DNA of 64,000 bases from Sedimentisphaerales bacterium (GTDB taxonomy: Bacteria; Planctomycetota; Phycisphaerae; Sedimentisphaerales; SM23-30). Positions 1-64,000 of the stretch are shown here, piece by piece; position 1 is the stretch's first letter, and each line of letters starts with the position of its first letter. The notes under the pieces are model-generated. The model made no database searches, was not told the origin of the DNA, and worked only from the letters and a program-made list of their open reading frames with translations. The position numbers and the translations under genes are program-made. The stretch spans positions 1 to 64,000 of the forward strand of contig JAFGKT010000051.1 in assembly GCA_016928435.1 (NCBI GenBank), in the 5' to 3' direction.

Positions 1-77
1 ATCTATTCAAAATCTTTTCTTACTCCCCTTGAGTATCCAATCCCGCCAACCCGCCGAACCCATTCACCTATCTGACC

Positions 78-134
78 CGCCCTCGGCTAATCAAAAATCT
101 TTGTAATCTTGTAAATCCTGTCTAATATTCCCCG
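78..134 (+). repeat. Dispersed intergenic repeat, family E copy 1
   Basis: The word CGCCCTCGGC followed by AATCTTGTAAATCCTGTC (105-122) recurs at 47790-47850. The 18-base word is identical there (47817-47834). A diverged copy lies at 51338-51395. All three copies are in gene-free DNA. The function is unknown. Confidence 0.6.
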
Positions 135-470
135 TCGCGCAGAAATGCTACCGACCAAACCACGCAAAATCAGCCACCCCCAAAAAGCTCATCATTTTTG
201 CCAAAAACCGTTCCATTCTTAACCAAAACAGATAAAAACCGATGAGTTTTTGTCAATTTCTGAACACCTTTTTTCCCACTTCCCGCATCCGCGCGCTCCC
301 GATAACCCATCGCGCCGCGCAACCCCACACCAAAGGCTCCTACCGCCTAGACTCCGCGCGCCCATATCCCACCAACTCTCTAATTTTCGCTACCCCCAAA
401 ACCGCCGCACTTATGCTCCATTGTGTGCGCATTTGCGCCGCCCAATTCCGCGCATTTCCGATACCCCAAC

Positions 471-505
471 GTTAGCCCCCGGGTCACATCCCGGGGGTTA
501 GAACT
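471..505. repeat. GTTAGCCCCC hairpin repeat, family A copy 1
   Basis: A perfect 8-bp inverted repeat, CCCCCGGG (476-483) with CCCGGGGG (490-497), encloses a 6-base loop. It is flanked by GTTAG and TTAGAACTC. The same GTTAGCCCCC opening appears at 37195 and 51102, and ATTAGCCCCC at 46018 and 55073. It lies downstream of a minus-strand gene and could help end that transcript, but no T-run follows on the minus strand. Confidence 0.6.
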
Positions 506-611
506 CACTGCCGATATTTATCCCACCAGAGTACCTGTCCCTATTTATGTCCTGACCCGCCCCTGGCTGTTATCGTATTCGTGCCCATTTGTGGTTGTCT
601 TCCGTGGTGAA

Positions 612-1688
612 TTACTTCTTACCATAAATATGCGGATTCTGTCGTTGGCATTCTTCGATAACCGCGATTTGCTGTCGCACCTGTTCCGGCGGAATCTCCA
701 ACGCCACCCCCTTCGTCAACGTATTATGCAGCATCGCATAAAAACGCTTAGATATCGTTGTAAACAGATCACTTTGGCTCTTGGGCACTTTCCATTTACG
801 TTCGGTCCATTTGATCTCAGTCTTAGGATAGGCTGGAGTTCCGTCCGCGTTACGCAAAGGCTTCTTACTCAAACGCGGGGCCTTTGGTACCACTGTCGGG
901 TCAAAGTATCGCCACTTGGCTTCGCTCATCGTGCCTTCCAGACCACCGCAACTGCCATAAACTTGATAGGTAGGCCTGCTATACGCACAACAGGTCGATA
1001 TCTCCACGTTTACCAAAGGTCTCCCCGCACCCCGCAAAGACATCGTGCAATGGTCCTCCGCGTCCCCCTTGGCGTTTACCAGGTCCATGTGGCAAAATAC
1101 TTCCGGCATTATATCCGTACCAAAAAACTGCAAAGCTTGGTCCAGCGGATGAGGCCCTGTGTTCATCAATTCACCACCCATAAACTCTTGCAGCGTTTGC
1201 CAGTCATATCGTCGAGCGAATTTGTTAAATGCTATATTAATCTGAACAATCCGACCCAGTACCCCAGAATCAACAACCTTGCGAACCTGCTCAAAATAGG
1301 GGGCGTACCTAGACTGCTGGAATACCGCCAAGAGTCGCTTAGCTTTTTTTGCCGCCGCGATCATCTTGTCAACATCTTTTACATTGCCCGCAAACGGTTT
1401 TTCCGTCAAACAGTTGAACCCCGCATTCAGTATCTCCAATGCCACCGACACATGCATGTGGCTTGGAACCGTATTAACTATCAAATCCAAATCGTCTCGA
1501 TTGAAAAGCTCATGATAATCTTTGTATGCCTCGCAACCCAACTCCTCAGTCGCCCGATCCCGCCTGTCCTTCATCGGGTCAGCAATCGCCACAATCTTAT
1601 ACCGCCCCTTGTCCTGCTTCAGCCAGTCAGCATGAATATCCCGACCACTGCGACCCTGACCAATAATAGCAACCCGAACCTTACTCAT
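612..1688 (-). CDS. Gfo/Idh/MocA-family NAD(P)-dependent oxidoreductase
   Basis: A cytosolic 358-residue oxidoreductase, likely acting on a sugar, inositol or sugar acid. The N-terminal Rossmann fold has the nucleotide loop GQGRSG (residues 10-15), followed by the family EKP signature (96-98). The C-terminal substrate domain carries the likely catalytic histidine in NTGPHPLD (H180, D183). Length is normal for the family. GAGGAG lies 9 bases before the ATG, which supports this start. It is the last gene of the minus-strand set headed by the LacI repressor, so it probably works in the same sugar-related pathway. The substrate cannot be read from the sequence. Confidence 0.9.
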   Translation of the reverse strand: MSKVRVAIIGQGRSGRDIHADWLKQDKGRYKIVAIADPMKDRRDRATEELGCEAYKDYHELFNRDDLDLIVNTVPSHMHVSVALEILNAGFNCLTEKPFAGNVKDVDKMIAAAKKAKRLLAVFQQSRYAPYFEQVRKVVDSGVLGRIVQINIAFNKFARRYDWQTLQEFMGGELMNTGPHPLDQALQFFGTDIMPEVFCHMDLVNAKGDAEDHCTMSLRGAGRPLVNVEISTCCAYSRPTYQVYGSCGGLEGTMSEAKWRYFDPTVVPKAPRLSKKPLRNADGTPAYPKTEIKWTERKWKVPKSQSDLFTTISKRFYAMLHNTLTKGVALEIPPEQVRQQIAVIEECQRQNPHIYGKK

Positions 1689-1755
1689 AACAAAAAACTC
1701 CTCTAGTTAACCTTGTATCAGCAAACCGCTTCAACAATCCTATTCCAATATCCCA

Positions 1756-1788
1756 AGGTAGGGTGGGCCATGCCCACCATCCCTGACA
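1756..1788. repeat. GGTGGGC inverted repeat
   Basis: A perfect 7-bp inverted repeat, GGTGGGC (1762-1768) with GCCCACC (1772-1778), is followed by ATCCCTGAC. It lies between the glycosidase-like gene and the oxidoreductase gene. The same ATCCCTGAC word ends other intergenic repeats in the window, for example at 43110, 47841 and 63811. Confidence 0.5.
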
Positions 1789-1918
1789 TCACTTCGCCCC
1801 CAATATGCTCCATCTGTAAAAACACATCCTTCAAAGCAGAGCATCATCATGCCCAGATTATAGGCCAATTCTGCGTATTTACAAGGCATTTCTGCGGAAT
1901 CCATCTGTCCACAAAGCC

Positions 1919-4084
1919 TCAGCTTCCGCCCTCATATTTCCTCTTCAAATGCTCACAATTCAGCACCTTTTCCCGCAGATCGTTCACTGTGTACGCGTAA
2001 TGGTTCGTCGCTTCAAACCCTACTCGACAATCCACACGAACTATCGCCTCCAACTCCTTCGCCAACTCAATCTCCTCATCCAAAATCGCCGTCACCCGAT
2101 CTCGTTCGCCCGCGTTATTCCGACGTCGCACAAAGGCGATCTGCAAATATGTACTGCGAAAATGACAATACCCCGCGCGACCCATCCGCATAAACTCCGC
2201 TACTTGCTCACGCTTATCCTCTGTCACTTTCTCCGCTGCATCTTCCAATATTTCCAGCCCTGCTAGCCATCCCTCCGATAATTTCCTGAACTGCTCTTCA
2301 AAAACGTCTTCCGGGTACAGGGTTCGCCATCCTCTTAAATCATCATAAGGATAGCACACCATCGATGCGTCATAACCCGTCGCCTCTCGATACAGCAAAT
2401 TCATCGGCCCACAGTTCTGCGGCGCCATATAAAGCGTGTTAACATCAAACGGAAACTCCTCAAACGCACAGCTCAACATCTCGCAACCCGCCTGCGCTTC
2501 GCCCCACATCGACCCAAACATGTCTTCACCCCATTCATCCAGCGTCATGTCCAATAGTCGCATATTCCCCCCAGGATAACCGCCCAGCGTCCAGCTTACC
2601 ATCAGCCCATCAATACCCGCTTGCTCCAAATTCCGCAAATGCTGATCCACCAATCGCGGCACCGGCAACCAAGGTAAAGCCGAGCATTCCCAACTGTTAT
2701 TCAACTGCACCTTCGCCACAGTCTTCATCCCGCGCGCTCGACCAAGCTCCCAACAACGCAACGCCTCGTCGCTAGGCCCCACCTGACTAATCGAATAATC
2801 TATAATACTATTGCTAACCCCGCCCACATTCGTCGGCTTGCCCCATTCACTCACACACATCAACTCCACATTATCAGCCAAACGCGATACGATCTCTTCC
2901 AATTCATCACCTCTAGGCCACCATGCCCAAGTGTACAACAACACCCGCGCATCAGGCCTAACTCCATGTATCGCGTCCTCTATAACATTATTAACTTCCG
3001 CAACCAACTCTGCACAACTGCGATCCGCACAACGCTCACATTCTTCACCGCCCACTCTCGACTTACAATGCGTCAAGTTCTCCGACATCGTAATCGTAAA
3101 CACCCCCGCCAACCCATCAATTTTCTCAAAAACAAACTCTACCGCGTCATGCAAATACTCCATTGTCTCTTTATTTGATGTGCATAATGATGTTAGTTCA
3201 GCCTCTGCATCCCTTACACCGCCGGGCCAATCTTTATTCGCCGCAAAAAAATCATTTCCCATGCTCCGTGGCTCGTTCAAATACAAATACACCCCAATAT
3301 CATACTTCCGAGCCCGCTCAACTAGTTGCTGTAGGTTTGCTAACCGTGTTTCCCAACCATCACTCAATTTTCCCGCCCGCTTCCACGGATACAATTTATA
3401 AAGCAAACCAGGCAACCAAATACCGTTGATTCCACAGTCACGTAACCGTGACAAATGTACTTCCGGATAAGGATCCAACTTCGCGTCCAACAGCGCATCG
3501 CCATATAATGCTGAGTAAGCATAAGCTAATCGCAGCCCAAACCCACGTTTAGTTCCACTTTTTGTTCCAGTAACTTCCGGCAAATCCGTCAAAAAACTAA
3601 AAGCTTTCTCCTCGTGCGTTGCTTGAATCTCTGGAAAATGTTTTTCTATTGTCGTCCGCAACTGTGCTGTCGCTTCTATCTCCTCAGCGCTCAGGCTGCG
3701 ATAACGCACAGGTTCGCAATCAGGTTTGCATTGTCCTAGTTTGATCCATAAAAAGTCATCTTCCTTTAATGTGTACGCCAACTTATCCGCCGACCAACCC
3801 AATAGCTCCAACAACTGCTCGTAAGGCAGCAAATGCCAATTTCTTCTGATCAACGTCACATAACCACGCTCACGCCAATGCTTACCAACAACGGCCGGTA
3901 CTCGCAGGCCCATATTGGTTGCCAATTGCTCTACCGTCGGCGTGTCCGTCCCTAATATATGCGCCAGCGTATCAGCTTCTACCAATTCCCAGTTTCGCCA
4001 GATAAACGCCTGAAAACGTGTCGGCCAATGGCTCAACCGTAATTCCGGTACACTTTTCCCTGTTGGTAGTTCCTTAATGTCCAT
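1919..4084 (-). CDS. TIM-barrel glycosidase-like protein with cysteine cluster
   Basis: A 721-residue protein of uncertain family. The frame extends upstream to 4234, but that part overlaps the M24 gene. The ATG at 4084 has GAAGG seven bases upstream, so I start there. The N-terminal 180 residues look helical. From about 204 the pattern is that of a TIM barrel glycosidase: strand-like INGIWL, then YLYLNEPR (266-273) and TITMSEN with a possible acid at E345. It is followed by a cluster of four cysteines (350-367). The last 150 residues are predicted helical. No signal peptide is seen, so it is cytosolic. Family, substrate and activity are inferred only from this pattern and from the LacI-led context. 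Confidence 0.55.
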   Translation of the reverse strand: MDIKELPTGKSVPELRLSHWPTRFQAFIWRNWELVEADTLAHILGTDTPTVEQLATNMGLRVPAVVGKHWRERGYVTLIRRNWHLLPYEQLLELLGWSADKLAYTLKEDDFLWIKLGQCKPDCEPVRYRSLSAEEIEATAQLRTTIEKHFPEIQATHEEKAFSFLTDLPEVTGTKSGTKRGFGLRLAYAYSALYGDALLDAKLDPYPEVHLSRLRDCGINGIWLPGLLYKLYPWKRAGKLSDGWETRLANLQQLVERARKYDIGVYLYLNEPRSMGNDFFAANKDWPGGVRDAEAELTSLCTSNKETMEYLHDAVEFVFEKIDGLAGVFTITMSENLTHCKSRVGGEECERCADRSCAELVAEVNNVIEDAIHGVRPDARVLLYTWAWWPRGDELEEIVSRLADNVELMCVSEWGKPTNVGGVSNSIIDYSISQVGPSDEALRCWELGRARGMKTVAKVQLNNSWECSALPWLPVPRLVDQHLRNLEQAGIDGLMVSWTLGGYPGGNMRLLDMTLDEWGEDMFGSMWGEAQAGCEMLSCAFEEFPFDVNTLYMAPQNCGPMNLLYREATGYDASMVCYPYDDLRGWRTLYPEDVFEEQFRKLSEGWLAGLEILEDAAEKVTEDKREQVAEFMRMGRAGYCHFRSTYLQIAFVRRRNNAGERDRVTAILDEEIELAKELEAIVRVDCRVGFEATNHYAYTVNDLREKVLNCEHLKRKYEGGS

Positions 4085-4116
4085 CAATATACCTTCATCC
4101 AAACGAATTGTACCAG

Positions 4117-4165
4117 AAAAAGAGGACTGGATTTGTGGTGTTAGTACAGATGCCAGTCCTCTTTT
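4117..4165 (-). terminator. Hairpin terminator/attenuator inside the LacI-led set
   Basis: A perfect 13-bp inverted repeat: AAAAGAGGACTGG (4118-4130) pairs with CCAGTCCTCTTTT (4153-4165) across a 22-base loop. Read on the minus strand the stem ends in a T-run, as in an intrinsic terminator. It sits 17 bases after the M24 stop codon and before the glycosidase-like gene, so it should lower expression of the two distal genes. Confidence 0.75.
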
Positions 4166-4181
4166 ACTCCTTGCACCAAAT

Positions 4182-5348
4182 CTATAGTTCCACAACACCC
4201 TTGAGCATATCCGAAAACAGCTCGATGCCGTCATTGGTTACCGCGGCGCCGGTTTCCCAACGCAGTCCAAACTCTTTATCACGTACAAAAGTATCTACTT
4301 GAAATGTCATATTCGCCTGCAATTTATACTCCGACGTCGTTTCCATCCAGGGCTTCTCAACTTCCAAAAGCCCCAAACCATGACAAGGCCCATACAGGTA
4401 ATTTTCACCATAGCCCTTTTGTTTGAAGAAATCAATATACTGCTGAGCTACATCCCCAGCCCGCACCCCAGCCTTCATCCACTCGCGCGTTTTGTAATGG
4501 GCTTCCAAACCAAACTCAACCAATTCCCGTTCTCTTGCACCCATTTTACCAATAGTAAACGGTATTCCGATCGAAGGCGAATAGCCATCCACTCTGCCGC
4601 CCAGGTTCAATTGTATAATCTTGCCTTTTTCGATCGTTGTATAGCGAGGCCGAGATATTGCGTTGTTGGTGCTTTGGCCGGTAAACAAATACAGCGCATG
4701 CGCTTCGTATTCAGCGCCATTGGCGTATAATGCTTCCTGGGCGATCCCGACGACTTGGAGTTCGGTCATGCCGGGTCTGATTTTGTTCAGTACTGCTTCT
4801 ACCGCTTTTTCTGATACCTTAAAGGCTTCACGCAAGCAAGCCAGTTCCGCTGCTGATTTCACCTGTCGCAACTGTGTTACAATATTATCAGCTTTTACGA
4901 TTTCCGCCCCCGGAAACGCCGCTTTGATCGCTTCGTACAAATCAACGCTCGTAACCAGCCACCCAGCGATGCCGATCCGCTTGGGGTTCTTTATCCCTAA
5001 AGAGTCTGCGACATCAACAAAATTGCTGAACTGAGCCCCCGGAAATGCCGGGTCCGCTGACTCACGGTACGCCACCATTCGATGGATATTCTTCAAAGGT
5101 GACCAACCTTGGGCGAACTCTTCCGATTCGGGACCAACCAGCAACGCTGATTTACCGTTCGCGCCGATGGCTACGCCGCCCACTTCAAACAAGGGCCAAA
5201 AGCCCGAAAAATACCTCACATTCGCGAAGTCAGCTTCATTAGAGTTAGCGATCAGCATGTCCAAACCCGCGTCCGCTACCAACTTCGCGCACTTAGCAAT
5301 CCGTTCACCATATTCCGCTGCCGGTATCTTTACTCTGTCACTCATCAT
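4182..5348 (-). CDS. M24 (creatinase/aminopeptidase P) family protein, altered metal site
   Basis: A 388-residue protein with the two-domain layout of the M24 family: an N-terminal creatinase-like domain (to about 130) and a C-terminal pita-bread domain. Canonical metallopeptidases use Asp, Asp, His, Glu, Glu. Here the first Asp motif reads NLGGRVDGYS and the second SIGIP, the His is kept in CHGLGL, the first Glu is Asp (FQVDT), and the last Glu is kept in RWETGAA. Loss of the Asp ligands resembles creatinase, which needs no metal, rather than a prolidase. AGGAG lies 5 bases before the first of two adjacent ATGs. It is the second gene of the LacI-led unit and is followed by a terminator hairpin. 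The substrate is unknown. Confidence 0.8.
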   Translation of the reverse strand: MMSDRVKIPAAEYGERIAKCAKLVADAGLDMLIANSNEADFANVRYFSGFWPLFEVGGVAIGANGKSALLVGPESEEFAQGWSPLKNIHRMVAYRESADPAFPGAQFSNFVDVADSLGIKNPKRIGIAGWLVTSVDLYEAIKAAFPGAEIVKADNIVTQLRQVKSAAELACLREAFKVSEKAVEAVLNKIRPGMTELQVVGIAQEALYANGAEYEAHALYLFTGQSTNNAISRPRYTTIEKGKIIQLNLGGRVDGYSPSIGIPFTIGKMGARERELVEFGLEAHYKTREWMKAGVRAGDVAQQYIDFFKQKGYGENYLYGPCHGLGLLEVEKPWMETTSEYKLQANMTFQVDTFVRDKEFGLRWETGAAVTNDGIELFSDMLKGVVEL

Positions 5349-5398
5349 CTATACTCCTGTCAAAAAACTTTATGGAAACCTATATCCGCGATTCTTTT

Positions 5399-6409
5399 TT
5401 AAGTTGATTCTCTTATCACCAAATGGGCCGGGATTACTTTCTTGAATTCCGTGCCATTGGTTTCGCCTCTAATCATCTGCACCAAACTCTTGACCGCTTC
5501 GGAACCGAGTTTACCCTTGTCAATATCTATCGTACTCAGGCTTGGCGCCAAAAATTTGCCGTAGTCCACGTTGTCAAACCCCATTAGCTTAACACGTCCG
5601 GGCACTTCCACGCCCAACTCCTTCAACGCCCTGGTCACGCCAAAGGCCATATGGTCATTCGTGAATATCCCATCAAACTCGTCACCATCACGCCATCGCT
5701 CCAGCACCGTCCGCATCGCCCAATCTGCTGTGTAGTCGCCATGCAATATTCGCAAAGTCTCAAAAGCACTTCGCACGCCTTGGGCCGCTTGCGCCATTGC
5801 CCCGCCGAAATAGTGCTCTCGCGGACCGGTCAACAGCAGCACTCGCTTGCATCCACGCTGCTGTAAATGCCCCAACGCCAAGCGCGCGCCCCCCAAATTA
5901 TCCGATTCCACTGCCGCGACTTCGCTGTTCAGTGGTGCCGGGCTATCAACTGTAACCACGTTTTGGCTATGCTGTTTGATTAGCTCTATTTCGTTTTCCG
6001 CGAATTGTCCCGCTAATATCGCACCGCACAAACCTTCCGTAGCGAACATCGCCTGCATACGAGGCCAAGAGTTTTCAAAATCCTCCTGCCAGTGTACCTG
6101 CAGCGGACATAACCCATGAAGAACCGCTTCGCGCTCAGCCCCTCGGGCCACATCGCAAAAAAACTCATCCGCCATCTGCGTATCCGCCCCAAAAACCAAC
6201 GCGAAACAACTGCTCGCGCTTGCCCTTAAACTATCCTTACTGCGCAGCGCCCGGGCCGCGTTCGACGGCACATACCCCAACTCTTCAATCACCGCCATCA
6301 CGCGCTGCCGTGTTTTTTCGCTTACCGATCCCTTGCTCTGCAACACCCGCGACACCGTCATGTTGCTCACTTTCGCCTTGGCTGCCACTTGTGAAATCGA
6401 TACCGCCAT
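5399..6409 (-). CDS. LacI-family transcriptional repressor
   Basis: A 336-residue DNA-binding regulator. Residues 4-23 are the typical helix-turn-helix (SQVAAKAKVSNMTVSRVLQ), followed by the hinge-helix region ending in NAARALR. The rest is a periplasmic-binding-protein-like sensor domain with the C-terminal FDNVDYGKFLAPSLSTID signature. A TTG three bases further up is possible, but the ATG at 6409 has AGGA seven bases upstream. It is first in the unit with M24, glycosidase-like and Gfo/Idh genes, which it presumably controls together with itself, because its own promoter overlaps a palindromic operator. The effector is likely a sugar but is not identifiable. Confidence 0.93.
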   Translation of the reverse strand: MAVSISQVAAKAKVSNMTVSRVLQSKGSVSEKTRQRVMAVIEELGYVPSNAARALRSKDSLRASASSCFALVFGADTQMADEFFCDVARGAEREAVLHGLCPLQVHWQEDFENSWPRMQAMFATEGLCGAILAGQFAENEIELIKQHSQNVVTVDSPAPLNSEVAAVESDNLGGARLALGHLQQRGCKRVLLLTGPREHYFGGAMAQAAQGVRSAFETLRILHGDYTADWAMRTVLERWRDGDEFDGIFTNDHMAFGVTRALKELGVEVPGRVKLMGFDNVDYGKFLAPSLSTIDIDKGKLGSEAVKSLVQMIRGETNGTEFKKVIPAHLVIREST

Positions 6410-6456
6410 CAAACCATCCTAAAAGCAACGTCAAAACATCTCATCTGTACCAATAA

Positions 6457-6483
6457 ATGTTAACGATAACGTTATCATAACAT
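6457..6483. promoter_or_regulatory. LacI-type operator
   Basis: A perfect palindrome GATAACGTTATC (6465-6476) with central CG, as in LacI-family operators, is overlapped by a second near-copy TTAACGATAACGTTA (6460-6474). It lies just downstream of the repressor promoter -10 and covers the expected start of transcription. Its core TAACGTTA recurs in front of uxaC. Confidence 0.7.
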
Positions 6484-6510
6484 ACTACTTGTTTAAGCAT
6501 CCTGTGTCAA
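6482..6510 (-). promoter_or_regulatory. Sigma70-type promoter of the LacI-led unit
   Basis: On the minus strand TTGACA (6510-6505) and TAGTAT (6487-6482) are separated by 17 bases. The start of transcription would fall near 6475, inside the operator, about 65 bases before the repressor ATG. Confidence 0.75.
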
Positions 6511-6707
6511 CCATTTATTTAACCCAAAACGCTTGGGCAGTAGCGAGGTTAATTATGTAAATGATTTAATATCAAGTGTTTAACTGGGGTATTGGCAGGA
6601 AGGCGGTTTGAGATTTGAATGCTATGTATCGTAAAATGGACGGATAGGTTTAGAGTGACATAGCGTTGTGATTTGGTGTGTGTGTTAGTTCTGGAGCGAG
6701 GTGGGGG

Positions 6708-9452
6708 TTATATGTTTGCTCCAAGGCTTTCATACGCTGTGATGTAGCCTGCGACCATGCTCTCCAGGCTCCAGTTACGCCGTGCCTGTTCCATTATTCG
6801 TCTTGCTTGTTTGTGCCATTGGTCTTGATGTTGTCTAAAGTAGCGATGGTTCACCACCGTTTGCGTCAAGCCCCACCACAAACCGCTCGAGTCATAATCC
6901 TTGAATAGTACGCCGTTACCGCTGTCTTTCGGCGCTCCCCATTCGCGCAGTGCCAGCCGCACGATCTTATCCCGATACCCGCCCGTATTACGATTCGTCG
7001 CTGTTGCCCCGTAGATGTTGCCCACCACATCGATCTGGCCGAACGGCTCATAAAGCGACGCTCCAAAAACATCGCTGGCCGCGGCGTAACCCAAAATGCT
7101 TAAATCATTATTGAACCGCTTAACGGCTATCTGGCCCTGTGATGCGCAAGCGATACGTCCCAAAATCTCCACGTGTTCTCTATCTGCGCCTACCGGGTCT
7201 CCCACAATCGCGATTTGTACATCATGATTCTCAATCACAAAGCTAAGCGCTATATCTTCGAGCAGTTCCACTCCTTTTTGCAGCGGATCCAAACGTGAAG
7301 GCCAATACAACAAAATCGCTTCCGGGTCAACTTTCAAGCCCATCTGTTTTTGGAACTTCACCAGATTTTCTTTCTTGGCTTCCAGTATGTTGTCATTTGG
7401 TCCATATCGCCGCGCTAAACCTGGTTTGTCCCATTCTTTGTTTTCCTCTTGATTCTCCGGGTAAACGTCCGGCGAAATTCCGTTTGGTATTACTATTGCC
7501 GCGTTTGCCTTGTATTTGGCTTTTGTCTCATTGCGAACTCCCAACGGGATTATAGAGCGGTCTGAGAAATAGTCTTCCACTATCTCCTGTAAAAACGTCT
7601 TGCCCACATAGCTGACTTGCGTCGCGCTCTTGATCGCCGTAGCTTGGCAATCCACACATTCACGACCGGAATCAGCCACCATGTACATCCGCTCCCACAT
7701 CCGACCTATGTTTACCCCTTGCAGCATTTCAATCGGTACGTGTCCTGTGTGGGTATTATGCACCGTATGCAAAACCGGGATATCGTGATTGGCTGCGTAA
7801 GCTACGATCGGGCCACCCGCCATCCAATCATGCGTATGCACTATGGCTCGCCCGTCATACTGACTGCGAATTTCCCGTATGTAGGTATTGATTACCTGCC
7901 GTTGAAATTCCGCCGCCGTACGCAACGGATCGCCCTCGTAGGCGCTGCGATACTCATCATAGATCGATGATGTTACCAGATGCACGTTTTCAGGGTTCAG
8001 TTTGTGACGCCGCTGTACCCATTCCTGCTCGCTGATTTGCGATTCCTGCTGGAACCGTCGCGGCAAATTCAACGTTACCAAATGCGCCGGTATTTTCCGT
8101 TCAGTCAATCCTTTGCACAACGCCGATATCACATCACCCAACCCGCCGCTCTTACCCGAAACATACTGTGCGAATTTCCCCATCCCCGTCGAAGGCAACC
8201 TGCCGGTCTCCGGCGTAATAATTATGACCGCTGTCTCAACAGGCTTCTGTAAAATGTTAAAACTCTCAACCGCCCAGTCCAATCGGTCAATACTGCGAGT
8301 CAGAACAAATGTCGCTTTAGCTAACGACCCGTACGGGCTGAAATAATCATGCACCCCGCGGTCAGGCCCATGGCCCTCGTGCAAATAATACAAATGATCC
8401 GATGTCGTCAAATGGCGCCATTTCTTCAAGAAGTCCCCGCGTGCCCTCTTGGCATCACCCTCCATAGCTTCGATTTCTCTGAATAATTTGTGTTGAGTCT
8501 CACTGCCCAGCCAGCCGAACGTATTACGCTCGATATCCGCCCAACTCGATGTTGCCAATGGATGAATGTCAACCAGCGGACATTCCGTCTTTGCAAACTC
8601 TTGCGCTATCTCCGTTGGATTCATCAACACTATATTTGGATTATTCTCCAATTCCGCCGGCAGTCCCCGCCAAAAATCAAATATTCCCGTGTCCTCCCAA
8701 ATGTGTTCGCCGATATGCTCGTAATCATAGCCCAGAATAATCGCTTCGCCGTCCACCATCGCCATGCTCGATGCGTATTCCTTAGGCGTAATCTTCTGCC
8801 TCGGAAAACGAAACGCCACGTCGTCACTTAAATCCCTATTTCGGGGTAAGACCAGCAAATCCAATCCCCAGCCCGCCGGGCCCTTGGCGCGAAATATCGC
8901 GTTGGGCGATATCGGCGCGCCCGCTGACCGCAAATACATATCAGCACGCTGCTCACACAGAATCGACTTAAACCCCATTTCATTCACAATCGTACCAATG
9001 TCATTATTATACATCAGCTCCGTATTGCGAAACGATTGGGGCCTTGCGCCGAACAAGTCACGCATTGCTCCTCGGTGTTGCGAAACCTGATCCTTAAACT
9101 CATTCTTTGTCGGATCTTCAAACAGTGCCGTAAGCGAGTGGTAATATGTCTCTTCCAAATACTCCACTTGTTGATGTTTGCTGCCCGCCTCGTAAAGCTC
9201 ATGCAGCAGCGCAATGACATCAGGCTCATACATCTGAGCCTGTTCTAAGAATATTCCCGACATGCTCAGAGTTATCTTAAACTTCGGGTGAGCTTTGACC
9301 AAATCGATGAACATCCGCGTTGCGGGCAGATAACACTTCTTCGCGACCTTGCGGAAAACCGTTTCGTTTTGCTCTTCCCAGAGAAAGCTCCCGCCGTCCG
9401 GATCCAAGCGAAAAGGCTGATGCAACTGAAAATAGAACGTTACTATTGGCAA
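6708..9452 (-). CDS. GH57 amylase domain fused to GT5 glycogen synthase domain
   Basis: A 914-residue fusion for storage glucan metabolism. Residues 1-385 are a GH57 domain: LHQPF near the start, FRNTE with the likely nucleophile E145, and GYDYEHIGEH with the likely acid D243. Residues about 405-900 are a GT5 glycogen synthase with the KSGGL nucleotide-sugar loop (434-438), a THDW motif, and the C-terminal EPFG...NTGGYRD region. The second of two in-frame TTG codons (9452) has AGGAG six bases upstream, while the first is directly adjacent to it, so I choose 9452. No signal peptide is seen. It stands alone on the minus strand. Both domains keep their key residues. Whether the GH57 half cleaves, branches or transfers glucan is not clear. 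Confidence 0.88.
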   Translation of the reverse strand: MPIVTFYFQLHQPFRLDPDGGSFLWEEQNETVFRKVAKKCYLPATRMFIDLVKAHPKFKITLSMSGIFLEQAQMYEPDVIALLHELYEAGSKHQQVEYLEETYYHSLTALFEDPTKNEFKDQVSQHRGAMRDLFGARPQSFRNTELMYNNDIGTIVNEMGFKSILCEQRADMYLRSAGAPISPNAIFRAKGPAGWGLDLLVLPRNRDLSDDVAFRFPRQKITPKEYASSMAMVDGEAIILGYDYEHIGEHIWEDTGIFDFWRGLPAELENNPNIVLMNPTEIAQEFAKTECPLVDIHPLATSSWADIERNTFGWLGSETQHKLFREIEAMEGDAKRARGDFLKKWRHLTTSDHLYYLHEGHGPDRGVHDYFSPYGSLAKATFVLTRSIDRLDWAVESFNILQKPVETAVIIITPETGRLPSTGMGKFAQYVSGKSGGLGDVISALCKGLTERKIPAHLVTLNLPRRFQQESQISEQEWVQRRHKLNPENVHLVTSSIYDEYRSAYEGDPLRTAAEFQRQVINTYIREIRSQYDGRAIVHTHDWMAGGPIVAYAANHDIPVLHTVHNTHTGHVPIEMLQGVNIGRMWERMYMVADSGRECVDCQATAIKSATQVSYVGKTFLQEIVEDYFSDRSIIPLGVRNETKAKYKANAAIVIPNGISPDVYPENQEENKEWDKPGLARRYGPNDNILEAKKENLVKFQKQMGLKVDPEAILLYWPSRLDPLQKGVELLEDIALSFVIENHDVQIAIVGDPVGADREHVEILGRIACASQGQIAVKRFNNDLSILGYAAASDVFGASLYEPFGQIDVVGNIYGATATNRNTGGYRDKIVRLALREWGAPKDSGNGVLFKDYDSSGLWWGLTQTVVNHRYFRQHQDQWHKQARRIMEQARRNWSLESMVAGYITAYESLGANI

Positions 9453-10067
9453 AACCAACTCCTATATGTCTGTCTCAGAAATTGTCCGCCTTGACTTGCC
9501 CGAAAGTATAAGCGTTTTGTATTTGGGGTATAAGTTCCATCTAACAAGCCTTATCGCCGGGAGTTCTTGGCGAAATTTTCTCTTCAATGGCTCTCTTCTC
9601 CATCGCTATTTCCTACGGCACAACTACCAAATGCTATTAGTCATTGTTTTATAGCGTCTTGCCGGCAAATTGTCCAACTTCTTATTATATAGGCTTTTAG
9701 CTAAATATGTCCCGCACGATGCCGAAGTTGTCTCTTCTGATCAGCAAATTACCTATACTGCCGTCTGGTTAAAATTTTGCTGTTATCAGTCTTCGCTATC
9801 TTGCTCAAATGTCATATGGTTTGTTGCATCTCAGAGCCAATGATTTTTTTTGCCATCTCGCCCGCTGCGACAATATTTAGTACGACTGCAAGCTGGGGCG
9901 CTATTTTGGAGCCAACATATTTTGTACGCCGCTAGAGTGTGGATTGCCTTGAGGCTGTGTTTTCTGCATTGATAACGGGGGGCAGAAAAGCACTTGGCGT
10001 CTTGACCATTGTCACCGGTGGGGGGCGGTGGGGGGCTGCGGTGAGAATATTTGAAAAAACTCACAGG

Positions 10068-10076
10068 TTATCCACA
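10068..10076 (+). promoter_or_regulatory. Perfect DnaA box
   Basis: TTATCCACA matches the bacterial DnaA box consensus exactly. A weaker opposite-strand match TGTGGATTG lies about 120 bases to the left and TTATCCGCT about 320 bases to the right. A single perfect box can occur by chance. Confidence 0.4.
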
Positions 10077-10260
10077 AACGGCCGATAAAAGAAAAGTGAA
10101 GTTCTGTTCGGATGATGTTTGGTTGGCGTTAAGAAACCCGTGATCTTGAATTTAGTAATGGTGTGTATCTCCTTTCCCTAGAGTGAGATATCGAGCTAGA
10201 CAACAAATGGCATTATTTATCGGCCAAATGTAAAAAGGCGAAAATTTTTTCTTGTATTCG

Positions 10261-10320
10261 TGGGAATATGTGGTAAAGTTTGGATAGAAATGGGAGCTTA
10301 GGGGATGAGGTGGTGGTGCG
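10261..10320 (+). promoter_or_regulatory. MraZ-type box array upstream of mraZ
   Basis: Six units starting with TGG or GGG recur at exact 10-bp spacing: TGGGA (10261), TGGTA (10271), TGGAT (10281), TGGGA (10291), GGGGA (10301), TGGTG (10311). MraZ of Escherichia coli is known to bind TGGGN repeats spaced by 5 bases upstream of its own gene. The array ends 146 bases before the mraZ ATG. Confidence 0.75.
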
Positions 10321-10466
10321 GTTCGCTAGCACGCAGCTATCTTGTTCTTCAATGCGTACTTTTCTAATGGCAGCGAGCATCCAAATCTTCGGTTGTTATC
10401 CGCTAAGGGTATCTCGTCTTATAGATTGGGAATTCTTGCTCCGAGAGATTGTTGCGAAGGTGTCTT

Positions 10467-10946
10467 ATGCTGTTGACCGGTGAATATGACTTGACGTTAG
10501 ACGAAAAGAACCGGCTGTCTATACCGGTACGCTTGCGTCAGCAGATTTTCCCGCGAGATGATTTTGATAATGTGTTGTATCTGATGACAGGGTTTAATCA
10601 GATCCTGTGTTTGTATCCTGAGAGTGAGTATCGACGCATCGCCCTTGCCGTGGCTCCAGGGAAGGTGGCCCCGGACGAACTGCTCGTTTATGAACGAGTT
10701 GGTTTTGCTCTGGCTAGCAGGGTTGAGCTGGATCGGCAGGGACGAGTGCTTATAAGTGATAAAGCCATTCGTCGCGCCGGACTCAAAGAGCAGATTGCGT
10801 TGATTGGGGCTCGGGATCATTTGGAATTGTGGAATCAGGATGAGTGGGAGACCTATTTGGTCGAACACATGGCAGAACACGAGCAGATGGTCCTGCAAGC
10901 AAGGCAGGAAACATATCGTAAGCAACGCGAAGAAGCTGGTTGGTAA
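10467..10946 (+). CDS. mraZ: Transcriptional regulator MraZ
   Basis: A 159-residue protein of the MraZ/AbrB-like fold, first gene of the division and cell wall cluster. It starts MLLTGEYDLTLDEKNRLSIP, the standard first MraZ motif, and repeats the fold as VELDRQGRVLIS in the second half. GAAGG lies six bases before the ATG at 10467, which fixes the start. A TTG 18 bases upstream is less likely. MraZ binds a repeated box upstream of its own gene and represses the cluster in other bacteria. The array at 10261-10320 fits that role. Confidence 0.95.
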   Translation: MLLTGEYDLTLDEKNRLSIPVRLRQQIFPRDDFDNVLYLMTGFNQILCLYPESEYRRIALAVAPGKVAPDELLVYERVGFALASRVELDRQGRVLISDKAIRRAGLKEQIALIGARDHLELWNQDEWETYLVEHMAEHEQMVLQARQETYRKQREEAGW

Positions 10947-11040
10947 AGTAGAAATGTCTTAGAAGCCATATTATGCAGTAATAATACCACCCGTAACGGA
11001 GTTCGGGCAGAAAACTTGAGTAAGGAGGCGTGATAAGTCT

Positions 11041-11385
11041 ATGAGTATTATAGAGAAAAGCGGACGCGGAACAGCAAAGCGGGAAATGACTTATGAGCAA
11101 GTGAGTAGCCAACCGACAGTAATGTTGCGGAGTTGGACCGATGCTGCCTGCGATCAAACTCTTATTGGTCAATTGCAGCATGCCTTGGAGGGTCGCACGG
11201 TTCTGCGATGGGAAGATTTGGATATGGCGATTCGGGTAAGATTGCGAGTGGTTGCCCAACGTTTGCAGAAGGTGCGAAGATTCGGGGGGATGTATGCGGA
11301 GCTTTCTCTTTCACCGCAGCTCGAGGCGATTTTTAGTCTTATGCCCACGCCCGAGAATACTGAGCATGAAATGTTGATTAACTAG
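11041..11385 (+). CDS. Small unknown protein between mraZ and rsmH
   Basis: A 114-residue protein without a recognised function. AAGGAGG ends 12 bases before the ATG, and the gene ends 9 bases before rsmH, so it is a real member of the cluster. The C-terminal half (RLQKVRRFGGMYAELSLSPQ, then LEAIFSLM) recalls the last helix-strand-helix of STAS-type anti-sigma antagonists, but the N-terminal part does not fit well. No membrane segment or signal peptide is seen. It occupies a place that is normally empty in this cluster. Confidence 0.7.
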   Translation: MSIIEKSGRGTAKREMTYEQVSSQPTVMLRSWTDAACDQTLIGQLQHALEGRTVLRWEDLDMAIRVRLRVVAQRLQKVRRFGGMYAELSLSPQLEAIFSLMPTPENTEHEMLIN

Positions 11386-11394
11386 GGGAATGTT

Positions 11395-12303
11395 GTGGAT
11401 TCTCCGGCAGCTCATCAGGCGGTACTTTTTGATGCAGTTATGCAACAACTCGACTATCGCCCCGACGCGGTAGTGGTTGATGCAACCTTGGGACATGCCG
11501 GGCATGGGCGGGCGCTGGCGGAGAGATTGAACGCCGACGGCTTGCTGCTGGGATTGGATGTGGACGAAAACTGCTTGGCGGTGGCACGACATCGTTTGGA
11601 CAATACAACTTGCCAAGTTAAATTGATACAAGAGAATTTTGGTTCTCTCTCTGGTGTGCTGGATCAGCTAGGGCTTGAGGCGGTCGATGTGATCTTGGCG
11701 GACCTGGGTGTGAACTCGGCCCAATTGGCTGAATCATCTTATGGTATAAGTTTTCAGCAAGACGGGCCGTTGGATATGCGGCTGGATCGTCGCTTACAAT
11801 CTACCGCGGCGGATTTAGTTAACGGTCTGCGGCAGGACGACTTGGCTGACATTATCTATAAGTATGGCGAAGAACGTCGCAGTCGCGCCATTGCCCGAGC
11901 CATAGTCGAACGTCGCCGTGAAAAACGCTTTTGTAATACCGGCGAATTGGTAACGGTGATCTTCAAGGCTCTGGGACTTAAAGGCAGCGGCGGCCGCAGC
12001 AAGATACACCCAGCGACGAGAACCTTTCAGGCTTTGCGTATCGCTGTGAACGATGAATTGGGGCAGTTGGAGCGTTTGCTGGACGCAGCGGCTCAACGCC
12101 TCAAAATTGGCGGTCAGGTAGCGATCATCAGTTTTCACAGCCTGGAAGACCGTATCGTAAAATATGATTTTCGGGCCCGCAAGGAAGCCGGAATATACGA
12201 AATAATGACCAAAAAACCATTGGTCGCCGCCGAAGACGAACGAAAACAAAACCCACGCAGCCGCAGCGCCAAACTGCGTGTCGCACGTAAGATCGGTAAC
12301 TGA
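11395..12303 (+). CDS. rsmH: 16S rRNA (cytosine1402-N4)-methyltransferase RsmH
   Basis: A 302-residue SAM-dependent methyltransferase (MraW) acting on 16S rRNA. It begins with the family pattern HQAVLFDAV and the SAM-binding VVDATLGHAGHGRAL. Further family motifs are LADLGVNSAQL, GPLDMRLDR, HPATRTFQALRIAVNDEL and ISFHSLEDRIVK. The start is a GTG with AGGGGAA upstream. It follows the 114-residue unknown by 9 bases and sits in the usual place after mraZ. Confidence 0.96.
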   Translation: MDSPAAHQAVLFDAVMQQLDYRPDAVVVDATLGHAGHGRALAERLNADGLLLGLDVDENCLAVARHRLDNTTCQVKLIQENFGSLSGVLDQLGLEAVDVILADLGVNSAQLAESSYGISFQQDGPLDMRLDRRLQSTAADLVNGLRQDDLADIIYKYGEERRSRAIARAIVERRREKRFCNTGELVTVIFKALGLKGSGGRSKIHPATRTFQALRIAVNDELGQLERLLDAAAQRLKIGGQVAIISFHSLEDRIVKYDFRARKEAGIYEIMTKKPLVAAEDERKQNPRSRSAKLRVARKIGN

Positions 12304-12410
12304 ACAAGCCTAAGTTGACGCTGCATGAACCGCTGACGCCAACTTGGATAATCTAAATAATAGTACGATTTGTAACTCTTGGGCCACGGAAGGTAAAACG
12401 GAGTTGATCC

Positions 12411-13628
12411 ATGACAAAAGAAGCAAAAGTTGGGTTGTTGTTGGGATTATTGTTGATCATTGGAATTGCCGTGGTCTTACGTGGCGTACATCGAGATGGC
12501 CAACAGCAAAACAGTGATGAACTCCGCCGGATATCGCAAGAATATTCACCTTCCTCGGGTAACACCGCGGTCACTCAAGGCGTCCAGCGGCTATCCAACG
12601 GGACGACTAACTCGCCCACACGTTCTACGCCCCCCGCTGCTAATCGCTCGCAAGCCCCCGCGCCTTCTCAGATAGCCCGCAACGATACCCCTGCCGGTTC
12701 TCAAAGTACACTATCGGCTAACCAATCTTATGCTCCCACCAGTGTAATCGCCACTCAGAATAACAACGATGTTCGTTACACAAGTCCGTTGCCTTCTTCC
12801 CGCTCGACGGATGATCCGGGCTTGGTTCATCCTATGCCGGGAGCTATCGATAATGCTGCTCAAAGAGCGGTTGCTTCAGCCAGTCAGTCGAATACCCCCA
12901 CGATTTACGGCGGCAACAGCCCTTCATCTTCCAGTGCTGGCACAACTGTAGTCAACGCTCAGTCGTCACAGCGAAGAATTCATGTCGTTCGTGATGGCGA
13001 CGATCTCAGCAAAATCGCTTTGGAAGTGTATGGCCCCGTAGAAGGACGCCGTTGGATCAATGTCTTGGCGATCTACGAAGCCAACAACGATATCTTGACG
13101 TCGATGGATGTTCTTCGCGTTGGACAGAGTTTGCGTATTCCGCCTTTAATGGTCACCGGAGTGCCTGCTTCCAATGCGTCATCGAATTCAGTTCAAGCTA
13201 TTTCACAAGTAAACACTCCTGCTGCTTCCGCGCCTTCCAACAGCGGCCAGGTTTATGTGGTTCGCGAAGGTGATTCGCTTTGGAGAATCGCCCAAAGACA
13301 ATTGGGTGACGGTAATCGGCACGAAGAAATACTCGCCCTGAATCGTGATCGCATCAGTGACCCTGGGCGCCTAAGAGTAGGTCAAAGCCTGCGTATGCCC
13401 GCCGGAGCTGCCGCTTCCACTACTGTTGCCCAACAGCAGCCCCAAGCAAACACGACCGCATCTGTGTCAACCCGCAGTTATACGGTTCGTGAAGGCGATA
13501 GTTTGTGGTCAATTGCCGCGCAGCATCTAGGTAATGGTGAACGCTATCATGAAATCGCGTCGTTGAATTCCGATGTCCTCAGTAATGAAAATTCGCTGCG
13601 TACGGGATTGGTCTTGCGGCTGCCTTGA
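12411..13628 (+). CDS. Membrane-anchored protein with three LysM domains
   Basis: A 405-residue protein. Residues 6-25 form one membrane helix (VGLLLGLLLIIGIAVVLRGV) that would anchor it in the inner membrane with the rest in the periplasm. A Ser/Pro/Gln-rich linker reaches to about 185. Three LysM modules follow, each opening with V(R)DGD or VREGDSLW and closing with LRVGQSLRIP-like sequence, the last ending at the stop codon. LysM binds peptidoglycan. GGAG precedes the ATG by 7-8 bases. It lies between rsmH and the ftsL-like gene, which suggests a role in wall synthesis or division. The insertion of a LysM protein here is unusual. Confidence 0.88.
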   Translation: MTKEAKVGLLLGLLLIIGIAVVLRGVHRDGQQQNSDELRRISQEYSPSSGNTAVTQGVQRLSNGTTNSPTRSTPPAANRSQAPAPSQIARNDTPAGSQSTLSANQSYAPTSVIATQNNNDVRYTSPLPSSRSTDDPGLVHPMPGAIDNAAQRAVASASQSNTPTIYGGNSPSSSSAGTTVVNAQSSQRRIHVVRDGDDLSKIALEVYGPVEGRRWINVLAIYEANNDILTSMDVLRVGQSLRIPPLMVTGVPASNASSNSVQAISQVNTPAASAPSNSGQVYVVREGDSLWRIAQRQLGDGNRHEEILALNRDRISDPGRLRVGQSLRMPAGAAASTTVAQQQPQANTTASVSTRSYTVREGDSLWSIAAQHLGNGERYHEIASLNSDVLSNENSLRTGLVLRLP

Positions 13629-13680
13629 CCTTGACCAAAGGACCCAACAATATTCTTGAGTTTATACCTGCTGGTTTGAT

Positions 13681-13968
13681 TTGATAGTGGATTCCAAACG
13701 TTTAGCTTATGTTCTGTTCCTGGCCTTGCTGATAGGTCTAGCGCTGGTTCATCTGCGCACAACGCACCGGCGCAGAGTCTGTCAAATAACCATGCTTATG
13801 CAGGAAGCTCGTCAAGTGGAGCAGCAATTGCCCCGGCAGCAGGCCGAGCTTAGCGCTGCCCTTCAATCACCCCAGCAGCTTCGTAGGCAATTGGAGAATA
13901 TTGAAACCGATCTATATCCCATGGGTATGGCACCCACCGGAAGCGATTGGCTCGCTGATAATCAGTAA
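13681..13968 (+). CDS. Small FtsL-like membrane protein
   Basis: A 95-residue protein with a short cytoplasmic tail, one membrane helix (about 9-25) and a predicted coiled coil rich in Gln and Glu (about 38-80). Size, topology and position directly before ftsI match FtsL, a divisome protein that is too variable for reliable sequence recognition. The start is either TTG (13681) or GTG (13687), and neither has a clear ribosome binding site. The gene ends 9 bases before ftsI. Confidence 0.65.
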   Translation: MIVDSKRLAYVLFLALLIGLALVHLRTTHRRRVCQITMLMQEARQVEQQLPRQQAELSAALQSPQQLRRQLENIETDLYPMGMAPTGSDWLADNQ

Positions 13969-13977
13969 TCAAAAATT

Positions 13978-15750
13978 ATGTCCTTTGATCGTCGAGAACG
14001 TTGGCTTGGTGGCACACTATTGGTCGTAATCGTCCTGGGGTTGGCCGGCGTTTTGACGCGCGTCTATTTTCTTCAAACAACCGCCCAGCCGGAGCTGGCT
14101 CACCGGGCCGCGGTACAGCAACTCCGTATTGTCTCCGATACCCCGCAACGAGGAATGATCGTCGATCGCCAGGGACGCACTTTGGCTGTGAGTACACAGG
14201 TCCGTTCGATAGCGGTTGATCCATCTCTAATTACAAACGTTGATTTGGCAGCCGAACAACTAGGCGCGGTTCTGGAAATTTCCCCTGACGATCTGCGTAA
14301 CCTAATCGAACAATATCGTGATCGTCGTTTTCGTTGGGTCAAACGTTTCGTAACCGATGAGCAAGCCGACGCTGTGGCTGCGTTGGGCATTCATGGAGTG
14401 CTTATCCAAACCGAATATCAACGCCGGTACCCAATGGGCTCCTTGGCGGGCCACATTATAGGTTTCACCGACATTGATGGCTGTGGTCTTGAGGGCATAG
14501 AGGCGCTCTTTCAGGATGACTTGGCCGGCGATTCCGGCACTCTGTTGCTCAACAGCGATGTACACCGTCGTCCTTTGGCTTGCCAAGACGGCAGCAGCCG
14601 AGGTCGCGACGGTCTCACCGTTGCGCTGACCATCGATGCCGCGATTCAGGGTTTTGTCGAAGAGCAATTACAGCAGACAGTCGAAAGATATAACGCCGCC
14701 GGGGCCGTGGGTATTGTAATGGATCCCCAAACCGGAGAAATCTACGCCTTAGCCAACTACCCCGGTTTTTCGCCCGCCACCGCCCGTCAGTGCGATCCAA
14801 ATCTGTTGCGCAATCGAGTTCTTACCGATCCGATAGAGCCCGGCAGTACATTTAAGCCTTTTACCGTCGCCGCGGCAATCGAGTATGGCCTGGTAAACCC
14901 CGATACGCGGATCGACTGCCACAACGGCCGTTATTCCGGAAGAGGTTTCGGTACCATTCGCGAATACAACTATCATCGCTACGGTATGTTAACCGTCGCG
15001 GAAATAATCATGCGTTCCAGCAACATTGGCTCAGCCATCATGGCTCAAAGAGTAGGTAAAAGCAGATTCTACGAAATGTTGCAGCGTTTTGGCTTTGGTC
15101 GCCGCACCGGAATCGACCTACCCGGCGAAGGTGTCGGCATTCTCAGACCATTGGAACAGTGGAACGACCACGAATACACACTTACCCGCGTAGCTTTTGG
15201 GCAGGGAGTCGCTGTTACGCCAATTCAATTGATCAGGGCGTTTTGTGTTTTTGCCAACGGTGGACAGTTGGTTCGCCCTCGTTTAACCCGAGGACTGCTC
15301 GACCAGGCCGGTAATGTCGTACGCGATTTTACCCAGGAAGAAGCACTTTGGCCCTTGCGTGTGGAAGGCGACCCTACAGATTCACGCCAAGTCATAGCTC
15401 CTGAGGTCGCCCGCGTAATGGTCGAAGATATACTTCTCGGTGTGGTTGAACGCCGTGAAGGTACCGCCCATAACGCTTTCTTGCCCGGTTATGATGTCTT
15501 TGGCAAGACCGGAACCGCTCAAGTGCCGCTAAGTGATGGTCGCGGATACGAGGAAGACAAATATGTGGCTTCTTTTATTGCTGGGGCGCCCGCGTATGAT
15601 CCCCGGCTGTGTGTGTTGGTTATGGTACGTGAACCGGATCGAAGTTTAGGCCTTGGTTATACCGGCGGACGCGTGGCAGCACCGCCTGTACGCGAAATAC
15701 TAAGGCAAAGTCTGGCGTATCTGCAAATTCCGCCTCGCAACTTGGAATAA
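13978..15750 (+). CDS. ftsI: Penicillin-binding protein, FtsI type (class B transpeptidase)
   Basis: A 590-residue division-specific transpeptidase, anchored by an N-terminal membrane helix (10-30) with the catalytic domain in the periplasm. The dimerisation domain (RGMIVDRQGRTLA at 58-70) is followed by the transpeptidase domain with S290-TFK, SSN (347-349) and KTGT in FGKTGTAQ. No PASTA domain is present. It lies between the FtsL-like gene and murE, as in the standard cluster order. Confidence 0.95.
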   Translation: MSFDRRERWLGGTLLVVIVLGLAGVLTRVYFLQTTAQPELAHRAAVQQLRIVSDTPQRGMIVDRQGRTLAVSTQVRSIAVDPSLITNVDLAAEQLGAVLEISPDDLRNLIEQYRDRRFRWVKRFVTDEQADAVAALGIHGVLIQTEYQRRYPMGSLAGHIIGFTDIDGCGLEGIEALFQDDLAGDSGTLLLNSDVHRRPLACQDGSSRGRDGLTVALTIDAAIQGFVEEQLQQTVERYNAAGAVGIVMDPQTGEIYALANYPGFSPATARQCDPNLLRNRVLTDPIEPGSTFKPFTVAAAIEYGLVNPDTRIDCHNGRYSGRGFGTIREYNYHRYGMLTVAEIIMRSSNIGSAIMAQRVGKSRFYEMLQRFGFGRRTGIDLPGEGVGILRPLEQWNDHEYTLTRVAFGQGVAVTPIQLIRAFCVFANGGQLVRPRLTRGLLDQAGNVVRDFTQEEALWPLRVEGDPTDSRQVIAPEVARVMVEDILLGVVERREGTAHNAFLPGYDVFGKTGTAQVPLSDGRGYEEDKYVASFIAGAPAYDPRLCVLVMVREPDRSLGLGYTGGRVAAPPVREILRQSLAYLQIPPRNLE

Positions 15751-15968
15751 TGACCTCTTTCAAACGTATATTCGTTGCAAAGTTACGTAATTTGAATATA
15801 ATATTTGTGTAGGTGAGCGATACGAGTTTGCTTTTGCGCTCAATGGGTGGGGTTAGCCTAGGATGGGCTGGCGCGCTATCGCGGATCGTTACTAAACGCT
15901 GCCTAACCGAAGCTTTGAATGTAATTCTCTCGGTGTGCAGTTGTCGCTGCGAGGAGGATTGGTCACAA

Positions 15969-17516
15969 ATGGATTTGTCTGACCTGGTAGCCTCGCTTTC
16001 TACCTTCAGTCGCGATAGTGACGTGTGTCACGCTGCGCCGAATGTATGTCAAGACAGCCGAACTGTTAAACCCGGTGATATTTTCGTCGCTGTGCCGGGT
16101 ACTAATGTTGATGGTCATGATTTTGTCAATGATGCCGTTAGTCGCGGCGCTGCCACTGTTGTCGCTCAAAAATCATTGACTGTACCTGAAGATGTACGCT
16201 TGGTCATCGTCGATGACAGCGCATCGGCTTTGGGAATTCTCTCTCAAGCCGCCAACGGCAGCCCAGCCCGGCAACTCACATTGTTAGGCGTTACCGGCAC
16301 CAATGGTAAGACCACTGTTGCCTATCTTACCCATGCTATCCTCAATTCATCCAATTTTCCTGCCGGCATGATCGGAACCGTAGCATATGACACCGGCAAC
16401 GGCCAAAAAATAGCAGCCGACAACACAACTCCAGATGCGCCGCGTTTAGCTCAAATGATGGCGGATATGCGCCGCTGTGGTCAAAAAGCCGTTGTTATGG
16501 AATGCTCCAGTCACGGCTTGGATCAACGTCGCACCGCGGGCCTCAGCTTCAACGCCGCGGCATTCACCAACCTTACCGGCGACCATCTCGACTATCACCG
16601 CACACGCCAAGCGTATCTTGACGCCAAAGCCAAACTCTTCGAGTCTCTTACGACCGACGCTGTGGCTGTCCTAAATTTTGACGATCCCGTCGCCGCGATT
16701 CTTGCTCAGCGCACCCAAGCCAAAACTTGGCGCTATGGTGTGGATTGCACCGATGAATCAGTCGAAATTCGCGCCCAAATCAAAGCGATGGGACTGTGGG
16801 GTTGCGATCTGCGGTTGGAGGTTATGGGCGAATCAGCGGATCTGCGCCTTGCGTTGCCCGGCCGTCACAATGTCAGCAACTTACTAGCCGCTGTAGGCCT
16901 GGCTCATGCCGTGGGAATCCCATTGCGAAATATTGTCGCCGCCGCTCAAGCCTTTCATGGAGTGCCCGGACGATTGGAACGCGTTGATGCCGGACAAGAT
17001 TTCACCGTCCTGGTTGATTATGCCCATACCGATGACGCCTTGGCTAATGTGCTGCAAGCCCTCAGCGATTTGCAGCCGCGGCGCATAATACTTGTCTTTG
17101 GTTGCGGCGGTGATCGTGACCGCAGCAAACGACCACGCATGGCGCGAGTCGCCCAGCAATTCGCTACCGAAATCATTGTCACCAATGACAACCCGCGAAC
17201 CGAACAGCCGCAACAGATTTTCGAGGATATCTACGCCGGTTTTGATCTTTCTTCCCAACATAACGCTATTCACCAAATACCCGATCGACGCTCAGCTATC
17301 GCCCATGCGGTAGAAATGGCCCAGCCCGGAGACGCCGTTCTAATTGCCGGAAAAGGACACGAAGATTATCAACTTGTGGGAGATCGCCGACTGGAATTTG
17401 ATGACCGTGTTGTGGCTCGACAGCTTTTGCAGCAGCTTCAAACCGCAACCCAAAACAGAACTCATTATTCAAAACATAAAACCACCACCGCCCATAAACG
17501 GCAACCGACAATGTGA
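15969..17516 (+). CDS. murE: UDP-MurNAc-L-Ala-D-Glu:meso-DAP ligase MurE
   Basis: A 515-residue cytosolic ligase that adds the third amino acid of the peptidoglycan stem. The frame is open from 15813, but AGGAGG lies 11 bases before the ATG at 15969 and only the part from there resembles MurE, so I start there. It has DSRTVKPGDIFVA in domain 1, the ATP loop GVTGTNGKTT (107-116), and DNPR (407-410), the signature for meso-diaminopimelate rather than lysine. The GTG start of an alternative murF form overlaps its stop codon. Confidence 0.95.
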   Translation: MDLSDLVASLSTFSRDSDVCHAAPNVCQDSRTVKPGDIFVAVPGTNVDGHDFVNDAVSRGAATVVAQKSLTVPEDVRLVIVDDSASALGILSQAANGSPARQLTLLGVTGTNGKTTVAYLTHAILNSSNFPAGMIGTVAYDTGNGQKIAADNTTPDAPRLAQMMADMRRCGQKAVVMECSSHGLDQRRTAGLSFNAAAFTNLTGDHLDYHRTRQAYLDAKAKLFESLTTDAVAVLNFDDPVAAILAQRTQAKTWRYGVDCTDESVEIRAQIKAMGLWGCDLRLEVMGESADLRLALPGRHNVSNLLAAVGLAHAVGIPLRNIVAAAQAFHGVPGRLERVDAGQDFTVLVDYAHTDDALANVLQALSDLQPRRIILVFGCGGDRDRSKRPRMARVAQQFATEIIVTNDNPRTEQPQQIFEDIYAGFDLSSQHNAIHQIPDRRSAIAHAVEMAQPGDAVLIAGKGHEDYQLVGDRRLEFDDRVVARQLLQQLQTATQNRTHYSKHKTTTAHKRQPTM

Positions 17517-17524
17517 GAAAAACT

Positions 17525-19012
17525 ATGAAACCTTTGACTCAGGATGAGGTTAAAAATGTATTGCACGCGGAGTTGAAAACCGCTTTGGGATCCGATCTGG
17601 TCCGACGCGTAACCACCGATTCTCGCGATGTTAAACCGGGCGATTTGTTCTTTGCTATTCGGGGCGAACATTTTAACGGCCATGACTTCATCGACCAAGC
17701 CATCGAAGCCGGCGCCGTAGCTATTGTAATGGACCTAAATGTCCCTGCTTCGGATATTGCCCGCCGTCAGAAAACCTGTCTGATGAAAGTTCCCGATACC
17801 ATCGCGGCTTTGGGTACTCTCGCCAAATATTATCGTAATAGCCTAAAGCATCGCGTAACCGTTATCGCTGTCACCGGAAGCAATGGCAAAACCACTACTC
17901 GCGAGATGATCTACCACGCCTTGAGCAAACCCAAACGCGGTTATCGCAGCCCCGCCAGCTACAACAACAATATCGGCGTTCCCTTGACCCTGCTGAATAT
18001 CGGCGCCGAACACGAATTCGCCGTCATAGAAATCGGCAGCAACGCTCCCGGTGAGGTAGCCGAGTTGTCCCGCATGGCCTGCCCCGATATTGCAGTCATT
18101 ACCAGCGTCGGCCCGGCTCACTTGGCTGGATTTGGAGATGTCGAGGGTGTCAGCAAAGAGAAATGTTCTATTATTGCCGGGCTCAAAGAAAGAGGCGTCG
18201 TTATCTGCAGCGCCCAGCATCAAGCAACCCTAGAACGAGTCCGTGCGTTGGGACGTCCAATGATATCTTTTGGTGTGGATGTGGATGCCGATGTCTCTGC
18301 CCACGATGTTGTTATCGAGCCGGGACGAGTCAGTTTCAAAACCAATGATCGTTGCGAGATCACTCTGCCCATCGCCGGAACCCACAATGTCTCCAATGCC
18401 ATGGCTGCCTTGGCTACCGTACGCCGTCTGGGAGTGTCCACCAGCCAGTTCGCCGCGGCTATGACTGATTTCAAAATGCCTCCAGGACGCATGAACTATC
18501 TCGATTTCAACGGCATTACGGTTATTGATGATTCGTACAATGCCAATCCCGCTAGTATGGCCGCCGCGTTAGCTGAATTGCAAAGCCATCGTGATGCCCC
18601 ACGCCGTGTGTTGATTTGCGGCGATATGGGCGAACTGGGCCCCGCATCACAGCAGGAACATCATAAACTGGGTGAGCGGGTGGCGCGGTCCAACATCGAT
18701 GCGCTGCTGACGGTCGGCAAACTCGGTGCGGTCGCGGCAAAAGCCGCTCTGGAAGCCGGTATGGGACGCGGTTCCGTACAACGCGCCGTTACCAGCCAAC
18801 GTTTGGCACGGCTTGTAAAAACATTGATCAATGACGGCGATGTGATCTTGGTCAAAGCGTCACGTATGATGCGTATGGAAGCTGTCGTTAAGAGTTTAAG
18901 CCGGTGGCGCGGCAGTGGAACAAAAATTTCCGCTTCGACTACCGTACGCTCGGCTACCCGCGACATACCATCTAAAACGCCTGCCAGGCATTATGTTCCA
19001 AACAAGCAATAA
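17525..19012 (+). CDS. murF: UDP-MurNAc-tripeptide:D-Ala-D-Ala ligase MurF
   Basis: A 495-residue Mur ligase that adds D-Ala-D-Ala. It has DSRDVKPGDLFFAI in domain 1, the ATP loop VTGSNGKTTTREM, the central domain with NYNNNIGVPLTLL-like sequence, and DDSYNANPASM in domain 3, which is typical of MurF. The GTG at 17513 overlaps the murE stop codon. The ATG four codons later is preferred because it has a purine-rich GAGAAAA upstream. The C-terminal 40 residues are basic and extend beyond the usual end. Confidence 0.94.
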   Translation: MKPLTQDEVKNVLHAELKTALGSDLVRRVTTDSRDVKPGDLFFAIRGEHFNGHDFIDQAIEAGAVAIVMDLNVPASDIARRQKTCLMKVPDTIAALGTLAKYYRNSLKHRVTVIAVTGSNGKTTTREMIYHALSKPKRGYRSPASYNNNIGVPLTLLNIGAEHEFAVIEIGSNAPGEVAELSRMACPDIAVITSVGPAHLAGFGDVEGVSKEKCSIIAGLKERGVVICSAQHQATLERVRALGRPMISFGVDVDADVSAHDVVIEPGRVSFKTNDRCEITLPIAGTHNVSNAMAALATVRRLGVSTSQFAAAMTDFKMPPGRMNYLDFNGITVIDDSYNANPASMAAALAELQSHRDAPRRVLICGDMGELGPASQQEHHKLGERVARSNIDALLTVGKLGAVAAKAALEAGMGRGSVQRAVTSQRLARLVKTLINDGDVILVKASRMMRMEAVVKSLSRWRGSGTKISASTTVRSATRDIPSKTPARHYVPNKQ

Positions 19013-19075
19013 ATTATCTACTATTGAGTCTGACATATGGTTATAGTCTGTTCTATTTTGAGGTGACAACCAGAT

Positions 19076-20218
19076 ATGCTGCTGCTATTGATGCGACATT
19101 ATCGCGAGTTTATGCACGGTCAGTTGCACTTCTATGCCTGGGAAGACGTAGCCTTTCGTATGGTGCTGGGGGTGTTGACCAGTCTCATAATTTCGCTCCT
19201 GTGGGGGCCAAAAATAATCCGTTGGCTCATCCTCAAAAAAGTCGGTGATATCCCCGAGTTCGACCACAAAGACCTCAACGAGCTGACCAAAAACAAGACC
19301 AATACTCCGACGATGGGGGGGCTGCTTATCTTGGCTGGTGTTCTTATCAGCACTTTGCTCTGGGCTGATATCACCAACCAGTTTGTTATCAAGGGCATTT
19401 TCCTTATTGTGTGGTTGGCGGTCTTGGGCGGCATCGACGATTGGCTTAAACTCACCGCGAAAACCAAAAAACGTTCACGCGACGGCCTGCGCAGTTGGGA
19501 AAAACTTGTTTTCCAAGTAGGCCTTAGTGTCCTATTGGCGATGTTTCTTTATCTTGTGGACTTCCGCGAAATTCAAGACGGCAGGGCGATCTGGCTGCCG
19601 TTCTACAAAAAAGGAATCGATCTTGGCTGGATCGGTTTCGCTATTGTCACCGTTCTGGTAATCACCGGCTCAAGCAACGCTGTCAATCTAACCGACGGAA
19701 TGGACGGCTTGGCTACCGGATGCATGGGAATCGCCAGCATGGTATTTGCTGTTCTCTGTTACTTAGCCAGCGAACCGCTTAGTGTTTCCATGAACCAAAC
19801 CTGGGCCAGCTATCTCCTTTTGCCTCAAATCCGCGGCGCCGGCGAACTGGCTATCATATGCGCCTCGATATTCGGCGCCTGTCTAGGTTTTCTTTGGTTC
19901 AATTGTCACCCAGCACAAGTTTTTATGGGCGATGTTGGAAGCCTCCCTTTAGGTGGGCTGATCGGCTATGCCGCGGTAGTGACTCGTCATGAACTACTGC
20001 TGCTTGTAGTGGGCGGCGTCTTTGTTATGGAAGCTGTTAGCGTTATCATCCAGGTCACGTATTATCGCAGCACCGGCGGCAAACGCATATTTCTTTGCGC
20101 GCCTATTCATCATCATTTTCATCTGAAAGGCTGGAGCGAACCGCAAGTGGTGGTTCGTTTCTGGTTGATGGGAATCGCTTGCGCCGCGATCGCCTTGGCG
20201 ACGCTGAAACTGCGTTAG
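19076..20218 (+). CDS. mraY: Phospho-MurNAc-pentapeptide translocase MraY
   Basis: A 380-residue polytopic membrane enzyme that makes lipid I. It has about ten membrane helices and the family motifs TPTMGG, GGIDDWLKL with the catalytic Asp pair, NAVNLTDGMDGLATG, and HHHFHLKGW near the C-terminus. The first cytoplasmic loop is slightly longer than usual. GAGGTG lies 11 bases before the ATG. An ATG at 19091 is possible. In the standard order murD would follow, but ftsW comes next. Confidence 0.96.
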   Translation: MLLLLMRHYREFMHGQLHFYAWEDVAFRMVLGVLTSLIISLLWGPKIIRWLILKKVGDIPEFDHKDLNELTKNKTNTPTMGGLLILAGVLISTLLWADITNQFVIKGIFLIVWLAVLGGIDDWLKLTAKTKKRSRDGLRSWEKLVFQVGLSVLLAMFLYLVDFREIQDGRAIWLPFYKKGIDLGWIGFAIVTVLVITGSSNAVNLTDGMDGLATGCMGIASMVFAVLCYLASEPLSVSMNQTWASYLLLPQIRGAGELAIICASIFGACLGFLWFNCHPAQVFMGDVGSLPLGGLIGYAAVVTRHELLLLVVGGVFVMEAVSVIIQVTYYRSTGGKRIFLCAPIHHHFHLKGWSEPQVVVRFWLMGIACAAIALATLKLR

Positions 20219-20256
20219 AACCTGCGCCAAATACCTTGCTTTGAGGAAATCTCGTC

Positions 20257-21471
20257 GTGGCAACCGAACCGTCTAACCCGTCAGGCAAAACCTCCGGATC
20301 TCTTGTAGAATCGGTTTTCGTTGTCGCTGTCACAGCGTTGATGTGCCTGGGAGCATTGATGGTTTTCTCAGCAGGCGTCACACTCGAGCAGGACATCCAA
20401 TGGTATCAGTTTTGGCGATACACCACCTTAAGGCAAGTTGTCCTGGTCCCCGTAGCGTGGCTGATTCTCCTCCTGATGGGGCGGTTGTCGTATCGCAAAT
20501 GGCTCGCCAACAGCGACGGTACTCCCGGTGTCATCATCGTATTGCTGCAATTCATAGCCGTTGCTGCTTTGGTCCTTGTCTTGGTGCCCGGCATCGGCAC
20601 CGAAGTCAACGGCGCCAGACGCTGGATTAAAATAGGGGCCTTCACCTTCCAACCCTCGGAACTGGCCAAGTGGGTTACGGTTTTATTCTTGGCGGTGTAT
20701 GCTTATTGGCGGGGTGATAAAATGCGCAGCTTTTGGCGAGGCTTTGTCCCCGGCGCAGCGGTTCTGCTCATTGTTGTAGCATTGATCGGCAAGGAAGATT
20801 TCGGTACTGCCGCGCTTCTAGGCCTGGTCGGCACCGCCATACTGCTGATCGGCGGCGCTCGTTGGTGGCATGTATTGATATTGGTTCCATTGGCTGCCGC
20901 TGCGTTCTATGTCTTGGTCTATTCTAATGAATACCGTTGGAATCGTGTCTTGGCTTATATGCGTCCCACCGACCAACAGCAGCAGGCCACCGCTTACCAT
21001 GCCCAGCAATCACTGATAGCCATCGGTCACGCGGGTCTGCACGGCACCGGTCTTGGCCAAGGAACCATGAAAATGGGTTTTCTGCCTGAAGACACCACGG
21101 ATTTTGTCTTTGCTGTCATCGCTGAGGAGTTGGGCTTTGCCGGTGCGGTAGTAATCGTAGCATTGTTCGGTGTTTTGATGCTTTGTGCCGTCTTGATGAT
21201 CTGCTTCTCCGCCGATCGCCTAGCCCGTCTAGTAGTCGTTGCCGTAGCTGCTACATTGGGCGCGCAAGTTCTAATGAATTTGATGGTTGTCACTAGCTTA
21301 GCTCCCACTAAAGGCATCGCCTTGCCTTTTGTTAGTGCCGGCGGATCGGGACTCATTCTAACCGCCATGGCCGCCGGAGTATTGGTTAATATCGCACGCA
21401 ATATACCTCGGCAGCGCAATCAAACTCTAGCTCCTGCCGACATCCAGCATGGAGACGCCGGTTGTGAGTGA
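20257..21471 (+). CDS. ftsW: Peptidoglycan glycosyltransferase FtsW
   Basis: A 404-residue SEDS-family membrane protein that polymerises lipid II at the division site. It has about ten membrane helices, with the QPSELAKWV, TDFVFAVIAEELGF and LPFVSAGGSG motifs that define the family. The start is GTG with GAGGAAA upstream. The end overlaps murG. murD, normally placed before ftsW, is absent. Confidence 0.95.
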   Translation: MATEPSNPSGKTSGSLVESVFVVAVTALMCLGALMVFSAGVTLEQDIQWYQFWRYTTLRQVVLVPVAWLILLLMGRLSYRKWLANSDGTPGVIIVLLQFIAVAALVLVLVPGIGTEVNGARRWIKIGAFTFQPSELAKWVTVLFLAVYAYWRGDKMRSFWRGFVPGAAVLLIVVALIGKEDFGTAALLGLVGTAILLIGGARWWHVLILVPLAAAAFYVLVYSNEYRWNRVLAYMRPTDQQQQATAYHAQQSLIAIGHAGLHGTGLGQGTMKMGFLPEDTTDFVFAVIAEELGFAGAVVIVALFGVLMLCAVLMICFSADRLARLVVVAVAATLGAQVLMNLMVVTSLAPTKGIALPFVSAGGSGLILTAMAAGVLVNIARNIPRQRNQTLAPADIQHGDAGCE

Positions 21472-22603
21472 ACCTGAGTTGTTTGTTTTTGCCGGGGGAG
21501 GAAGTGGCGGACATTTGTATCCGGGACTCGCTGTCGCCCAAGCCCTGCGACAATTGAACCAGAATGCCCGAATTCTCTTCTTAGCGACCCAGCGCGATAT
21601 TGATCAGCAAATCTTGGCTGACTGCGGCTTCGATTATCTTTCGCAGCCCGTAGTGCCGATTCCTAGGCGGGTGCGCGCGATATACGACTTCTACCGTCGT
21701 TGGCGCACCAGCAAAAAAATGTGTCGCAAAATCATACGTGATAATCCTGTTAAAGCCGTACTTGGCTTGGGCGGATTCGCGTCAGGCCCTATGATGCAAG
21801 TCGCCGCTCGCGCCGCCGTACCCGTAGCTATGCTTAATCCGGATGCCGTCCCAGGACGCGCCAACCGGTTCGGTCAGCGCAAAGCTCAACGTATCTTTCT
21901 TCAATGGGACGATAGTATCAAATACTTCGGCGCCGCTGCTGATAAGTGTTTAGTGACCGGTTGCCCTATTCGTGCCGATTTCACCGCCGCCCGAAAAACA
22001 TCACCAAGTTCGCATCGTCAAACCTTGAATCTTGCCTCGGATAGCAAAGTGTTAGTGATAGTGGGGGGGTCGCAAGGCGGAAAAAACCTCAATGATGCTG
22101 TGTTATGGGCTTTGACTCAATCCAACGGCACCGACTTGTTGAATGGTTGGCAAATATTGCATTTTACCGGCAGTGCCGATTACGAACGAACAGCGCAACA
22201 ATATCGCGTCCAAAATCTTTCTGCTATTGTGCAGCCCTTTACCAATCAAATGCCCGCCGTTCTTAGCGTCGCGAATCTTGTTATCGCGCGCGCCGGGGCA
22301 TCTACTCTGGCGGAATTAACCGCCATGGCAGCCCCGAGCATTTTGCTTCCCTACCCCTACCATCGCGACCAACACCAATTGCGCAATGCCCAGGTTCTAG
22401 CCCAGGCCGGCGCCGCTGAAATTGTCGCCGATCAGTGCGATGCAAAACTAACCGGAGAACAATTGGTCAAAACCATCGAAACCTGTATAATGGGGCGAAG
22501 TCGATTGGCCCAAATGGCTCAAGCGGCAGTTAAGATAGGCAAACTTGATGCGGCGGTTCAAATTGCTAAAGAGATGATAAGCATGGGCCGTCCAAACCCT
22601 TGA
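21449..22603 (+). CDS. murG: Lipid II-forming N-acetylglucosaminyltransferase MurG
   Basis: A 384-residue peripheral membrane GT28 enzyme that adds GlcNAc to lipid I. It has the AGGGSGGHLYPGLAVA nucleotide-binding loop, GLGGFASGP, LNPDAVPGRANR, GGSQGGKNLN, and the donor site ARAGASTLAEL followed by PYPYHRDQHQ. The ATG at 21449 overlaps ftsW by 23 bases. A GTG at 21464 has GGAGA about 8 bases upstream and may be the true start. It is the last wall gene here. murC, murB, ddl, ftsQ, ftsA and ftsZ do not follow. Confidence 0.95.
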   Translation: METPVVSEPELFVFAGGGSGGHLYPGLAVAQALRQLNQNARILFLATQRDIDQQILADCGFDYLSQPVVPIPRRVRAIYDFYRRWRTSKKMCRKIIRDNPVKAVLGLGGFASGPMMQVAARAAVPVAMLNPDAVPGRANRFGQRKAQRIFLQWDDSIKYFGAAADKCLVTGCPIRADFTAARKTSPSSHRQTLNLASDSKVLVIVGGSQGGKNLNDAVLWALTQSNGTDLLNGWQILHFTGSADYERTAQQYRVQNLSAIVQPFTNQMPAVLSVANLVIARAGASTLAELTAMAAPSILLPYPYHRDQHQLRNAQVLAQAGAAEIVADQCDAKLTGEQLVKTIETCIMGRSRLAQMAQAAVKIGKLDAAVQIAKEMISMGRPNP

Positions 22604-23401
22604 GTGCTAGAGCTAATGACAAAAGAACTCACCGGTAAAGATAGCTTCCAGCCATTTAAGTTCGCTCATATTACGGACTTACATCTGCGCGAAGATGATG
22701 GCTTTGACCGCCTCCAAAAGTTCATCCAGATGCTCAGAAAATGGGAAGACGTGGCCTTTGTCCTGATCACCGGGGATTTTATGTGCAGCGGGTCCGCCAG
22801 TGAGGTCAAAGCCATTTTCGATTCCCTGCCCATCCCTGTCCACTGCATCTACGGCAATAACGATTGGGACCGGCTCGACGATCTCGAACGCAACTTTGGC
22901 CCCTTGGATAAGACTTTCGTACACAACAATTGTCTTTTTGTGATGCTGTGGAATTGCGTACCGCATTTTGCCGAGCAAAACCATCGAGGTGATTGGAGCG
23001 AAGAACAACATGATTGGCTCCATCAGCAGTTTCAGTGGGGCGTTCAAAACGGCTGTCAGCATTTGTTCTTTTGTTCGCATGTCCCGCCTTTCTGTCCCAA
23101 GGGTTTCTTCCCTTTGTTCTTTATGCGTGAAGCCGCCGAAAAACGTCTGTGGCGTCTTTGCGACCATTATGGCATAACCGCCGCGTTTTTTGGCCATCTC
23201 CATCAGACCGACCAATTTACGCACAATAAGACTGAAATTCTTATTACCCCATCTCTGAATTGGAATTTCATTGAGACCGAAGAAAGTCGTTTCGAAAGAA
23301 TCGAAGGCGGCGGCGCTGTGCGTTTGGTCACGGTTCATGCTGATTCAATATCCCACCAACTAGTCCCCGTTTCTTTGCCGGGCGATCGTCACTTCATCTA
23401 G
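22604..23401 (+). CDS. Calcineurin-like metallophosphoesterase
   Basis: A 265-residue cytosolic phosphoesterase. All metal-binding motifs are visible: HITDLHL, ITGDF, YGNNDW (where GNHD is usual), CSHVPPF and FFGHLHQ. The GTG at 22604 begins one base after the murG stop codon, and an ATG at 22616 is equally possible. Tight linkage to murG suggests co-transcription. The substrate could be a nucleotide, phospholipid or lipid-linked sugar, and nothing in the sequence decides this. Confidence 0.85.
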   Translation: MLELMTKELTGKDSFQPFKFAHITDLHLREDDGFDRLQKFIQMLRKWEDVAFVLITGDFMCSGSASEVKAIFDSLPIPVHCIYGNNDWDRLDDLERNFGPLDKTFVHNNCLFVMLWNCVPHFAEQNHRGDWSEEQHDWLHQQFQWGVQNGCQHLFFCSHVPPFCPKGFFPLFFMREAAEKRLWRLCDHYGITAAFFGHLHQTDQFTHNKTEILITPSLNWNFIETEESRFERIEGGGAVRLVTVHADSISHQLVPVSLPGDRHFI

Positions 23402-23793
23402 ATCAGTGTTCAGAACACATGTAGCCTCTAGTGTCTCCCGCGACAAAAACGCAATTCATCTTCGTTTGTTTCGTCACACGCTAATCTATCGCATTCGATA
23501 CACTCTCACGCCCTCAGCAGCTAATCTATTAGTGCCCATTCGCGATTCTCTAGGAAAATCTACCGGTGTTATAGGTCCTTGCCAAGGCATTTGGTATCAG
23601 CTTGGTTTCATAGCTGCTTATCCCATAACTAGTTACAATAATACCACGCCGTCATAACATGAAATCCCCGTTTTTCTGTTAGGCGAATGTCGATGATTAC
23701 CAGGTAAGGTTCACTGAAAAGAACAACTGCAATTCTAGCTGAACGGTCGGAATGTGGCCTAACAACAGCAAAACGTGTGTTTTGGAGAGAGTC
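23402..23793. other. Gene-free spacer
   Basis: About 390 bases between the phosphoesterase and the histidine kinase. No coding frame, hairpin terminator, RNA gene or consensus promoter was recognised. Confidence 0.5.
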
Positions 23794-26538
23794 ATGGATA
23801 TAAAAGAGGCCGGAATACTTAGGCGGGTCTTGCTGCCTCTGAGCGTAGTGCTATTTTTTATGTTTGCCGGCAGTCTCCTTTGTTTCCGTATGCTCTTGAA
23901 CAATCAGGTCGAGCACGCCGCTGATAAGCAAGTCACTGATATAGCAGAGGTGTTCCCTGTTCTTATCAATCGTGACGCAGCTTTGATGAACAGCCTAATC
24001 GAAGGTTTCCAACGCGACAGAACTCTCTCCCAGCATTTCCGAGACAGAGATCGTGATGCACTCTACGATTATGCTCAAACATATTATGAACAAATCTTGC
24101 AACGCCATCAAATAAGTCATTTCTATTTCCATGACACAAACCAAACCGTCTTTTTAAGGGTACATAGGCCGGAACGTTTTGGCGATACACCAGAACGCCA
24201 CACGCTAAGCCAGGCAATCCAAAATCAAACACCGAGTTGGGGCATCGAAATGGGAGTACTCGGCACACTCACATTACGGGTCATTCATCCATGGTATCTT
24301 GATGGCCAGTTGATAGGTTATCTTGAATTGGGAGAAGATATGCCTTTTGTAACTTCTGAGCTGCATAGAATATTCGGCTCGGAAATTATCTGTATCCTCA
24401 ACAAGACCGGCCTAAGCCGCGACATTTGGGAAACCGGCCAGGTCGCTTCGGGGTATCGGTCCAACTGGGACGATTTCGAGGATGTTGTCGTTTCCGGGGC
24501 AACACTGGATAATCTTCCGGAGAGCCTGTTGGCTAATCTAGATCAAATATCGCGATTGCCTATCGACGAGACTTTCCATATCGATAATTCCGATTCTAGA
24601 CTGCACGGCGGTTTCATTGATCTATCGGATGTTCTCGGCAATCATCTGGGAAGAATCATAGTAATTGCCGATACCTCTAACCTTCAGCAAGCGATCGATA
24701 CAATATGGATTCCATTGATTGGCATGTGTGGGTTGATTTATACTGTGGTCCTTTTAGTCTTTGTTTTTATTTTAACCAGGATTAATACTCGCTTGACAAA
24801 TGCTTACACAGAACTACGCGAATCCAAAGAGCAAGCGGATCACTCACGCGCCCAATTGCAATATGCCAACTGTAAACTGGAAACTTCCGTCTATCGTGCC
24901 AATATGATGGCACAAGAAGCAACTTTGGCGACTAAGGCCAAAAGCGAATTTCTAGCCAATGTCAGCCATGAAATTCGTACTCCAATGAACGCTATCATTG
25001 GATTTAGTGAGCTTCTGTCTGAAAGCGGCCTCGATGAAGAACAGGCCAATTTCGTAACTATAATCCGCGATTCCAGTCAAGGACTATTGAATCTCATTAA
25101 TGATATTCTCGATTTCTCCAAGATCGAGGCCGGCAAAGTGGAAATCAATAAAACCGATTTTGTGCTGAAAGAGTTCCTTGGGAAAATCGAAACCCTATTA
25201 CGCCCGCAAGCTCAGAAAAAAGGTCTGGAATTTGAATTCGTAGTCAAAGAATCTACCCCGCCGTTGATTCATACCGATAGCGAACGTTTGAGACAATGTC
25301 TCATTAATCTTATTAGCAACGCGATAAAGTTCACCGATGCAGGCCATGTTCGGATTACTGTTGGGTCCGAAGGTGCGGATAAGCAACTGGTGTTCTTCGA
25401 AATCGAAGACACCGGTATCGGTATCCCACCTGAGCAAAGAGCTAGGGTGTTTGAATCATTTGTCCAGGTCAATGACGATCATGACCGCAAGAAATGCGGC
25501 ACCGGCTTGGGATTGGCGATTACCCGCCGGTTGGCTCTGGCGATGGGTGGAGATGTTACCGTTCGTAGTGAATTGGGACGAGGTTCCGTGTTCACGCTTA
25601 TGTTGCCCGGCGGGTTGGATATCCCGGTTCCGCAGAACGAAACTCCAGCAACTGGCACAGAAAAACCCGCTCTGCCCAATCACAATGATCTCGCGAAAAA
25701 CAAACCTGTCACCCTTGAAAGACTCACCGGTCGCGTACTAGTCGTCGAGGACAACACAGTTAATCTCAAGTTGGCCAAGTTAACTCTGCAAAAACTCGGA
25801 TTGCAAGTCGCCACCGCTAAGAACGGCGAGGAAGCTGTGAATAGCGTTGCCGCTGAAAACTTTGATCTTATTTTAATGGATATGCAAATGCCGGTGATGG
25901 ACGGTTATGCAGCGACCGAGCGCATACGAGAAATGGGAAATGACATTCCGATCATTGCTCTAACGGCCGGCATTGGTGAAGCCGAGGCCGAGCGTTGTTT
26001 TAAAGTCGGCTGTAATGAATTCCTAACCAAGCCTTTAGAGCGTAAATTGTTTGCAAAAACCCTACGAAAGTATCTCGCGTCAACAAGCTCCACTCAAGCC
26101 GATCTCAATGACGGCCGGAACTTGCCGGAGAATATCGAACAAGATTCTGAGGGCGATCCTGCCGGTGAAACTGCCGCGTCAGTGCAATCCAACCAAGAAT
26201 TTTCCAATTGGCTGGACCCGATGGATAATGTTGCCGACATGCGCGAAATCACCGAATTGTTCGTGAGCGATCTGCCTCGGATGCTTGAGCGGATCGTCAG
26301 CGCTCGCCGTCAAGGAGATGTCGAGGTAATACGCCAGGCCCTGCACGAACTAAGTGGCTCATGCGGAAGCGCAGGCTACGCCGAACTAATGAGCCAGGCC
26401 GATGCCGTCCATAGCAAGTTGCTCAGTACTACTCTGACTAATATGCAAACCGAACTCGATGAATTGCTCGACGCCTGTGGTAAAATGCTCACCGATCCAA
26501 CATCAAACAATACCAGAATATCAGACCAAGAAATCTAG
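23794..26538 (+). CDS. Hybrid sensor histidine kinase with REC and Hpt domains
   Basis: A 914-residue membrane sensor. There is a membrane helix near residues 11-32, an extracytoplasmic sensing domain of double-Cache type up to about 305, a second helix near 310-330 and a coiled coil. A HisKA domain follows with the phosphorylated H392 in [14 protein letters not shown]. The ATPase domain has [17 protein letters not shown] and GTGLGLAI, and the receiver domain has D696 in [13 protein letters not shown]-terminal Hpt domain has H851 in [15 protein letters not shown] lies 6 bases before the ATG at 23794; the longer frame from 23752 is not supported. No response regulator is nearby, so its output partner lies elsewhere. 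Confidence 0.93.
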
Positions 26539-26930
26539 AGCGGTTTCAGAAAACATGGAGCCACACTGACCTGCTCGGGGGGTATCAATAGATACAAACC
26601 TACACAGAAAGATCAACCAATCCCAGCCGCTACACTATACTCGAAATCGATCTAGCCAAACCGTTGCCTCAAACCACATCTCTTGTCAGTTTAATTACTT
26701 ACTAGCGTAAACGCTATGTCGTATGCTAAATTTACTTGCAATCGGCAGGCATATTTGCTAGAATCAAAACTTTATCGGACGTTATAATTCCAATCGACTC
26801 TCGTCTTGGCGCATTTTGATTGTACCGTCCTTTAGATTCACGGCCGTTAACAGCGCCCGAACCCATCTTCAATCCGAACCGTCGGCTGTGTTGCCTGTAT
26901 CTGTCTTGAGCAAGGACCGGACTAAATCCC
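26539..26930. other. Intergenic region with promoter
   Basis: No gene seen. It contains a good promoter at 26736-26764 for the protease gene. The remaining sequence shows no hairpin or RNA motif that I recognise. Confidence 0.5.
26736..26764 (+). promoter_or_regulatory. Sigma70-type promoter of the C25 protease gene
   Basis: TTGCAA (26736-26741) and TAGAAT (26759-26764) are separated by 17 bases. The transcript would have a leader of about 160 bases. Confidence 0.55.
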
Positions 26931-29900
26931 ATGCTCGACCGTGCGCGCACATTACTGTTGTCCTCGGCAATACTGTTCCTGACCGTTGCGGTGGGGCGGG
27001 CCGCGGAGACTTTCATCTTTGTCGGTTTGGATACCGATCCCGGTTGGTTCTGCGGAGGCTTATGGTCCTACGGAATCCCTGCCGGTGAAGGCTCATACTG
27101 CGGAGACCCAACATCAGGCCGCACCGGATCAAAAATCTACGGCTATAACATCTGGTCCGGTTTCGGCGGCGATTACGACAACAATATTCCCGCTTATTAC
27201 CTCGAATCCGAATCCTTCGATTGCTCCGGCTATGAAAATGTCACCCTAGAATTCTGGCGTTGGCTGGGAGTCGATTCTTCACTTTATGACCACGCCGCCG
27301 TCGAAGTCAGTACCGATTACTACACCTGGCATACCGTCTGGGAAAACGATGGTGCCGCGATCTGTGACAGCCAATGGGTCCGATGCAGTTACGATATCTC
27401 CGATGTCGCCGATGATGCGCCCGCACTGTTCATTCGATGGCGTATGGGACCTACCAACGAATCCATCAATTATCCCGGCTGGAGCATCGATGACATTTCA
27501 CTGATCGGCGAACCCATCGACGATATGTCCGTATCGCCTGATGAAGATATCTACGCACTTGGCTTCGAGGGTGGCCCCTTCGAGCCGCCCGCCAAAACAT
27601 TTACTGTCAGTAACGATGGCGCCGCGGCGCTAAATTGGTCCGTTTCAATTAACCAAACCTGGCTCAGCGTGGATCCTCCCGGCGGTGTCGTGCCGCCCGG
27701 CGAACCAAATTACGTGCAAGCATGGTTCAACAGCACCGCTTCTCTCCTATCCCCAGGTGTCTATAACGATACAATTACCTTCCGCAATCTCGATAGCGGC
27801 AACGAATTCTTGCGCCCCGTTACCCTTGAAGTCTTGAGTATCCCAGGCGAAATTCAAGTCACCGATTCAGTCCCGCCCATCGATGATGCTTGTTTGCCTT
27901 TTGGACCGGTCATCGCCGGTCTGCAGCCAATCGAGCAGATTACTATCACCAACCTCGATGTCAACTACAGCCTGACTATAAGTGACATTATCTTGGCTGG
28001 TGATTTCATTGAAGATTGCTGCGATCTCACAATGCCCGGCTGGTCAGCGCAACCTCATTCCGCTTGGTCCGTAACAGACTATACCTACCGCGCCGACGCC
28101 GGCACTGCCGATGTCAAAATGAATTCCATTTATCTGCCCCGTCATTGGGATGACTTTTACGCCGAAGTAACCACCTTCCGCACCGGCAACACCCAAAGCC
28201 CCGCCTTGCTCGCCTTTCGCATCAGCGACGATTTCAACTACGCTTCCTCGACCGGCAGTTGTTACTGCGCAGCTATCTCCGCCCAGTCACAATACTACGT
28301 CGCCAAATACGTCGATGGCGCATTCGCCTTTTTGCAGCCTTGGACCTCCTCCTTCTATCTCAATAGCGGCCCTTCAGTCGCCAACACCATAGCTGTCGAT
28401 GTGGTCGGTTCCTCCATCAAACTATATCTAAATGGTTATCTCGCTTGGGCGGGTATCGATGAGCAAATCACCGGCACCGGCCGAGTCGGCCTGCTTGCCT
28501 ACAGCGGCGATACCACCGAGACCATCCATTTCTTTGATGATCTGCGCGTAGGCGATCCCTTAGGCTCTCCGATCTCGATCGGGGGAATCCAACAATGGCA
28601 CAACGAAAACGCCTACCAACCCAGCGATCCCTATCGTTGCCCCAGCGATCACGCCATCCCGCACTATCCCGCTCAGCGAGGCCTTCCAGAGGAGCCTTCC
28701 CCTCTAATCGCGCCCTTGCTAAGTGAAAGCATATTCGCTTGGGCTCAAGAACCTTGCCTGCCCATGGTCATTGCCCCTCTCGACAGTGTCACGTTGGATG
28801 TCATATTCTCTCCCCCAGCCGTGGATAATTACGATGCCCCATTGGTAATCTACAGCACCGACGCCGACGAGCCGGAATTCACCGTCTCTTTAACTGGAAC
28901 AGGTATCGCCCCTTTACTGTCAATCAACCCCGATAGCGACGCGGCATTTGCCGGACACCCAGGCGGACCGTTCAACCCATCCGTCATCCAATACCAATTA
29001 ACCAACGCAACCGCCGAAGAAACTTTCGATTGGACCGTGCAATGGAATCAGCCTTGGCTAAACGTCGCACCCGCGGCCGGCAACCTTTCGCCCAGCCAAT
29101 CAGTCGTCATAGATGTTACCCTCACCGCTGCCGCCCAAAACCTTAGCGAAGATATTCATTATGACACCCTGACCTTCACCAACCAATCAACCATGCTTCA
29201 ACAAACCCGTTTGGTAACCTGCGCTGTATTCACCGAACCCAACATCTCCTGCGATCCCAACGAGTTCGTCCTCAACGTCAAAACCGATAGCACTCTCACC
29301 GATACCCTCTTGGTGGCCAACTCCGGCGATGCGCCGTTGGAGTTCTATATTCGAACCCACGCGACCGGCTTCACTCCACTGCTGCCCGATCAAGACCCCG
29401 CAGCAGCAAACGCAACCCAATACGCCGCCGACCAACCTATATCCCAACTCACCGACAATAACGACCACGCCCCAGAAACCTTGATTCTGCAATACAGTTT
29501 CCCCCAGCCCACATTTGACTCACAGTCCGATGGTTTCGATCACATTCAAATCAATGGCCTCGATTCTTGCATTCGCGAAGGTGCACCCATCATCCCGGTT
29601 CGCACAGCGCGCGTACTGCTTCCTTTCGGCAAACGCTTCACCGCCGTGCGCGCCATACCATTGCATACCTCAACCATTCCCGATCAGTACAATCTCGCGC
29701 CAGGCCCCAGACCGCAAATTCTAGGCCCCAATCCCCATCGTAACCCTAATATACCAAACCCCCAAATCTACAGCCAAACCACCCCTTATCCCGGCATCAA
29801 CCATCAAATCATAACTCTCCAAAATCAACGCGGATGTCAGGTGCTGTTCATCAATCTTTTCCCAATCCAATACACTCCCGCCGACGGCACCATAAACTAC

Positions 29901-31874
29901 ACTACCCAAATACGCCTCGAAATCGACCTCGCCGACGCGTCCCCATCACTACCCCCTCGATTAACTCCTTCCGTCGCCGATTCCCTACGCCGCTCCACAG
30001 ACAACCCACAGCAACTCAGAAGCTATTCTGCCACCGATACCCAATCGGATGCCATTACCGACACTACCAGCGGTTCCATCCTGCCCGACGACGGACCGTT
30101 CAACTATGTTGTCATCACCAACGCCGAATTGGCTCAAACCCCAGGTCCATGGAATTTCGCCGCCCTCTGTGCCGCAAAAACCGCCCGAGGCATTCCCGCG
30201 ACTATCGTCACCACCGAATGGATATACAGCAACTATCCCGGCCCACGTCCCGACGGCGGCGCCGACAACCAAGCACGAATCCGCGCCTTCCTAATCGACG
30301 CCTACGAAAACTGGAATACCCAATACGTACTATTGGCCGGTACCAATGATATTGTCCCCGCCCGAATGTTTTGGGTCGAGACCGGAGGCAACGAATCAAC
30401 AGCCACCACTATGCCCGTCGATATGTACTATGGCTGTGTCGACCCCGCCCAATGCAGCTTCGATTATGATGCCGACGGCCTATATGGCGAACCCAGCGAC
30501 GGAGTCAACGGCGGCGAAGTCGATCTCCTTGCCGAAATCTACGTCGGACGCGCCGCGGTCAGCAACTACCTCGAAGTCCAAAACTTCGTCCGTAAAACCC
30601 TAACCTATCATCAGTCTAACGGTGCCGCTTTAACCAGGGTCGCTATGCTCGGCGAATTCCTCGACTTTGGCGGCCCCGCCGACTACGCCAAAGGCATGTT
30701 GGAACAAATACGTCTCGGCGGTTCTTACGACGGCTATTCAACCATCGGTTTCGTCGATCACGGCAACAGCGATCTGCTCGACTTCCAAACCATAAGCCAC
30801 ATACCTGACCTCCCAGATGCATGTTGGCCTCTATATGAACAAGATGCCCCATGGTCCTCGCAAAACGTCATCGACCTCATCAACAACTCTTTTCACGTCT
30901 TCAATCACCTAGGCCACTGCAATACCAATAGCTGTATCAAACTCAATACCTACAGCCTAGGCAGTCTAACCAATGATGACTACTTCTTCGTCTATTCCCA
31001 AGGTTGCCGACCCGGATGGTTCGACCTGGCCGACTGTTGGGGCGAGGTCGTAACCACTATGCAGCATGGCGCCTTCGCCGCTGTACTCAATGCCCGTGAT
31101 GGTTGGGGCTGGGAGAATAGCACCGATGGCCCAAGTCATCGTTTCAACCGTCAGTTTTGGCACGCTGTCTTGTCTGACGGCATCCTCGAGCTAGGCCGCG
31201 CCAATCAAGCTTCCAAAGAAGCCAACCTCTGGGACATCGAAGGCCCCTGCATTCGATGGTGCTACTACGAATTAACCCTCTTTGGCGACCCCGAACAACA
31301 ACTGCGCTTTACCAGCGATTGCGATTGGATCACCGTTTATCCCGACGCCTGCACCGTTCCCTCATCCGATCAACTTTCCCTACAGCTCACCTTCGACGCC
31401 GCCGGTCTGTTCCCCGGCACCTATACCGCCGATATCACCATCTATACCAACGATCCCAACAACCCATCCGTTGTACTCCCCGTCACCATGAACGTCCAAC
31501 CCGCTACAATCTTAGGCGACTTTAATCGCGATGGCGTCGTCGATATCATCGACCTCGCTATCTTTACCTCATGGTGGCGCAGCTCCACCTGCCAAGCCGA
31601 AAATTACTGGTGCGGCGCCACCGACATGAATTGCAGCGGTTTCATTGACCTCGTCGATTTCGCCCACTTCGCTGATTGCTGGGGCGATCGTCTCCCATTT
31701 CCAGGCGACCTAAACGCCGATGGTATCGTCGATCTCCACGATTTCGCCATCTTCGTAGCCTGCACCCACCTCCCCGACGATCAGTGCGATATTGCCCCTC
31801 TCCCCAACGGCGATAACCGCATCGACATCCTAGACCTAATGCTCCTAACCCGCGATTGGCTCCAACAGCAATAG
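26931..31874 (+). CDS. Secreted C25 (gingipain-family) protease with dockerin-like repeats
   Basis: A 1647-residue exported protein. Residues 1-24 are a signal peptide ending VGRAAE. Next is a jelly-roll module of the MAM/immune-inhibitor type (about 40-195), then BACON/ASPM-like Ig modules (about 205-300, again near 660-760), with a lectin-like module near 370-540. The peptidase C25 domain (about 1060-1440) has candidate catalytic His in NHLGH (1325-1329) and Cys1359 in YSQGCRPGWFD. The last 120 residues hold three dockerin-type Ca-binding repeats (GDFNRDGVVD, then GDLNADGIVD and NGDNRIDILD). It probably digests protein outside the cell or processes surface proteins. The start ATG has AAGGAC about 12 bases upstream. 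Confidence 0.85.
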   Translation: MLDRARTLLLSSAILFLTVAVGRAAETFIFVGLDTDPGWFCGGLWSYGIPAGEGSYCGDPTSGRTGSKIYGYNIWSGFGGDYDNNIPAYYLESESFDCSGYENVTLEFWRWLGVDSSLYDHAAVEVSTDYYTWHTVWENDGAAICDSQWVRCSYDISDVADDAPALFIRWRMGPTNESINYPGWSIDDISLIGEPIDDMSVSPDEDIYALGFEGGPFEPPAKTFTVSNDGAAALNWSVSINQTWLSVDPPGGVVPPGEPNYVQAWFNSTASLLSPGVYNDTITFRNLDSGNEFLRPVTLEVLSIPGEIQVTDSVPPIDDACLPFGPVIAGLQPIEQITITNLDVNYSLTISDIILAGDFIEDCCDLTMPGWSAQPHSAWSVTDYTYRADAGTADVKMNSIYLPRHWDDFYAEVTTFRTGNTQSPALLAFRISDDFNYASSTGSCYCAAISAQSQYYVAKYVDGAFAFLQPWTSSFYLNSGPSVANTIAVDVVGSSIKLYLNGYLAWAGIDEQITGTGRVGLLAYSGDTTETIHFFDDLRVGDPLGSPISIGGIQQWHNENAYQPSDPYRCPSDHAIPHYPAQRGLPEEPSPLIAPLLSESIFAWAQEPCLPMVIAPLDSVTLDVIFSPPAVDNYDAPLVIYSTDADEPEFTVSLTGTGIAPLLSINPDSDAAFAGHPGGPFNPSVIQYQLTNATAEETFDWTVQWNQPWLNVAPAAGNLSPSQSVVIDVTLTAAAQNLSEDIHYDTLTFTNQSTMLQQTRLVTCAVFTEPNISCDPNEFVLNVKTDSTLTDTLLVANSGDAPLEFYIRTHATGFTPLLPDQDPAAANATQYAADQPISQLTDNNDHAPETLILQYSFPQPTFDSQSDGFDHIQINGLDSCIREGAPIIPVRTARVLLPFGKRFTAVRAIPLHTSTIPDQYNLAPGPRPQILGPNPHRNPNIPNPQIYSQTTPYPGINHQIITLQNQRGCQVLFINLFPIQYTPADGTINYTTQIRLEIDLADASPSLPPRLTPSVADSLRRSTDNPQQLRSYSATDTQSDAITDTTSGSILPDDGPFNYVVITNAELAQTPGPWNFAALCAAKTARGIPATIVTTEWIYSNYPGPRPDGGADNQARIRAFLIDAYENWNTQYVLLAGTNDIVPARMFWVETGGNESTATTMPVDMYYGCVDPAQCSFDYDADGLYGEPSDGVNGGEVDLLAEIYVGRAAVSNYLEVQNFVRKTLTYHQSNGAALTRVAMLGEFLDFGGPADYAKGMLEQIRLGGSYDGYSTIGFVDHGNSDLLDFQTISHIPDLPDACWPLYEQDAPWSSQNVIDLINNSFHVFNHLGHCNTNSCIKLNTYSLGSLTNDDYFFVYSQGCRPGWFDLADCWGEVVTTMQHGAFAAVLNARDGWGWENSTDGPSHRFNRQFWHAVLSDGILELGRANQASKEANLWDIEGPCIRWCYYELTLFGDPEQQLRFTSDCDWITVYPDACTVPSSDQLSLQLTFDAAGLFPGTYTADITIYTNDPNNPSVVLPVTMNVQPATILGDFNRDGVVDIIDLAIFTSWWRSSTCQAENYWCGATDMNCSGFIDLVDFAHFADCWGDRLPFPGDLNADGIVDLHDFAIFVACTHLPDDQCDIAPLPNGDNRIDILDLMLLTRDWLQQQ

Positions 31875-31909
31875 AACCGCAACCCTGACCAAAGAACAAC
31901 ACTAACCAC

Positions 31910-32008
31910 CAATGTAGGATGGGTAATTTTGAATATTTTGTTCAAAGTTACCCACGCGGTTCCTAAAATCAGAGCCCAAAGCGTAATCGCCAGGATTATC
32001 CCTTACTT
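31910..32008. repeat. Adjacent intergenic repeats, family B copy 1 and family C copy 1
   Basis: 31931-31963 matches 34060-34092 at 30 of 33 positions (family B, with GGGTAA and TTACCCA arms). 31970-32007 (CAGAGCCCAAAGCGTAATCG and on) matches the family C copies at 35339 and 43077. The two families are directly joined here, downstream of the protease gene. Confidence 0.65.
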
Positions 32009-32045
32009 CAATCATGTATTATCAGCAAAAAACAGGACTTTATTC

Positions 32046-32074
32046 TTGATTATCGGGCCTACCTGGTGTATACT
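32046..32074 (+). promoter_or_regulatory. Sigma70-type promoter of the STAS gene
   Basis: TTGATT (32046-32051) and TATACT (32069-32074) are separated by 17 bases. Transcription would start near 32081, giving a leader of about 190 bases. Confidence 0.65.
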
Positions 32075-32081
32075 GCATAAT

Positions 32082-32271
32082 ATGCAGGCAATGTGATTCA
32101 TTTTTACGCTGCCTAATTGAGCATAGGAGACTTCCCATCACACATCGCAATGGGAAGGGGCCGGTTCTTTTGGAGAAGGACCATTCCCCAAAACAGCTAA
32201 GTGCGCCGACTGCCGGTTCGTTCCATCGCTGCGTAAAGAACCGCCTACGTCGCCTTTGCTAGGAGAATTCT
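32082..32271 (+). promoter_or_regulatory. Structured 5' leader of the STAS gene, class unknown
   Basis: Several stems can be drawn. TTCCCAT pairs with ATGGGAA (about 32132-32155). GGTTCTTT pairs with GAAGGACC around the loop TGGA (about 32170-32190). CGGTTC pairs with GAACCG (about 32214-32242). GGGAA could also pair with a downstream TTCCC, so alternative folds are possible. It does not match any riboswitch or small RNA that I recognise. Confidence 0.4.
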
Positions 32272-32553
32272 TTGGTTATGCGGTTGTCAACCACCATCCA
32301 GATTACCGATTCTGAGCTGGATTACGAACACCTGATTCAGCACCAGGGCGAATTCGACGCCCAGCAGGATCACGATGTCATTGTTGATCTCTCACGCGTC
32401 AACAGAATCACCACCAGTGCCTTCGCTCAACTGATTTGTCTCCGCAACAGCTTCGCCCACGCCGGCCACAAACTTATCATCGCCGGCCTGCAAGGCCAAC
32501 CCCAAGCCCTATACGATATGCTCAAACTCCGATGCCTGGCTATGAGTTCCTGA
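32272..32553 (+). CDS. Single-domain STAS (anti-sigma antagonist-like) protein
   Basis: A 93-residue protein with the STAS fold: DVIVDLSRVNRITTSAFAQL carries the phosphorylatable Ser/Thr position of anti-anti-sigma factors, and AGHKLIIAGLQGQP plus the last helix complete the domain. It would bind a sigma-factor antagonist kinase or act in a partner-switching module. The TTG at 32272 has AGGAG six bases upstream; the ATG at 32278 is twelve bases away. No kinase or sigma factor gene is adjacent. A 12-bp palindrome GTGTGATCACAC (32557-32568) follows the stop codon. Confidence 0.75.
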   Translation: MVMRLSTTIQITDSELDYEHLIQHQGEFDAQQDHDVIVDLSRVNRITTSAFAQLICLRNSFAHAGHKLIIAGLQGQPQALYDMLKLRCLAMSS

Positions 32554-32752
32554 TCGGTGTGATCACACACTAACCGGTAGGGCGGTAGGGGGGCTAAAAT
32601 ACATCAAAACCCTCTAAACCCTTCCCAATAAATCAGTTAAATCTATCCCGCATTTCTTTCTTCACCTGCCCTCACTTGACCTGCCCGCCCATATCCTTTA
32701 TCCTGCCTTTCTCGTTAACCCTGTTTAATATCCCTTTGACAAAAAGTACAAT

Positions 32753-33271
32753 ATGGATCTACCTTCAGTCTCAGCACTCCATCCCGATGCCGACCAACGT
32801 TATATGGTCGAAGCCATCAAACAGGCTCAATCCGCCTTTGAAGCCGACGAAGTCCCCATCGGCGCCGTTATCGTACACAAAGACAAAATCATCGCCCGCG
32901 CCCACAACCAGCGCGAAACCCTATCAGACCCCACCGCCCATGCCGAGATCATCGCTCTAACCCAAGCCGCAGCATATCTCGGCGACTGGCGACTTAACGG
33001 CTGCACCATATACGTCACCCTGGAACCCTGTCCCATGTGTGCCGGCGCTTTGGTCCTGGCCCGTATCGATCGGCTTGTGTACGGCCCCGCGGACCCCAAA
33101 GCCGGCGCCTGCCAAACCCTCTACAATATAGTCCAAGACCCTCGCCTAAATCATTCTATCGAGGTCGTCTCCGGATGCCTGGCGGAGCCCTGCCGTTTGT
33201 TGCTGCAGGATTTCTTTGCCAAAAAACGATCCAACAAAAACAATAACACTGATTATGTTCCCGAACTATGA
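32753..33271 (+). CDS. tadA: tRNA-specific adenosine deaminase TadA
   Basis: A 172-residue zinc enzyme that deaminates A34 to inosine in tRNA. It has the deaminase zinc motifs HAEIIAL and PCPMCAGAL. Length fits TadA. There is no clear ribosome binding site before the ATG. The end overlaps the PHP gene by 17 bases, so the two genes are likely translated from one message. Confidence 0.93.
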   Translation: MDLPSVSALHPDADQRYMVEAIKQAQSAFEADEVPIGAVIVHKDKIIARAHNQRETLSDPTAHAEIIALTQAAAYLGDWRLNGCTIYVTLEPCPMCAGALVLARIDRLVYGPADPKAGACQTLYNIVQDPRLNHSIEVVSGCLAEPCRLLLQDFFAKKRSNKNNNTDYVPEL

Positions 33272-34016
33272 TTTCCATATTCATACCGTGCTGTGCGGCC
33301 ATTGCGACCCCGCCCAGACCGTCCCCAACATCCTCAAACAAGCCGACGCCCTGGGTTTGCCTACCATAGCCATCACCGAACATATCATGCAGCCCTCTCA
33401 GCGCGAACTTATCGATATTATTCGCGACCAGGTCCAAGCCTGTGAACACAATTGCGAAGTCTTGATCGGTGCCGAAATCGACGCCGACTCCAAGCACGGC
33501 GATGGCTCTCTCGTCTTTGACGACCCAGACGGCTTAGACATAATTTTGGGTTCGCTCCATTATTTCCCCGGCACCGATATTATGCCTCATTGCCAACCTA
33601 TGCTACCAATGGACCAAACCGAAATAATCGCGCGCTGGAGCAAAGCATTGCTCGGTTTGGCGCAAAATCCCATTATCGATTATATCGCTCACCCCGGCGC
33701 CCTCATCGCCTCAGCCCTCAAATGCCCCAACTTCGACAATCTACTCGATACCTTCACCCAAGCCGCTCAGCTATCCGCCCAAAACAATATCGCCTGGGAA
33801 ATCAACAACCTCATTGGCATGAAACTCACCGAACAACAGCGCCCGGAATACTGGCGCGTCCTGAAAACCGCGCAAGATCAAGGCGTTACCCTCGTCTTTG
33901 GTTCTGATGCCCATCGCCCCAGTGACCTCGCCCGCCATGATTTCGTCAGTACCCTATTACCAAAGTTAGGCCACCCCGACCTCTCCCAAATCCCCCCGCT
34001 AAAATCCTTCCGCTAG
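33255..34016 (+). CDS. PHP-domain phosphoesterase (histidinol-phosphatase-like)
   Basis: A 253-residue PHP-family hydrolase. The metal-binding residues appear in DFHIHTVLCGH, ITEHI, GAEIDAD, the middle DYIAHPG and the final GSDAHRPSD. Family members include histidinol phosphatase HisK and related phosphoesterases. The frame opens at 33216 inside tadA, but the ATG at 33255 directly before the first motif is the likely start. Histidine biosynthesis genes are not near, so the precise substrate is not fixed. Confidence 0.82.
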   Translation: MFPNYDFHIHTVLCGHCDPAQTVPNILKQADALGLPTIAITEHIMQPSQRELIDIIRDQVQACEHNCEVLIGAEIDADSKHGDGSLVFDDPDGLDIILGSLHYFPGTDIMPHCQPMLPMDQTEIIARWSKALLGLAQNPIIDYIAHPGALIASALKCPNFDNLLDTFTQAAQLSAQNNIAWEINNLIGMKLTEQQRPEYWRVLKTAQDQGVTLVFGSDAHRPSDLARHDFVSTLLPKLGHPDLSQIPPLKSFR

Positions 34017-34035
34017 CCTGCCCCCGCGAACAAAT

Positions 34036-34092
34036 TAGGGTGGGTAATTGGGCAACTCTGAATATCTTGTTCAAATTTACCCATGCGGTTCC
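34036..34092. repeat. Intergenic repeat family B copy 2
   Basis: 34060-34092 matches 31931-31963 at 30 of 33 positions. Both copies are preceded by GGGTAATT and end with GCGGTTCC. Confidence 0.65.
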
Positions 34093-34303
34093 CTTATCTA
34101 AAACCCATTTTCCAATGTGACTTTATTCTCTTTATAGGTGGTTCTCTTTTCTGTGATTGCTCCTATAGCAATGCCTTTATTCGTGCCGATTCGTATCCAT
34201 TCGTGTTTATCTTTCGCGTCTTTTCGCGTCTTTCGTGGTTAAAAACTCCCCGACCTCACCAATTCCACTGTACTCACTGACCAACCCCTTTCTGCCTAAT
34301 ACT

Positions 34304-34375
34304 TGCCCCCGGCAGCTATCTTATTAGCGAATATTAGTGTCAATTAGTGGTTCTCTTTTCTGTGGTCGCTGCCGG
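34304..34375. repeat. Intergenic repeat family D copy 1 with terminal inverted repeats
   Basis: Bounded by CCGGCAGC (34309-34316) and GCTGCCGG (34368-34375). It shares TGCCCCCGGCAGCTAT and GTCAATTAGTGGTTCTCTTT (34339-34358) with copy 2 at 36041-36095. Confidence 0.65.
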
Positions 34376-34503
34376 ATTTATCGCTTGGACGCATGGGAAA
34401 TCACTTGACGCGTCCTGCCCGATAGAATACTCTCAATATACTGTTCTTAAGTAACTTAGACCGATTTTGCCGGTGATTCCATACCTGGCCGCAAATAAAC
34501 AAA

Positions 34504-35355
34504 ATGAGTGACTATCGCGTAAAACTCGACATCTACAACGGTCCCATGGACCTGCTGTTGTACCTCATCCGCCGTAACGAGGTCGATATTCACGATATCC
34601 CCATCGCCCAGATTACCAAGCAATACGTCGAATATGTCGAACTCATCAAGCAGTTCGACATCGATTTGGCTGGCGAGTTTCTCGTCATGGCCGCCACCCT
34701 CATGGAAATCAAATCCGCTCTGCTTCTGCCCAGAGATACCGTGGAAGCCGGTGAAGAAGGCGAAGATCTCAGCGATCCCCGTCTGGAATTGGTCCGCCAG
34801 CTTCTCGAATACAAAAAATTCAAAGATGTGGCCGGACAACTCGAAGAATCAGCCCATCTCCAGGAAAACCGTTTCCCTCGGTCCCAAGCCGATCTCGACC
34901 GTCTCCTTGAGTCCGCTCGCCAAGAACAGCAGCTCGATCTCGAATCCATCCAGATTTGGGACCTGTTCGACGCTTTCACCTCCTTGATGAAAGCGACCCT
35001 CATCGGCCGACGCGAACATCAGGTTTATCAAGACGATACCCCCATCGACCTTTACGAAGTGGACATCCTCCAACGCGCCCAAACCCAACAGCCCCTCACC
35101 TTTGCCGCAGTCTTCGAGGGCCGGTCATCCAAAATCGAAATGGTAGGCCTATTCCTGGCCCTGCTGGAACTCATCCGTCAAAAACTCCTGCGTATCGAAC
35201 AGGAAAAGACTTTCGGCGACATATATCTCTTTCCGCTAACCCAAGAATCCCCTGAACACGCCGTCGCCAACGCTGTGTCCGCAGACATCGAGCAATTGCC
35301 CAGCCACATCAACCGAGACAAAGGCCGCCACCAGCAATCAGAGCCCGAAGCGTGA
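34504..35355 (+). CDS. scpA: Segregation and condensation protein A
   Basis: A 283-residue kleisin that links SMC heads in chromosome condensation. The N-terminal YRVKLDIYNGPMDLLLYLIRR and DIHDIPIAQITKQYVEYV are diagnostic for ScpA. The C-terminal winged helix lies near 200-255 (FAAVFEGRSSKIEMVGLFLALLELI). No ribosome binding site is obvious. scpB is not adjacent. The last residues and the stop codon fall inside an intergenic repeat (family C, from 35339), so the tail SEPEA is encoded by repeat sequence. Confidence 0.93.
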   Translation: MSDYRVKLDIYNGPMDLLLYLIRRNEVDIHDIPIAQITKQYVEYVELIKQFDIDLAGEFLVMAATLMEIKSALLLPRDTVEAGEEGEDLSDPRLELVRQLLEYKKFKDVAGQLEESAHLQENRFPRSQADLDRLLESARQEQQLDLESIQIWDLFDAFTSLMKATLIGRREHQVYQDDTPIDLYEVDILQRAQTQQPLTFAAVFEGRSSKIEMVGLFLALLELIRQKLLRIEQEKTFGDIYLFPLTQESPEHAVANAVSADIEQLPSHINRDKGRHQQSEPEA

Positions 35356-35475
35356 GCGCCGGGATTAAATCCCTGACCATATATCTCAAACCGAAATTAT
35401 ACAAAATCCCGAACCTAAATCAGACCCCCAAGCGTAATATCGACCAATGCGGTCCGCACCTCAGGAATTCTTAAA
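35339..35475. repeat. Intergenic repeat family C copies 2 and 3
   Basis: 35339-35379 (CAGAGCCCGAAGCGTGAGCG and on, ending ATCCCTGACC) and 35421-35470 (AAGCGTAATATCGACCAATG and on) correspond to the left and right halves of the longer copy at 43077-43160. Here they are separated by about 41 unrelated bases. The left half supplies the stop codon of scpA. Confidence 0.65.
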
Positions 35476-35506
35476 CGCCGCCCCCAAAACCACTTTTGCT
35501 CCGAAA

Positions 35507-35545
35507 CCCGACAACGCAACTCAAAAAAGTGCCAAATCGCACTAA
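35507..35545. repeat. Intergenic repeat family F copy 1
   Basis: GAAACCCGACAACGCAACTC and an A-run are followed by the inverted repeat AGTGC/GCACT. Related copies are at 44808-44840 (left half) and 47404-47435 (right half). It lies just upstream of ridA. Confidence 0.5.
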
Positions 35546-35560
35546 TCAGGAGCTTATCTC

Positions 35561-36019
35561 ATGACCGTAGAACAAAAACTCACCTCTCTATCCCTTGAAC
35601 TGCCTCAGCTCCCCGCGCCCGTAGGCGCCTATGTTCCCACCGTACGCACCGGCAATCTGGTTTTTGTCTCTGGTCAAATCCCCATCCGCGACGGCAAACT
35701 AGTCTCACAAGGCAAAGTTGGCGCTGATCTCACCATCGACCAAGCCGCCCAGGCCGCCCAAATCGCTTGTGTAAACGCCCTCGCAGCCGCCAAAGCCGAA
35801 ATCGGCTCCCTCGAAAACATCACTCAAGTAGTACGCGTCGAGGTTTATGTCAGCAGTGCCCCTGGTTTCACCGACCAGGTCAAAGTCGCTAATGCCGCCT
35901 CCGAACTGCTGCAGAACATATTTGGCCCCGCCGGGCGCCACGCCCGCTTAGCTGTAGGAGTCGCCGAACTGCCTCTAAATGCCCCCGTCGAACTGGCATT
36001 CATCTTTGAAGTAGCCTAA
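35561..36019 (+). CDS. RidA/YjgF-family protein
   Basis: A 152-residue cytosolic protein of the RidA family, whose members hydrolyse reactive imines or act on related intermediates. It belongs to the YjgF-like branch with PAPVGAYVPTVRTGNLVFVSGQIP at the N-terminus and the long C-terminal GRHARLAVGVAELPLNAPVELAFIFE. This branch lacks the exact Arg-containing active site of canonical RidA, so the activity is uncertain. GGAGC lies upstream of the ATG. It stands alone between repeat-rich spacers. Confidence 0.88.
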   Translation: MTVEQKLTSLSLELPQLPAPVGAYVPTVRTGNLVFVSGQIPIRDGKLVSQGKVGADLTIDQAAQAAQIACVNALAAAKAEIGSLENITQVVRVEVYVSSAPGFTDQVKVANAASELLQNIFGPAGRHARLAVGVAELPLNAPVELAFIFEVA

Positions 36020-36040
36020 TCAAACCTATTTCCGCCGTTC

Positions 36041-36095
36041 TGCCCCCGGCAGCTATATTCGTGATTATTTGTGTCAATTAGTGGTTCTCTTTACC
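36041..36095. repeat. Intergenic repeat family D copy 2
   Basis: TGCCCCCGGCAGCTAT (36041-36056) and GTCAATTAGTGGTTCTCTTT (36073-36092) are identical to the words in copy 1 at 34304-34375. The right terminal inverted repeat is missing. Confidence 0.65.
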
Positions 36096-36129
36096 GCGAA
36101 CCCTATCCTTTTATTTATTCGCATTGCGT

Positions 36130-36158
36130 TTGACATCTCCCTGCCTGCAAGATAAAAT
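36130..36158 (+). promoter_or_regulatory. Sigma70-type promoter of trxA
   Basis: TTGACA (36130-36135) and TAAAAT (36153-36158) are separated by 17 bases. The leader before trxA would be about 90 bases. Confidence 0.75.
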
Positions 36159-36254
36159 CCAAAAAGATTCGCTGGAGCTTTTCATTGTTATTGATGATTG
36201 CTCTAGCTTATTTCATGTATCAATAGGTTCTATTTTCTCGTTAGGAGTTTCATC

Positions 36255-36581
36255 ATGGCTGAAGGCGTTTTGGAAATTACCGATGCTAACTTTGATTCTG
36301 AAGTCGTAAATAGTCCTATTCCGGTGTTGCTCGATTTTTGGGCCGAGTGGTGTGGTCCCTGTCGTATGCTCGCGCCGGTTATCGCCGAATTGGCTGCTGA
36401 CTACGCCGGCAAAGTAAAAATCGGCAAACTAGATACCGATAACAACCGCGACACCGCCGTTAAGTTCGGCATCAGCGCCATTCCCACCGTTATCATCTTC
36501 AAGGATGGCAACGTAGCCAAAAAATTTGTCGGCCTAAACAGCAAAAAAGATCTCGCCGCCGCTCTGGATGAAGTCCTCTAA
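36255..36581 (+). CDS. trxA: Thioredoxin
   Basis: A 108-residue cytosolic thiol-disulfide oxidoreductase with the canonical active site WAEWCGPCRML, the cis-Pro in ISAIPT, and the full thioredoxin fold. Length is typical. AGGAG lies upstream of the ATG. It has its own promoter and probably shares a transcript with the following HAD gene. Confidence 0.96.
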   Translation: MAEGVLEITDANFDSEVVNSPIPVLLDFWAEWCGPCRMLAPVIAELAADYAGKVKIGKLDTDNNRDTAVKFGISAIPTVIIFKDGNVAKKFVGLNSKKDLAAALDEVL

Positions 36582-36591
36582 CAACCAGCCT

Positions 36592-37212
36592 ATGATCAAA
36601 GCCGTTATCTTCGATCTGGGACGAGTACTCATCGACCTGGATTTCGCCCCTTTATTGCACCGATTGTTCAACGATTCTTCTAACGAAGATGCGTTCGAAC
36701 GTTTTGAGCGTATGCGCCAGGACGAGATCGCCCAACAGTACGGCCGAGGCCAAATCGACCCTCACCAGTTTCATGCCGCCCTGTGCCGCAAGTACAATCT
36801 TACGATTGATTTTCAAGACTTCACTCAACTATGGTGCGATGTCTTTACGCCCAAGCCCGATATGCTCGCCTTGCTTCAAGACCTACAAGGCCGATTACCC
36901 GTCGGCCTGCTCTCCGATACCGATCCTCTCCATTGGCACTATATAACTGAAAACTACCCCGCTATCGCCGCTATTCCCCGACCAACACTAAGCTATCAAA
37001 TCGGCGCCCTAAAACCTGACCCCCATACCTATCGCACAGCCGCCAAAAACGTCGGCACGCCAATCCCCAACTGCTTATTTATCGATGACCTCCCCGCCAA
37101 CGTCCAAGGCGCCCGCCAAGTAGGCATGCAAGCGGTATGCTTACAATCCGCCCAGCAAATCCGCGATCTGCTCCGCACCGCTAATATCCCCAATGTTAGC
37201 CCCCGAACATAA
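36592..37212 (+). CDS. HAD-family phosphatase, YihX-like
   Basis: A 206-residue HAD hydrolase. It opens VIFDLGRVLIDLDF, with Gly in place of the second Asp as in YihX-type sugar-phosphate phosphatases. Motif 2 is LLSDTD, the Lys is in GALKPDP, and the acidic motif is LFIDDLPANVQGA. The ATG at 36592 starts directly before motif 1. An ATG at 36568 that overlaps trxA would add eight residues. Neither has a clear ribosome binding site. The final residues and stop codon lie inside a family A repeat that begins at 37195. Confidence 0.82.
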   Translation: MIKAVIFDLGRVLIDLDFAPLLHRLFNDSSNEDAFERFERMRQDEIAQQYGRGQIDPHQFHAALCRKYNLTIDFQDFTQLWCDVFTPKPDMLALLQDLQGRLPVGLLSDTDPLHWHYITENYPAIAAIPRPTLSYQIGALKPDPHTYRTAAKNVGTPIPNCLFIDDLPANVQGARQVGMQAVCLQSAQQIRDLLRTANIPNVSPRT

Positions 37213-37247
37213 GCAATATTTATGTCGTTCTAGCTCGGGGGTTCAAA
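37195..37247. repeat. GTTAGCCCCC hairpin repeat, family A copy 2
   Basis: CCCCCGA (37200-37206) pairs with TCGGGGG (37235-37241), and inside it ACATAA pairs with TTATGT. It matches copy 3 at 51102-51155 closely. It lies between two convergent genes and gives the HAD gene its stop codon. It may end transcription from both sides. Confidence 0.65.
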
Positions 37248-37300
37248 TAGTTCTCTTTCGCATCTTTCGCGGTGAACTCCAACCACGCCGATACTAAACC

Positions 37301-38545
37301 CTAACTCTCCTGTTCGTTCATCCTCTTAATAGCCGCTTCATTCTCCTCCGTTACAGTTGCCCGCAAACGATCCAAAAAGTCAGGCATCGCCGACATCACT
37401 CTATGCCAAGCCGGTATCCGAGGCATATCCGTAGGCTCCCGCAAAAACGCGTGGGTGCCCAGCCGAATCGCCTGCGAAAAACCCTCCACCGCTTGCGCTT
37501 CATTGTGTCGGTCATATGGTATGCCGTTAATTTTCGCGTCAGCGTCATATTGCGCAATCGCTTCTCGCGCCGCCGCCAAGTAAGTAGCCTCCAAAGCCTC
37601 AAAGAAATGTGCCGGGAAAACCACACCATGCGACGCCAATATCCGCAACAGAACCTTCGCGATATCCGTTGACATCCGCAGCAAACCCTTAGAATTGTCT
37701 TCAAACCCCAAGTCCTGATGCTTGTGTTCGTATTGGCTGGCGATATCCACCTGGCAGACACGCGTCATAGAACAATTCTTATAAACCTCCGAAAGCGTCC
37801 CAATCTCCAAACCCCAATCGCCCGGCATATGCAGAACCTGCGCCAACGACCGCCGCATCGATACCTCACCAGAAAGCGGATAACGAAAACTATGAAGAAA
37901 CGATAGAAAATCGTCCTGCCCGACAGTCAACTGTAACGAACGAATCAAAGGCGTAAAAAACAATCGCGTCACCCGTCCATATATCCTGTCCGAAACCCGC
38001 ATATAATACGCCTTGGTAAATTCAAAATTCAAACCCCGCGCCGCGCAAGGATAACACAATCGCGCCAGCATCCGCCGATTGTAATTGCGAATATCACAAT
38101 CGTGCATTGCTATTACCATCAACTCACGATTGCTGAACGCGTATCCCATAGCCGTCCATACCCCGCGACCTTTGCCGTCCTTGCCAACGTCCAAATGATT
38201 GTCAGCTAATTCGTCATATAGCTTCTTAACCCCAGGCCCAGAAGACCAAACCACCGTGTGCTTCTGAGGCAAAAACTTCAACGCCCTGCATGCCGCAACC
38301 ATATCGTCAAATTTATCCGTCTGCCCCAAACTCAATATCACTTCCGATATGTACGTAGCTTCCGCCAGTTCATTAACAATCTCTTGAAACGAAGGCGCGT
38401 TCAGATCCCGCGGAATGATCGGTAACACCAAAGCCGTGTCGCGACGCTTCAGTTTGTTGCCCAGCACCGCTTCAGTTTTCTCCAAATTATCCGTCTGAAA
38501 ATCGTGTAGTGTGGTGATTATCCCGTTCTGAAAAAAGTCACTCAT
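37301..38545 (-). CDS. gpgS: Glucosyl-3-phosphoglycerate synthase-like GT81 glycosyltransferase
   Basis: A 414-residue cytosolic glycosyltransferase of the GT81/GpgS type, which makes glucosyl-3-phosphoglycerate from NDP-glucose and 3-phosphoglycerate. Visible features: N-terminal VLPIIPRDL, a nucleotide-sugar region with KGRGVWTAMGYAF, the metal motif MHDCDIRNYN, and the GDWGLEIGTLSEVY acceptor motif characteristic of GpgS. It is the third gene after a HAD hydrolase and a GT4-like enzyme on the minus strand, an arrangement that fits glucosylglycerate or mannosylglucosylglycerate synthesis. Confidence 0.82.
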   Translation of the reverse strand: MSDFFQNGIITTLHDFQTDNLEKTEAVLGNKLKRRDTALVLPIIPRDLNAPSFQEIVNELAEATYISEVILSLGQTDKFDDMVAACRALKFLPQKHTVVWSSGPGVKKLYDELADNHLDVGKDGKGRGVWTAMGYAFSNRELMVIAMHDCDIRNYNRRMLARLCYPCAARGLNFEFTKAYYMRVSDRIYGRVTRLFFTPLIRSLQLTVGQDDFLSFLHSFRYPLSGEVSMRRSLAQVLHMPGDWGLEIGTLSEVYKNCSMTRVCQVDIASQYEHKHQDLGFEDNSKGLLRMSTDIAKVLLRILASHGVVFPAHFFEALEATYLAAAREAIAQYDADAKINGIPYDRHNEAQAVEGFSQAIRLGTHAFLREPTDMPRIPAWHRVMSAMPDFLDRLRATVTEENEAAIKRMNEQES

Positions 38546-38583
38546 GTATCAATTTACTCCCTAGCAGTACCACTGCCGTTATC

Positions 38584-40419
38584 TTATGTCAGCAATCGCA
38601 TATTAGACAAATCCAAAAACTGCGCGAAAATCGCGCGGTTCGAGCCGGACAAAACCGTCTGCGACCTGTCTTGCCGTCTGTCTAACAGCTCATCGCCCAG
38701 CGATTGTATTTCCCTCAACCTCTGCGCCGTGGCACGCAGATCATAATGCGAAGCCACTACATTCTTATTATGTGAAATTATAGCGGAAACCGATTCATTC
38801 CGCCAGCAAGGAAAAGCCGTCAATTCCTCGTTCGTCCATACCAACTCTTTCAATCGACTAGGATTAACTATAAACTCCTGTAACAGACGAAGTTGACACG
38901 AACTTGACAGGTTGGCCCAATCCACCGTTGCCTCACCTCTCTCGCCCAACTGATGAACTTTCGTCCGCGTCAACGCTTCAGCGAATTCATCTTCACCAAT
39001 CGCTTCTATCCCAGCCGCTCTGTGCAGCTTTTTGTTTTTTTCGTAATAAGCCCCCGCTATCTCATCCCATTCATCCGCTAACCAACTATGCGGTATCAGC
39101 AAACAATCATAAAGATGTTCCAATCGCATACCGTTATCACAAAAATCTTTCGTTACCTTCGCGATATTGCGCCCCAACACCGCTTTGCCCGCCAACCAAG
39201 GCTCATGAAAAGCATACCCAAACCCTTCCTGCACCGAAGTCGTCACCACCGCTTCGCAAATATGCAGCATATCCACCAAGCCGAACATCTTCACCTCGCC
39301 CCCTCTAATCTCCCGTTGCGAGCCCGGCTTCAACAACTCATGCCCCAATCCAAAAACTATCGGCAAATGATTGTCACGCACAAATCCCTCAATCGCCTCA
39401 CTATACTCCTTATCCTCCTGATTCCGCGCATCTAGCGTTACCAGCAATTGATAAACATCCTCGCAGCGGTTCAGTTCCATCAACAGCAAAACCGATTCAT
39501 ATATATTCTTCCGCCTGATCGCCTTCACCGGCGCCAGCAAAATCTTCCTCCCCGCGTCAAATAAAAATCCCTTTCGCTCCGCGTATTCCCCAATACGCCT
39601 TTTTAACATCTCGCCAAATCCAACTTCGCCTCTTTCCAACCCCAACCCGCGCAACTGCTCAACATTCATCTCATCCAACGCCGCCCCCGTAAACGCCCCA
39701 ATATCCACCGCGTTAGGCAATACCACCGTACGATCCCCTTCAATACCAACGCGCTGCAGAAGTTCCCGATCCGCCGTATTGATACAAGCCCAGATAATCC
39801 GCTCGCTGCTCGGATACATTATCTCCGCCGCGAACTCCGCGTCCGATACCCCCGTACATCGCCGCAGTGCCCGCCAGCATCGCGCGCGATTATCCTCAGC
39901 GAAATCATGCATCTGATACAACACCCAGCCGGGCAAATCCTCCGCCTCCATACGTTCCGCGATCAACTTCACCGCCGCCGTCGCTCGTGGATTCTTACCT
40001 ACGTTCATGTTGTGACAATGCAGTATATAAGGCATCTCTCTGCTGCATTCCTTCAGCGATATCCTCCCCAAAATCTCCTCCGCCAACGTCCCCGCTTGCT
40101 CCATAAACTCTATTCTACTGCTCGCCGGACTATCGTCATAGCCCAACCCCGCAACCTCCACCAACCCGATCCGCACGTCCTTTTCCGGATACTTCTCTTG
40201 TGCCCATTGCTGCAACTCCGCCTGAGCCCGTTTACCCGCCGGCTGTTCTGCGTCGTGCGATATCAACTCTATATGCACCCCCGTCTCAAAACCAGCAATC
40301 ATCGCCCTCGCTTGGTTCATCATCACCGTATGCACACCGCCCCCAGCCAAATGATAGTGCAGTAACCCCACCCTGCGAATCAAACCTGCTTCTTGTTGCC
40401 TATCTTGATCGTTTCTCAA
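38584..40419 (-). CDS. Glycosyltransferase, GT4-like, candidate MGG pathway enzyme
   Basis: A 611-residue cytosolic glycosyltransferase with a GT-B fold. The N-terminal domain has RVGLLHYHLAGGGVHTVMMN. The C-terminal part has an EAVVTTSVQEGFGYAFHEPWLAGKAVLGRN donor site. The start is TTG, with TTGA overlapping the stop codon of the upstream HAD gene, a sign of coupled translation. The GpgS-like gene follows 38 bases downstream. In Petrotoga a second glycosyltransferase adds mannose to glucosyl-3-phosphoglycerate. This gene could do the same, but the sugar donor is inferred from context only. Confidence 0.72.
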   Translation of the reverse strand: MRNDQDRQQEAGLIRRVGLLHYHLAGGGVHTVMMNQARAMIAGFETGVHIELISHDAEQPAGKRAQAELQQWAQEKYPEKDVRIGLVEVAGLGYDDSPASSRIEFMEQAGTLAEEILGRISLKECSREMPYILHCHNMNVGKNPRATAAVKLIAERMEAEDLPGWVLYQMHDFAEDNRARCWRALRRCTGVSDAEFAAEIMYPSSERIIWACINTADRELLQRVGIEGDRTVVLPNAVDIGAFTGAALDEMNVEQLRGLGLERGEVGFGEMLKRRIGEYAERKGFLFDAGRKILLAPVKAIRRKNIYESVLLLMELNRCEDVYQLLVTLDARNQEDKEYSEAIEGFVRDNHLPIVFGLGHELLKPGSQREIRGGEVKMFGLVDMLHICEAVVTTSVQEGFGYAFHEPWLAGKAVLGRNIAKVTKDFCDNGMRLEHLYDCLLIPHSWLADEWDEIAGAYYEKNKKLHRAAGIEAIGEDEFAEALTRTKVHQLGERGEATVDWANLSSSCQLRLLQEFIVNPSRLKELVWTNEELTAFPCWRNESVSAIISHNKNVVASHYDLRATAQRLREIQSLGDELLDRRQDRSQTVLSGSNRAIFAQFLDLSNMRLLT

Positions 40420-41423
40420 TCTGCCTCTCCCGTAATCACCTTCGCCGCATCAGCCAAATCCAACACTGTTCTATCCGCCTTCAAATCTTTGCAACGTTCA
40501 TCGTCCTGCCGCAAGCGTGTTTGCTCTTTTTGTCCTCCGTACAAAATCGTTCGCCATCCCGCCTGCTTCGCCGCCCACACATCATTCAGCATGTCGTTGC
40601 CAACATAAACCACCTCGTTTGGCCCGATCCCCATCTTCGCCAACTCAGTGTTCGCCAAATCAAAAGCCCCCGGGTTAGGTTTACTATAACCTAATTCATA
40701 CGAAAAGAAAACCAACCCCATTGTGAAAATTGTGTTAAAAGGATCGTCCCCCAGCCCTGCCTCCCGCGCCAGCCTGCGAATATGCAAAGGTGTATAAAAC
40801 TGAGCGTTCGATATAATCCCCTGCACCACTCCCTTATCCGCCAATCGTCCCAAGCATTCCCCCGCGTGAAGATTAAAACTCGTTCGCTGCATCGCGCTGT
40901 CAAAAAGATACCCGCAACGCAATGCTGTCTCTGATATCTTTTTACCGTCACCTGCGATTATTTCACCTTTACCAGCGACCACTCCATAACAAATAGTCAA
41001 TATCTGCGCCCATATCCGTTCAATCACCACTTCCGGATACGCCACACCTTTTTTTTTGGACCGCTCATGCGAATCCGCGATCGCTTCTGTGTAGTATCTG
41101 CACAGCAACTCCACTGCCGTCATTTCCGAACCGCTGTCATGAACCATTCTTTCCAACGCCGACCCCAATTCAAACTCTTCCACCACCGCCGCTGCCGCCC
41201 GCGTTATGTGCCGCTGCTCCTCCAGACTGCCTTCCAAATCACCAATATCAATCTTCAATAGCGTACCGTACAAATCCCACATCACCGCTTTGATACCATC
41301 CAGGCCCCGCAGCTCCTCCGCGATCGCCGCCGGTTCCGCGTCAGCACCAACTCCGCCGTAACGCCGATCAACCCAGTCAAAATAATCCAACAATTCTCGC
41401 GAATAATCAAAAAACCTATTCAT
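40416..41423 (-). CDS. HAD-family hydrolase of DxYGT type
   Basis: A 335-residue HAD protein with a long N-terminal extension. Motif 1 is MWDLYGTLLKID. The second position is Tyr rather than Asp, as in haloacid dehalogenases and some phosphatases. Motif 2 is IISNAQF, the Lys is in GYSKPNPGAF, and the final acid motif is VYVGNDMLNDVWAA. The ATG at 41423 is chosen; a TTG two codons up is possible. Its stop codon overlaps the start of the glycosyltransferase, so it is co-translated with it and probably dephosphorylates the phosphorylated solute made by the two transferases. That role is inferred. Confidence 0.75.
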   Translation of the reverse strand: MNRFFDYSRELLDYFDWVDRRYGGVGADAEPAAIAEELRGLDGIKAVMWDLYGTLLKIDIGDLEGSLEEQRHITRAAAAVVEEFELGSALERMVHDSGSEMTAVELLCRYYTEAIADSHERSKKKGVAYPEVVIERIWAQILTICYGVVAGKGEIIAGDGKKISETALRCGYLFDSAMQRTSFNLHAGECLGRLADKGVVQGIISNAQFYTPLHIRRLAREAGLGDDPFNTIFTMGLVFFSYELGYSKPNPGAFDLANTELAKMGIGPNEVVYVGNDMLNDVWAAKQAGWRTILYGGQKEQTRLRQDDERCKDLKADRTVLDLADAAKVITGEAD

Positions 41424-41457
41424 TTCCAAAAAATCCCCGACCTTTCAGCAAATCTTA

Positions 41458-43053
41458 TCATTGCAAAACAATATTCAATATTATCAACACCGCTAATATA
41501 AGCACGAACATTCCCACCATTACAATTGTACTAATCAAACTTGACTTATCTACTTTCATCTTTATCGATCCCAACAGCGCAATCCCTCCAGTCACCGCGC
41601 ATCCGCTTACGTTCCACCACCACCAAGCCACGTATTCGTTCAGCAGTCCCAGTAGTAGCATATTGCACCCCACTCCCGCCAGCAGCGCCACAACCACCAC
41701 CAAACTCGAAATCCGCCGCGAAAACAGCGTCAACAAAAACACCGCCAGGATTGGTCCATACACCGCCGACCCCACCATATTCACCAATTCCAACACCGTC
41801 GCCCCGGCACTTCCCTCCTCGTTTCGACCGCCGAACAAAAAGAAAAACGCTAACCCTGTACACACAATCCCCCACATCACCGTTATCGCCCGTGCCCGAA
41901 AAACTTCATTCCCCCAGAACCTGCCTTTCCAATCTACCTTGAATCGCTCCAGAAAATCCTTTTGTGTCGCCGCGCTCAACGAATTAATCGTCGAATCCAA
42001 ACTCGACATCGTTGCCGCTATTATCCCCGCCACGATTATCCCCCTTATACCAGCCGGCATATACTCCAAAATAAACAAAGGCACCAAATAATTCAAATTA
42101 TCCTTCTCACCCAAAGCCGTCGTATATTCCGTAAAGTGTTCCGCGAACCCGCTGTTCCGAGTCAGCCAAACCGCCAATAGCAGACCAAACAAACAATACG
42201 TACACACCAACGGAAAACGCAGCAGCCCGTTCAACAGCAGCGACCTCTGCGCCACTTTCTGATTCTCCCCCGAAAGTAATCGCTGCGCTTGGCTCTGATC
42301 GCACCCGTAATAAGAAATATACAGAAAGAACCCCCCGATCAACATAGGCCAAAAACCAAACTTGTCCCCGTCCCCCAGTCCATATCTATTAAGCCGCAGT
42401 ACCTGCAATCGCCCCGGATCAATCGCACTAAAATCCGTCGGAAACCCACCCAACAATTTCAGCACCACAACTATACATATCACCGTCCCAGCGAACAGCA
42501 CAATCAACTGGAATATATCACTGTAAATATCCGCTTCGATCCCGCCCAGCGTTGTGTACAAAATCGAAACAAATCCCACGAACAACAGCGTAACAGTCAA
42601 AGGCCAACTCAAACATGCCGACATCACCAATGCCGTAGCGTATAAAGTCACCCCCGTCCCTAACGCTCGACTGAAAATGAAAATCCCGCTCAGCGACGCT
42701 CTTGCCCCCACGCCGAATTTATCTTCCACCACCTCATATATCGTCGTAATCCCCCGCCGAAAGAAGATCGGCAGCAGCAGAAATACCCCGATCATCGCCA
42801 AAGGTACCGCTAACTCATATTGTAGCCAGCACAATCCGCCCCCTTGCTTCATCGCGATAAAGGCCGGTGTCCCCAACAAACTATTCGCACTGCACTGTGT
42901 CGCCACGATCGACAACGCCAAAGGCCAAGCCCCCATCTTCCGACCCGCCAAATAATAATCCGCCTCCGACTTCTGCCGCCGACTAATCCAAACACTCATC
43001 CCCACAATCGCCGCTATATAAATCCCCACCACAATCCAATCGAGTGTTTCCAT
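41458..43053 (-). CDS. Sodium:solute symporter (SSS family)
   Basis: A 531-residue inner-membrane transporter with about 13-14 membrane helices. It has the SSS features of an N-terminal LDWIVVGIYIAAIVGMSVWISRR helix, ADYYLAGRKMGAWPLALSI and the GGIEADIYSDIFQ region. It ends 34 bases before the HAD gene, so it is in the same unit. The unit is uxaC, this transporter, then the glycoside synthesis genes. The substrate may be a uronate or another sugar, and the sequence does not decide. Confidence 0.9.
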   Translation of the reverse strand: METLDWIVVGIYIAAIVGMSVWISRRQKSEADYYLAGRKMGAWPLALSIVATQCSANSLLGTPAFIAMKQGGGLCWLQYELAVPLAMIGVFLLLPIFFRRGITTIYEVVEDKFGVGARASLSGIFIFSRALGTGVTLYATALVMSACLSWPLTVTLLFVGFVSILYTTLGGIEADIYSDIFQLIVLFAGTVICIVVVLKLLGGFPTDFSAIDPGRLQVLRLNRYGLGDGDKFGFWPMLIGGFFLYISYYGCDQSQAQRLLSGENQKVAQRSLLLNGLLRFPLVCTYCLFGLLLAVWLTRNSGFAEHFTEYTTALGEKDNLNYLVPLFILEYMPAGIRGIIVAGIIAATMSSLDSTINSLSAATQKDFLERFKVDWKGRFWGNEVFRARAITVMWGIVCTGLAFFFLFGGRNEEGSAGATVLELVNMVGSAVYGPILAVFLLTLFSRRISSLVVVVALLAGVGCNMLLLGLLNEYVAWWWWNVSGCAVTGGIALLGSIKMKVDKSSLISTIVMVGMFVLILAVLIILNIVLQ

Positions 43054-43076
43054 AACGCCACCTGCTTAAACCAAAT

Positions 43077-43160
43077 CAGAGCCCCAAGCGTAAGCGGGGA
43101 TTAAAAATCCCTGACCACAGCGTAATATCTACCAATGTGGTTCGCACCGCCGGGATTCTT
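43077..43160. repeat. Intergenic repeat family C copy 4 (full length)
   Basis: The left half (CAGAGCCCCAAGCGTAAGCG and on, ending AAATCCCTGACC) and the right half (AGCGTAATATCTACCAATGT and on, ending CCGGGATTCTT) match copies 2 and 3 at 35339-35475. It lies between uxaC and the symporter gene. Confidence 0.65.
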
Positions 43161-43266
43161 CATCAACATCAAACGCACTTCAAGCCCCAAGCAGAGAATC
43201 GAATCCCACAGCAACTTTCGTCACTGATATCCTATAAGAATATAATGCCCCATCTTGCCCAAATTG

Positions 43267-44685
43267 TCAAGCAGGCAATTCGATCCCGAAATAATCCCGC
43301 GCGTTATTGAAGCTGATGTTCTCCACAATCTCCCCCAGCAACCCCATATCCATCGGAAGCTCCCCCAAAGCGACATCCTGCCCGATCAAATCGCACAGCA
43401 CCCGCCGAAAATACTCATGACGCGGATAAGACATAAAACTCCGCGAATCCGTCAGCATACCCACGAATCGGCTCAAAAGCCCCATGTTCGACAAAGCGTT
43501 CATCTGCCTCACCATCCCGTCCCGCTGATCGTTGAACCACCACCCGCTGCCGAACTGCAATTTCCCAGGCACACTCCCATCCTGAAAATTCCCCACCATC
43601 GTCGCCAACAATTCATTGTCACGCGGATTCAACGCATACAAAATCGTCTTCGCCAACTTGTCATCCTGATCCAACCTGTCCAGCAAGCGCGACAAAGGCC
43701 TCCCGATCTCAAAATCACCAATCGAGTCAAACCCCGTATCTGCCCCTAATTGCTCGAACAACCGCGTACTGTTATTGCGTATCGCCCCAAAATGAAACTG
43801 CTGCACCCAACCCTTCTCGTAATCCATTACCCCAAATTCATAAAGCATCGCTGATTTGAATTTCAATTGATCCGTCCCGCTTACTTCTTCACCCGCGCGC
43901 AGCCGATCAAATATCTTGCGTATGTCACCTTCGTTGTATTCCTCCGCGTAAGCAGTCTCCAGTCCATGATCGCTTATTCGACAACCGTTCTCATGGAAAA
44001 ATTCATGCCGTTTCCGCAAAGCCTCCATGTACTCGCCAAAGTCAGCGATGCTCATATCCGCCGCCGCTTCCAACTTGTCAATCCAACCGTTCCATGCCCC
44101 CGCGTCCTCAACAGCCATACCTTTGTCCGGCCGCCAGGTAGGCAGAACCTTAACCTCAAAACCATCATCAGCCAGCTTCCGATGATGCTCCAAATCGTCA
44201 ATCGGATCATCCGTGCTGCAAACTACCTTTACGTTCATCTTCCGCAAAATATTCCTAGCGCTGAATTCCTTTGTCCTTAGCAGCGCGTTACAATGCTCGT
44301 AAATCTCCCGTGCCGTATCCTTATTCAGCACCTTATCCACCCCAAAGTAACGCTTCAGCTCCAAATGCGTCCAAACAAACAGCGGATTCCGTACCGTGTA
44401 AGGCACCGTCTCCGCCCATTTCTCAAACTTCTCCCAATCCGAAGCGTCCCCCGTGCAATAGCGCTCCGCCACCCCGTTGGTCCGCATACCCCGCCATTTG
44501 TAATGATCCCCATAAAGCCAAATCTGCGTCAAATTCTCCCATTGCTTATCTTCCGCTAAATCCCGAACCGGCAAATGGCAATGGTAATCGTAGATCGGCA
44601 TCTTTGCCGCATGCTCATGATAAAGCCGCTTCGCCGTCTCCGTTGTCAAAGAGAAATCATCCGAAAGAAACTCTCGTTGCGCCAT
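43267..44685 (-). CDS. uxaC: Uronate isomerase (glucuronate isomerase)
   Basis: A 472-residue cytosolic isomerase that converts glucuronate to fructuronate and galacturonate to tagaturonate. Family motifs: YDYHCHLPVRDLAED near the N-terminus, WLYGDHYKWRGMR, STDDPIDDLEHH, and FQDGSVPGKLQFGSGWWFNDQ. Length is typical for UxaC. AGGGA lies upstream of the ATG, and a LacI-type half-operator core lies about 30 bases upstream. It heads the unit with the symporter. Confidence 0.93.
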   Translation of the reverse strand: MAQREFLSDDFSLTTETAKRLYHEHAAKMPIYDYHCHLPVRDLAEDKQWENLTQIWLYGDHYKWRGMRTNGVAERYCTGDASDWEKFEKWAETVPYTVRNPLFVWTHLELKRYFGVDKVLNKDTAREIYEHCNALLRTKEFSARNILRKMNVKVVCSTDDPIDDLEHHRKLADDGFEVKVLPTWRPDKGMAVEDAGAWNGWIDKLEAAADMSIADFGEYMEALRKRHEFFHENGCRISDHGLETAYAEEYNEGDIRKIFDRLRAGEEVSGTDQLKFKSAMLYEFGVMDYEKGWVQQFHFGAIRNNSTRLFEQLGADTGFDSIGDFEIGRPLSRLLDRLDQDDKLAKTILYALNPRDNELLATMVGNFQDGSVPGKLQFGSGWWFNDQRDGMVRQMNALSNMGLLSRFVGMLTDSRSFMSYPRHEYFRRVLCDLIGQDVALGELPMDMGLLGEIVENISFNNARDYFGIELPA

Positions 44686-44980
44686 AATATCTTATCCCTA
44701 TAATGCGGATTATTAATAACGTTAACTTACGTATTTTTGTCCATATTCGGTCATACCTTCGAGAGCGACAAAAAACAATCAGATCACTGCAAAAGGCACT
44801 TCCGCTATGAAACCCAACAATGCAACTTTAAAAAGATGCGACACGTAGCGGAGCGGAGAGCCCGGAACGGAAATCGCACATAATGTATGGTGGGCGAATT
44901 GTTTGTACGTGCGGCAAAATCGTCTCAGGCTGCTAAAAACGAAACCGCCATCCGCAAAACCGCTCTCACTTTTCACTGAT
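44686..44980. other. Intergenic region with putative operator and family F repeat
   Basis: No gene seen. 44717-44724 is TAACGTTA, and 44808-44840 resembles the left half of the family F repeat (GAAACCCAACAATGCAACTT). On the minus strand TGGACA (44744-44739) could be the -35 of the uxaC promoter. Confidence 0.45.
44717..44724. promoter_or_regulatory. TAACGTTA core, possible LacI-type operator of uxaC
   Basis: This 8-bp palindrome is identical to the centre of the operator in front of the LacI gene (6467-6474) and lies where the uxaC -10 region is expected. The flanks are less symmetrical than at 6457-6483. Confidence 0.35.
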
Positions 44981-46000
44981 TCAAATCGCTCGATCAATCG
45001 CCGCCGCTACCCGGCCAGCACGCGCCATCAACTGCTTGAACGTGCCTACGTCAATCTGTTGCGCTGCGTCGGTCAACGCGTGTTCCGGGTCCGGATGCAC
45101 TTCGATTATCAATCCGTCCGCGCCCGCCGCGATCGCCGCCATACTCATCGGCTCCACCAAATACGCGTGCCCCGTCCCGTGCGTTGGGTCAACAATGATC
45201 GGCAAATGACTAACGTGCTTTATCGCCGGTATCAAACTCAGTGCCAAAGTGTTGCGGCAATACTCCTCAAACGTGCGAATGCCCCGCTCACACAAAATTA
45301 CATTACTATTGCCCGCGTTGATTATGTACTCAGCCGCCAGCAAAAATTCTTCCATTGTCGCGCTCATCCCCCGTTTCAGCAGAACCGGCTTTGGTTGCTC
45401 GCCTATCGCTTTCAGCAGCATAAAGTTCTGCATGTTACGCGCCCCAACCTGCAAAACATCCGCGTACTTGGCAACCAAATCAACCTGCGTAACCGTCAAA
45501 ACTTCCGTTACTACCGCTAGCCCCGTCTGCTCCCGCGCCTCCGCCAAATACTCCAACCCTTTTTCCGCCAACCCTTGAAAACTATAAGGGCTCGTCCGCG
45601 GCTTGAACGCGCCGCCTCGTAAACCCACAGCCCCAGCCTCCTTCAATTGCCCCGCAAGGTCCAGCAATTGATTCCGATCTTCCACACTGCAAGGACCAGC
45701 GATCACCCCCAACTTCTTACCACCCAAAGCCGGCCCATAAGGCAACAGCCGCACAATCGTCTTCTCCTGCTTCACCTCCGTACTAGCAACCTTATAAGGC
45801 GACAGGATCGGCACGATCTTCTCAACCCCAGGCAAATTCTCCAATGCCCCTTTGTCAACCCCGCGTTTGTCGCCAACCGCCGCAACCACCGTCCGGTTTG
45901 TGCCAACTATAATATGGCTTTTAAGCCCCATCTCCTCAACCAAAGCAACCACATGGTTCAGTTGCTCCTGATTCGCCGTCGGTGCCATTACAACTATCAT
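44981..46000 (-). CDS. aroF: 3-deoxy-7-phosphoheptulonate (DAHP) synthase, type I beta
   Basis: A 339-residue cytosolic enzyme for the first step of aromatic amino acid synthesis. Residues 1-75 are the regulatory ferredoxin-like extension ([18 protein letters not shown]). The catalytic barrel has [40 protein letters not shown] and VDPTHGTGH. The ATG at 46000 matches the usual N-terminus; a TTG five codons up also keeps the frame open. It follows serS on the minus strand, with a family A palindrome between them. Confidence 0.94.
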
Positions 46001-46017
46001 ATGTAATACTCGCAAGA

Positions 46018-46046
46018 TTAGCCCCCTGACCTGTCAGGGGGTTTTA
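46018..46046. repeat. ATTAGCCCCC palindrome, family A copy 4
   Basis: CCCCCTGACCTGTCAGGGGG (46022-46041), a perfect 9-bp stem with a 2-base loop, is followed by TTTT. It is identical to copy 5 at 55077-55096, including the ATTAG and GTTTT flanks. It lies between serS and the DAHP synthase gene. The T-run follows on the plus strand, whereas the neighbouring genes run on the minus strand. Confidence 0.75.
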
Positions 46047-46074
46047 ACTCAATGCTATAAATAGCTCTATACTG

Positions 46075-47349
46075 CTACTTCGCCACAATTCTTTCCCGAC
46101 CACCCATGTAAGGCCGCAACGCCACAGGGATTGTAATGCTCCCGTCCGCGTTTTGGTTCAATTCCAAAAGCGGTATCAGTACCCGCGGACTCGCTACCAC
46201 CGTATTGTTCATGCTGATACAATGACGCACCTTACGGTCCGCGTCTCGATAACGCAAGTTCAGTCGTCGCGTCTGAAAGTCCAACAAATTGCTCGCCGAG
46301 TGCGTTTCGCAATACCCGCCCCGGCTCGGCATATAAGTCTCGATATCATACATCCTATACTTGCCGGTGCCCATATCACCCGTGCAAATCTCCAACACCC
46401 GGTAAGGCAGCTCCAACTTTTGCATCAACTCTTCGGAATTGGCTAAGATACACTGATGCCATTTCTCCGCCTCTTCCAAATCATACTTGCAAACAATCAC
46501 CTGCTCCACTTTTTCAAACTGATGAATCCGATACAAACCGTAAGTGTCTTTGCCCGCCGCTCCCGCTTCCCGCCTAAAACAAAGCGACTGCGCCACATAA
46601 CGCTTAGGCAATTCCGATTCGTCCAATATCTCATCCATATGAAAACTAGTCACCGGAACTTCCGCTGTCCCCACCAGAAACAACTCGTCTTCCGGAACCT
46701 GATAGGCTTGCGCCTTGCCTTCCGGAAACCACCCCGTACCCATGAACGTTTTTTCTTTTGTCAACACCGGCACCGTCATCGGCTCGAATCCCTTTTCCAC
46801 CATCAGGTCAAGAGCCAAACTCAACACCGCCCGATGCAGCAAAGCTCCGTCACCACGCAGCACATAATTCCGACTGCCGCTTAGTTTCACACCGCGTTCC
46901 AAATCCACAATCCCCAACGCTGTCCCCAACTCGATATGATCCTTCGCCTCAAAGCCAAAGTCACGCACCTCACCCCAACGCCGTACTTCAACATTGCCAC
47001 TTTCGTCTGGGCCTACCGGACTCTCCGGGTGCGACGGCAGCGGAACCAGCAACATCATCTCCTCAATCTGAGGCTCTAACGCCTCCAGCTGCGCAGCGAT
47101 CTCCTTTTCTCGCGCCTTTAGCTCACTCATGCGGTCAATCGCCCGCTGCCGTTCATCAGCATCCTTAATCTGCGCGATTGTTTTGCCCGCTTGGTTTTTT
47201 TCTGTTGTCAGGTCCTGCAGTTCTTGCCGCAAATCCCGCGCTTGTTCATCCAAACTTAGCAAAGCATCGATATCAACCGATGATCTTTTCTGTTCGCAAG
47301 CCGTTTTATACCGCTCCGTATTCGCTCGTAAGTCTTTTATGTCTATCAT
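46075..47349 (-). CDS. serS: Seryl-tRNA synthetase
   Basis: A 424-residue class II synthetase. The N-terminal MIDIKDLRANTERY and the long antiparallel coiled coil (about 30-100) bind tRNA. Class II motif 2 is FRREAGAAGKDTYGLYRIHQF, and motif 3 lies at ISMNNTVVASPRVLIPLLE. Length and start are typical. A family F repeat half lies upstream at about 47404-47435. Confidence 0.96.
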   Translation of the reverse strand: MIDIKDLRANTERYKTACEQKRSSVDIDALLSLDEQARDLRQELQDLTTEKNQAGKTIAQIKDADERQRAIDRMSELKAREKEIAAQLEALEPQIEEMMLLVPLPSHPESPVGPDESGNVEVRRWGEVRDFGFEAKDHIELGTALGIVDLERGVKLSGSRNYVLRGDGALLHRAVLSLALDLMVEKGFEPMTVPVLTKEKTFMGTGWFPEGKAQAYQVPEDELFLVGTAEVPVTSFHMDEILDESELPKRYVAQSLCFRREAGAAGKDTYGLYRIHQFEKVEQVIVCKYDLEEAEKWHQCILANSEELMQKLELPYRVLEICTGDMGTGKYRMYDIETYMPSRGGYCETHSASNLLDFQTRRLNLRYRDADRKVRHCISMNNTVVASPRVLIPLLELNQNADGSITIPVALRPYMGGRERIVAK

Positions 47350-47789
47350 AGTTAACTAAACTTTCGCAGTTTTCTGCCGTTTCGATCCGCAATCCAGTAA
47401 TACCACTCAAAAAAAGTGCCGATTTTGCACTAATAATGGCCCAAAGATACGCAAATCCCCCCCGAAAAGCAAGTACCGATTTTGCCCCAACAACCGCGTG
47501 AACCGTCCATAAAACGTTGTTTTTGCCTTTGTTAGCACCCCTCCTTGTGCCTAATTATCCCCTTGGCCAATCCAAAATCTGCCAAAATCTGTAATACTAT
47601 CCCAAGACACCTTGTTTTTTATGTGTGTTTTCCATTTGCTGCGTCGTCAACATCCTGTCAATCAAAAACTTATCACCAAAAACCAATTCCACCAACCTGG
47701 CGTTAATGTGCGTTTGCCCTTTCCTCAAAACACAAATCATTGTCGCAAATGTCTTCAAAGACCCAACTTCCACATTCAACCAACTATCA

Positions 47790-47850
47790 CGCCCTCGGCA
47801 AATCTAATATCCTGAAAATCTTGTAAATCCTGTCAAAAAATCCCTGACCC
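47790..47850 (+). repeat. Dispersed intergenic repeat, family E copy 2
   Basis: GCCCTCGGC, then AATCTTGTAAATCCTGTC (47817-47834, identical to 105-122), then AAAATCCCTGACC. Confidence 0.65.
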
Positions 47851-47917
47851 GTTGGTTGCTTACTAGACCGCCCAAAAATACAGACATACCCGATTTTTAT
47901 TCCCTGGTATTTTGATG

Positions 47918-47945
47918 TGGACAAACGGTAAAAGATGATTACAAT
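47918..47945 (+). promoter_or_regulatory. Promoter of the RRM gene
   Basis: TGGACA (47918-47923) and TACAAT (47940-47945) are separated by 16 bases. The word GACAAACGGTAA that spans the -35 is shared with the promoter at 51676. Confidence 0.5.
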
Positions 47946-48138
47946 GAATATAGTATAGACTTTGGTTTGCTGGATGAGTACATGTAGGTTCTGAGACATT
48001 TCCTTTCCTGACCTTCCCCACCATAAATTCTCCTTCAACTTTCCATTTCTTATTAGGCTCGAACTGTGAGCCGCTTTCGCTGTGACCTTGAAAGAGCAAA
48101 AAACAGGTCACTTACTCCCAATAACAGGAGAATTTGTT

Positions 48139-48432
48139 ATGGGTAAAAAACTGTATGTCGGAAACCTGAGTTATCAAACCTCGCAAGCTGACCTCGAAAA
48201 CCTCTTTGGTGCCCATGGCACCGTCGAGAGTGCCCAGGTTATCATCGACCGCAACACCGGTCGCAGCAAAGGCTTTGCCTTTGTTGAGATGAGTAGTGAT
48301 GCCGAAGCTAAAACTGCTATCAGCGCCCTGGACGGCCAGGATTGTGGCGGTCGGCCATTGAAGGTCAACGAGGCCAAACCTCGCGAACCAAGAACCGGCG
48401 GCGGCGGCGGTGGCGGCAGAGGTCGCTATTAA
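48139..48432 (+). CDS. RRM-type RNA-binding protein with glycine-rich tail
   Basis: A 97-residue RNA-binding protein: one RRM with RNP2 LYVGNL (residues 5-10) and RNP1 KGFAFVEM, then a basic Gly-rich tail ending in RGRY. Such proteins occur in cyanobacteria and planctomycetes and are often cold-induced. The ATG at 48139 has CAGGAG upstream and starts directly before the RRM. The frame is open further up but without a start signal. A long leader and a strong terminator suggest a monocistronic message. Confidence 0.94.
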   Translation: MGKKLYVGNLSYQTSQADLENLFGAHGTVESAQVIIDRNTGRSKGFAFVEMSSDAEAKTAISALDGQDCGGRPLKVNEAKPREPRTGGGGGGGRGRY

Positions 48433-48460
48433 GCCCTCAGCCAAATGAATCTTTGATTCA

Positions 48461-48503
48461 AAAGGAGGTCGTGGAAACCAAAAGCCACGACCTCCTTTCT
48501 TTT
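48461..48503 (+). terminator. Intrinsic terminator of the RRM gene
   Basis: A perfect 14-bp stem: AAAGGAGGTCGTGG (48461-48474) pairs with CCACGACCTCCTTT (48485-48498) over a 10-base loop, followed by CTTTTT. Confidence 0.92.
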
Positions 48504-49059
48504 TGAATTTCACCGCCCCGACAATCATCGCAAACCCACGCCAACCACCGCACTGTTTAGCCCCCGGTTCACACACCATGGGCCCCAACTCATTGCGCTC
48601 TACAATCCACTTGAACATCCAAAACTAACAAACGCAACTGCCTCGCGTAGCGCCCAGCGCCAAGTGCCATAACCAAACCGACAACCGCCGGTCAATCTGT
48701 CAGTGGCGAATCGCCACTCCGCGCATTTCTTCTACCTAATCCCGCTATATTCATTGTCGCCCCAGGCTAGGTATCGCCGCATCTCCGCGTGAGCTGATCC
48801 ATACCGCAAAAACACTGCCGCCACGCAAAAACATGTAACCAAAACCAAACGCCTTGAGTAAATAATCAAGGAGTAATAATTGTTTTCAGGGAATTGAGTT
48901 AGTGTTATGATGAATTTTACGCAGGTGGTATTGGCTTGTGTCAACTGTATCCTGCGCTGTCAGAACAGCGATCTCTTTATGGGCATAACGCTGTAAGTGT
49001 CGCTATTATCCAACTTAGCGTTCATATGTTTTATTATCCGTATGTGGGAAAGGACTATT
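48504..49059. other. Intergenic region before the secreted protein
   Basis: No gene seen. It has a short palindrome CCTTGA/TCAAGG (48852-48871) and a weak promoter, TTTTCA (48883-48888) 17 bases before TATGAT (48906-48911). Confidence 0.4.
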
Positions 49060-51039
49060 ATGATTCTGAACATGAGCAAAAAAATTGGCTTTACCTTGAC
49101 AATAGCATTACTAACTATTGCCTCCGTAAGCACTTACGCCCAGGAAATCGCTCGCCTTGCCCCCGCCGATGCCGTCCTTCTCATCGGCACCGACAATTTC
49201 TCTCAACTTCGTGATAACTTCCACCGTACCAGCACTTACGGCCTATACACCGATCCAACCATGGCTGCCTTCACCGAAGAATTCCAACGTCGCCTACGCG
49301 AGAGCCTTGAAGAAAAGCTCACTGAAGTCTTAGGCGAGCTGCCCGACGAAATCCCCTGGCCCCAAGGCCAAGCCGCCCTGGCTATACGTCTCATCGAAGG
49401 CACACGCACCATCACCACTTGGCCCGAAGACATCGACTTTTCCCAGTTTGAAACCGAGGAAGATTGGCTGGCTGCCGAGTCTATGATGGTCGAACAAGAG
49501 GTCCCAACAATGCTGCCGTCCATGGTCATCTGGGCTGATATGGGCGACAACCTCCAGGCCCTTCAGGAAATCATCGACGATTGCCTCAACTCCGCTGTTG
49601 ACCAAGGCGCCGTTATCGAGCGTCAACAATTCAATAATACCGAAATCACAACTCTCATGCCTGCCCCCGATCAAACCTCGTCGCCAAGTGAAAATCCTTT
49701 TGAATCTCTTAGTTACACCTTTGTAGGCAATACCGTTTTTCTCAGCAACGACCTCGACTTCCTCCAGCAAACCCTCCAACGCAACGCAGGCATAGGCCAG
49801 CCCGGCATGGCCGCCGATGAAAACTACCAACGCATTATGCACCGCGTAGGACCCGGCAACATAATCGCCTACGCCAACATAAGATTGTTCTACTCCATGA
49901 TGGCCACGGAGTTTGCCATGGGTGCAGATCCCGCCGAGTTTGAACGTGTGATGGAAGCCACCGGCTTCAACGACCTAAACGGCCTAGGCATGGCCGTAAA
50001 CGTAGGCGTAAGCCCCGCCGAGGAAATGACCGTCAAAGCCATGCTGGGTGTCGATCAGCCCCGTCGCGGTATGCTCGCGGTATTGACTCCTATTTCCTCC
50101 AATGTCCGCCTCAACCGCCTGCTCACCGCCGGCCTGCAATCCTTTATGCTCGCTAATTACGACCTAACCAGTATCTACGATAATATGGTCGAACTTCTAA
50201 CCTCTATGTATGCCGATGAAAATTTCAACCCCGTTCAGATGCTTGAAGGTATGTTCGCCATGACCGGCGACCCCGCCCGCGATCTGCCCCCTGTCAACCT
50301 ACGCGATGATATCCTCGCGCCGCTTACGTGGCCGTTTGTATTTACCTCTCGTTTACAGCACGATAACGACGAACCAACCAGTCAGCAGGGAATGGCAATA
50401 GCCGTACGTGACGGCACGCTATTGGAAAACGCTCTCCGACGTGTACACAGTATCATGATCGCCCGAGGCGATCCCGAACTGCGACGCGACTTCCTCAATA
50501 CCACCATATATCTAATCAATCTGCCCGAAGGCGCGATGCCGATGTTCACCGGACCCGCCGGCCCGGATAGCGACGGCGAAACTCAAATGGCATTCGCCGT
50601 TACCCAAGATTACTTCATTATGGGGTCTGTTCCAATGGTCGAGCAATCTATCCGCGACCTGCAGCGCGACGACCTCGAAAGTATCGCCACTGATGAGATG
50701 TTCCAATATGCCCAGCGATTCCTGCCCAGCCGGGCCGGCGTCGTCTTCTATCAGAACGACCGCTTGACCAGCGAAGTATCATGGCAGCAAATGAAAGACC
50801 TAACCTTCGATGATGAAGATTTCTCACCCGAGGATTTTGCCATGATGATGGGTTCACCCTCACCGGATATGATCTATCGCATGTTAACTCAGTTCTGTGA
50901 CACCACCTTGCTGCCCGATTTCGACGCCGTCCAAGATTACTTCGGCGCCACCGTCGGACACCTTATAAGCATCGACGAAGGTCTATACGGCGAAATCACC
51001 TCCCTAAACGGCCCAGAATTCAGCCAACGAGACAACTAA
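49060..51039 (+). CDS. Secreted protein of unknown function, DUF3352-like
   Basis: A 659-residue exported protein. The ATG at 49060 has AAAGGA five bases upstream and is followed by a signal peptide (KKIGFTLTIALLTIASVSTYAQ, cleavage after about residue 27). The longer frame from 48997 lacks support. The mature part begins IARLAPADAVLLIGTDN, a pattern seen in planctomycete DUF3352-type proteins, and is acidic with no membrane segment. No catalytic motif is visible. It stands alone, followed by a family A repeat. Confidence 0.75.
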   Translation: MILNMSKKIGFTLTIALLTIASVSTYAQEIARLAPADAVLLIGTDNFSQLRDNFHRTSTYGLYTDPTMAAFTEEFQRRLRESLEEKLTEVLGELPDEIPWPQGQAALAIRLIEGTRTITTWPEDIDFSQFETEEDWLAAESMMVEQEVPTMLPSMVIWADMGDNLQALQEIIDDCLNSAVDQGAVIERQQFNNTEITTLMPAPDQTSSPSENPFESLSYTFVGNTVFLSNDLDFLQQTLQRNAGIGQPGMAADENYQRIMHRVGPGNIIAYANIRLFYSMMATEFAMGADPAEFERVMEATGFNDLNGLGMAVNVGVSPAEEMTVKAMLGVDQPRRGMLAVLTPISSNVRLNRLLTAGLQSFMLANYDLTSIYDNMVELLTSMYADENFNPVQMLEGMFAMTGDPARDLPPVNLRDDILAPLTWPFVFTSRLQHDNDEPTSQQGMAIAVRDGTLLENALRRVHSIMIARGDPELRRDFLNTTIYLINLPEGAMPMFTGPAGPDSDGETQMAFAVTQDYFIMGSVPMVEQSIRDLQRDDLESIATDEMFQYAQRFLPSRAGVVFYQNDRLTSEVSWQQMKDLTFDDEDFSPEDFAMMMGSPSPDMIYRMLTQFCDTTLLPDFDAVQDYFGATVGHLISIDEGLYGEITSLNGPEFSQRDN

Positions 51040-51101
51040 CTAAACCCAAAACCAAAAAAAACCGCGAAACCCATATTCACGGTACTACGCTCAATCCGCA
51101 A

Positions 51102-51155
51102 GTTAGCCCCCGAACGCAAGCAATATTCATGTTACGGCTGCTCGGAGTTCCAAAC
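51102..51155. repeat. GTTAGCCCCC hairpin repeat, family A copy 3
   Basis: GTTAGCCCCCGAAC (51102-51115), AAGCAATATT and GCTCGGAGTTC match copy 2 at 37195-37247. The right arm is degenerate (CTCGGAG). Confidence 0.6.
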
Positions 51156-51337
51156 TTATTGCGCCCCCCGCACCTTAAGTTTTATCCCACTCGTCAATCA
51201 GAAAATGGGTGTGTCAAATAAATCAGGCAATATGTATTCCTGCTGTCTTTTTGCCTAAATCCTGTCAATCCTCTTAAAATCCATATCCATACCGCCCCGA
51301 ATCCACATCTACCTGCATTCTATTCCATCCCCTGTTT

Positions 51338-51395
51338 TCGCCTCTGGCTAACCAAATCTTGTCTATCCTGTTATCCTGTCAAGAATTCTCTGACC
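51338..51395 (+). repeat. Dispersed intergenic repeat, family E copy 3 (diverged)
   Basis: CGCCTCTGGCTAA, AATCTTGTCTATCCTGT, ATCCTGTCAAGAATTC and TCTGACCGC correspond in order to copies 1 and 2 with several changes. Confidence 0.5.
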
Positions 51396-51415
51396 GCCCG
51401 CAAATATTGACGCAC

Positions 51416-51583
51416 CTTAAGATAATAACCCTCGATCTTTCCGCTGATCACCTCAACGAAGACGAAGTCATGGCAGACTTATTACGCAGCATTCTAGACA
51501 TGGCCATAACCCCACGCCGCATCACCGAAGGCCGCAGCCTCGAAACCCATTTCCTCGAAGTCACCGGCGGCGGAGACGACTAG
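51416..51583 (+). pseudogene. Remnant of the C-terminus of an ABC transporter ATPase
   Basis: The frame ends LLRSILDMAITPRRITEGRS, then LETHFLEVTGG, and stops soon after. This resembles the C-terminal end of ABC-2-type exporter ATPases, where SLEDVFLELTGG is typical. Nothing upstream encodes the Walker motifs, and the preceding 60 bases are intergenic repeat. I read it as the tail of a lost gene. A short new ORF that looks similar by chance cannot be excluded. Confidence 0.5.
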
Positions 51584-51675
51584 AGCTGCCCCAAAGACAA
51601 CCACCAGTCAAATAACGCTCATAAAACTCCTTAACTCGCTGTCTTCTCTCAAATACCCCTTCCCCGTCATTTTCT

Positions 51676-51704
51676 TTGACAAACGGTAATTCATTGTATA
51701 TACT
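51676..51704 (+). promoter_or_regulatory. Sigma70-type promoter of the beta-helix gene
   Basis: Consensus TTGACA (51676-51681) and TATACT (51699-51704) are separated by 17 bases. The leader is about 115 bases and contains a GGCC-flanked stem near 51725-51752. Confidence 0.8.
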
Positions 51705-51827
51705 ACACTTGCTGTGGGGTTTGGCCCGCCCTTTCGGTGACCGGCCTGTTCTAGGCAAATACCACGATGAATCCCTTCTAGCTTACCCACGGCTTTTTTC
51801 TATAAGGAGACAAAGGAGAATTGGAAA

Positions 51828-54800
51828 ATGAGAATACGCGTACCTCTTAGCTTATCCCTGTTGTCATGTCTTTTGCTAACTTGCTCGATGGGTTTCGCCG
51901 CCGACATCATCTATGTCAGCGCCGCCGCTGCCGGCCTAAACAACGGCACCACCTGGGCCGACGCCTACACTTCCCTCCAACCTGCCCTCGCCGACGCCGA
52001 CCCCTGTGACCAAATCTGGATCGCCCAAGCCACCTATTATCCTGACCCTTGCGGCCTGACCGATGCCCGAGAAGCCTGCTTCCAAATGAAAAACAATGTG
52101 ACCATCTACGGTGGCTTCCCCGACTCCGGCAATCCCACATTGGAAAACCGTAACCCCCAAGACTACCATACAATTCTCAATGGCGATCTCCAACAAAACG
52201 ATGTCCAAAATCTCGACCCCTGCCAACTGCTCAATCACCCATCCCGACAAGACAATTGCTATCACGTTTTCCATCATCCGATCGGCACCAATCTCGACAA
52301 TACTGCTGTAATAGACGGCGTCACAATTAGCGGTGGTAATGCTGCCGGGCAGCAACCGGCCGGCGGTGGAATGTATAATGAACAGAGCAGTCCCAGATTG
52401 GTCAACTGCACATTCATAAACAACGCCGCCGAACTCGGAGGCGGAGCAATTCACAATAGCGAGACAAATTCGCTCATGGAACAATGCCGCTTCGTCAAAA
52501 ATGCCTCCGGTAACTGGGGCGGGGCGATCAGCAATTTCGACGGCAGTCCCAAAGCCGAACACTGCGTCTTCACTTCCAATGTCTCCGGTTCCTGGAGCGG
52601 TGCTATAGACAACTTATATGGCGATGTTGTTATCACCAATTGTACGTTTGTGGGTAATTCAGCCGATTTCGCCGGTGCCGTGGGCAATGTCCTCAACAAT
52701 GCAACTATTACTGACTGCATCTTTAATGGCAACTATGCTTTTGCCAACGGCGGCGCAATAGCCAACGAGAATACTGTTTCTACTGCTTTGACCAACTGCG
52801 TATTTAGCGCCAACCAGGCAGACGCCGGAGGAGCCGTCGAAAATAACGCTAGTAGTCCCAAGATGGTAAATTGCACATTAAGTGGTAACACTGCCCAGTT
52901 CGGCGGCGCGGTTTACAATTACAATAGCAACCCGACGCTGACCAACTGCATCCTATGGGGCAACACCACAATGTCTGGCGCCCAGATTTACGATCAGGAC
53001 TCTGTGCCCATAATCACCTATTGCTGCGTCCAGGGCGGCTATCCCGGCCTAGGCAACATCGGTGACGACCCGCTCTTCGCCGACCCGGCCGGCCTCGACA
53101 ACACACTCGGTACTAAAGACGACAATCTCCGCCTGCCCGCCCGTTCGCCCGCCGTCGATGCCGGAGATAACACCATCGTAACGGCACCAACCGATTTTGA
53201 TCAAGGCCCCCGAATCATCGATGGTCACGCTGATGGCACCCTAATCGTCGATATAGGCGCCTACGAAACCCGCGTCATATTCGTCGATGCCTCGGTAACC
53301 GCCGGCGGCGACGACGGCACAACTTGGACCAACGCCTTTGACGATCTACAGAAAGCCCTAAATATCGCTGCCCCCGGCGATCAAATCTGGGTCGCGAAAG
53401 GTACCTATTATCCTTCCGTCCAAGTCAGCACATGTGGAACCACCACCGAACGCAGCCGAGCTTTCCAACTATTAAACGGCGTAACCATATACGGCGGTTT
53501 CTTCGCCGACGAAGACCCAGCTGTCTTCGATCTCGCTCAACGTGACCTTCAAACCAATCAAACCATCCTCAGCGGCGATATCGGTATCCCCACCGACCCA
53601 ACCGACAACTGCTACCATGTCTTCCTCCACACCGAAGAAATAAACCTTGACCACACCGCGGTGCTGGACGGTGTCACCATCACCGGCGGCAATGCCGACG
53701 GCGAATTCTCCTGCAACGATGATTGCGGCGGAGGCATCTACACCGTCAACGGCAGCCCAACCATCAACAATTGCACCTTCCTCGCCAACAATGCCTACCG
53801 TCACGGGGGCGGACTATATACTATGCACAGCCCCACCCTAAACCAATGCGCCTTCATCAACAACTCCGCTGACAGCGGCGCCGGTCTCTACAACTTCGGC
53901 GGCCAACCCACTCTCACCGATTGCGACTTCATCGCCAATGACGCTTACGAAGGTGCCGGGTTCTTCGGCAGCGCCGGCAGCCAAGCATCGATCAGCGACT
54001 GCGATTTCAGCGACAACTCAGCCAGCCGCGGCGCAGCGTACTGCGGCTACGGCGATAACTCCATCTTGACTAACTGCCTCTTCACCGAAAACGTCGCCTA
54101 CGACGGCGGCGCTGCGTATCTCAACATGAGCACGCCTACCATCCAAGCGTGTACCTTCACAGCCAACATTGCCGGAATGGGCGGCGCTCTCTGCAACGCC
54201 TACGGCAGCCTACCCGCCATTACCAATTGCACCTTCTCAGGCAACTCCGCTTACTACGGCGGCGCAATATGCGAACAAGGCGGCGCGTATTCAACCAACT
54301 GCGTGTTCGTAGGCAACACCGCATACAATGGCGCCGGCATATACAACATGTCCAGCGCCACCCCCAACATTGTCAATTGCACCATTACCAGCAACGTCGC
54401 CCAATGGGCAGGAGGCGGAATCTACAACACCTTTGATGGTATGAGTTCCCCTATGGTGTCCTTGTGGGGTTGCATAGTCTGGGGCAACGCCGCGCCATAT
54501 TGGCCTCAGATATACGAAGGAAACACCTCGACGATGCCTACGGTTTCCTATTCCTGCATACAAGGAGGAGGCTACATCTATCCAGGCCTCGAAAACATCA
54601 AGGACGATCCGCTGTTTATCCGCTCACCCTACGACGGCGGCGACGGTTGGGGTGATGATCCATCCACCACCGCCATCGATGAATCTTCCAATGATGATTT
54701 CGGCAACCTCCGTCTCCAGCCCGGCTCCCCGTGTGTTGATACCGGAGGCGATCTCGTCATCAACCCCGCCGACCGCGACGGCCATAACCGCCTTATCGAC

Positions 54801-55040
54801 GGTAATTGCGATACTATCGCCAAAGTCGATATGGGAGCCTACGAACACGATTGGCTATATTACGGCGACTTTCTCAGCGACTGCAACGTAAACTTAAACG
54901 ACTTCGCTATCCTTGCCGCCAACTGGCTGACCGACAACCCCGCCATTGATATCTTCCCCTTCATTCAAGCAGATAACATTATCGACCAAGGCGAACTCGC
55001 AACCCTCGCCGCCCATTGGCTTGATACCATCGAACCATAA
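51828..55040 (+). CDS. Secreted parallel beta-helix protein with duplicated modules and dockerin-like end
   Basis: A 1070-residue exported protein with a signal peptide (cleaved near FAADII). Two copies of the same module follow, at about 25-480 and 484-970. Each opens with I(Y/F)VDA-like sequence, GTTW, then DQIWVAKGTYYP, and contains many repeats of the form NCTF..N.A..GGG(I/A), which stack as a right-handed beta-helix. This is the choice-of-anchor Q / polymorphic outer membrane protein type. The last 70 residues hold two Ca-binding-like repeats ending DFAILAANWL and ELATLAAHWL. It is likely a cell-surface or extracellular adhesin or polysaccharide-binding protein. GGAGA lies upstream of the ATG. 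Confidence 0.85.
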   Translation: MRIRVPLSLSLLSCLLLTCSMGFAADIIYVSAAAAGLNNGTTWADAYTSLQPALADADPCDQIWIAQATYYPDPCGLTDAREACFQMKNNVTIYGGFPDSGNPTLENRNPQDYHTILNGDLQQNDVQNLDPCQLLNHPSRQDNCYHVFHHPIGTNLDNTAVIDGVTISGGNAAGQQPAGGGMYNEQSSPRLVNCTFINNAAELGGGAIHNSETNSLMEQCRFVKNASGNWGGAISNFDGSPKAEHCVFTSNVSGSWSGAIDNLYGDVVITNCTFVGNSADFAGAVGNVLNNATITDCIFNGNYAFANGGAIANENTVSTALTNCVFSANQADAGGAVENNASSPKMVNCTLSGNTAQFGGAVYNYNSNPTLTNCILWGNTTMSGAQIYDQDSVPIITYCCVQGGYPGLGNIGDDPLFADPAGLDNTLGTKDDNLRLPARSPAVDAGDNTIVTAPTDFDQGPRIIDGHADGTLIVDIGAYETRVIFVDASVTAGGDDGTTWTNAFDDLQKALNIAAPGDQIWVAKGTYYPSVQVSTCGTTTERSRAFQLLNGVTIYGGFFADEDPAVFDLAQRDLQTNQTILSGDIGIPTDPTDNCYHVFLHTEEINLDHTAVLDGVTITGGNADGEFSCNDDCGGGIYTVNGSPTINNCTFLANNAYRHGGGLYTMHSPTLNQCAFINNSADSGAGLYNFGGQPTLTDCDFIANDAYEGAGFFGSAGSQASISDCDFSDNSASRGAAYCGYGDNSILTNCLFTENVAYDGGAAYLNMSTPTIQACTFTANIAGMGGALCNAYGSLPAITNCTFSGNSAYYGGAICEQGGAYSTNCVFVGNTAYNGAGIYNMSSATPNIVNCTITSNVAQWAGGGIYNTFDGMSSPMVSLWGCIVWGNAAPYWPQIYEGNTSTMPTVSYSCIQGGGYIYPGLENIKDDPLFIRSPYDGGDGWGDDPSTTAIDESSNDDFGNLRLQPGSPCVDTGGDLVINPADRDGHNRLIDGNCDTIAKVDMGAYEHDWLYYGDFLSDCNVNLNDFAILAANWLTDNPAIDIFPFIQADNIIDQGELATLAAHWLDTIEP

Positions 55041-55073
55041 AACAATCTCAAATACCACCCCACCATTACCAAT

Positions 55074-55101
55074 TAGCCCCCTGACCTGTCAGGGGGTTTT
55101 G
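55074..55101 (+). terminator. Family A palindrome copy 5, likely terminator of the beta-helix gene
   Basis: CCCCCTGACCTGTCAGGGGG (55077-55096) followed by TTTT lies 36 bases after the stop codon of the beta-helix gene, in the correct orientation for an intrinsic terminator. It is identical to the copy at 46022-46041. Confidence 0.65.
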
Positions 55102-55281
55102 TCTCACGACTTCCAAAAATTCACCAACCAATCCCCGCTTCCGCCCCTGACGCCGCCTGCCCCTACTTAGCTACCAAGCCGGGTGGCACCCTTTCGCGCA
55201 GCTAAAGGGTGGTTGAACCCCAACCGCCAACCATTGTCCTATCTATCCACAAGTAAGATGGATCAGCCCATGCTGCGAATC

Positions 55282-55494
55282 TTATTCCTTTTCCTCTTTC
55301 CTCCGTCCCGCCAACGCCGTCGCTGCGCCGCCCACACCCATCATCGCCACAGTCGCCGGCTCCGGGATCGATTGCACCGATGCAAAATCCATCGTCGATG
55401 ATAGTGTGGTCGGCCCAGAAGGCCCGGCGGCGTTTGGTCGGTAGGCTGGGGCATGCTGGTAGGGGGGCAATTTATTTGACAACACCGCCTTCAT
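55282..55494 (-). pseudogene. Orphan PEP-CTERM sorting tail
   Basis: The 70-residue frame ends SIPEPATVAMMGVGGAATALA followed by GRRKEEKE: a PEP motif, one hydrophobic helix and a basic end, the complete C-terminal signal recognised by exosortase. No signal peptide or domain precedes it; the first 40 residues are low-complexity and Pro-rich. No convincing ribosome binding site is seen. I interpret it as the 3' end of a truncated PEP-CTERM protein gene. Its presence implies that the genome has, or had, an exosortase. Confidence 0.65.
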
Positions 55495-55571
55495 CCACTA
55501 GCATCTAAGGTCTTTGTTACTATTGAGATATGTTTTTCAGGCAGACCGCTCAGCGGTCGGAGGTTATTGTA

Positions 55572-56645
55572 TTGCAGCGAGTTACGTTGATTAGAGGTGA
55601 TGGTATCGGCCCGGAAATCGCAGAAGCAACCCGCCGTTGTGTGGATGCTACCGGTGCTAAGATTGATTGGGATATTCAAGAAGCGGGCGTTGATGTGATG
55701 GCGGAAAAAGGCACTCCCTTGCCTGATGAGACGGTAGCGTCTGTCGCAGCCAACAAAATTGCCCTCAAAGCCCCAATTACCACCCCTGTAGGCACCGGTT
55801 TTCGCAGCATTAATGTTCATCTGCGACAACATTTCGACTTGTACGCCTGCCTGCGCCCCTGCAAAAGCTACGAAGGTGTACGCAGCAAATACGACAATAT
55901 TGATCTTGTCATCGTCCGCGAAAACACCGAAGACCTGTACGCCGGCATCGAATACCAAAAGGGCGAGCCTGATACTCTTGAACTTATCGATTGGCTCAAC
56001 GCTCATAGCAAACGCAAGATAACCAAGAGTTCCGGCATCAGCATTAAGCCCATTTCCGTCGAGGGCACCGATAGAATTGTCCAGTTTGCTTTCGATTACG
56101 CTCGCGCTAACGGCCGTAAGAAGGTCACCAGCGTACACAAAGCCAACATCATGAAGCACACCGACGGTCTCTGGCTCGACGTCAGCCGTGAAGTCGCCAA
56201 ACGCAACCCTGATATCGAATTCGAAGACCGTATCGTTGACAATATGTGCATGCAGTTGGTGCAAAAACCCGAACTCTACGATGTTATCGTACTGCCCAAT
56301 TTGTACGGCGATATTCTGAGTGACTTATGTGCCGGCTTGGTGGGCGGCCTCGGCATGGCACCTGGCGCCAATATTGGCAAAGATCATGCAGTCTTCGAAG
56401 CCACGCACGGCAGCGCTCCAAAATACAAAGGTCAAAATAAAGTCAACCCCGTCGCCTTGATACTCTCTTCCATGCTTATGCTCCGTCATATGGAAATGCG
56501 CGAAGAAGCCGACAAGCTCGAAAAGGCTGTCGCCGCAGTCATCGCCGAGGGTAAGGATGTGACTTACGATATGAAGCCTAACCGCGACGACCCCACAGCG
56601 GTCGGCACGAGCGAGATGGCCGATGCGATTATCGCCAAGATGTAA
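55572..56645 (+). CDS. NAD-dependent isocitrate dehydrogenase
   Basis: A 357-residue enzyme of the isocitrate/isopropylmalate dehydrogenase family. It has [12 protein letters not shown] at the N-terminus, the isocitrate-type [16 protein letters not shown] and [24 protein letters not shown] and [13 protein letters not shown]. The pattern fits NAD-type isocitrate dehydrogenase rather than leuB. The start is TTG at 55572 with GGAGG exactly 8 bases upstream, which decides it against the ATG at 55530. The end overlaps the lpxK frame. Confidence 0.9.
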
Positions 56646-57687
56646 AGGAATCATCAGCGGAACCGATCGCGATATCCTCGCGGTCCTATTCCGTTGGTTG
56701 TTATGGTTGCCTGCGCTCACCTACAGTTGGATTATGCGATTGCGTAACCGACTGTATGATTGGCGCCGGCTTGCCGTAACGTCATTGCCCGCTAAGGTGA
56801 TCTGCGTAGGCAATATCACCGTCGGCGGAACAGGCAAAACGCCTATGGTCGTTTGGCTATGCGAACTGCTGCAAAAACGCGGCCTTCGCCCAGCGATACT
56901 AACCCGCGGCTACAAAAGTACCAGCCCCGGAGAAAATGACGAAGTACGGCTGTTACGTCAGCGATTGCCCAATGTGCCTATCGTAGTTGACTCCGACCGA
57001 GTGCGCGGCGGTCGAAAAGCCATCAAAGACCATCAAGCCGATGTGTTGGTCTTGGACGACGGCTTCCAGCACCGCCGCCTGCGACGCGATCTGGATATTG
57101 TATTACTGGACTGTACCTGTCCTTTTGGCTACGAAGCAACACTACCCCGAGGTTTACTCAGAGAACCGCTAAACAGCCTTGATCGAGCCGGTGCCATCGT
57201 CTTAACCCGAGTCGATCAAGCCGACCAAGAATCTATCACTCAGGTGCGGCAGCGGCTCGCTCAACTGACCGCTGATCCCAAACCGGTTTGGCTCAGTGAG
57301 CATCGCCCCGTGAATTTGAACCAGGCGAATGGAGGAGAATTGCCGCTGGAATTTCTAGCGAACAAAAAAATCTTGGCTGTTTGTGGCATAGGAAACCCAC
57401 AAGGTTTTATAACCACACTAAGACAATTGGACGCGGACGTGGTCGAAGCACTCTGTTATGACGACCACCATGCATATACCAGCAACGACATTGCCGTTTG
57501 GCACAACAAAAAAAATGCCCAAAACATCGACGCCGTCGTCACCACCGAAAAAGACTGGGTCAAATTGCACCAGTTCGAAAAACTCGACGATCTGCTTTGG
57601 TTGCGGATCGAATTGGCTCTAAAAACCGACCAAGCGAAAATCGAAGCACTGCTGGATGAGGTATTCACCGGTGCCAAAAACGAATAA
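56623..57687 (+). CDS. lpxK: Tetraacyldisaccharide 4'-kinase LpxK
   Basis: A 354-residue inner-membrane kinase that phosphorylates the lipid A disaccharide. Residues 22-38 form a membrane helix ([17 protein letters not shown]). Then come [17 protein letters not shown] (the P-loop), [41 protein letters not shown] and the late CGIGNPQGF and TEKDWVKL. The ATG at 56623 overlaps the dehydrogenase gene by 23 bases and has only a weak ribosome binding site, so the exact start is uncertain. It heads a five-gene LPS unit. Confidence 0.92.
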
Positions 57688-57736
57688 ACCGCTATCGCGG
57701 CTCGTCCAACAGCATACAATCTAGGATATTCAAATC

Positions 57737-59275
57737 ATGACAGAACGCTTGCTGAACGTATTCAATGCCGTAGGACCAACCAAGATTCTCCTTGCCGGCG
57801 ACTTTATGCTCGACAACTACCTCTATGGTAATATCGACCGAATCTCACCCGAAGCACCCGTCATGGTGCTGAACGTCACCGAACGCCTCGAACGTCCAGG
57901 CGGCGCCGGCTCTGTTGCCGCCGACATTGTAGCCCTTGGTGGCCAGGTTGCCTGTATGGGTGTCGTGGGTGACGACGCCAATGGTATTCGTCTTCGTAGC
58001 ATGTTAGAAGATTTTGGTTCGGTCAATGTTGACGCCTTGATCGTCGCTCCGGATCGCCCGACCACCAGCAAAGAACGCATCATCGGCCTCGCCCAGCAAC
58101 GTCATCAGCAGCAACTAATGCGCATCGACCAGGAATGTCGCGCACCCCTCAACGACCAACTGCGCCAGCAATTGACCTGCCATGTGGAAAAACTCGTCAC
58201 TTGGTGCGATGTCGTCTGCCTTGAGGATTACAATAAAGGCGTACTAAGCCCCGAGCTTTGCAGCCAAATTATCGCCGTTGCCCAAAAACAAAACAAACGT
58301 GTTCTTATCGACCCCGCCGCCATCAAAGACTACAGTCGTTATCGTGGCGCCTGGCTCGTCAAGCCCAACCGTCGTGAACTGTCCCTGGCGTCCGGAAGAA
58401 ACCTCGAAACCCACGACGAAATCGCCCAAGCCGCCTCCCAGCTAGCCCAAGAACAAGATATCCAAAACATCGTCGTCACTCTCGATAAACAAGGCGCCTT
58501 CCTCGTTCATCGTGACCCGGTTGACCCCAATAAGCTCTTGGCCGATTTCATCACCACCCGACCGCGCAGCGTTTACGATGTCACCGGGGCCGGAGATATG
58601 GTCCTGGCTACCTTGGGTATGCTCGCCGGAGCCGACTATCAAGGCGTCCATCCGCCTTCTGTTTCCGAATCCGTCGCGCTGGCCAATGTCGCCGGAGGCC
58701 TCGAAGTCGAACGCTTCGGCAGTGTCCCGCTAAGCCGTGACGAAATCTTGGCTGAACTAACCCTCAAAAATCGCAGCGAAAAAGGAAAGATCCGTTCCTT
58801 GGATTCGCTTGTGCATGATCTCCAATGGCACCGCCAGCAAAACCTCAAAGTCGTTTTCACCAACGGCTGCTTTGATATTCTCCATCCGGGCCATATCGGC
58901 CTGCTCAGCTTCGCCAAGGAGCAAGGCGACATCTTGGTCGTAGCCATTAACAGCGATGCGTCCGTACGAAAGCTCAAAGGCCCCCAACGTCCGATCTTGA
59001 AAGAACACGATCGGGCCGCGCTGCTCTCCGCTCTAGCCGCCGTCGATTATGTCATTATCTTCGATGCCCCCACGCCCATAGAACTTGTCGAAGCGATCTC
59101 CCCGGATATCCTTGTAAAGGGCTCCGATTGGACCGGTGCCGTGGTTGGCCAAGAGTGGGTCGAAAGCCACGGCGGTAAAGTCGTCCTCGTGCCCTTGGCT
59201 CAAGGCCAAAGCACAACCAATATCATCGAACAAGTAATTCAAAAGACCTCACAACAACTCGATAACAAACAATAG
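57737..59275 (+). CDS. hldE: Bifunctional heptose 7-phosphate kinase / heptose 1-phosphate adenylyltransferase HldE
   Basis: A 512-residue enzyme for ADP-heptose synthesis. Residues 1-330 are a PfkB-type sugar kinase (DFMLDNYLYG near the start, DVTGAGDMVLATL near 280). Residues about 350-490 are the nucleotidyltransferase domain (VFTNGCFDILHPGHIGLL). Length equals that of the usual two-domain form. It lies 49 bases after lpxK and 15 before gmhB, giving the steps in pathway order. Confidence 0.95.
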   Translation: MTERLLNVFNAVGPTKILLAGDFMLDNYLYGNIDRISPEAPVMVLNVTERLERPGGAGSVAADIVALGGQVACMGVVGDDANGIRLRSMLEDFGSVNVDALIVAPDRPTTSKERIIGLAQQRHQQQLMRIDQECRAPLNDQLRQQLTCHVEKLVTWCDVVCLEDYNKGVLSPELCSQIIAVAQKQNKRVLIDPAAIKDYSRYRGAWLVKPNRRELSLASGRNLETHDEIAQAASQLAQEQDIQNIVVTLDKQGAFLVHRDPVDPNKLLADFITTRPRSVYDVTGAGDMVLATLGMLAGADYQGVHPPSVSESVALANVAGGLEVERFGSVPLSRDEILAELTLKNRSEKGKIRSLDSLVHDLQWHRQQNLKVVFTNGCFDILHPGHIGLLSFAKEQGDILVVAINSDASVRKLKGPQRPILKEHDRAALLSALAAVDYVIIFDAPTPIELVEAISPDILVKGSDWTGAVVGQEWVESHGGKVVLVPLAQGQSTTNIIEQVIQKTSQQLDNKQ

Positions 59276-59290
59276 GATTAGTGATACAAA

Positions 59291-60523
59291 ATGAGTACCC
59301 CTGCTGTATTCATCGATCGCGACGGCACATTGATCGAACACTTCGATTATCTGACCGATCCCGATCAGGTGCGTTTACTCCCTAATGCCGCCAAAGCGCT
59401 GCGACAGTTGCGCCAACGCGGTTTCGCCCTAGTTATGGTTACCAATCAGTCCGCCGTAGCACGAGGCATGATAACCGAAGAAACCCTATTGCGCATCCAC
59501 GACCGCCTCAAATCCCTTCTATCCGAGCAAGGCGCTTATCTCGATCAAATCTACTATTGTCCCTTTCATCCCGATGGCGCCGTCGAACAGTACCGAAAAG
59601 AAAGCGACCAACGCAAACCCGCGCCCGGTATGCTCCTTACCGCCGCCGATGAAATGGACCTCGATCTAACCAACAGTTGGATGGTCGGCGATGACAGCCG
59701 TGATATTGGCGCCGGCCAAGCCGCGGGCTGCCGAACAATTCTACTCGATTCCCACTCCGCTTCCCCTTTGGTGCAGCGTAATGAGTTCAAACCCGACTTC
59801 CGCGCCGTCAACCTGCAGGAAGCCGCTAACCTCATCTTCCGCCAGCAAACCCGACGCCAAGATGAGTCCAAAACACCGCAAAAACAAACCGTCGCCGTTG
59901 CTGCCGCTCAGTCATCCAATGCCGCTGTTTCCCCCCAACCGCCGCTTGATACCCCCGCTCAGCCCGAATCATCCCCGCAACCCCAATTCGCACCAGACGA
60001 ACCAGCTCCCCCCGAGCAACCGCAACTCCCAAATCAGCCCACTGATACTGCCGACCACCAAGACGAAGATGATACTCCCCAGCAAGCCAATGTTCCTTCA
60101 TCACCGCCGGACGACAAAGCCGCGTTGCGACGCGCCGAGTTAGCTGAACGAGCCGTCAGGTTGGAATCCCACCACGGCCCCGATGATACCGAATCCACCG
60201 ACGCATCAGGAAATCGTCCCCGAAGATTACGACCAAAAAGAAAAATAACTGCCGATCCCGAAGACAGCAAACGTTCACAGGAGTTGCTCGCCGAGATTCT
60301 ACGTGAACTCAAAGTCGCTCATCGTCAGCAGGGGTTCTCTGAATTCTCCGCCGCCAAACTCGTCGCTGGACTGACCCAGATGATTGTCATTGGTTTCCTA
60401 ATCCTTGCCTTCAGTTCTCACATCAGCGTCGATAGCAGCCCCGCCGCCACCCAGACCAGCCTATTGGCCGCGATAGTCTTTCAAGTTATGACGCTAACTC
60501 TCTTAGTGATGCACCGACATTAA
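59291..60523 (+). CDS. gmhB: Heptose bisphosphate phosphatase GmhB fused to a membrane anchor
   Basis: A 410-residue protein, more than twice the usual GmhB length of about 180. Residues 1-180 are the HAD phosphatase: FIDRDGTLIE with D9 and D11, VTNQSAVARG, a zinc-loop-like YYCPFHPDG and MVGDDSRDIGAGQAAGCRTILL. Residues about 190-330 are a Pro/Gln/Asp-rich, probably disordered linker. Residues about 350-405 contain two membrane helices (MIVIGFLILAF and LLAAIVFQVMTLTLLVM). It would hold the phosphatase at the inner membrane beside the LPS enzymes. It lies 6 bases before the heptosyltransferase gene. Confidence 0.88.
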   Translation: MSTPAVFIDRDGTLIEHFDYLTDPDQVRLLPNAAKALRQLRQRGFALVMVTNQSAVARGMITEETLLRIHDRLKSLLSEQGAYLDQIYYCPFHPDGAVEQYRKESDQRKPAPGMLLTAADEMDLDLTNSWMVGDDSRDIGAGQAAGCRTILLDSHSASPLVQRNEFKPDFRAVNLQEAANLIFRQQTRRQDESKTPQKQTVAVAAAQSSNAAVSPQPPLDTPAQPESSPQPQFAPDEPAPPEQPQLPNQPTDTADHQDEDDTPQQANVPSSPPDDKAALRRAELAERAVRLESHHGPDDTESTDASGNRPRRLRPKRKITADPEDSKRSQELLAEILRELKVAHRQQGFSEFSAAKLVAGLTQMIVIGFLILAFSSHISVDSSPAATQTSLLAAIVFQVMTLTLLVMHRH

Positions 60524-60529
60524 AACCGT

Positions 60530-62536
60530 ATGACCGTTGCCCAAAACATTCTCGTCATCTTACCCAGCCCAATGGGCGACGCTATCTTAGCCACAGCCGC
60601 GCTCAAACGCCTGCGCAGCGCCCTGCCCCAAGCCAAAATCACATTCCTCGCGAGCAATGCCGTCGCCGACGTTCTCGCTGATTCCGGCCTCGCCGACGAA
60701 ACCATGCGTTGCGACATCAAAGCCCAAAGCCCCTGGAAAACCGCCCAGAACCTCAAACCTCACAAATTCGATGCCGCCCTTGTTTTGCCCAATTCCTTCC
60801 GCAGTGCCTTCTTGCTGCGTCTAGCCAAAATCAAAAACACCATTGGCTACGCTCGCGATGGTCGCGGTTGGTTCTTAAGTCACCCTGTTACCCCATTGAC
60901 CTTAGGCGGCCGGTTCGCCGTGCTGTCCATGTTAGACTACTACGGCTATCTCGTTGACCAAGCCCTGGAACACTTAGGAGTAAATGACGGCTGTCACTAT
61001 TGGGATCAATCCGCCGCCTTACATCTTGCCACCGCCCCTCAAGATCGCGAAAAAATTGATAGCTTACTCAGTGACGATCGCTTTGCCGGCCCAGGCCCCT
61101 TGGTCGTTCTTGTTCCAGGCGGCGCGTTCGGCGGCAGCAAGTGGTGGTCCGCCGAAAACTTCGCGCTCTTGGCCGACAGACTCGTCGAACAACTCAATTG
61201 CCGTGTTTTCATCTCTTGCGCACCCAATAACAGCGAACTTGCCATTGCCCAACGCATCATGGCCCAATCCAACAAACCGGTTGTCAATCTTCTGGATGAA
61301 CATTTGTCCCTTGGCAGTCTCAAAGAACTTATCCGCCGGGCCGATCTTATGGTCGCCAATGACACCGGCCCCTGCCACATCGCCGCCGCCTTCAACATTC
61401 CCTTGGTTACATTGTTCGGCCCCACCGACCCCCGCTGGACCGCCACCGACTACCCCGGCGAAATCCGACTCCGAGGCCGATCCGACTGCTCACCCTGCCA
61501 ACGCAGCGTCTGCCAACATAACCACGCTTGCATGCGCTCTCTAACCGTTGACCAAGTTTACGCCGCCGCCCGGAAACAGCTAAACCAACAAAAAAACCTG
61601 CCCGCGAATTACTCAAAAACCATTACCGATTTGCCCGACTATTTCGATGTCTATCAAGAGCGTTTTGCGCCTTTGACAAGCGACCAGGGAATACTGCACA
61701 GCAATTATCGCGGCTTACTTGCCAAACATAATCTGGACTCCCTCCAAGGCGTCTTCGATTATCAGCAAGGCCAACGTCTCGACAAGCCCGGCCTGCGCCG
61801 CCGTGAGCGAATGCGTATCGAACTAACCTCTGGTGCCGATGATAAACGCGTCATCTACCTCAAACGCTACGGCCCGCCAACTTTATCCCAACGATTGAAA
61901 CGCGCCTTCACTTGTGGTGCCCACGTCACTGCCGGCTGCGATTTCCAAGCCGCCTTGGCGCTGGCGAAGGCCGGCATCGATGTCCCCCGACCCGTCGCCA
62001 TCGGTTGGCAAGGGCAAGGACCACGCGAAAAACGCAGCTTCGTGATGCTCGAAGAACTCCCCAACGCCGAAGCCCTCGAACGCCTTTTGCCCGACCAAAA
62101 ACAAAAACAAAACCAATACACCTTGCTCGCCGACCGCCGCAAACTCATCACCACCTTGGCGCAACTAGTCAAACGCCTCCACGACCAAGGATTCTTCCAT
62201 CGTGATCTATACCTCTGTCACGTCTTTCTCGCCAAGGACCGCGCAGGCAAAGAACGCCTTTGTTTGATAGACCTCCAACGTGTCTTCCAACCGCGTTATC
62301 GATGTCGTCGTTGGCAAATCAAAGACCTAGCCCAGCTCTATTACTCCGCCCGAAATTTCTTCACCGCCGCCGAAATCATGCGTTTCCTGCATACCTACTT
62401 CGATTCCGCCCACCTCAATAATCAGCAAAAGTCGCTCATCCGCGCCGTCTATCGCAAAACCCAACGAATCGCCCGCCACGACGCCAAACGCCAAAAACGT
62501 TTCAATACCCCATCACCACCGGTGCAAACTCCTTAA
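60530..62536 (+). CDS. Heptosyltransferase (GT9) fused to WaaP-type LPS kinase
   Basis: A 668-residue fusion. Residues 1-345 are a GT9 heptosyltransferase of the WaaF type: ILVILPSPMGDAILATAALK, LVPGGAFGGSKWWSAENFA, NDTGPCHIAAAFNIPLVTLFGPTDP and the final CQHNHACMRS cysteine motif. Residues about 355-650 are a protein-kinase-fold LPS kinase (Kdo/WaaP family) with the catalytic loop HRDLYLCHVFL (H557, D559) and LIDLQR (D581), in place of DFG. It would add heptose to the inner core and phosphorylate it. The lipid A and heptose genes lie immediately upstream. Confidence 0.9.
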   Translation: MTVAQNILVILPSPMGDAILATAALKRLRSALPQAKITFLASNAVADVLADSGLADETMRCDIKAQSPWKTAQNLKPHKFDAALVLPNSFRSAFLLRLAKIKNTIGYARDGRGWFLSHPVTPLTLGGRFAVLSMLDYYGYLVDQALEHLGVNDGCHYWDQSAALHLATAPQDREKIDSLLSDDRFAGPGPLVVLVPGGAFGGSKWWSAENFALLADRLVEQLNCRVFISCAPNNSELAIAQRIMAQSNKPVVNLLDEHLSLGSLKELIRRADLMVANDTGPCHIAAAFNIPLVTLFGPTDPRWTATDYPGEIRLRGRSDCSPCQRSVCQHNHACMRSLTVDQVYAAARKQLNQQKNLPANYSKTITDLPDYFDVYQERFAPLTSDQGILHSNYRGLLAKHNLDSLQGVFDYQQGQRLDKPGLRRRERMRIELTSGADDKRVIYLKRYGPPTLSQRLKRAFTCGAHVTAGCDFQAALALAKAGIDVPRPVAIGWQGQGPREKRSFVMLEELPNAEALERLLPDQKQKQNQYTLLADRRKLITTLAQLVKRLHDQGFFHRDLYLCHVFLAKDRAGKERLCLIDLQRVFQPRYRCRRWQIKDLAQLYYSARNFFTAAEIMRFLHTYFDSAHLNNQQKSLIRAVYRKTQRIARHDAKRQKRFNTPSPPVQTP

Positions 62537-62545
62537 GGTCATAGT

Positions 62546-63763
62546 ATGAAAATAGCACTAATCACCGAAAACATCACCCCCAGTCGCGGCGGCGCCGAAC
62601 GTTCCGTCAACGAAATGGCCCTGGCTCTAATCCAAAAAGGCCACGATGTCACGCTAATCGCCGGCCGTGAAACCGAAGACCCCAACCGAGGCCCCACAGA
62701 CCAAACCCCAACCCAAGCGTTCCCCTTCATTATGCTCAACGTCACCGGCGTAACCCGCCATAGTTGGTGGCATCACTTCCAACATGCCGTCAACCAACAC
62801 TTAACCCAAAACCACTACGACATAGTCCACAGCATGGCCCCGCTCATGAACGTCGATGTCTATCAACCTCGCGGCGGGTCCATCCTCCACAGCGCCCAAC
62901 GCCAAGCCGTCGCCCACGAAAACATCTTCAAAGTCATCTTCAAACGTGCCACACTCAGGTTCAACACCGCCCGCCAAGCCCGCATCGCCGCTGAGAGCGA
63001 TATCGCCTGTGATCCCAAGGGCCCAATCGTCGCCGCTCTCAGTCAATACGTAGCCCGGCAGTTCATCGACCTCTACCGCATCGAACCAAACCGACTAAGA
63101 TTGATCCGAAACGGCATAGCCATCGACCGCCTGCGCAGCCAACAAGCCCAAACCGACGGCGCTACGCTAAGACGCCAATTCGACCCCAAAAGCGACAAAG
63201 CGATCTTCCTATTCGCCGCCGAAAACCTTCTCCTCAAAGGACTCACGCCCCTTATACGCGCCGTCGCCCGCGCCGCCCAAATTCGAGACGAGAACCCAAA
63301 ATCCACACGTGACTTCTGTGTGCTGGTTGCTGGAAGTATCGAATATCGTCCTTGGTGGAAAATGGCTCGCAGGCTCGGCCAAGACAATCGCGTACTATTC
63401 ATCGGCAAAACCGCCCAAATGTCCGCCTTATACAACATGGCCGACGCCGTCGTCCTGCCCAACTTCAACGATGCCTGTTCCCGCGTCGTTATGGAATCAC
63501 TAGCTGTCAGCAAACCAGTCATTACCACCACTTTCAATGGCGCCGCCCAATTCTTCTCCCACAAAAAGCACGGCCTCCTCTTAACTCCCAACTATAACAC
63601 CGACGAATTGGCCCAAGCAATCCTAGGCATCTGTGACAGTGCCCGCCAACAGAGCATGGCCCAAGCTATAGAAGCCGACCAACTATACCAACAAGTCAGC
63701 ATCGAACGCCACGCAACCGAACTCATAAAACTGTACAAAGACTGTCTGCAAAAAAAGGCTTAG
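62546..63763 (+). CDS. GT4-family glycosyltransferase (LPS core, WaaG-like)
   Basis: A 405-residue cytosolic glycosyltransferase with a GT-B fold. It opens MKIALITENITPSRGGAERSV; the donor-binding half has FIGKTAQMSALYNMADAVVLP followed by NDACSRVVMESLAVSKPVITT. The E-x7-E pattern of GT4 enzymes is present (SRVVMESLAVSKP). It follows the fusion gene by 9 bases as the last gene of the LPS unit. The sugar donor is unknown; WaaG-like glucose or another core sugar is plausible. Confidence 0.88.
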   Translation: MKIALITENITPSRGGAERSVNEMALALIQKGHDVTLIAGRETEDPNRGPTDQTPTQAFPFIMLNVTGVTRHSWWHHFQHAVNQHLTQNHYDIVHSMAPLMNVDVYQPRGGSILHSAQRQAVAHENIFKVIFKRATLRFNTARQARIAAESDIACDPKGPIVAALSQYVARQFIDLYRIEPNRLRLIRNGIAIDRLRSQQAQTDGATLRRQFDPKSDKAIFLFAAENLLLKGLTPLIRAVARAAQIRDENPKSTRDFCVLVAGSIEYRPWWKMARRLGQDNRVLFIGKTAQMSALYNMADAVVLPNFNDACSRVVMESLAVSKPVITTTFNGAAQFFSHKKHGLLLTPNYNTDELAQAILGICDSARQQSMAQAIEADQLYQQVSIERHATELIKLYKDCLQKKA

Positions 63764-63785
63764 TATCCCTATCACAGCCCTCAGC

Positions 63786-63818
63786 CACGTACCGCCGGCA
63801 TCTTGCCGGCATCCCTGA
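63786..63818. repeat. GCCGGCATCTTGCCGGC intergenic repeat
   Basis: The inverted repeat GCCGGCA (63794-63800) with TGCCGGC (63804-63810) is followed by ATCCCTGACCC, the shared tail word of several repeats in this window. It lies between two convergent genes. Confidence 0.55.
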
Positions 63819-63844
63819 CCCACCCCCGCATCCCGTTGCCTGCG

Positions 63845-64000
63845 TCAATTCTTACTATTGCCGCTTTCCCTATCCGCCGTCGCTTGACTTTCCAAAGCCT
63901 CGATCCGCTCCTGCAATCGTTCCAATCGCTCCTGCAGACGCTCCTGTTCCGCTGTAGTAGCAGAATCTCCCTCACCCTCTACCTGCGGAATTTGCAGCAC
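63845..64000 (-). CDS. C-terminal part of a coiled-coil protein (cut by the window edge)
   Basis: The last 51 codons of a minus-strand gene. The frame reads without a stop from the window edge to TGA at 63847-63845. The sequence is rich in Glu, Gln, Leu and Arg with heptad spacing (ERLQERLERLQERIEALESQ), a clear coiled coil, and ends with a polar tail. The N-terminal part lies outside the window, so no function can be given. Confidence 0.6.
   Translation of the reverse strand: MLQIPQVEGEGDSATTAEQERLQERLERLQERIEALESQATADRESGNSKN

Follow-up and report, generated by a model that had tools for sequence, protein, structure and literature searches.

In the window, by which we mean the whole 64,000-nucleotide stretch of Sedimentisphaerales DNA that was analysed, a 1,008-bp intergenic region separates a leftward GH57/glycosyltransferase gene (6708-9458) from the rightward mraZ (Table 1). 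The mraZ product has the two SpoVT/AbrB-like domains with DXXXR motifs that characterise the MraZ protein family (DEKNR and DRQGR, in which D12, R16, D89 and R93 are invariant in alignment A1), and is similar in sequence to the solved MraZ chains 9qlr, 9qlg and 1n0e; a literature search on recent MraZ structures found no paper. The gene heads a dcw cluster in which a small ORF and rsmH (mraW, 11395) are followed by genes for a LysM protein, another small ORF, an FtsI-like PBP and two Mur ligases in murE/murF order, and then by mraY, ftsW and murG. The small ORF between mraZ and rsmH has a C-terminal part (around RLxRVRSWGGxxSEIDFSP) that is kept among family members and, weakly, across the order. 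FtsZ was sought and not found in this genome, whose completeness is about 85%.

Table 1. Genes and predicted regulatory elements at the mraZ locus (positions in the window; bit scores from the box model described in the text)
Feature	Position	Strand	Basis and remarks
Distal MraZ-type site, TGGGGGGCGG TGGGGGGCTG CGG	10019..10041	+	Box model; candidate boxes at 10019 and 10029, third degenerate
DnaA box, TTATCCACA	10068..10076	+	Fits TTWTNCACA; the window has 3 such boxes
CCGATAA element	10082..10088	+	14 bp after DnaA box start
Putative -35, TTGTAT	10252..10257	+	Predicted from sequence; 16 bp before putative -10
Candidate MraZ box 1, TGGGA	10261..10265	+	7.2 bits; slot kept in relatives L004-L013
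Candidate MraZ box 2, TGGTA	10271..10275	+	12.0 bits, top box; overlaps putative -10; TGGTA conserved in family
Putative -10, TAAAGT	10274..10279	+	Predicted from sequence; inside box 2
Candidate MraZ box 3, TGGAT	10281..10285	+	2.8 bits; weak
Candidate MraZ box 4, TGGGA	10291..10295	+	7.1 bits
Degenerate slot 5, GGGGA	10301..10305	+	-3.8 bits; lacks the T, probably no box by itself
Candidate MraZ box 6, TGGTG	10311..10315	+	11.0 bits; context GTGGTG
mraZ (159 aa, two MraZ domains)	10467..10946	+	PF02381, E=1e-22, two stretches
Small ORF between mraZ and rsmH	11041..11385	+	No Pfam match; conserved in family
Rest of wall/division cluster	11395..22603	+	Pfam

Six words follow one another at exact 10-bp steps on the forward strand of the intergenic region (10261-10315: TGGGAATATG TGGTAAAGTT TGGATAGAAA TGGGAGCTTA GGGGATGAGG TGGTGGTGCG), beginning 206 bp upstream of the mraZ ATG (10467). 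They had been picked out by a model working from the letters and open reading frames (hereafter the sequence-only reading), and all six were found where it had placed them. TGG is present in five of the six slots, giving at least three direct repeats at a 10-bp period, and the array is placed as an MraZ operator would be, upstream of mraZ at the head of the dcw cluster. With a box model whose training set consisted only of genomes outside the window's family, 10261 is the best phased site of the 64-kb window, its six-slot score being 38.0 against -2.1 at the next independent site. The slots themselves score very differently (7.2, 12.0, 2.8, 7.1, -3.8 and 11.0 bits), and for this reason the site is to be described as five credible boxes and one degenerate slot, not as six equal boxes: the earlier count of six MraZ boxes holds for five of them and fails at slot 5. 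The third slot is also the weak one in the relatives L006 (TAGG) and L012 (TGTA).

The array overlaps a putative promoter, whose hexamers are poor matches to the consensus and would by that measure make a weak promoter; a generic promoter scan did not report the pair (10252, 10274). The placement finds parallels in related genomes. Family members have TTG at about the corresponding -35 place, box 2 of most relatives contains TANANT in the matching position, and in sister families TTGAC precedes the first box and a TATAAT-like sequence lies within box 2.

Conservation of the array in Planctomycetota

Upstream regions of mraZ were gathered from the family, order, class and phylum, the nearest named relatives being Sedimentisphaerales and Phycisphaerae MAGs of the Planctomycetota. 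Of 151 Planctomycetota sequences, 142 have a phased 10-bp array (score of at least 15) ahead of mraZ; on the reverse strand of the same regions the number is 7, and with periods of 9 and 11 it is 20 and 24. Exact words behave likewise: in 97 of the sequences the coding strand has 169 TGG pairs spaced by 10 bp and the opposite strand 3, and for a spacing of 20 bp the counts are 89 and 4. The comparison with related planctomycetes that the sequence-only reading had proposed, a search for conserved 10-bp TGG phasing, was thus strongly positive, and its assignment of the words to MraZ, as boxes ahead of mraZ and the wall genes, is borne out by the PF02381 gene heading the dcw cluster and by the conservation of such arrays at mraZ promoters.

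At least four exact TGG boxes are present in 8 of 10 family relatives, the remaining two (L006 and L012) being without box 3 only, and four is the typical box number in the family. Two to four slots are usual among the 151 regions, and six are reached in just two of them, the present site and L100. The array had been described as longer than the three boxes of Escherichia coli, which it is, and it likewise exceeds the four that are usual in its family.

Another arrangement, TGG-N7-TGG-N8-CCCA, occurs in 68 of the 151 regions, against at most 3 occurrences for any other tested spacing and 0 on the reverse strand. The regions that carry it fall within L014-L032, L071-L083, L091-L096 and L125-L172. 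Since CCCA, and in three cases ACCA, are found at this spacing and GCCA and TCCA never, the third box of these sister families is apparently an inverted TGGK box at fixed spacing; alternatively TCCCA may be a conserved start-site motif, its distance to the -10 also being fixed. In 51 cases there is also a GTGG at a distance of exactly 41 bp from box 1. Order-level relatives (L014-L173) also have a nearly invariant GTCC[TG]ATAATAAAATTTT, whose commonest position is 56-58 bp before MraZ box 1; it may be another regulator's site or an upstream promoter element.

Six slots or four

The fourth boxes of the family mostly read NAGTGGT[GT][AG], and this pattern is fitted better by the present box 6 (AGGTGGTGG) than by the present box 4 (AAATGGGAG). 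The resemblance suggests that the family's array of four slots was enlarged here to six, by an expansion of 20 bp (two helical turns) between the old boxes 2/3 and 4. It could instead be that the true operator is the four-slot array seen in relatives (10261-10295) and that the words at 10301 and 10311 arose by chance in a G-rich stretch, given that four boxes are the standard of the family, that slot 5 scores negatively, and that a box in slot 6 was looked for and found in none of the family relatives, a set without a same-genus genome. We regard this as unlikely, though of appreciable weight, in view of box 6 itself, which lies exactly in phase, reaches a score that about 0.02% of window positions match and has a GTGGTG context closer to the family fourth box than that of the present box 4, and in view of the five TGGs in six slots, a result that one shuffle out of 20,000 gave when the intergenic sequence was permuted with its dinucleotides preserved.

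The distal site and the DnaA box

A second MraZ-type site, absent from the sequence-only reading, starts 242 bp upstream of the array. At 10019 lies the second-best independent two-box and three-box phased site of the 64-kb window, after 10261, and the exact TGG/TGG pair at 10 bp is found at the distal position in L004, L006, L007 and L013 and in part in L005 and L012. Downstream of the distal boxes a DnaA box (TTWTNCACA) is present in six genomes, namely that of the window, L004, L005, L006, L007 and L012. The distal TGG words precede it by 29, 39 or 49 bp in most of the six, L012 being slightly different, and CCGATAA starts 13-14 bp after the DnaA box start in five of them. The pattern CCACAN{3,7}CCGATAA occurs once in the whole genome to which the window belongs, at this locus.

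The module at 10019-10088, consisting of the distal TGG/TGG pair, the DnaA box and CCGATAA, is at least partly present in L004, L005, L006, L007 and L012, and L010 and L011 instead show two copies of TGTGGATAA, which are DnaA boxes of the opposite strand, together with CCGATAA. CCGATAA (10082-10088) and its reverse complement TTATCGG (10214-10220), both located between the distal site and the array, make up an inverted pair separated by about 130 bp. The distance of 242 bp from distal to promoter site becomes 221, 226, 256, 348 and 212 in relatives; helical phasing between the two sites was rejected on account of these inconstant distances, and looping stays a guess for the same reason.

DnaA may act on the dcw promoter. 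A stronger reading, by which the region would be mainly a replication origin or a DnaA-controlled element that the TGG boxes serve instead of MraZ, could draw on the perfect DnaA box at 10068 and on the five family relatives in which such a box is spaced almost constantly from the distal TGG boxes. It is highly improbable, for just one DnaA box lies near the array, GC skew has no lasting sign change across mraZ (it is positive at 10-12 kb only, and to either side mostly negative or close to zero), one of two dnaA candidates has three DnaA boxes of its own nearby, and the TGG array is kept in numerous mraZ promoters that have no DnaA box. Identity as oriC was rejected on the single DnaA box and the GC skew. 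Two genes with a Bac_DnaA domain are present in the genome (G000:C66:76247-76726 and G000:C18:81015-81482; L111 and L112), the three DnaA boxes being near the second.

Of negligible probability is a by-product of a G-rich, skewed or low-complexity stretch with no regulator behind it: GC skew is indeed positive in the array region, with flanks that differ, and 1 kb of that region holds 23 TGGs, but at least four consecutive TGGs at 10 bp appeared in only 3 of the 20,000 shuffles of the 1,008-bp intergenic region, and the geometry recurs upstream of mraZ throughout the phylum on one strand only, so that chance and composition were both rejected. Further MraZ targets in the genome were sought by the exact pattern of four TGGs at 10 bp alone; it has two occurrences in the whole 3.07 Mb, the copy other than the array being inside a 699-codon open frame.

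Discussion

MraZ is among the most widespread bacterial regulators, and its operator has been studied in few phyla. The array described here is very probably a real MraZ operator, an element of a known kind that is unusually long in this genome and is accompanied by an additional distal site. On its sequence and setting, we consider it highly likely that it is the operator at mraZ's own promoter and controls the dcw cluster. In the mechanism that we propose, MraZ produced from 10467-10946 would act on its own promoter and hence on the dcw cluster behind it, with successive subunits of the MraZ ring reading direct TGGK boxes, one per 10 bp. Box 1 would lie in the promoter spacer, box 2 over the -10, and boxes 3-6 over the start and the early transcribed region, and in this placement bound MraZ would be expected to keep RNA polymerase off. 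As MraZ would cover both the -10 and the start and is a known repressor in E. coli and elsewhere (PMC8475190, PMC7761207), the function that we consider most likely is repression by MraZ of its own promoter, that of the dcw cluster. The smaller candidate MraZ site 242 bp upstream may add binding sites or permit a loop.

Eraso et al. reportedly described in 2014 the E. coli mraZ operator, with MraZ boxes that are TGGGN direct repeats. We find the boxes of strain MG1655 (TGGGAAATTG TGGGGCAAAG TGGGAATAAG) as the sequence-only reading had given them, and at an exact 10-bp period. Both operators therefore lie upstream of mraZ and consist of direct repeats with a TGG core at this period, but E. coli has three boxes close to the ATG, whereas here the array starts 206 bp from it, counts five credible boxes over its six slots and has a distal pair in addition. 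Because E. coli shares the exact period, the spacing of 10 bp, which had been taken to distinguish the present array, is instead the general period of MraZ operators. The helical phase that had been called perfect is not so either, since the DNA helix has 10.5 bp per turn, and over six boxes a step of 10.0 bp falls out of register with it by about 2.5 bp. In suggesting cooperative binding by the ring and strong autoregulation, the sequence-only reading likewise went further than sequence allows.

Other known systems resemble the array in part. In gel shifts, Burkholderia cenocepacia MraZ binds a fragment with a predicted site of four 7-nt repeats with 3-nt spacers (PMC7761207), which likewise amounts to 10-bp repeats upstream of mraZ, but these four lie downstream of the -10. 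The MraZ site of Mollicutes consists of AAAGTG[T/G] repeats as quoted in PMC8475190 from Fisunov 2016, and to the extent of that quotation the planctomycete box consensus AAGTGGK matches it, although the phylum is another and box number and promoter context differ. Other Sedimentisphaerales have arrays at 10 bp that overlap the likely promoter, with four slots in the family in contrast to six here, and many sister-family members are unlike the present site in having two direct boxes, an apparently inverted third box and a box at +41.

The 10-bp period is kept across the phylum, and box number (2 to 6 slots), third-box orientation and the distal site vary; such variety provides ready-made material for testing how a ring protein counts its boxes. 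A more far-reaching proposal would have MraZ control the wall cluster from two operators, the promoter array and the conserved distal pair by the DnaA box and CCGATAA, with the MraZ ring bridging both and DnaA-dependent replication initiation thereby linked to wall and division output. This is doubtful, and we put it forward tentatively. To our knowledge, the Planctomycetota are a phylum mostly without FtsZ. What most deserves further attention is the conserved geometry together with the DnaA neighbourhood, and if the DnaA box by the distal MraZ site is bound, a link between replication and division would become testable in bacteria that divide without FtsZ.
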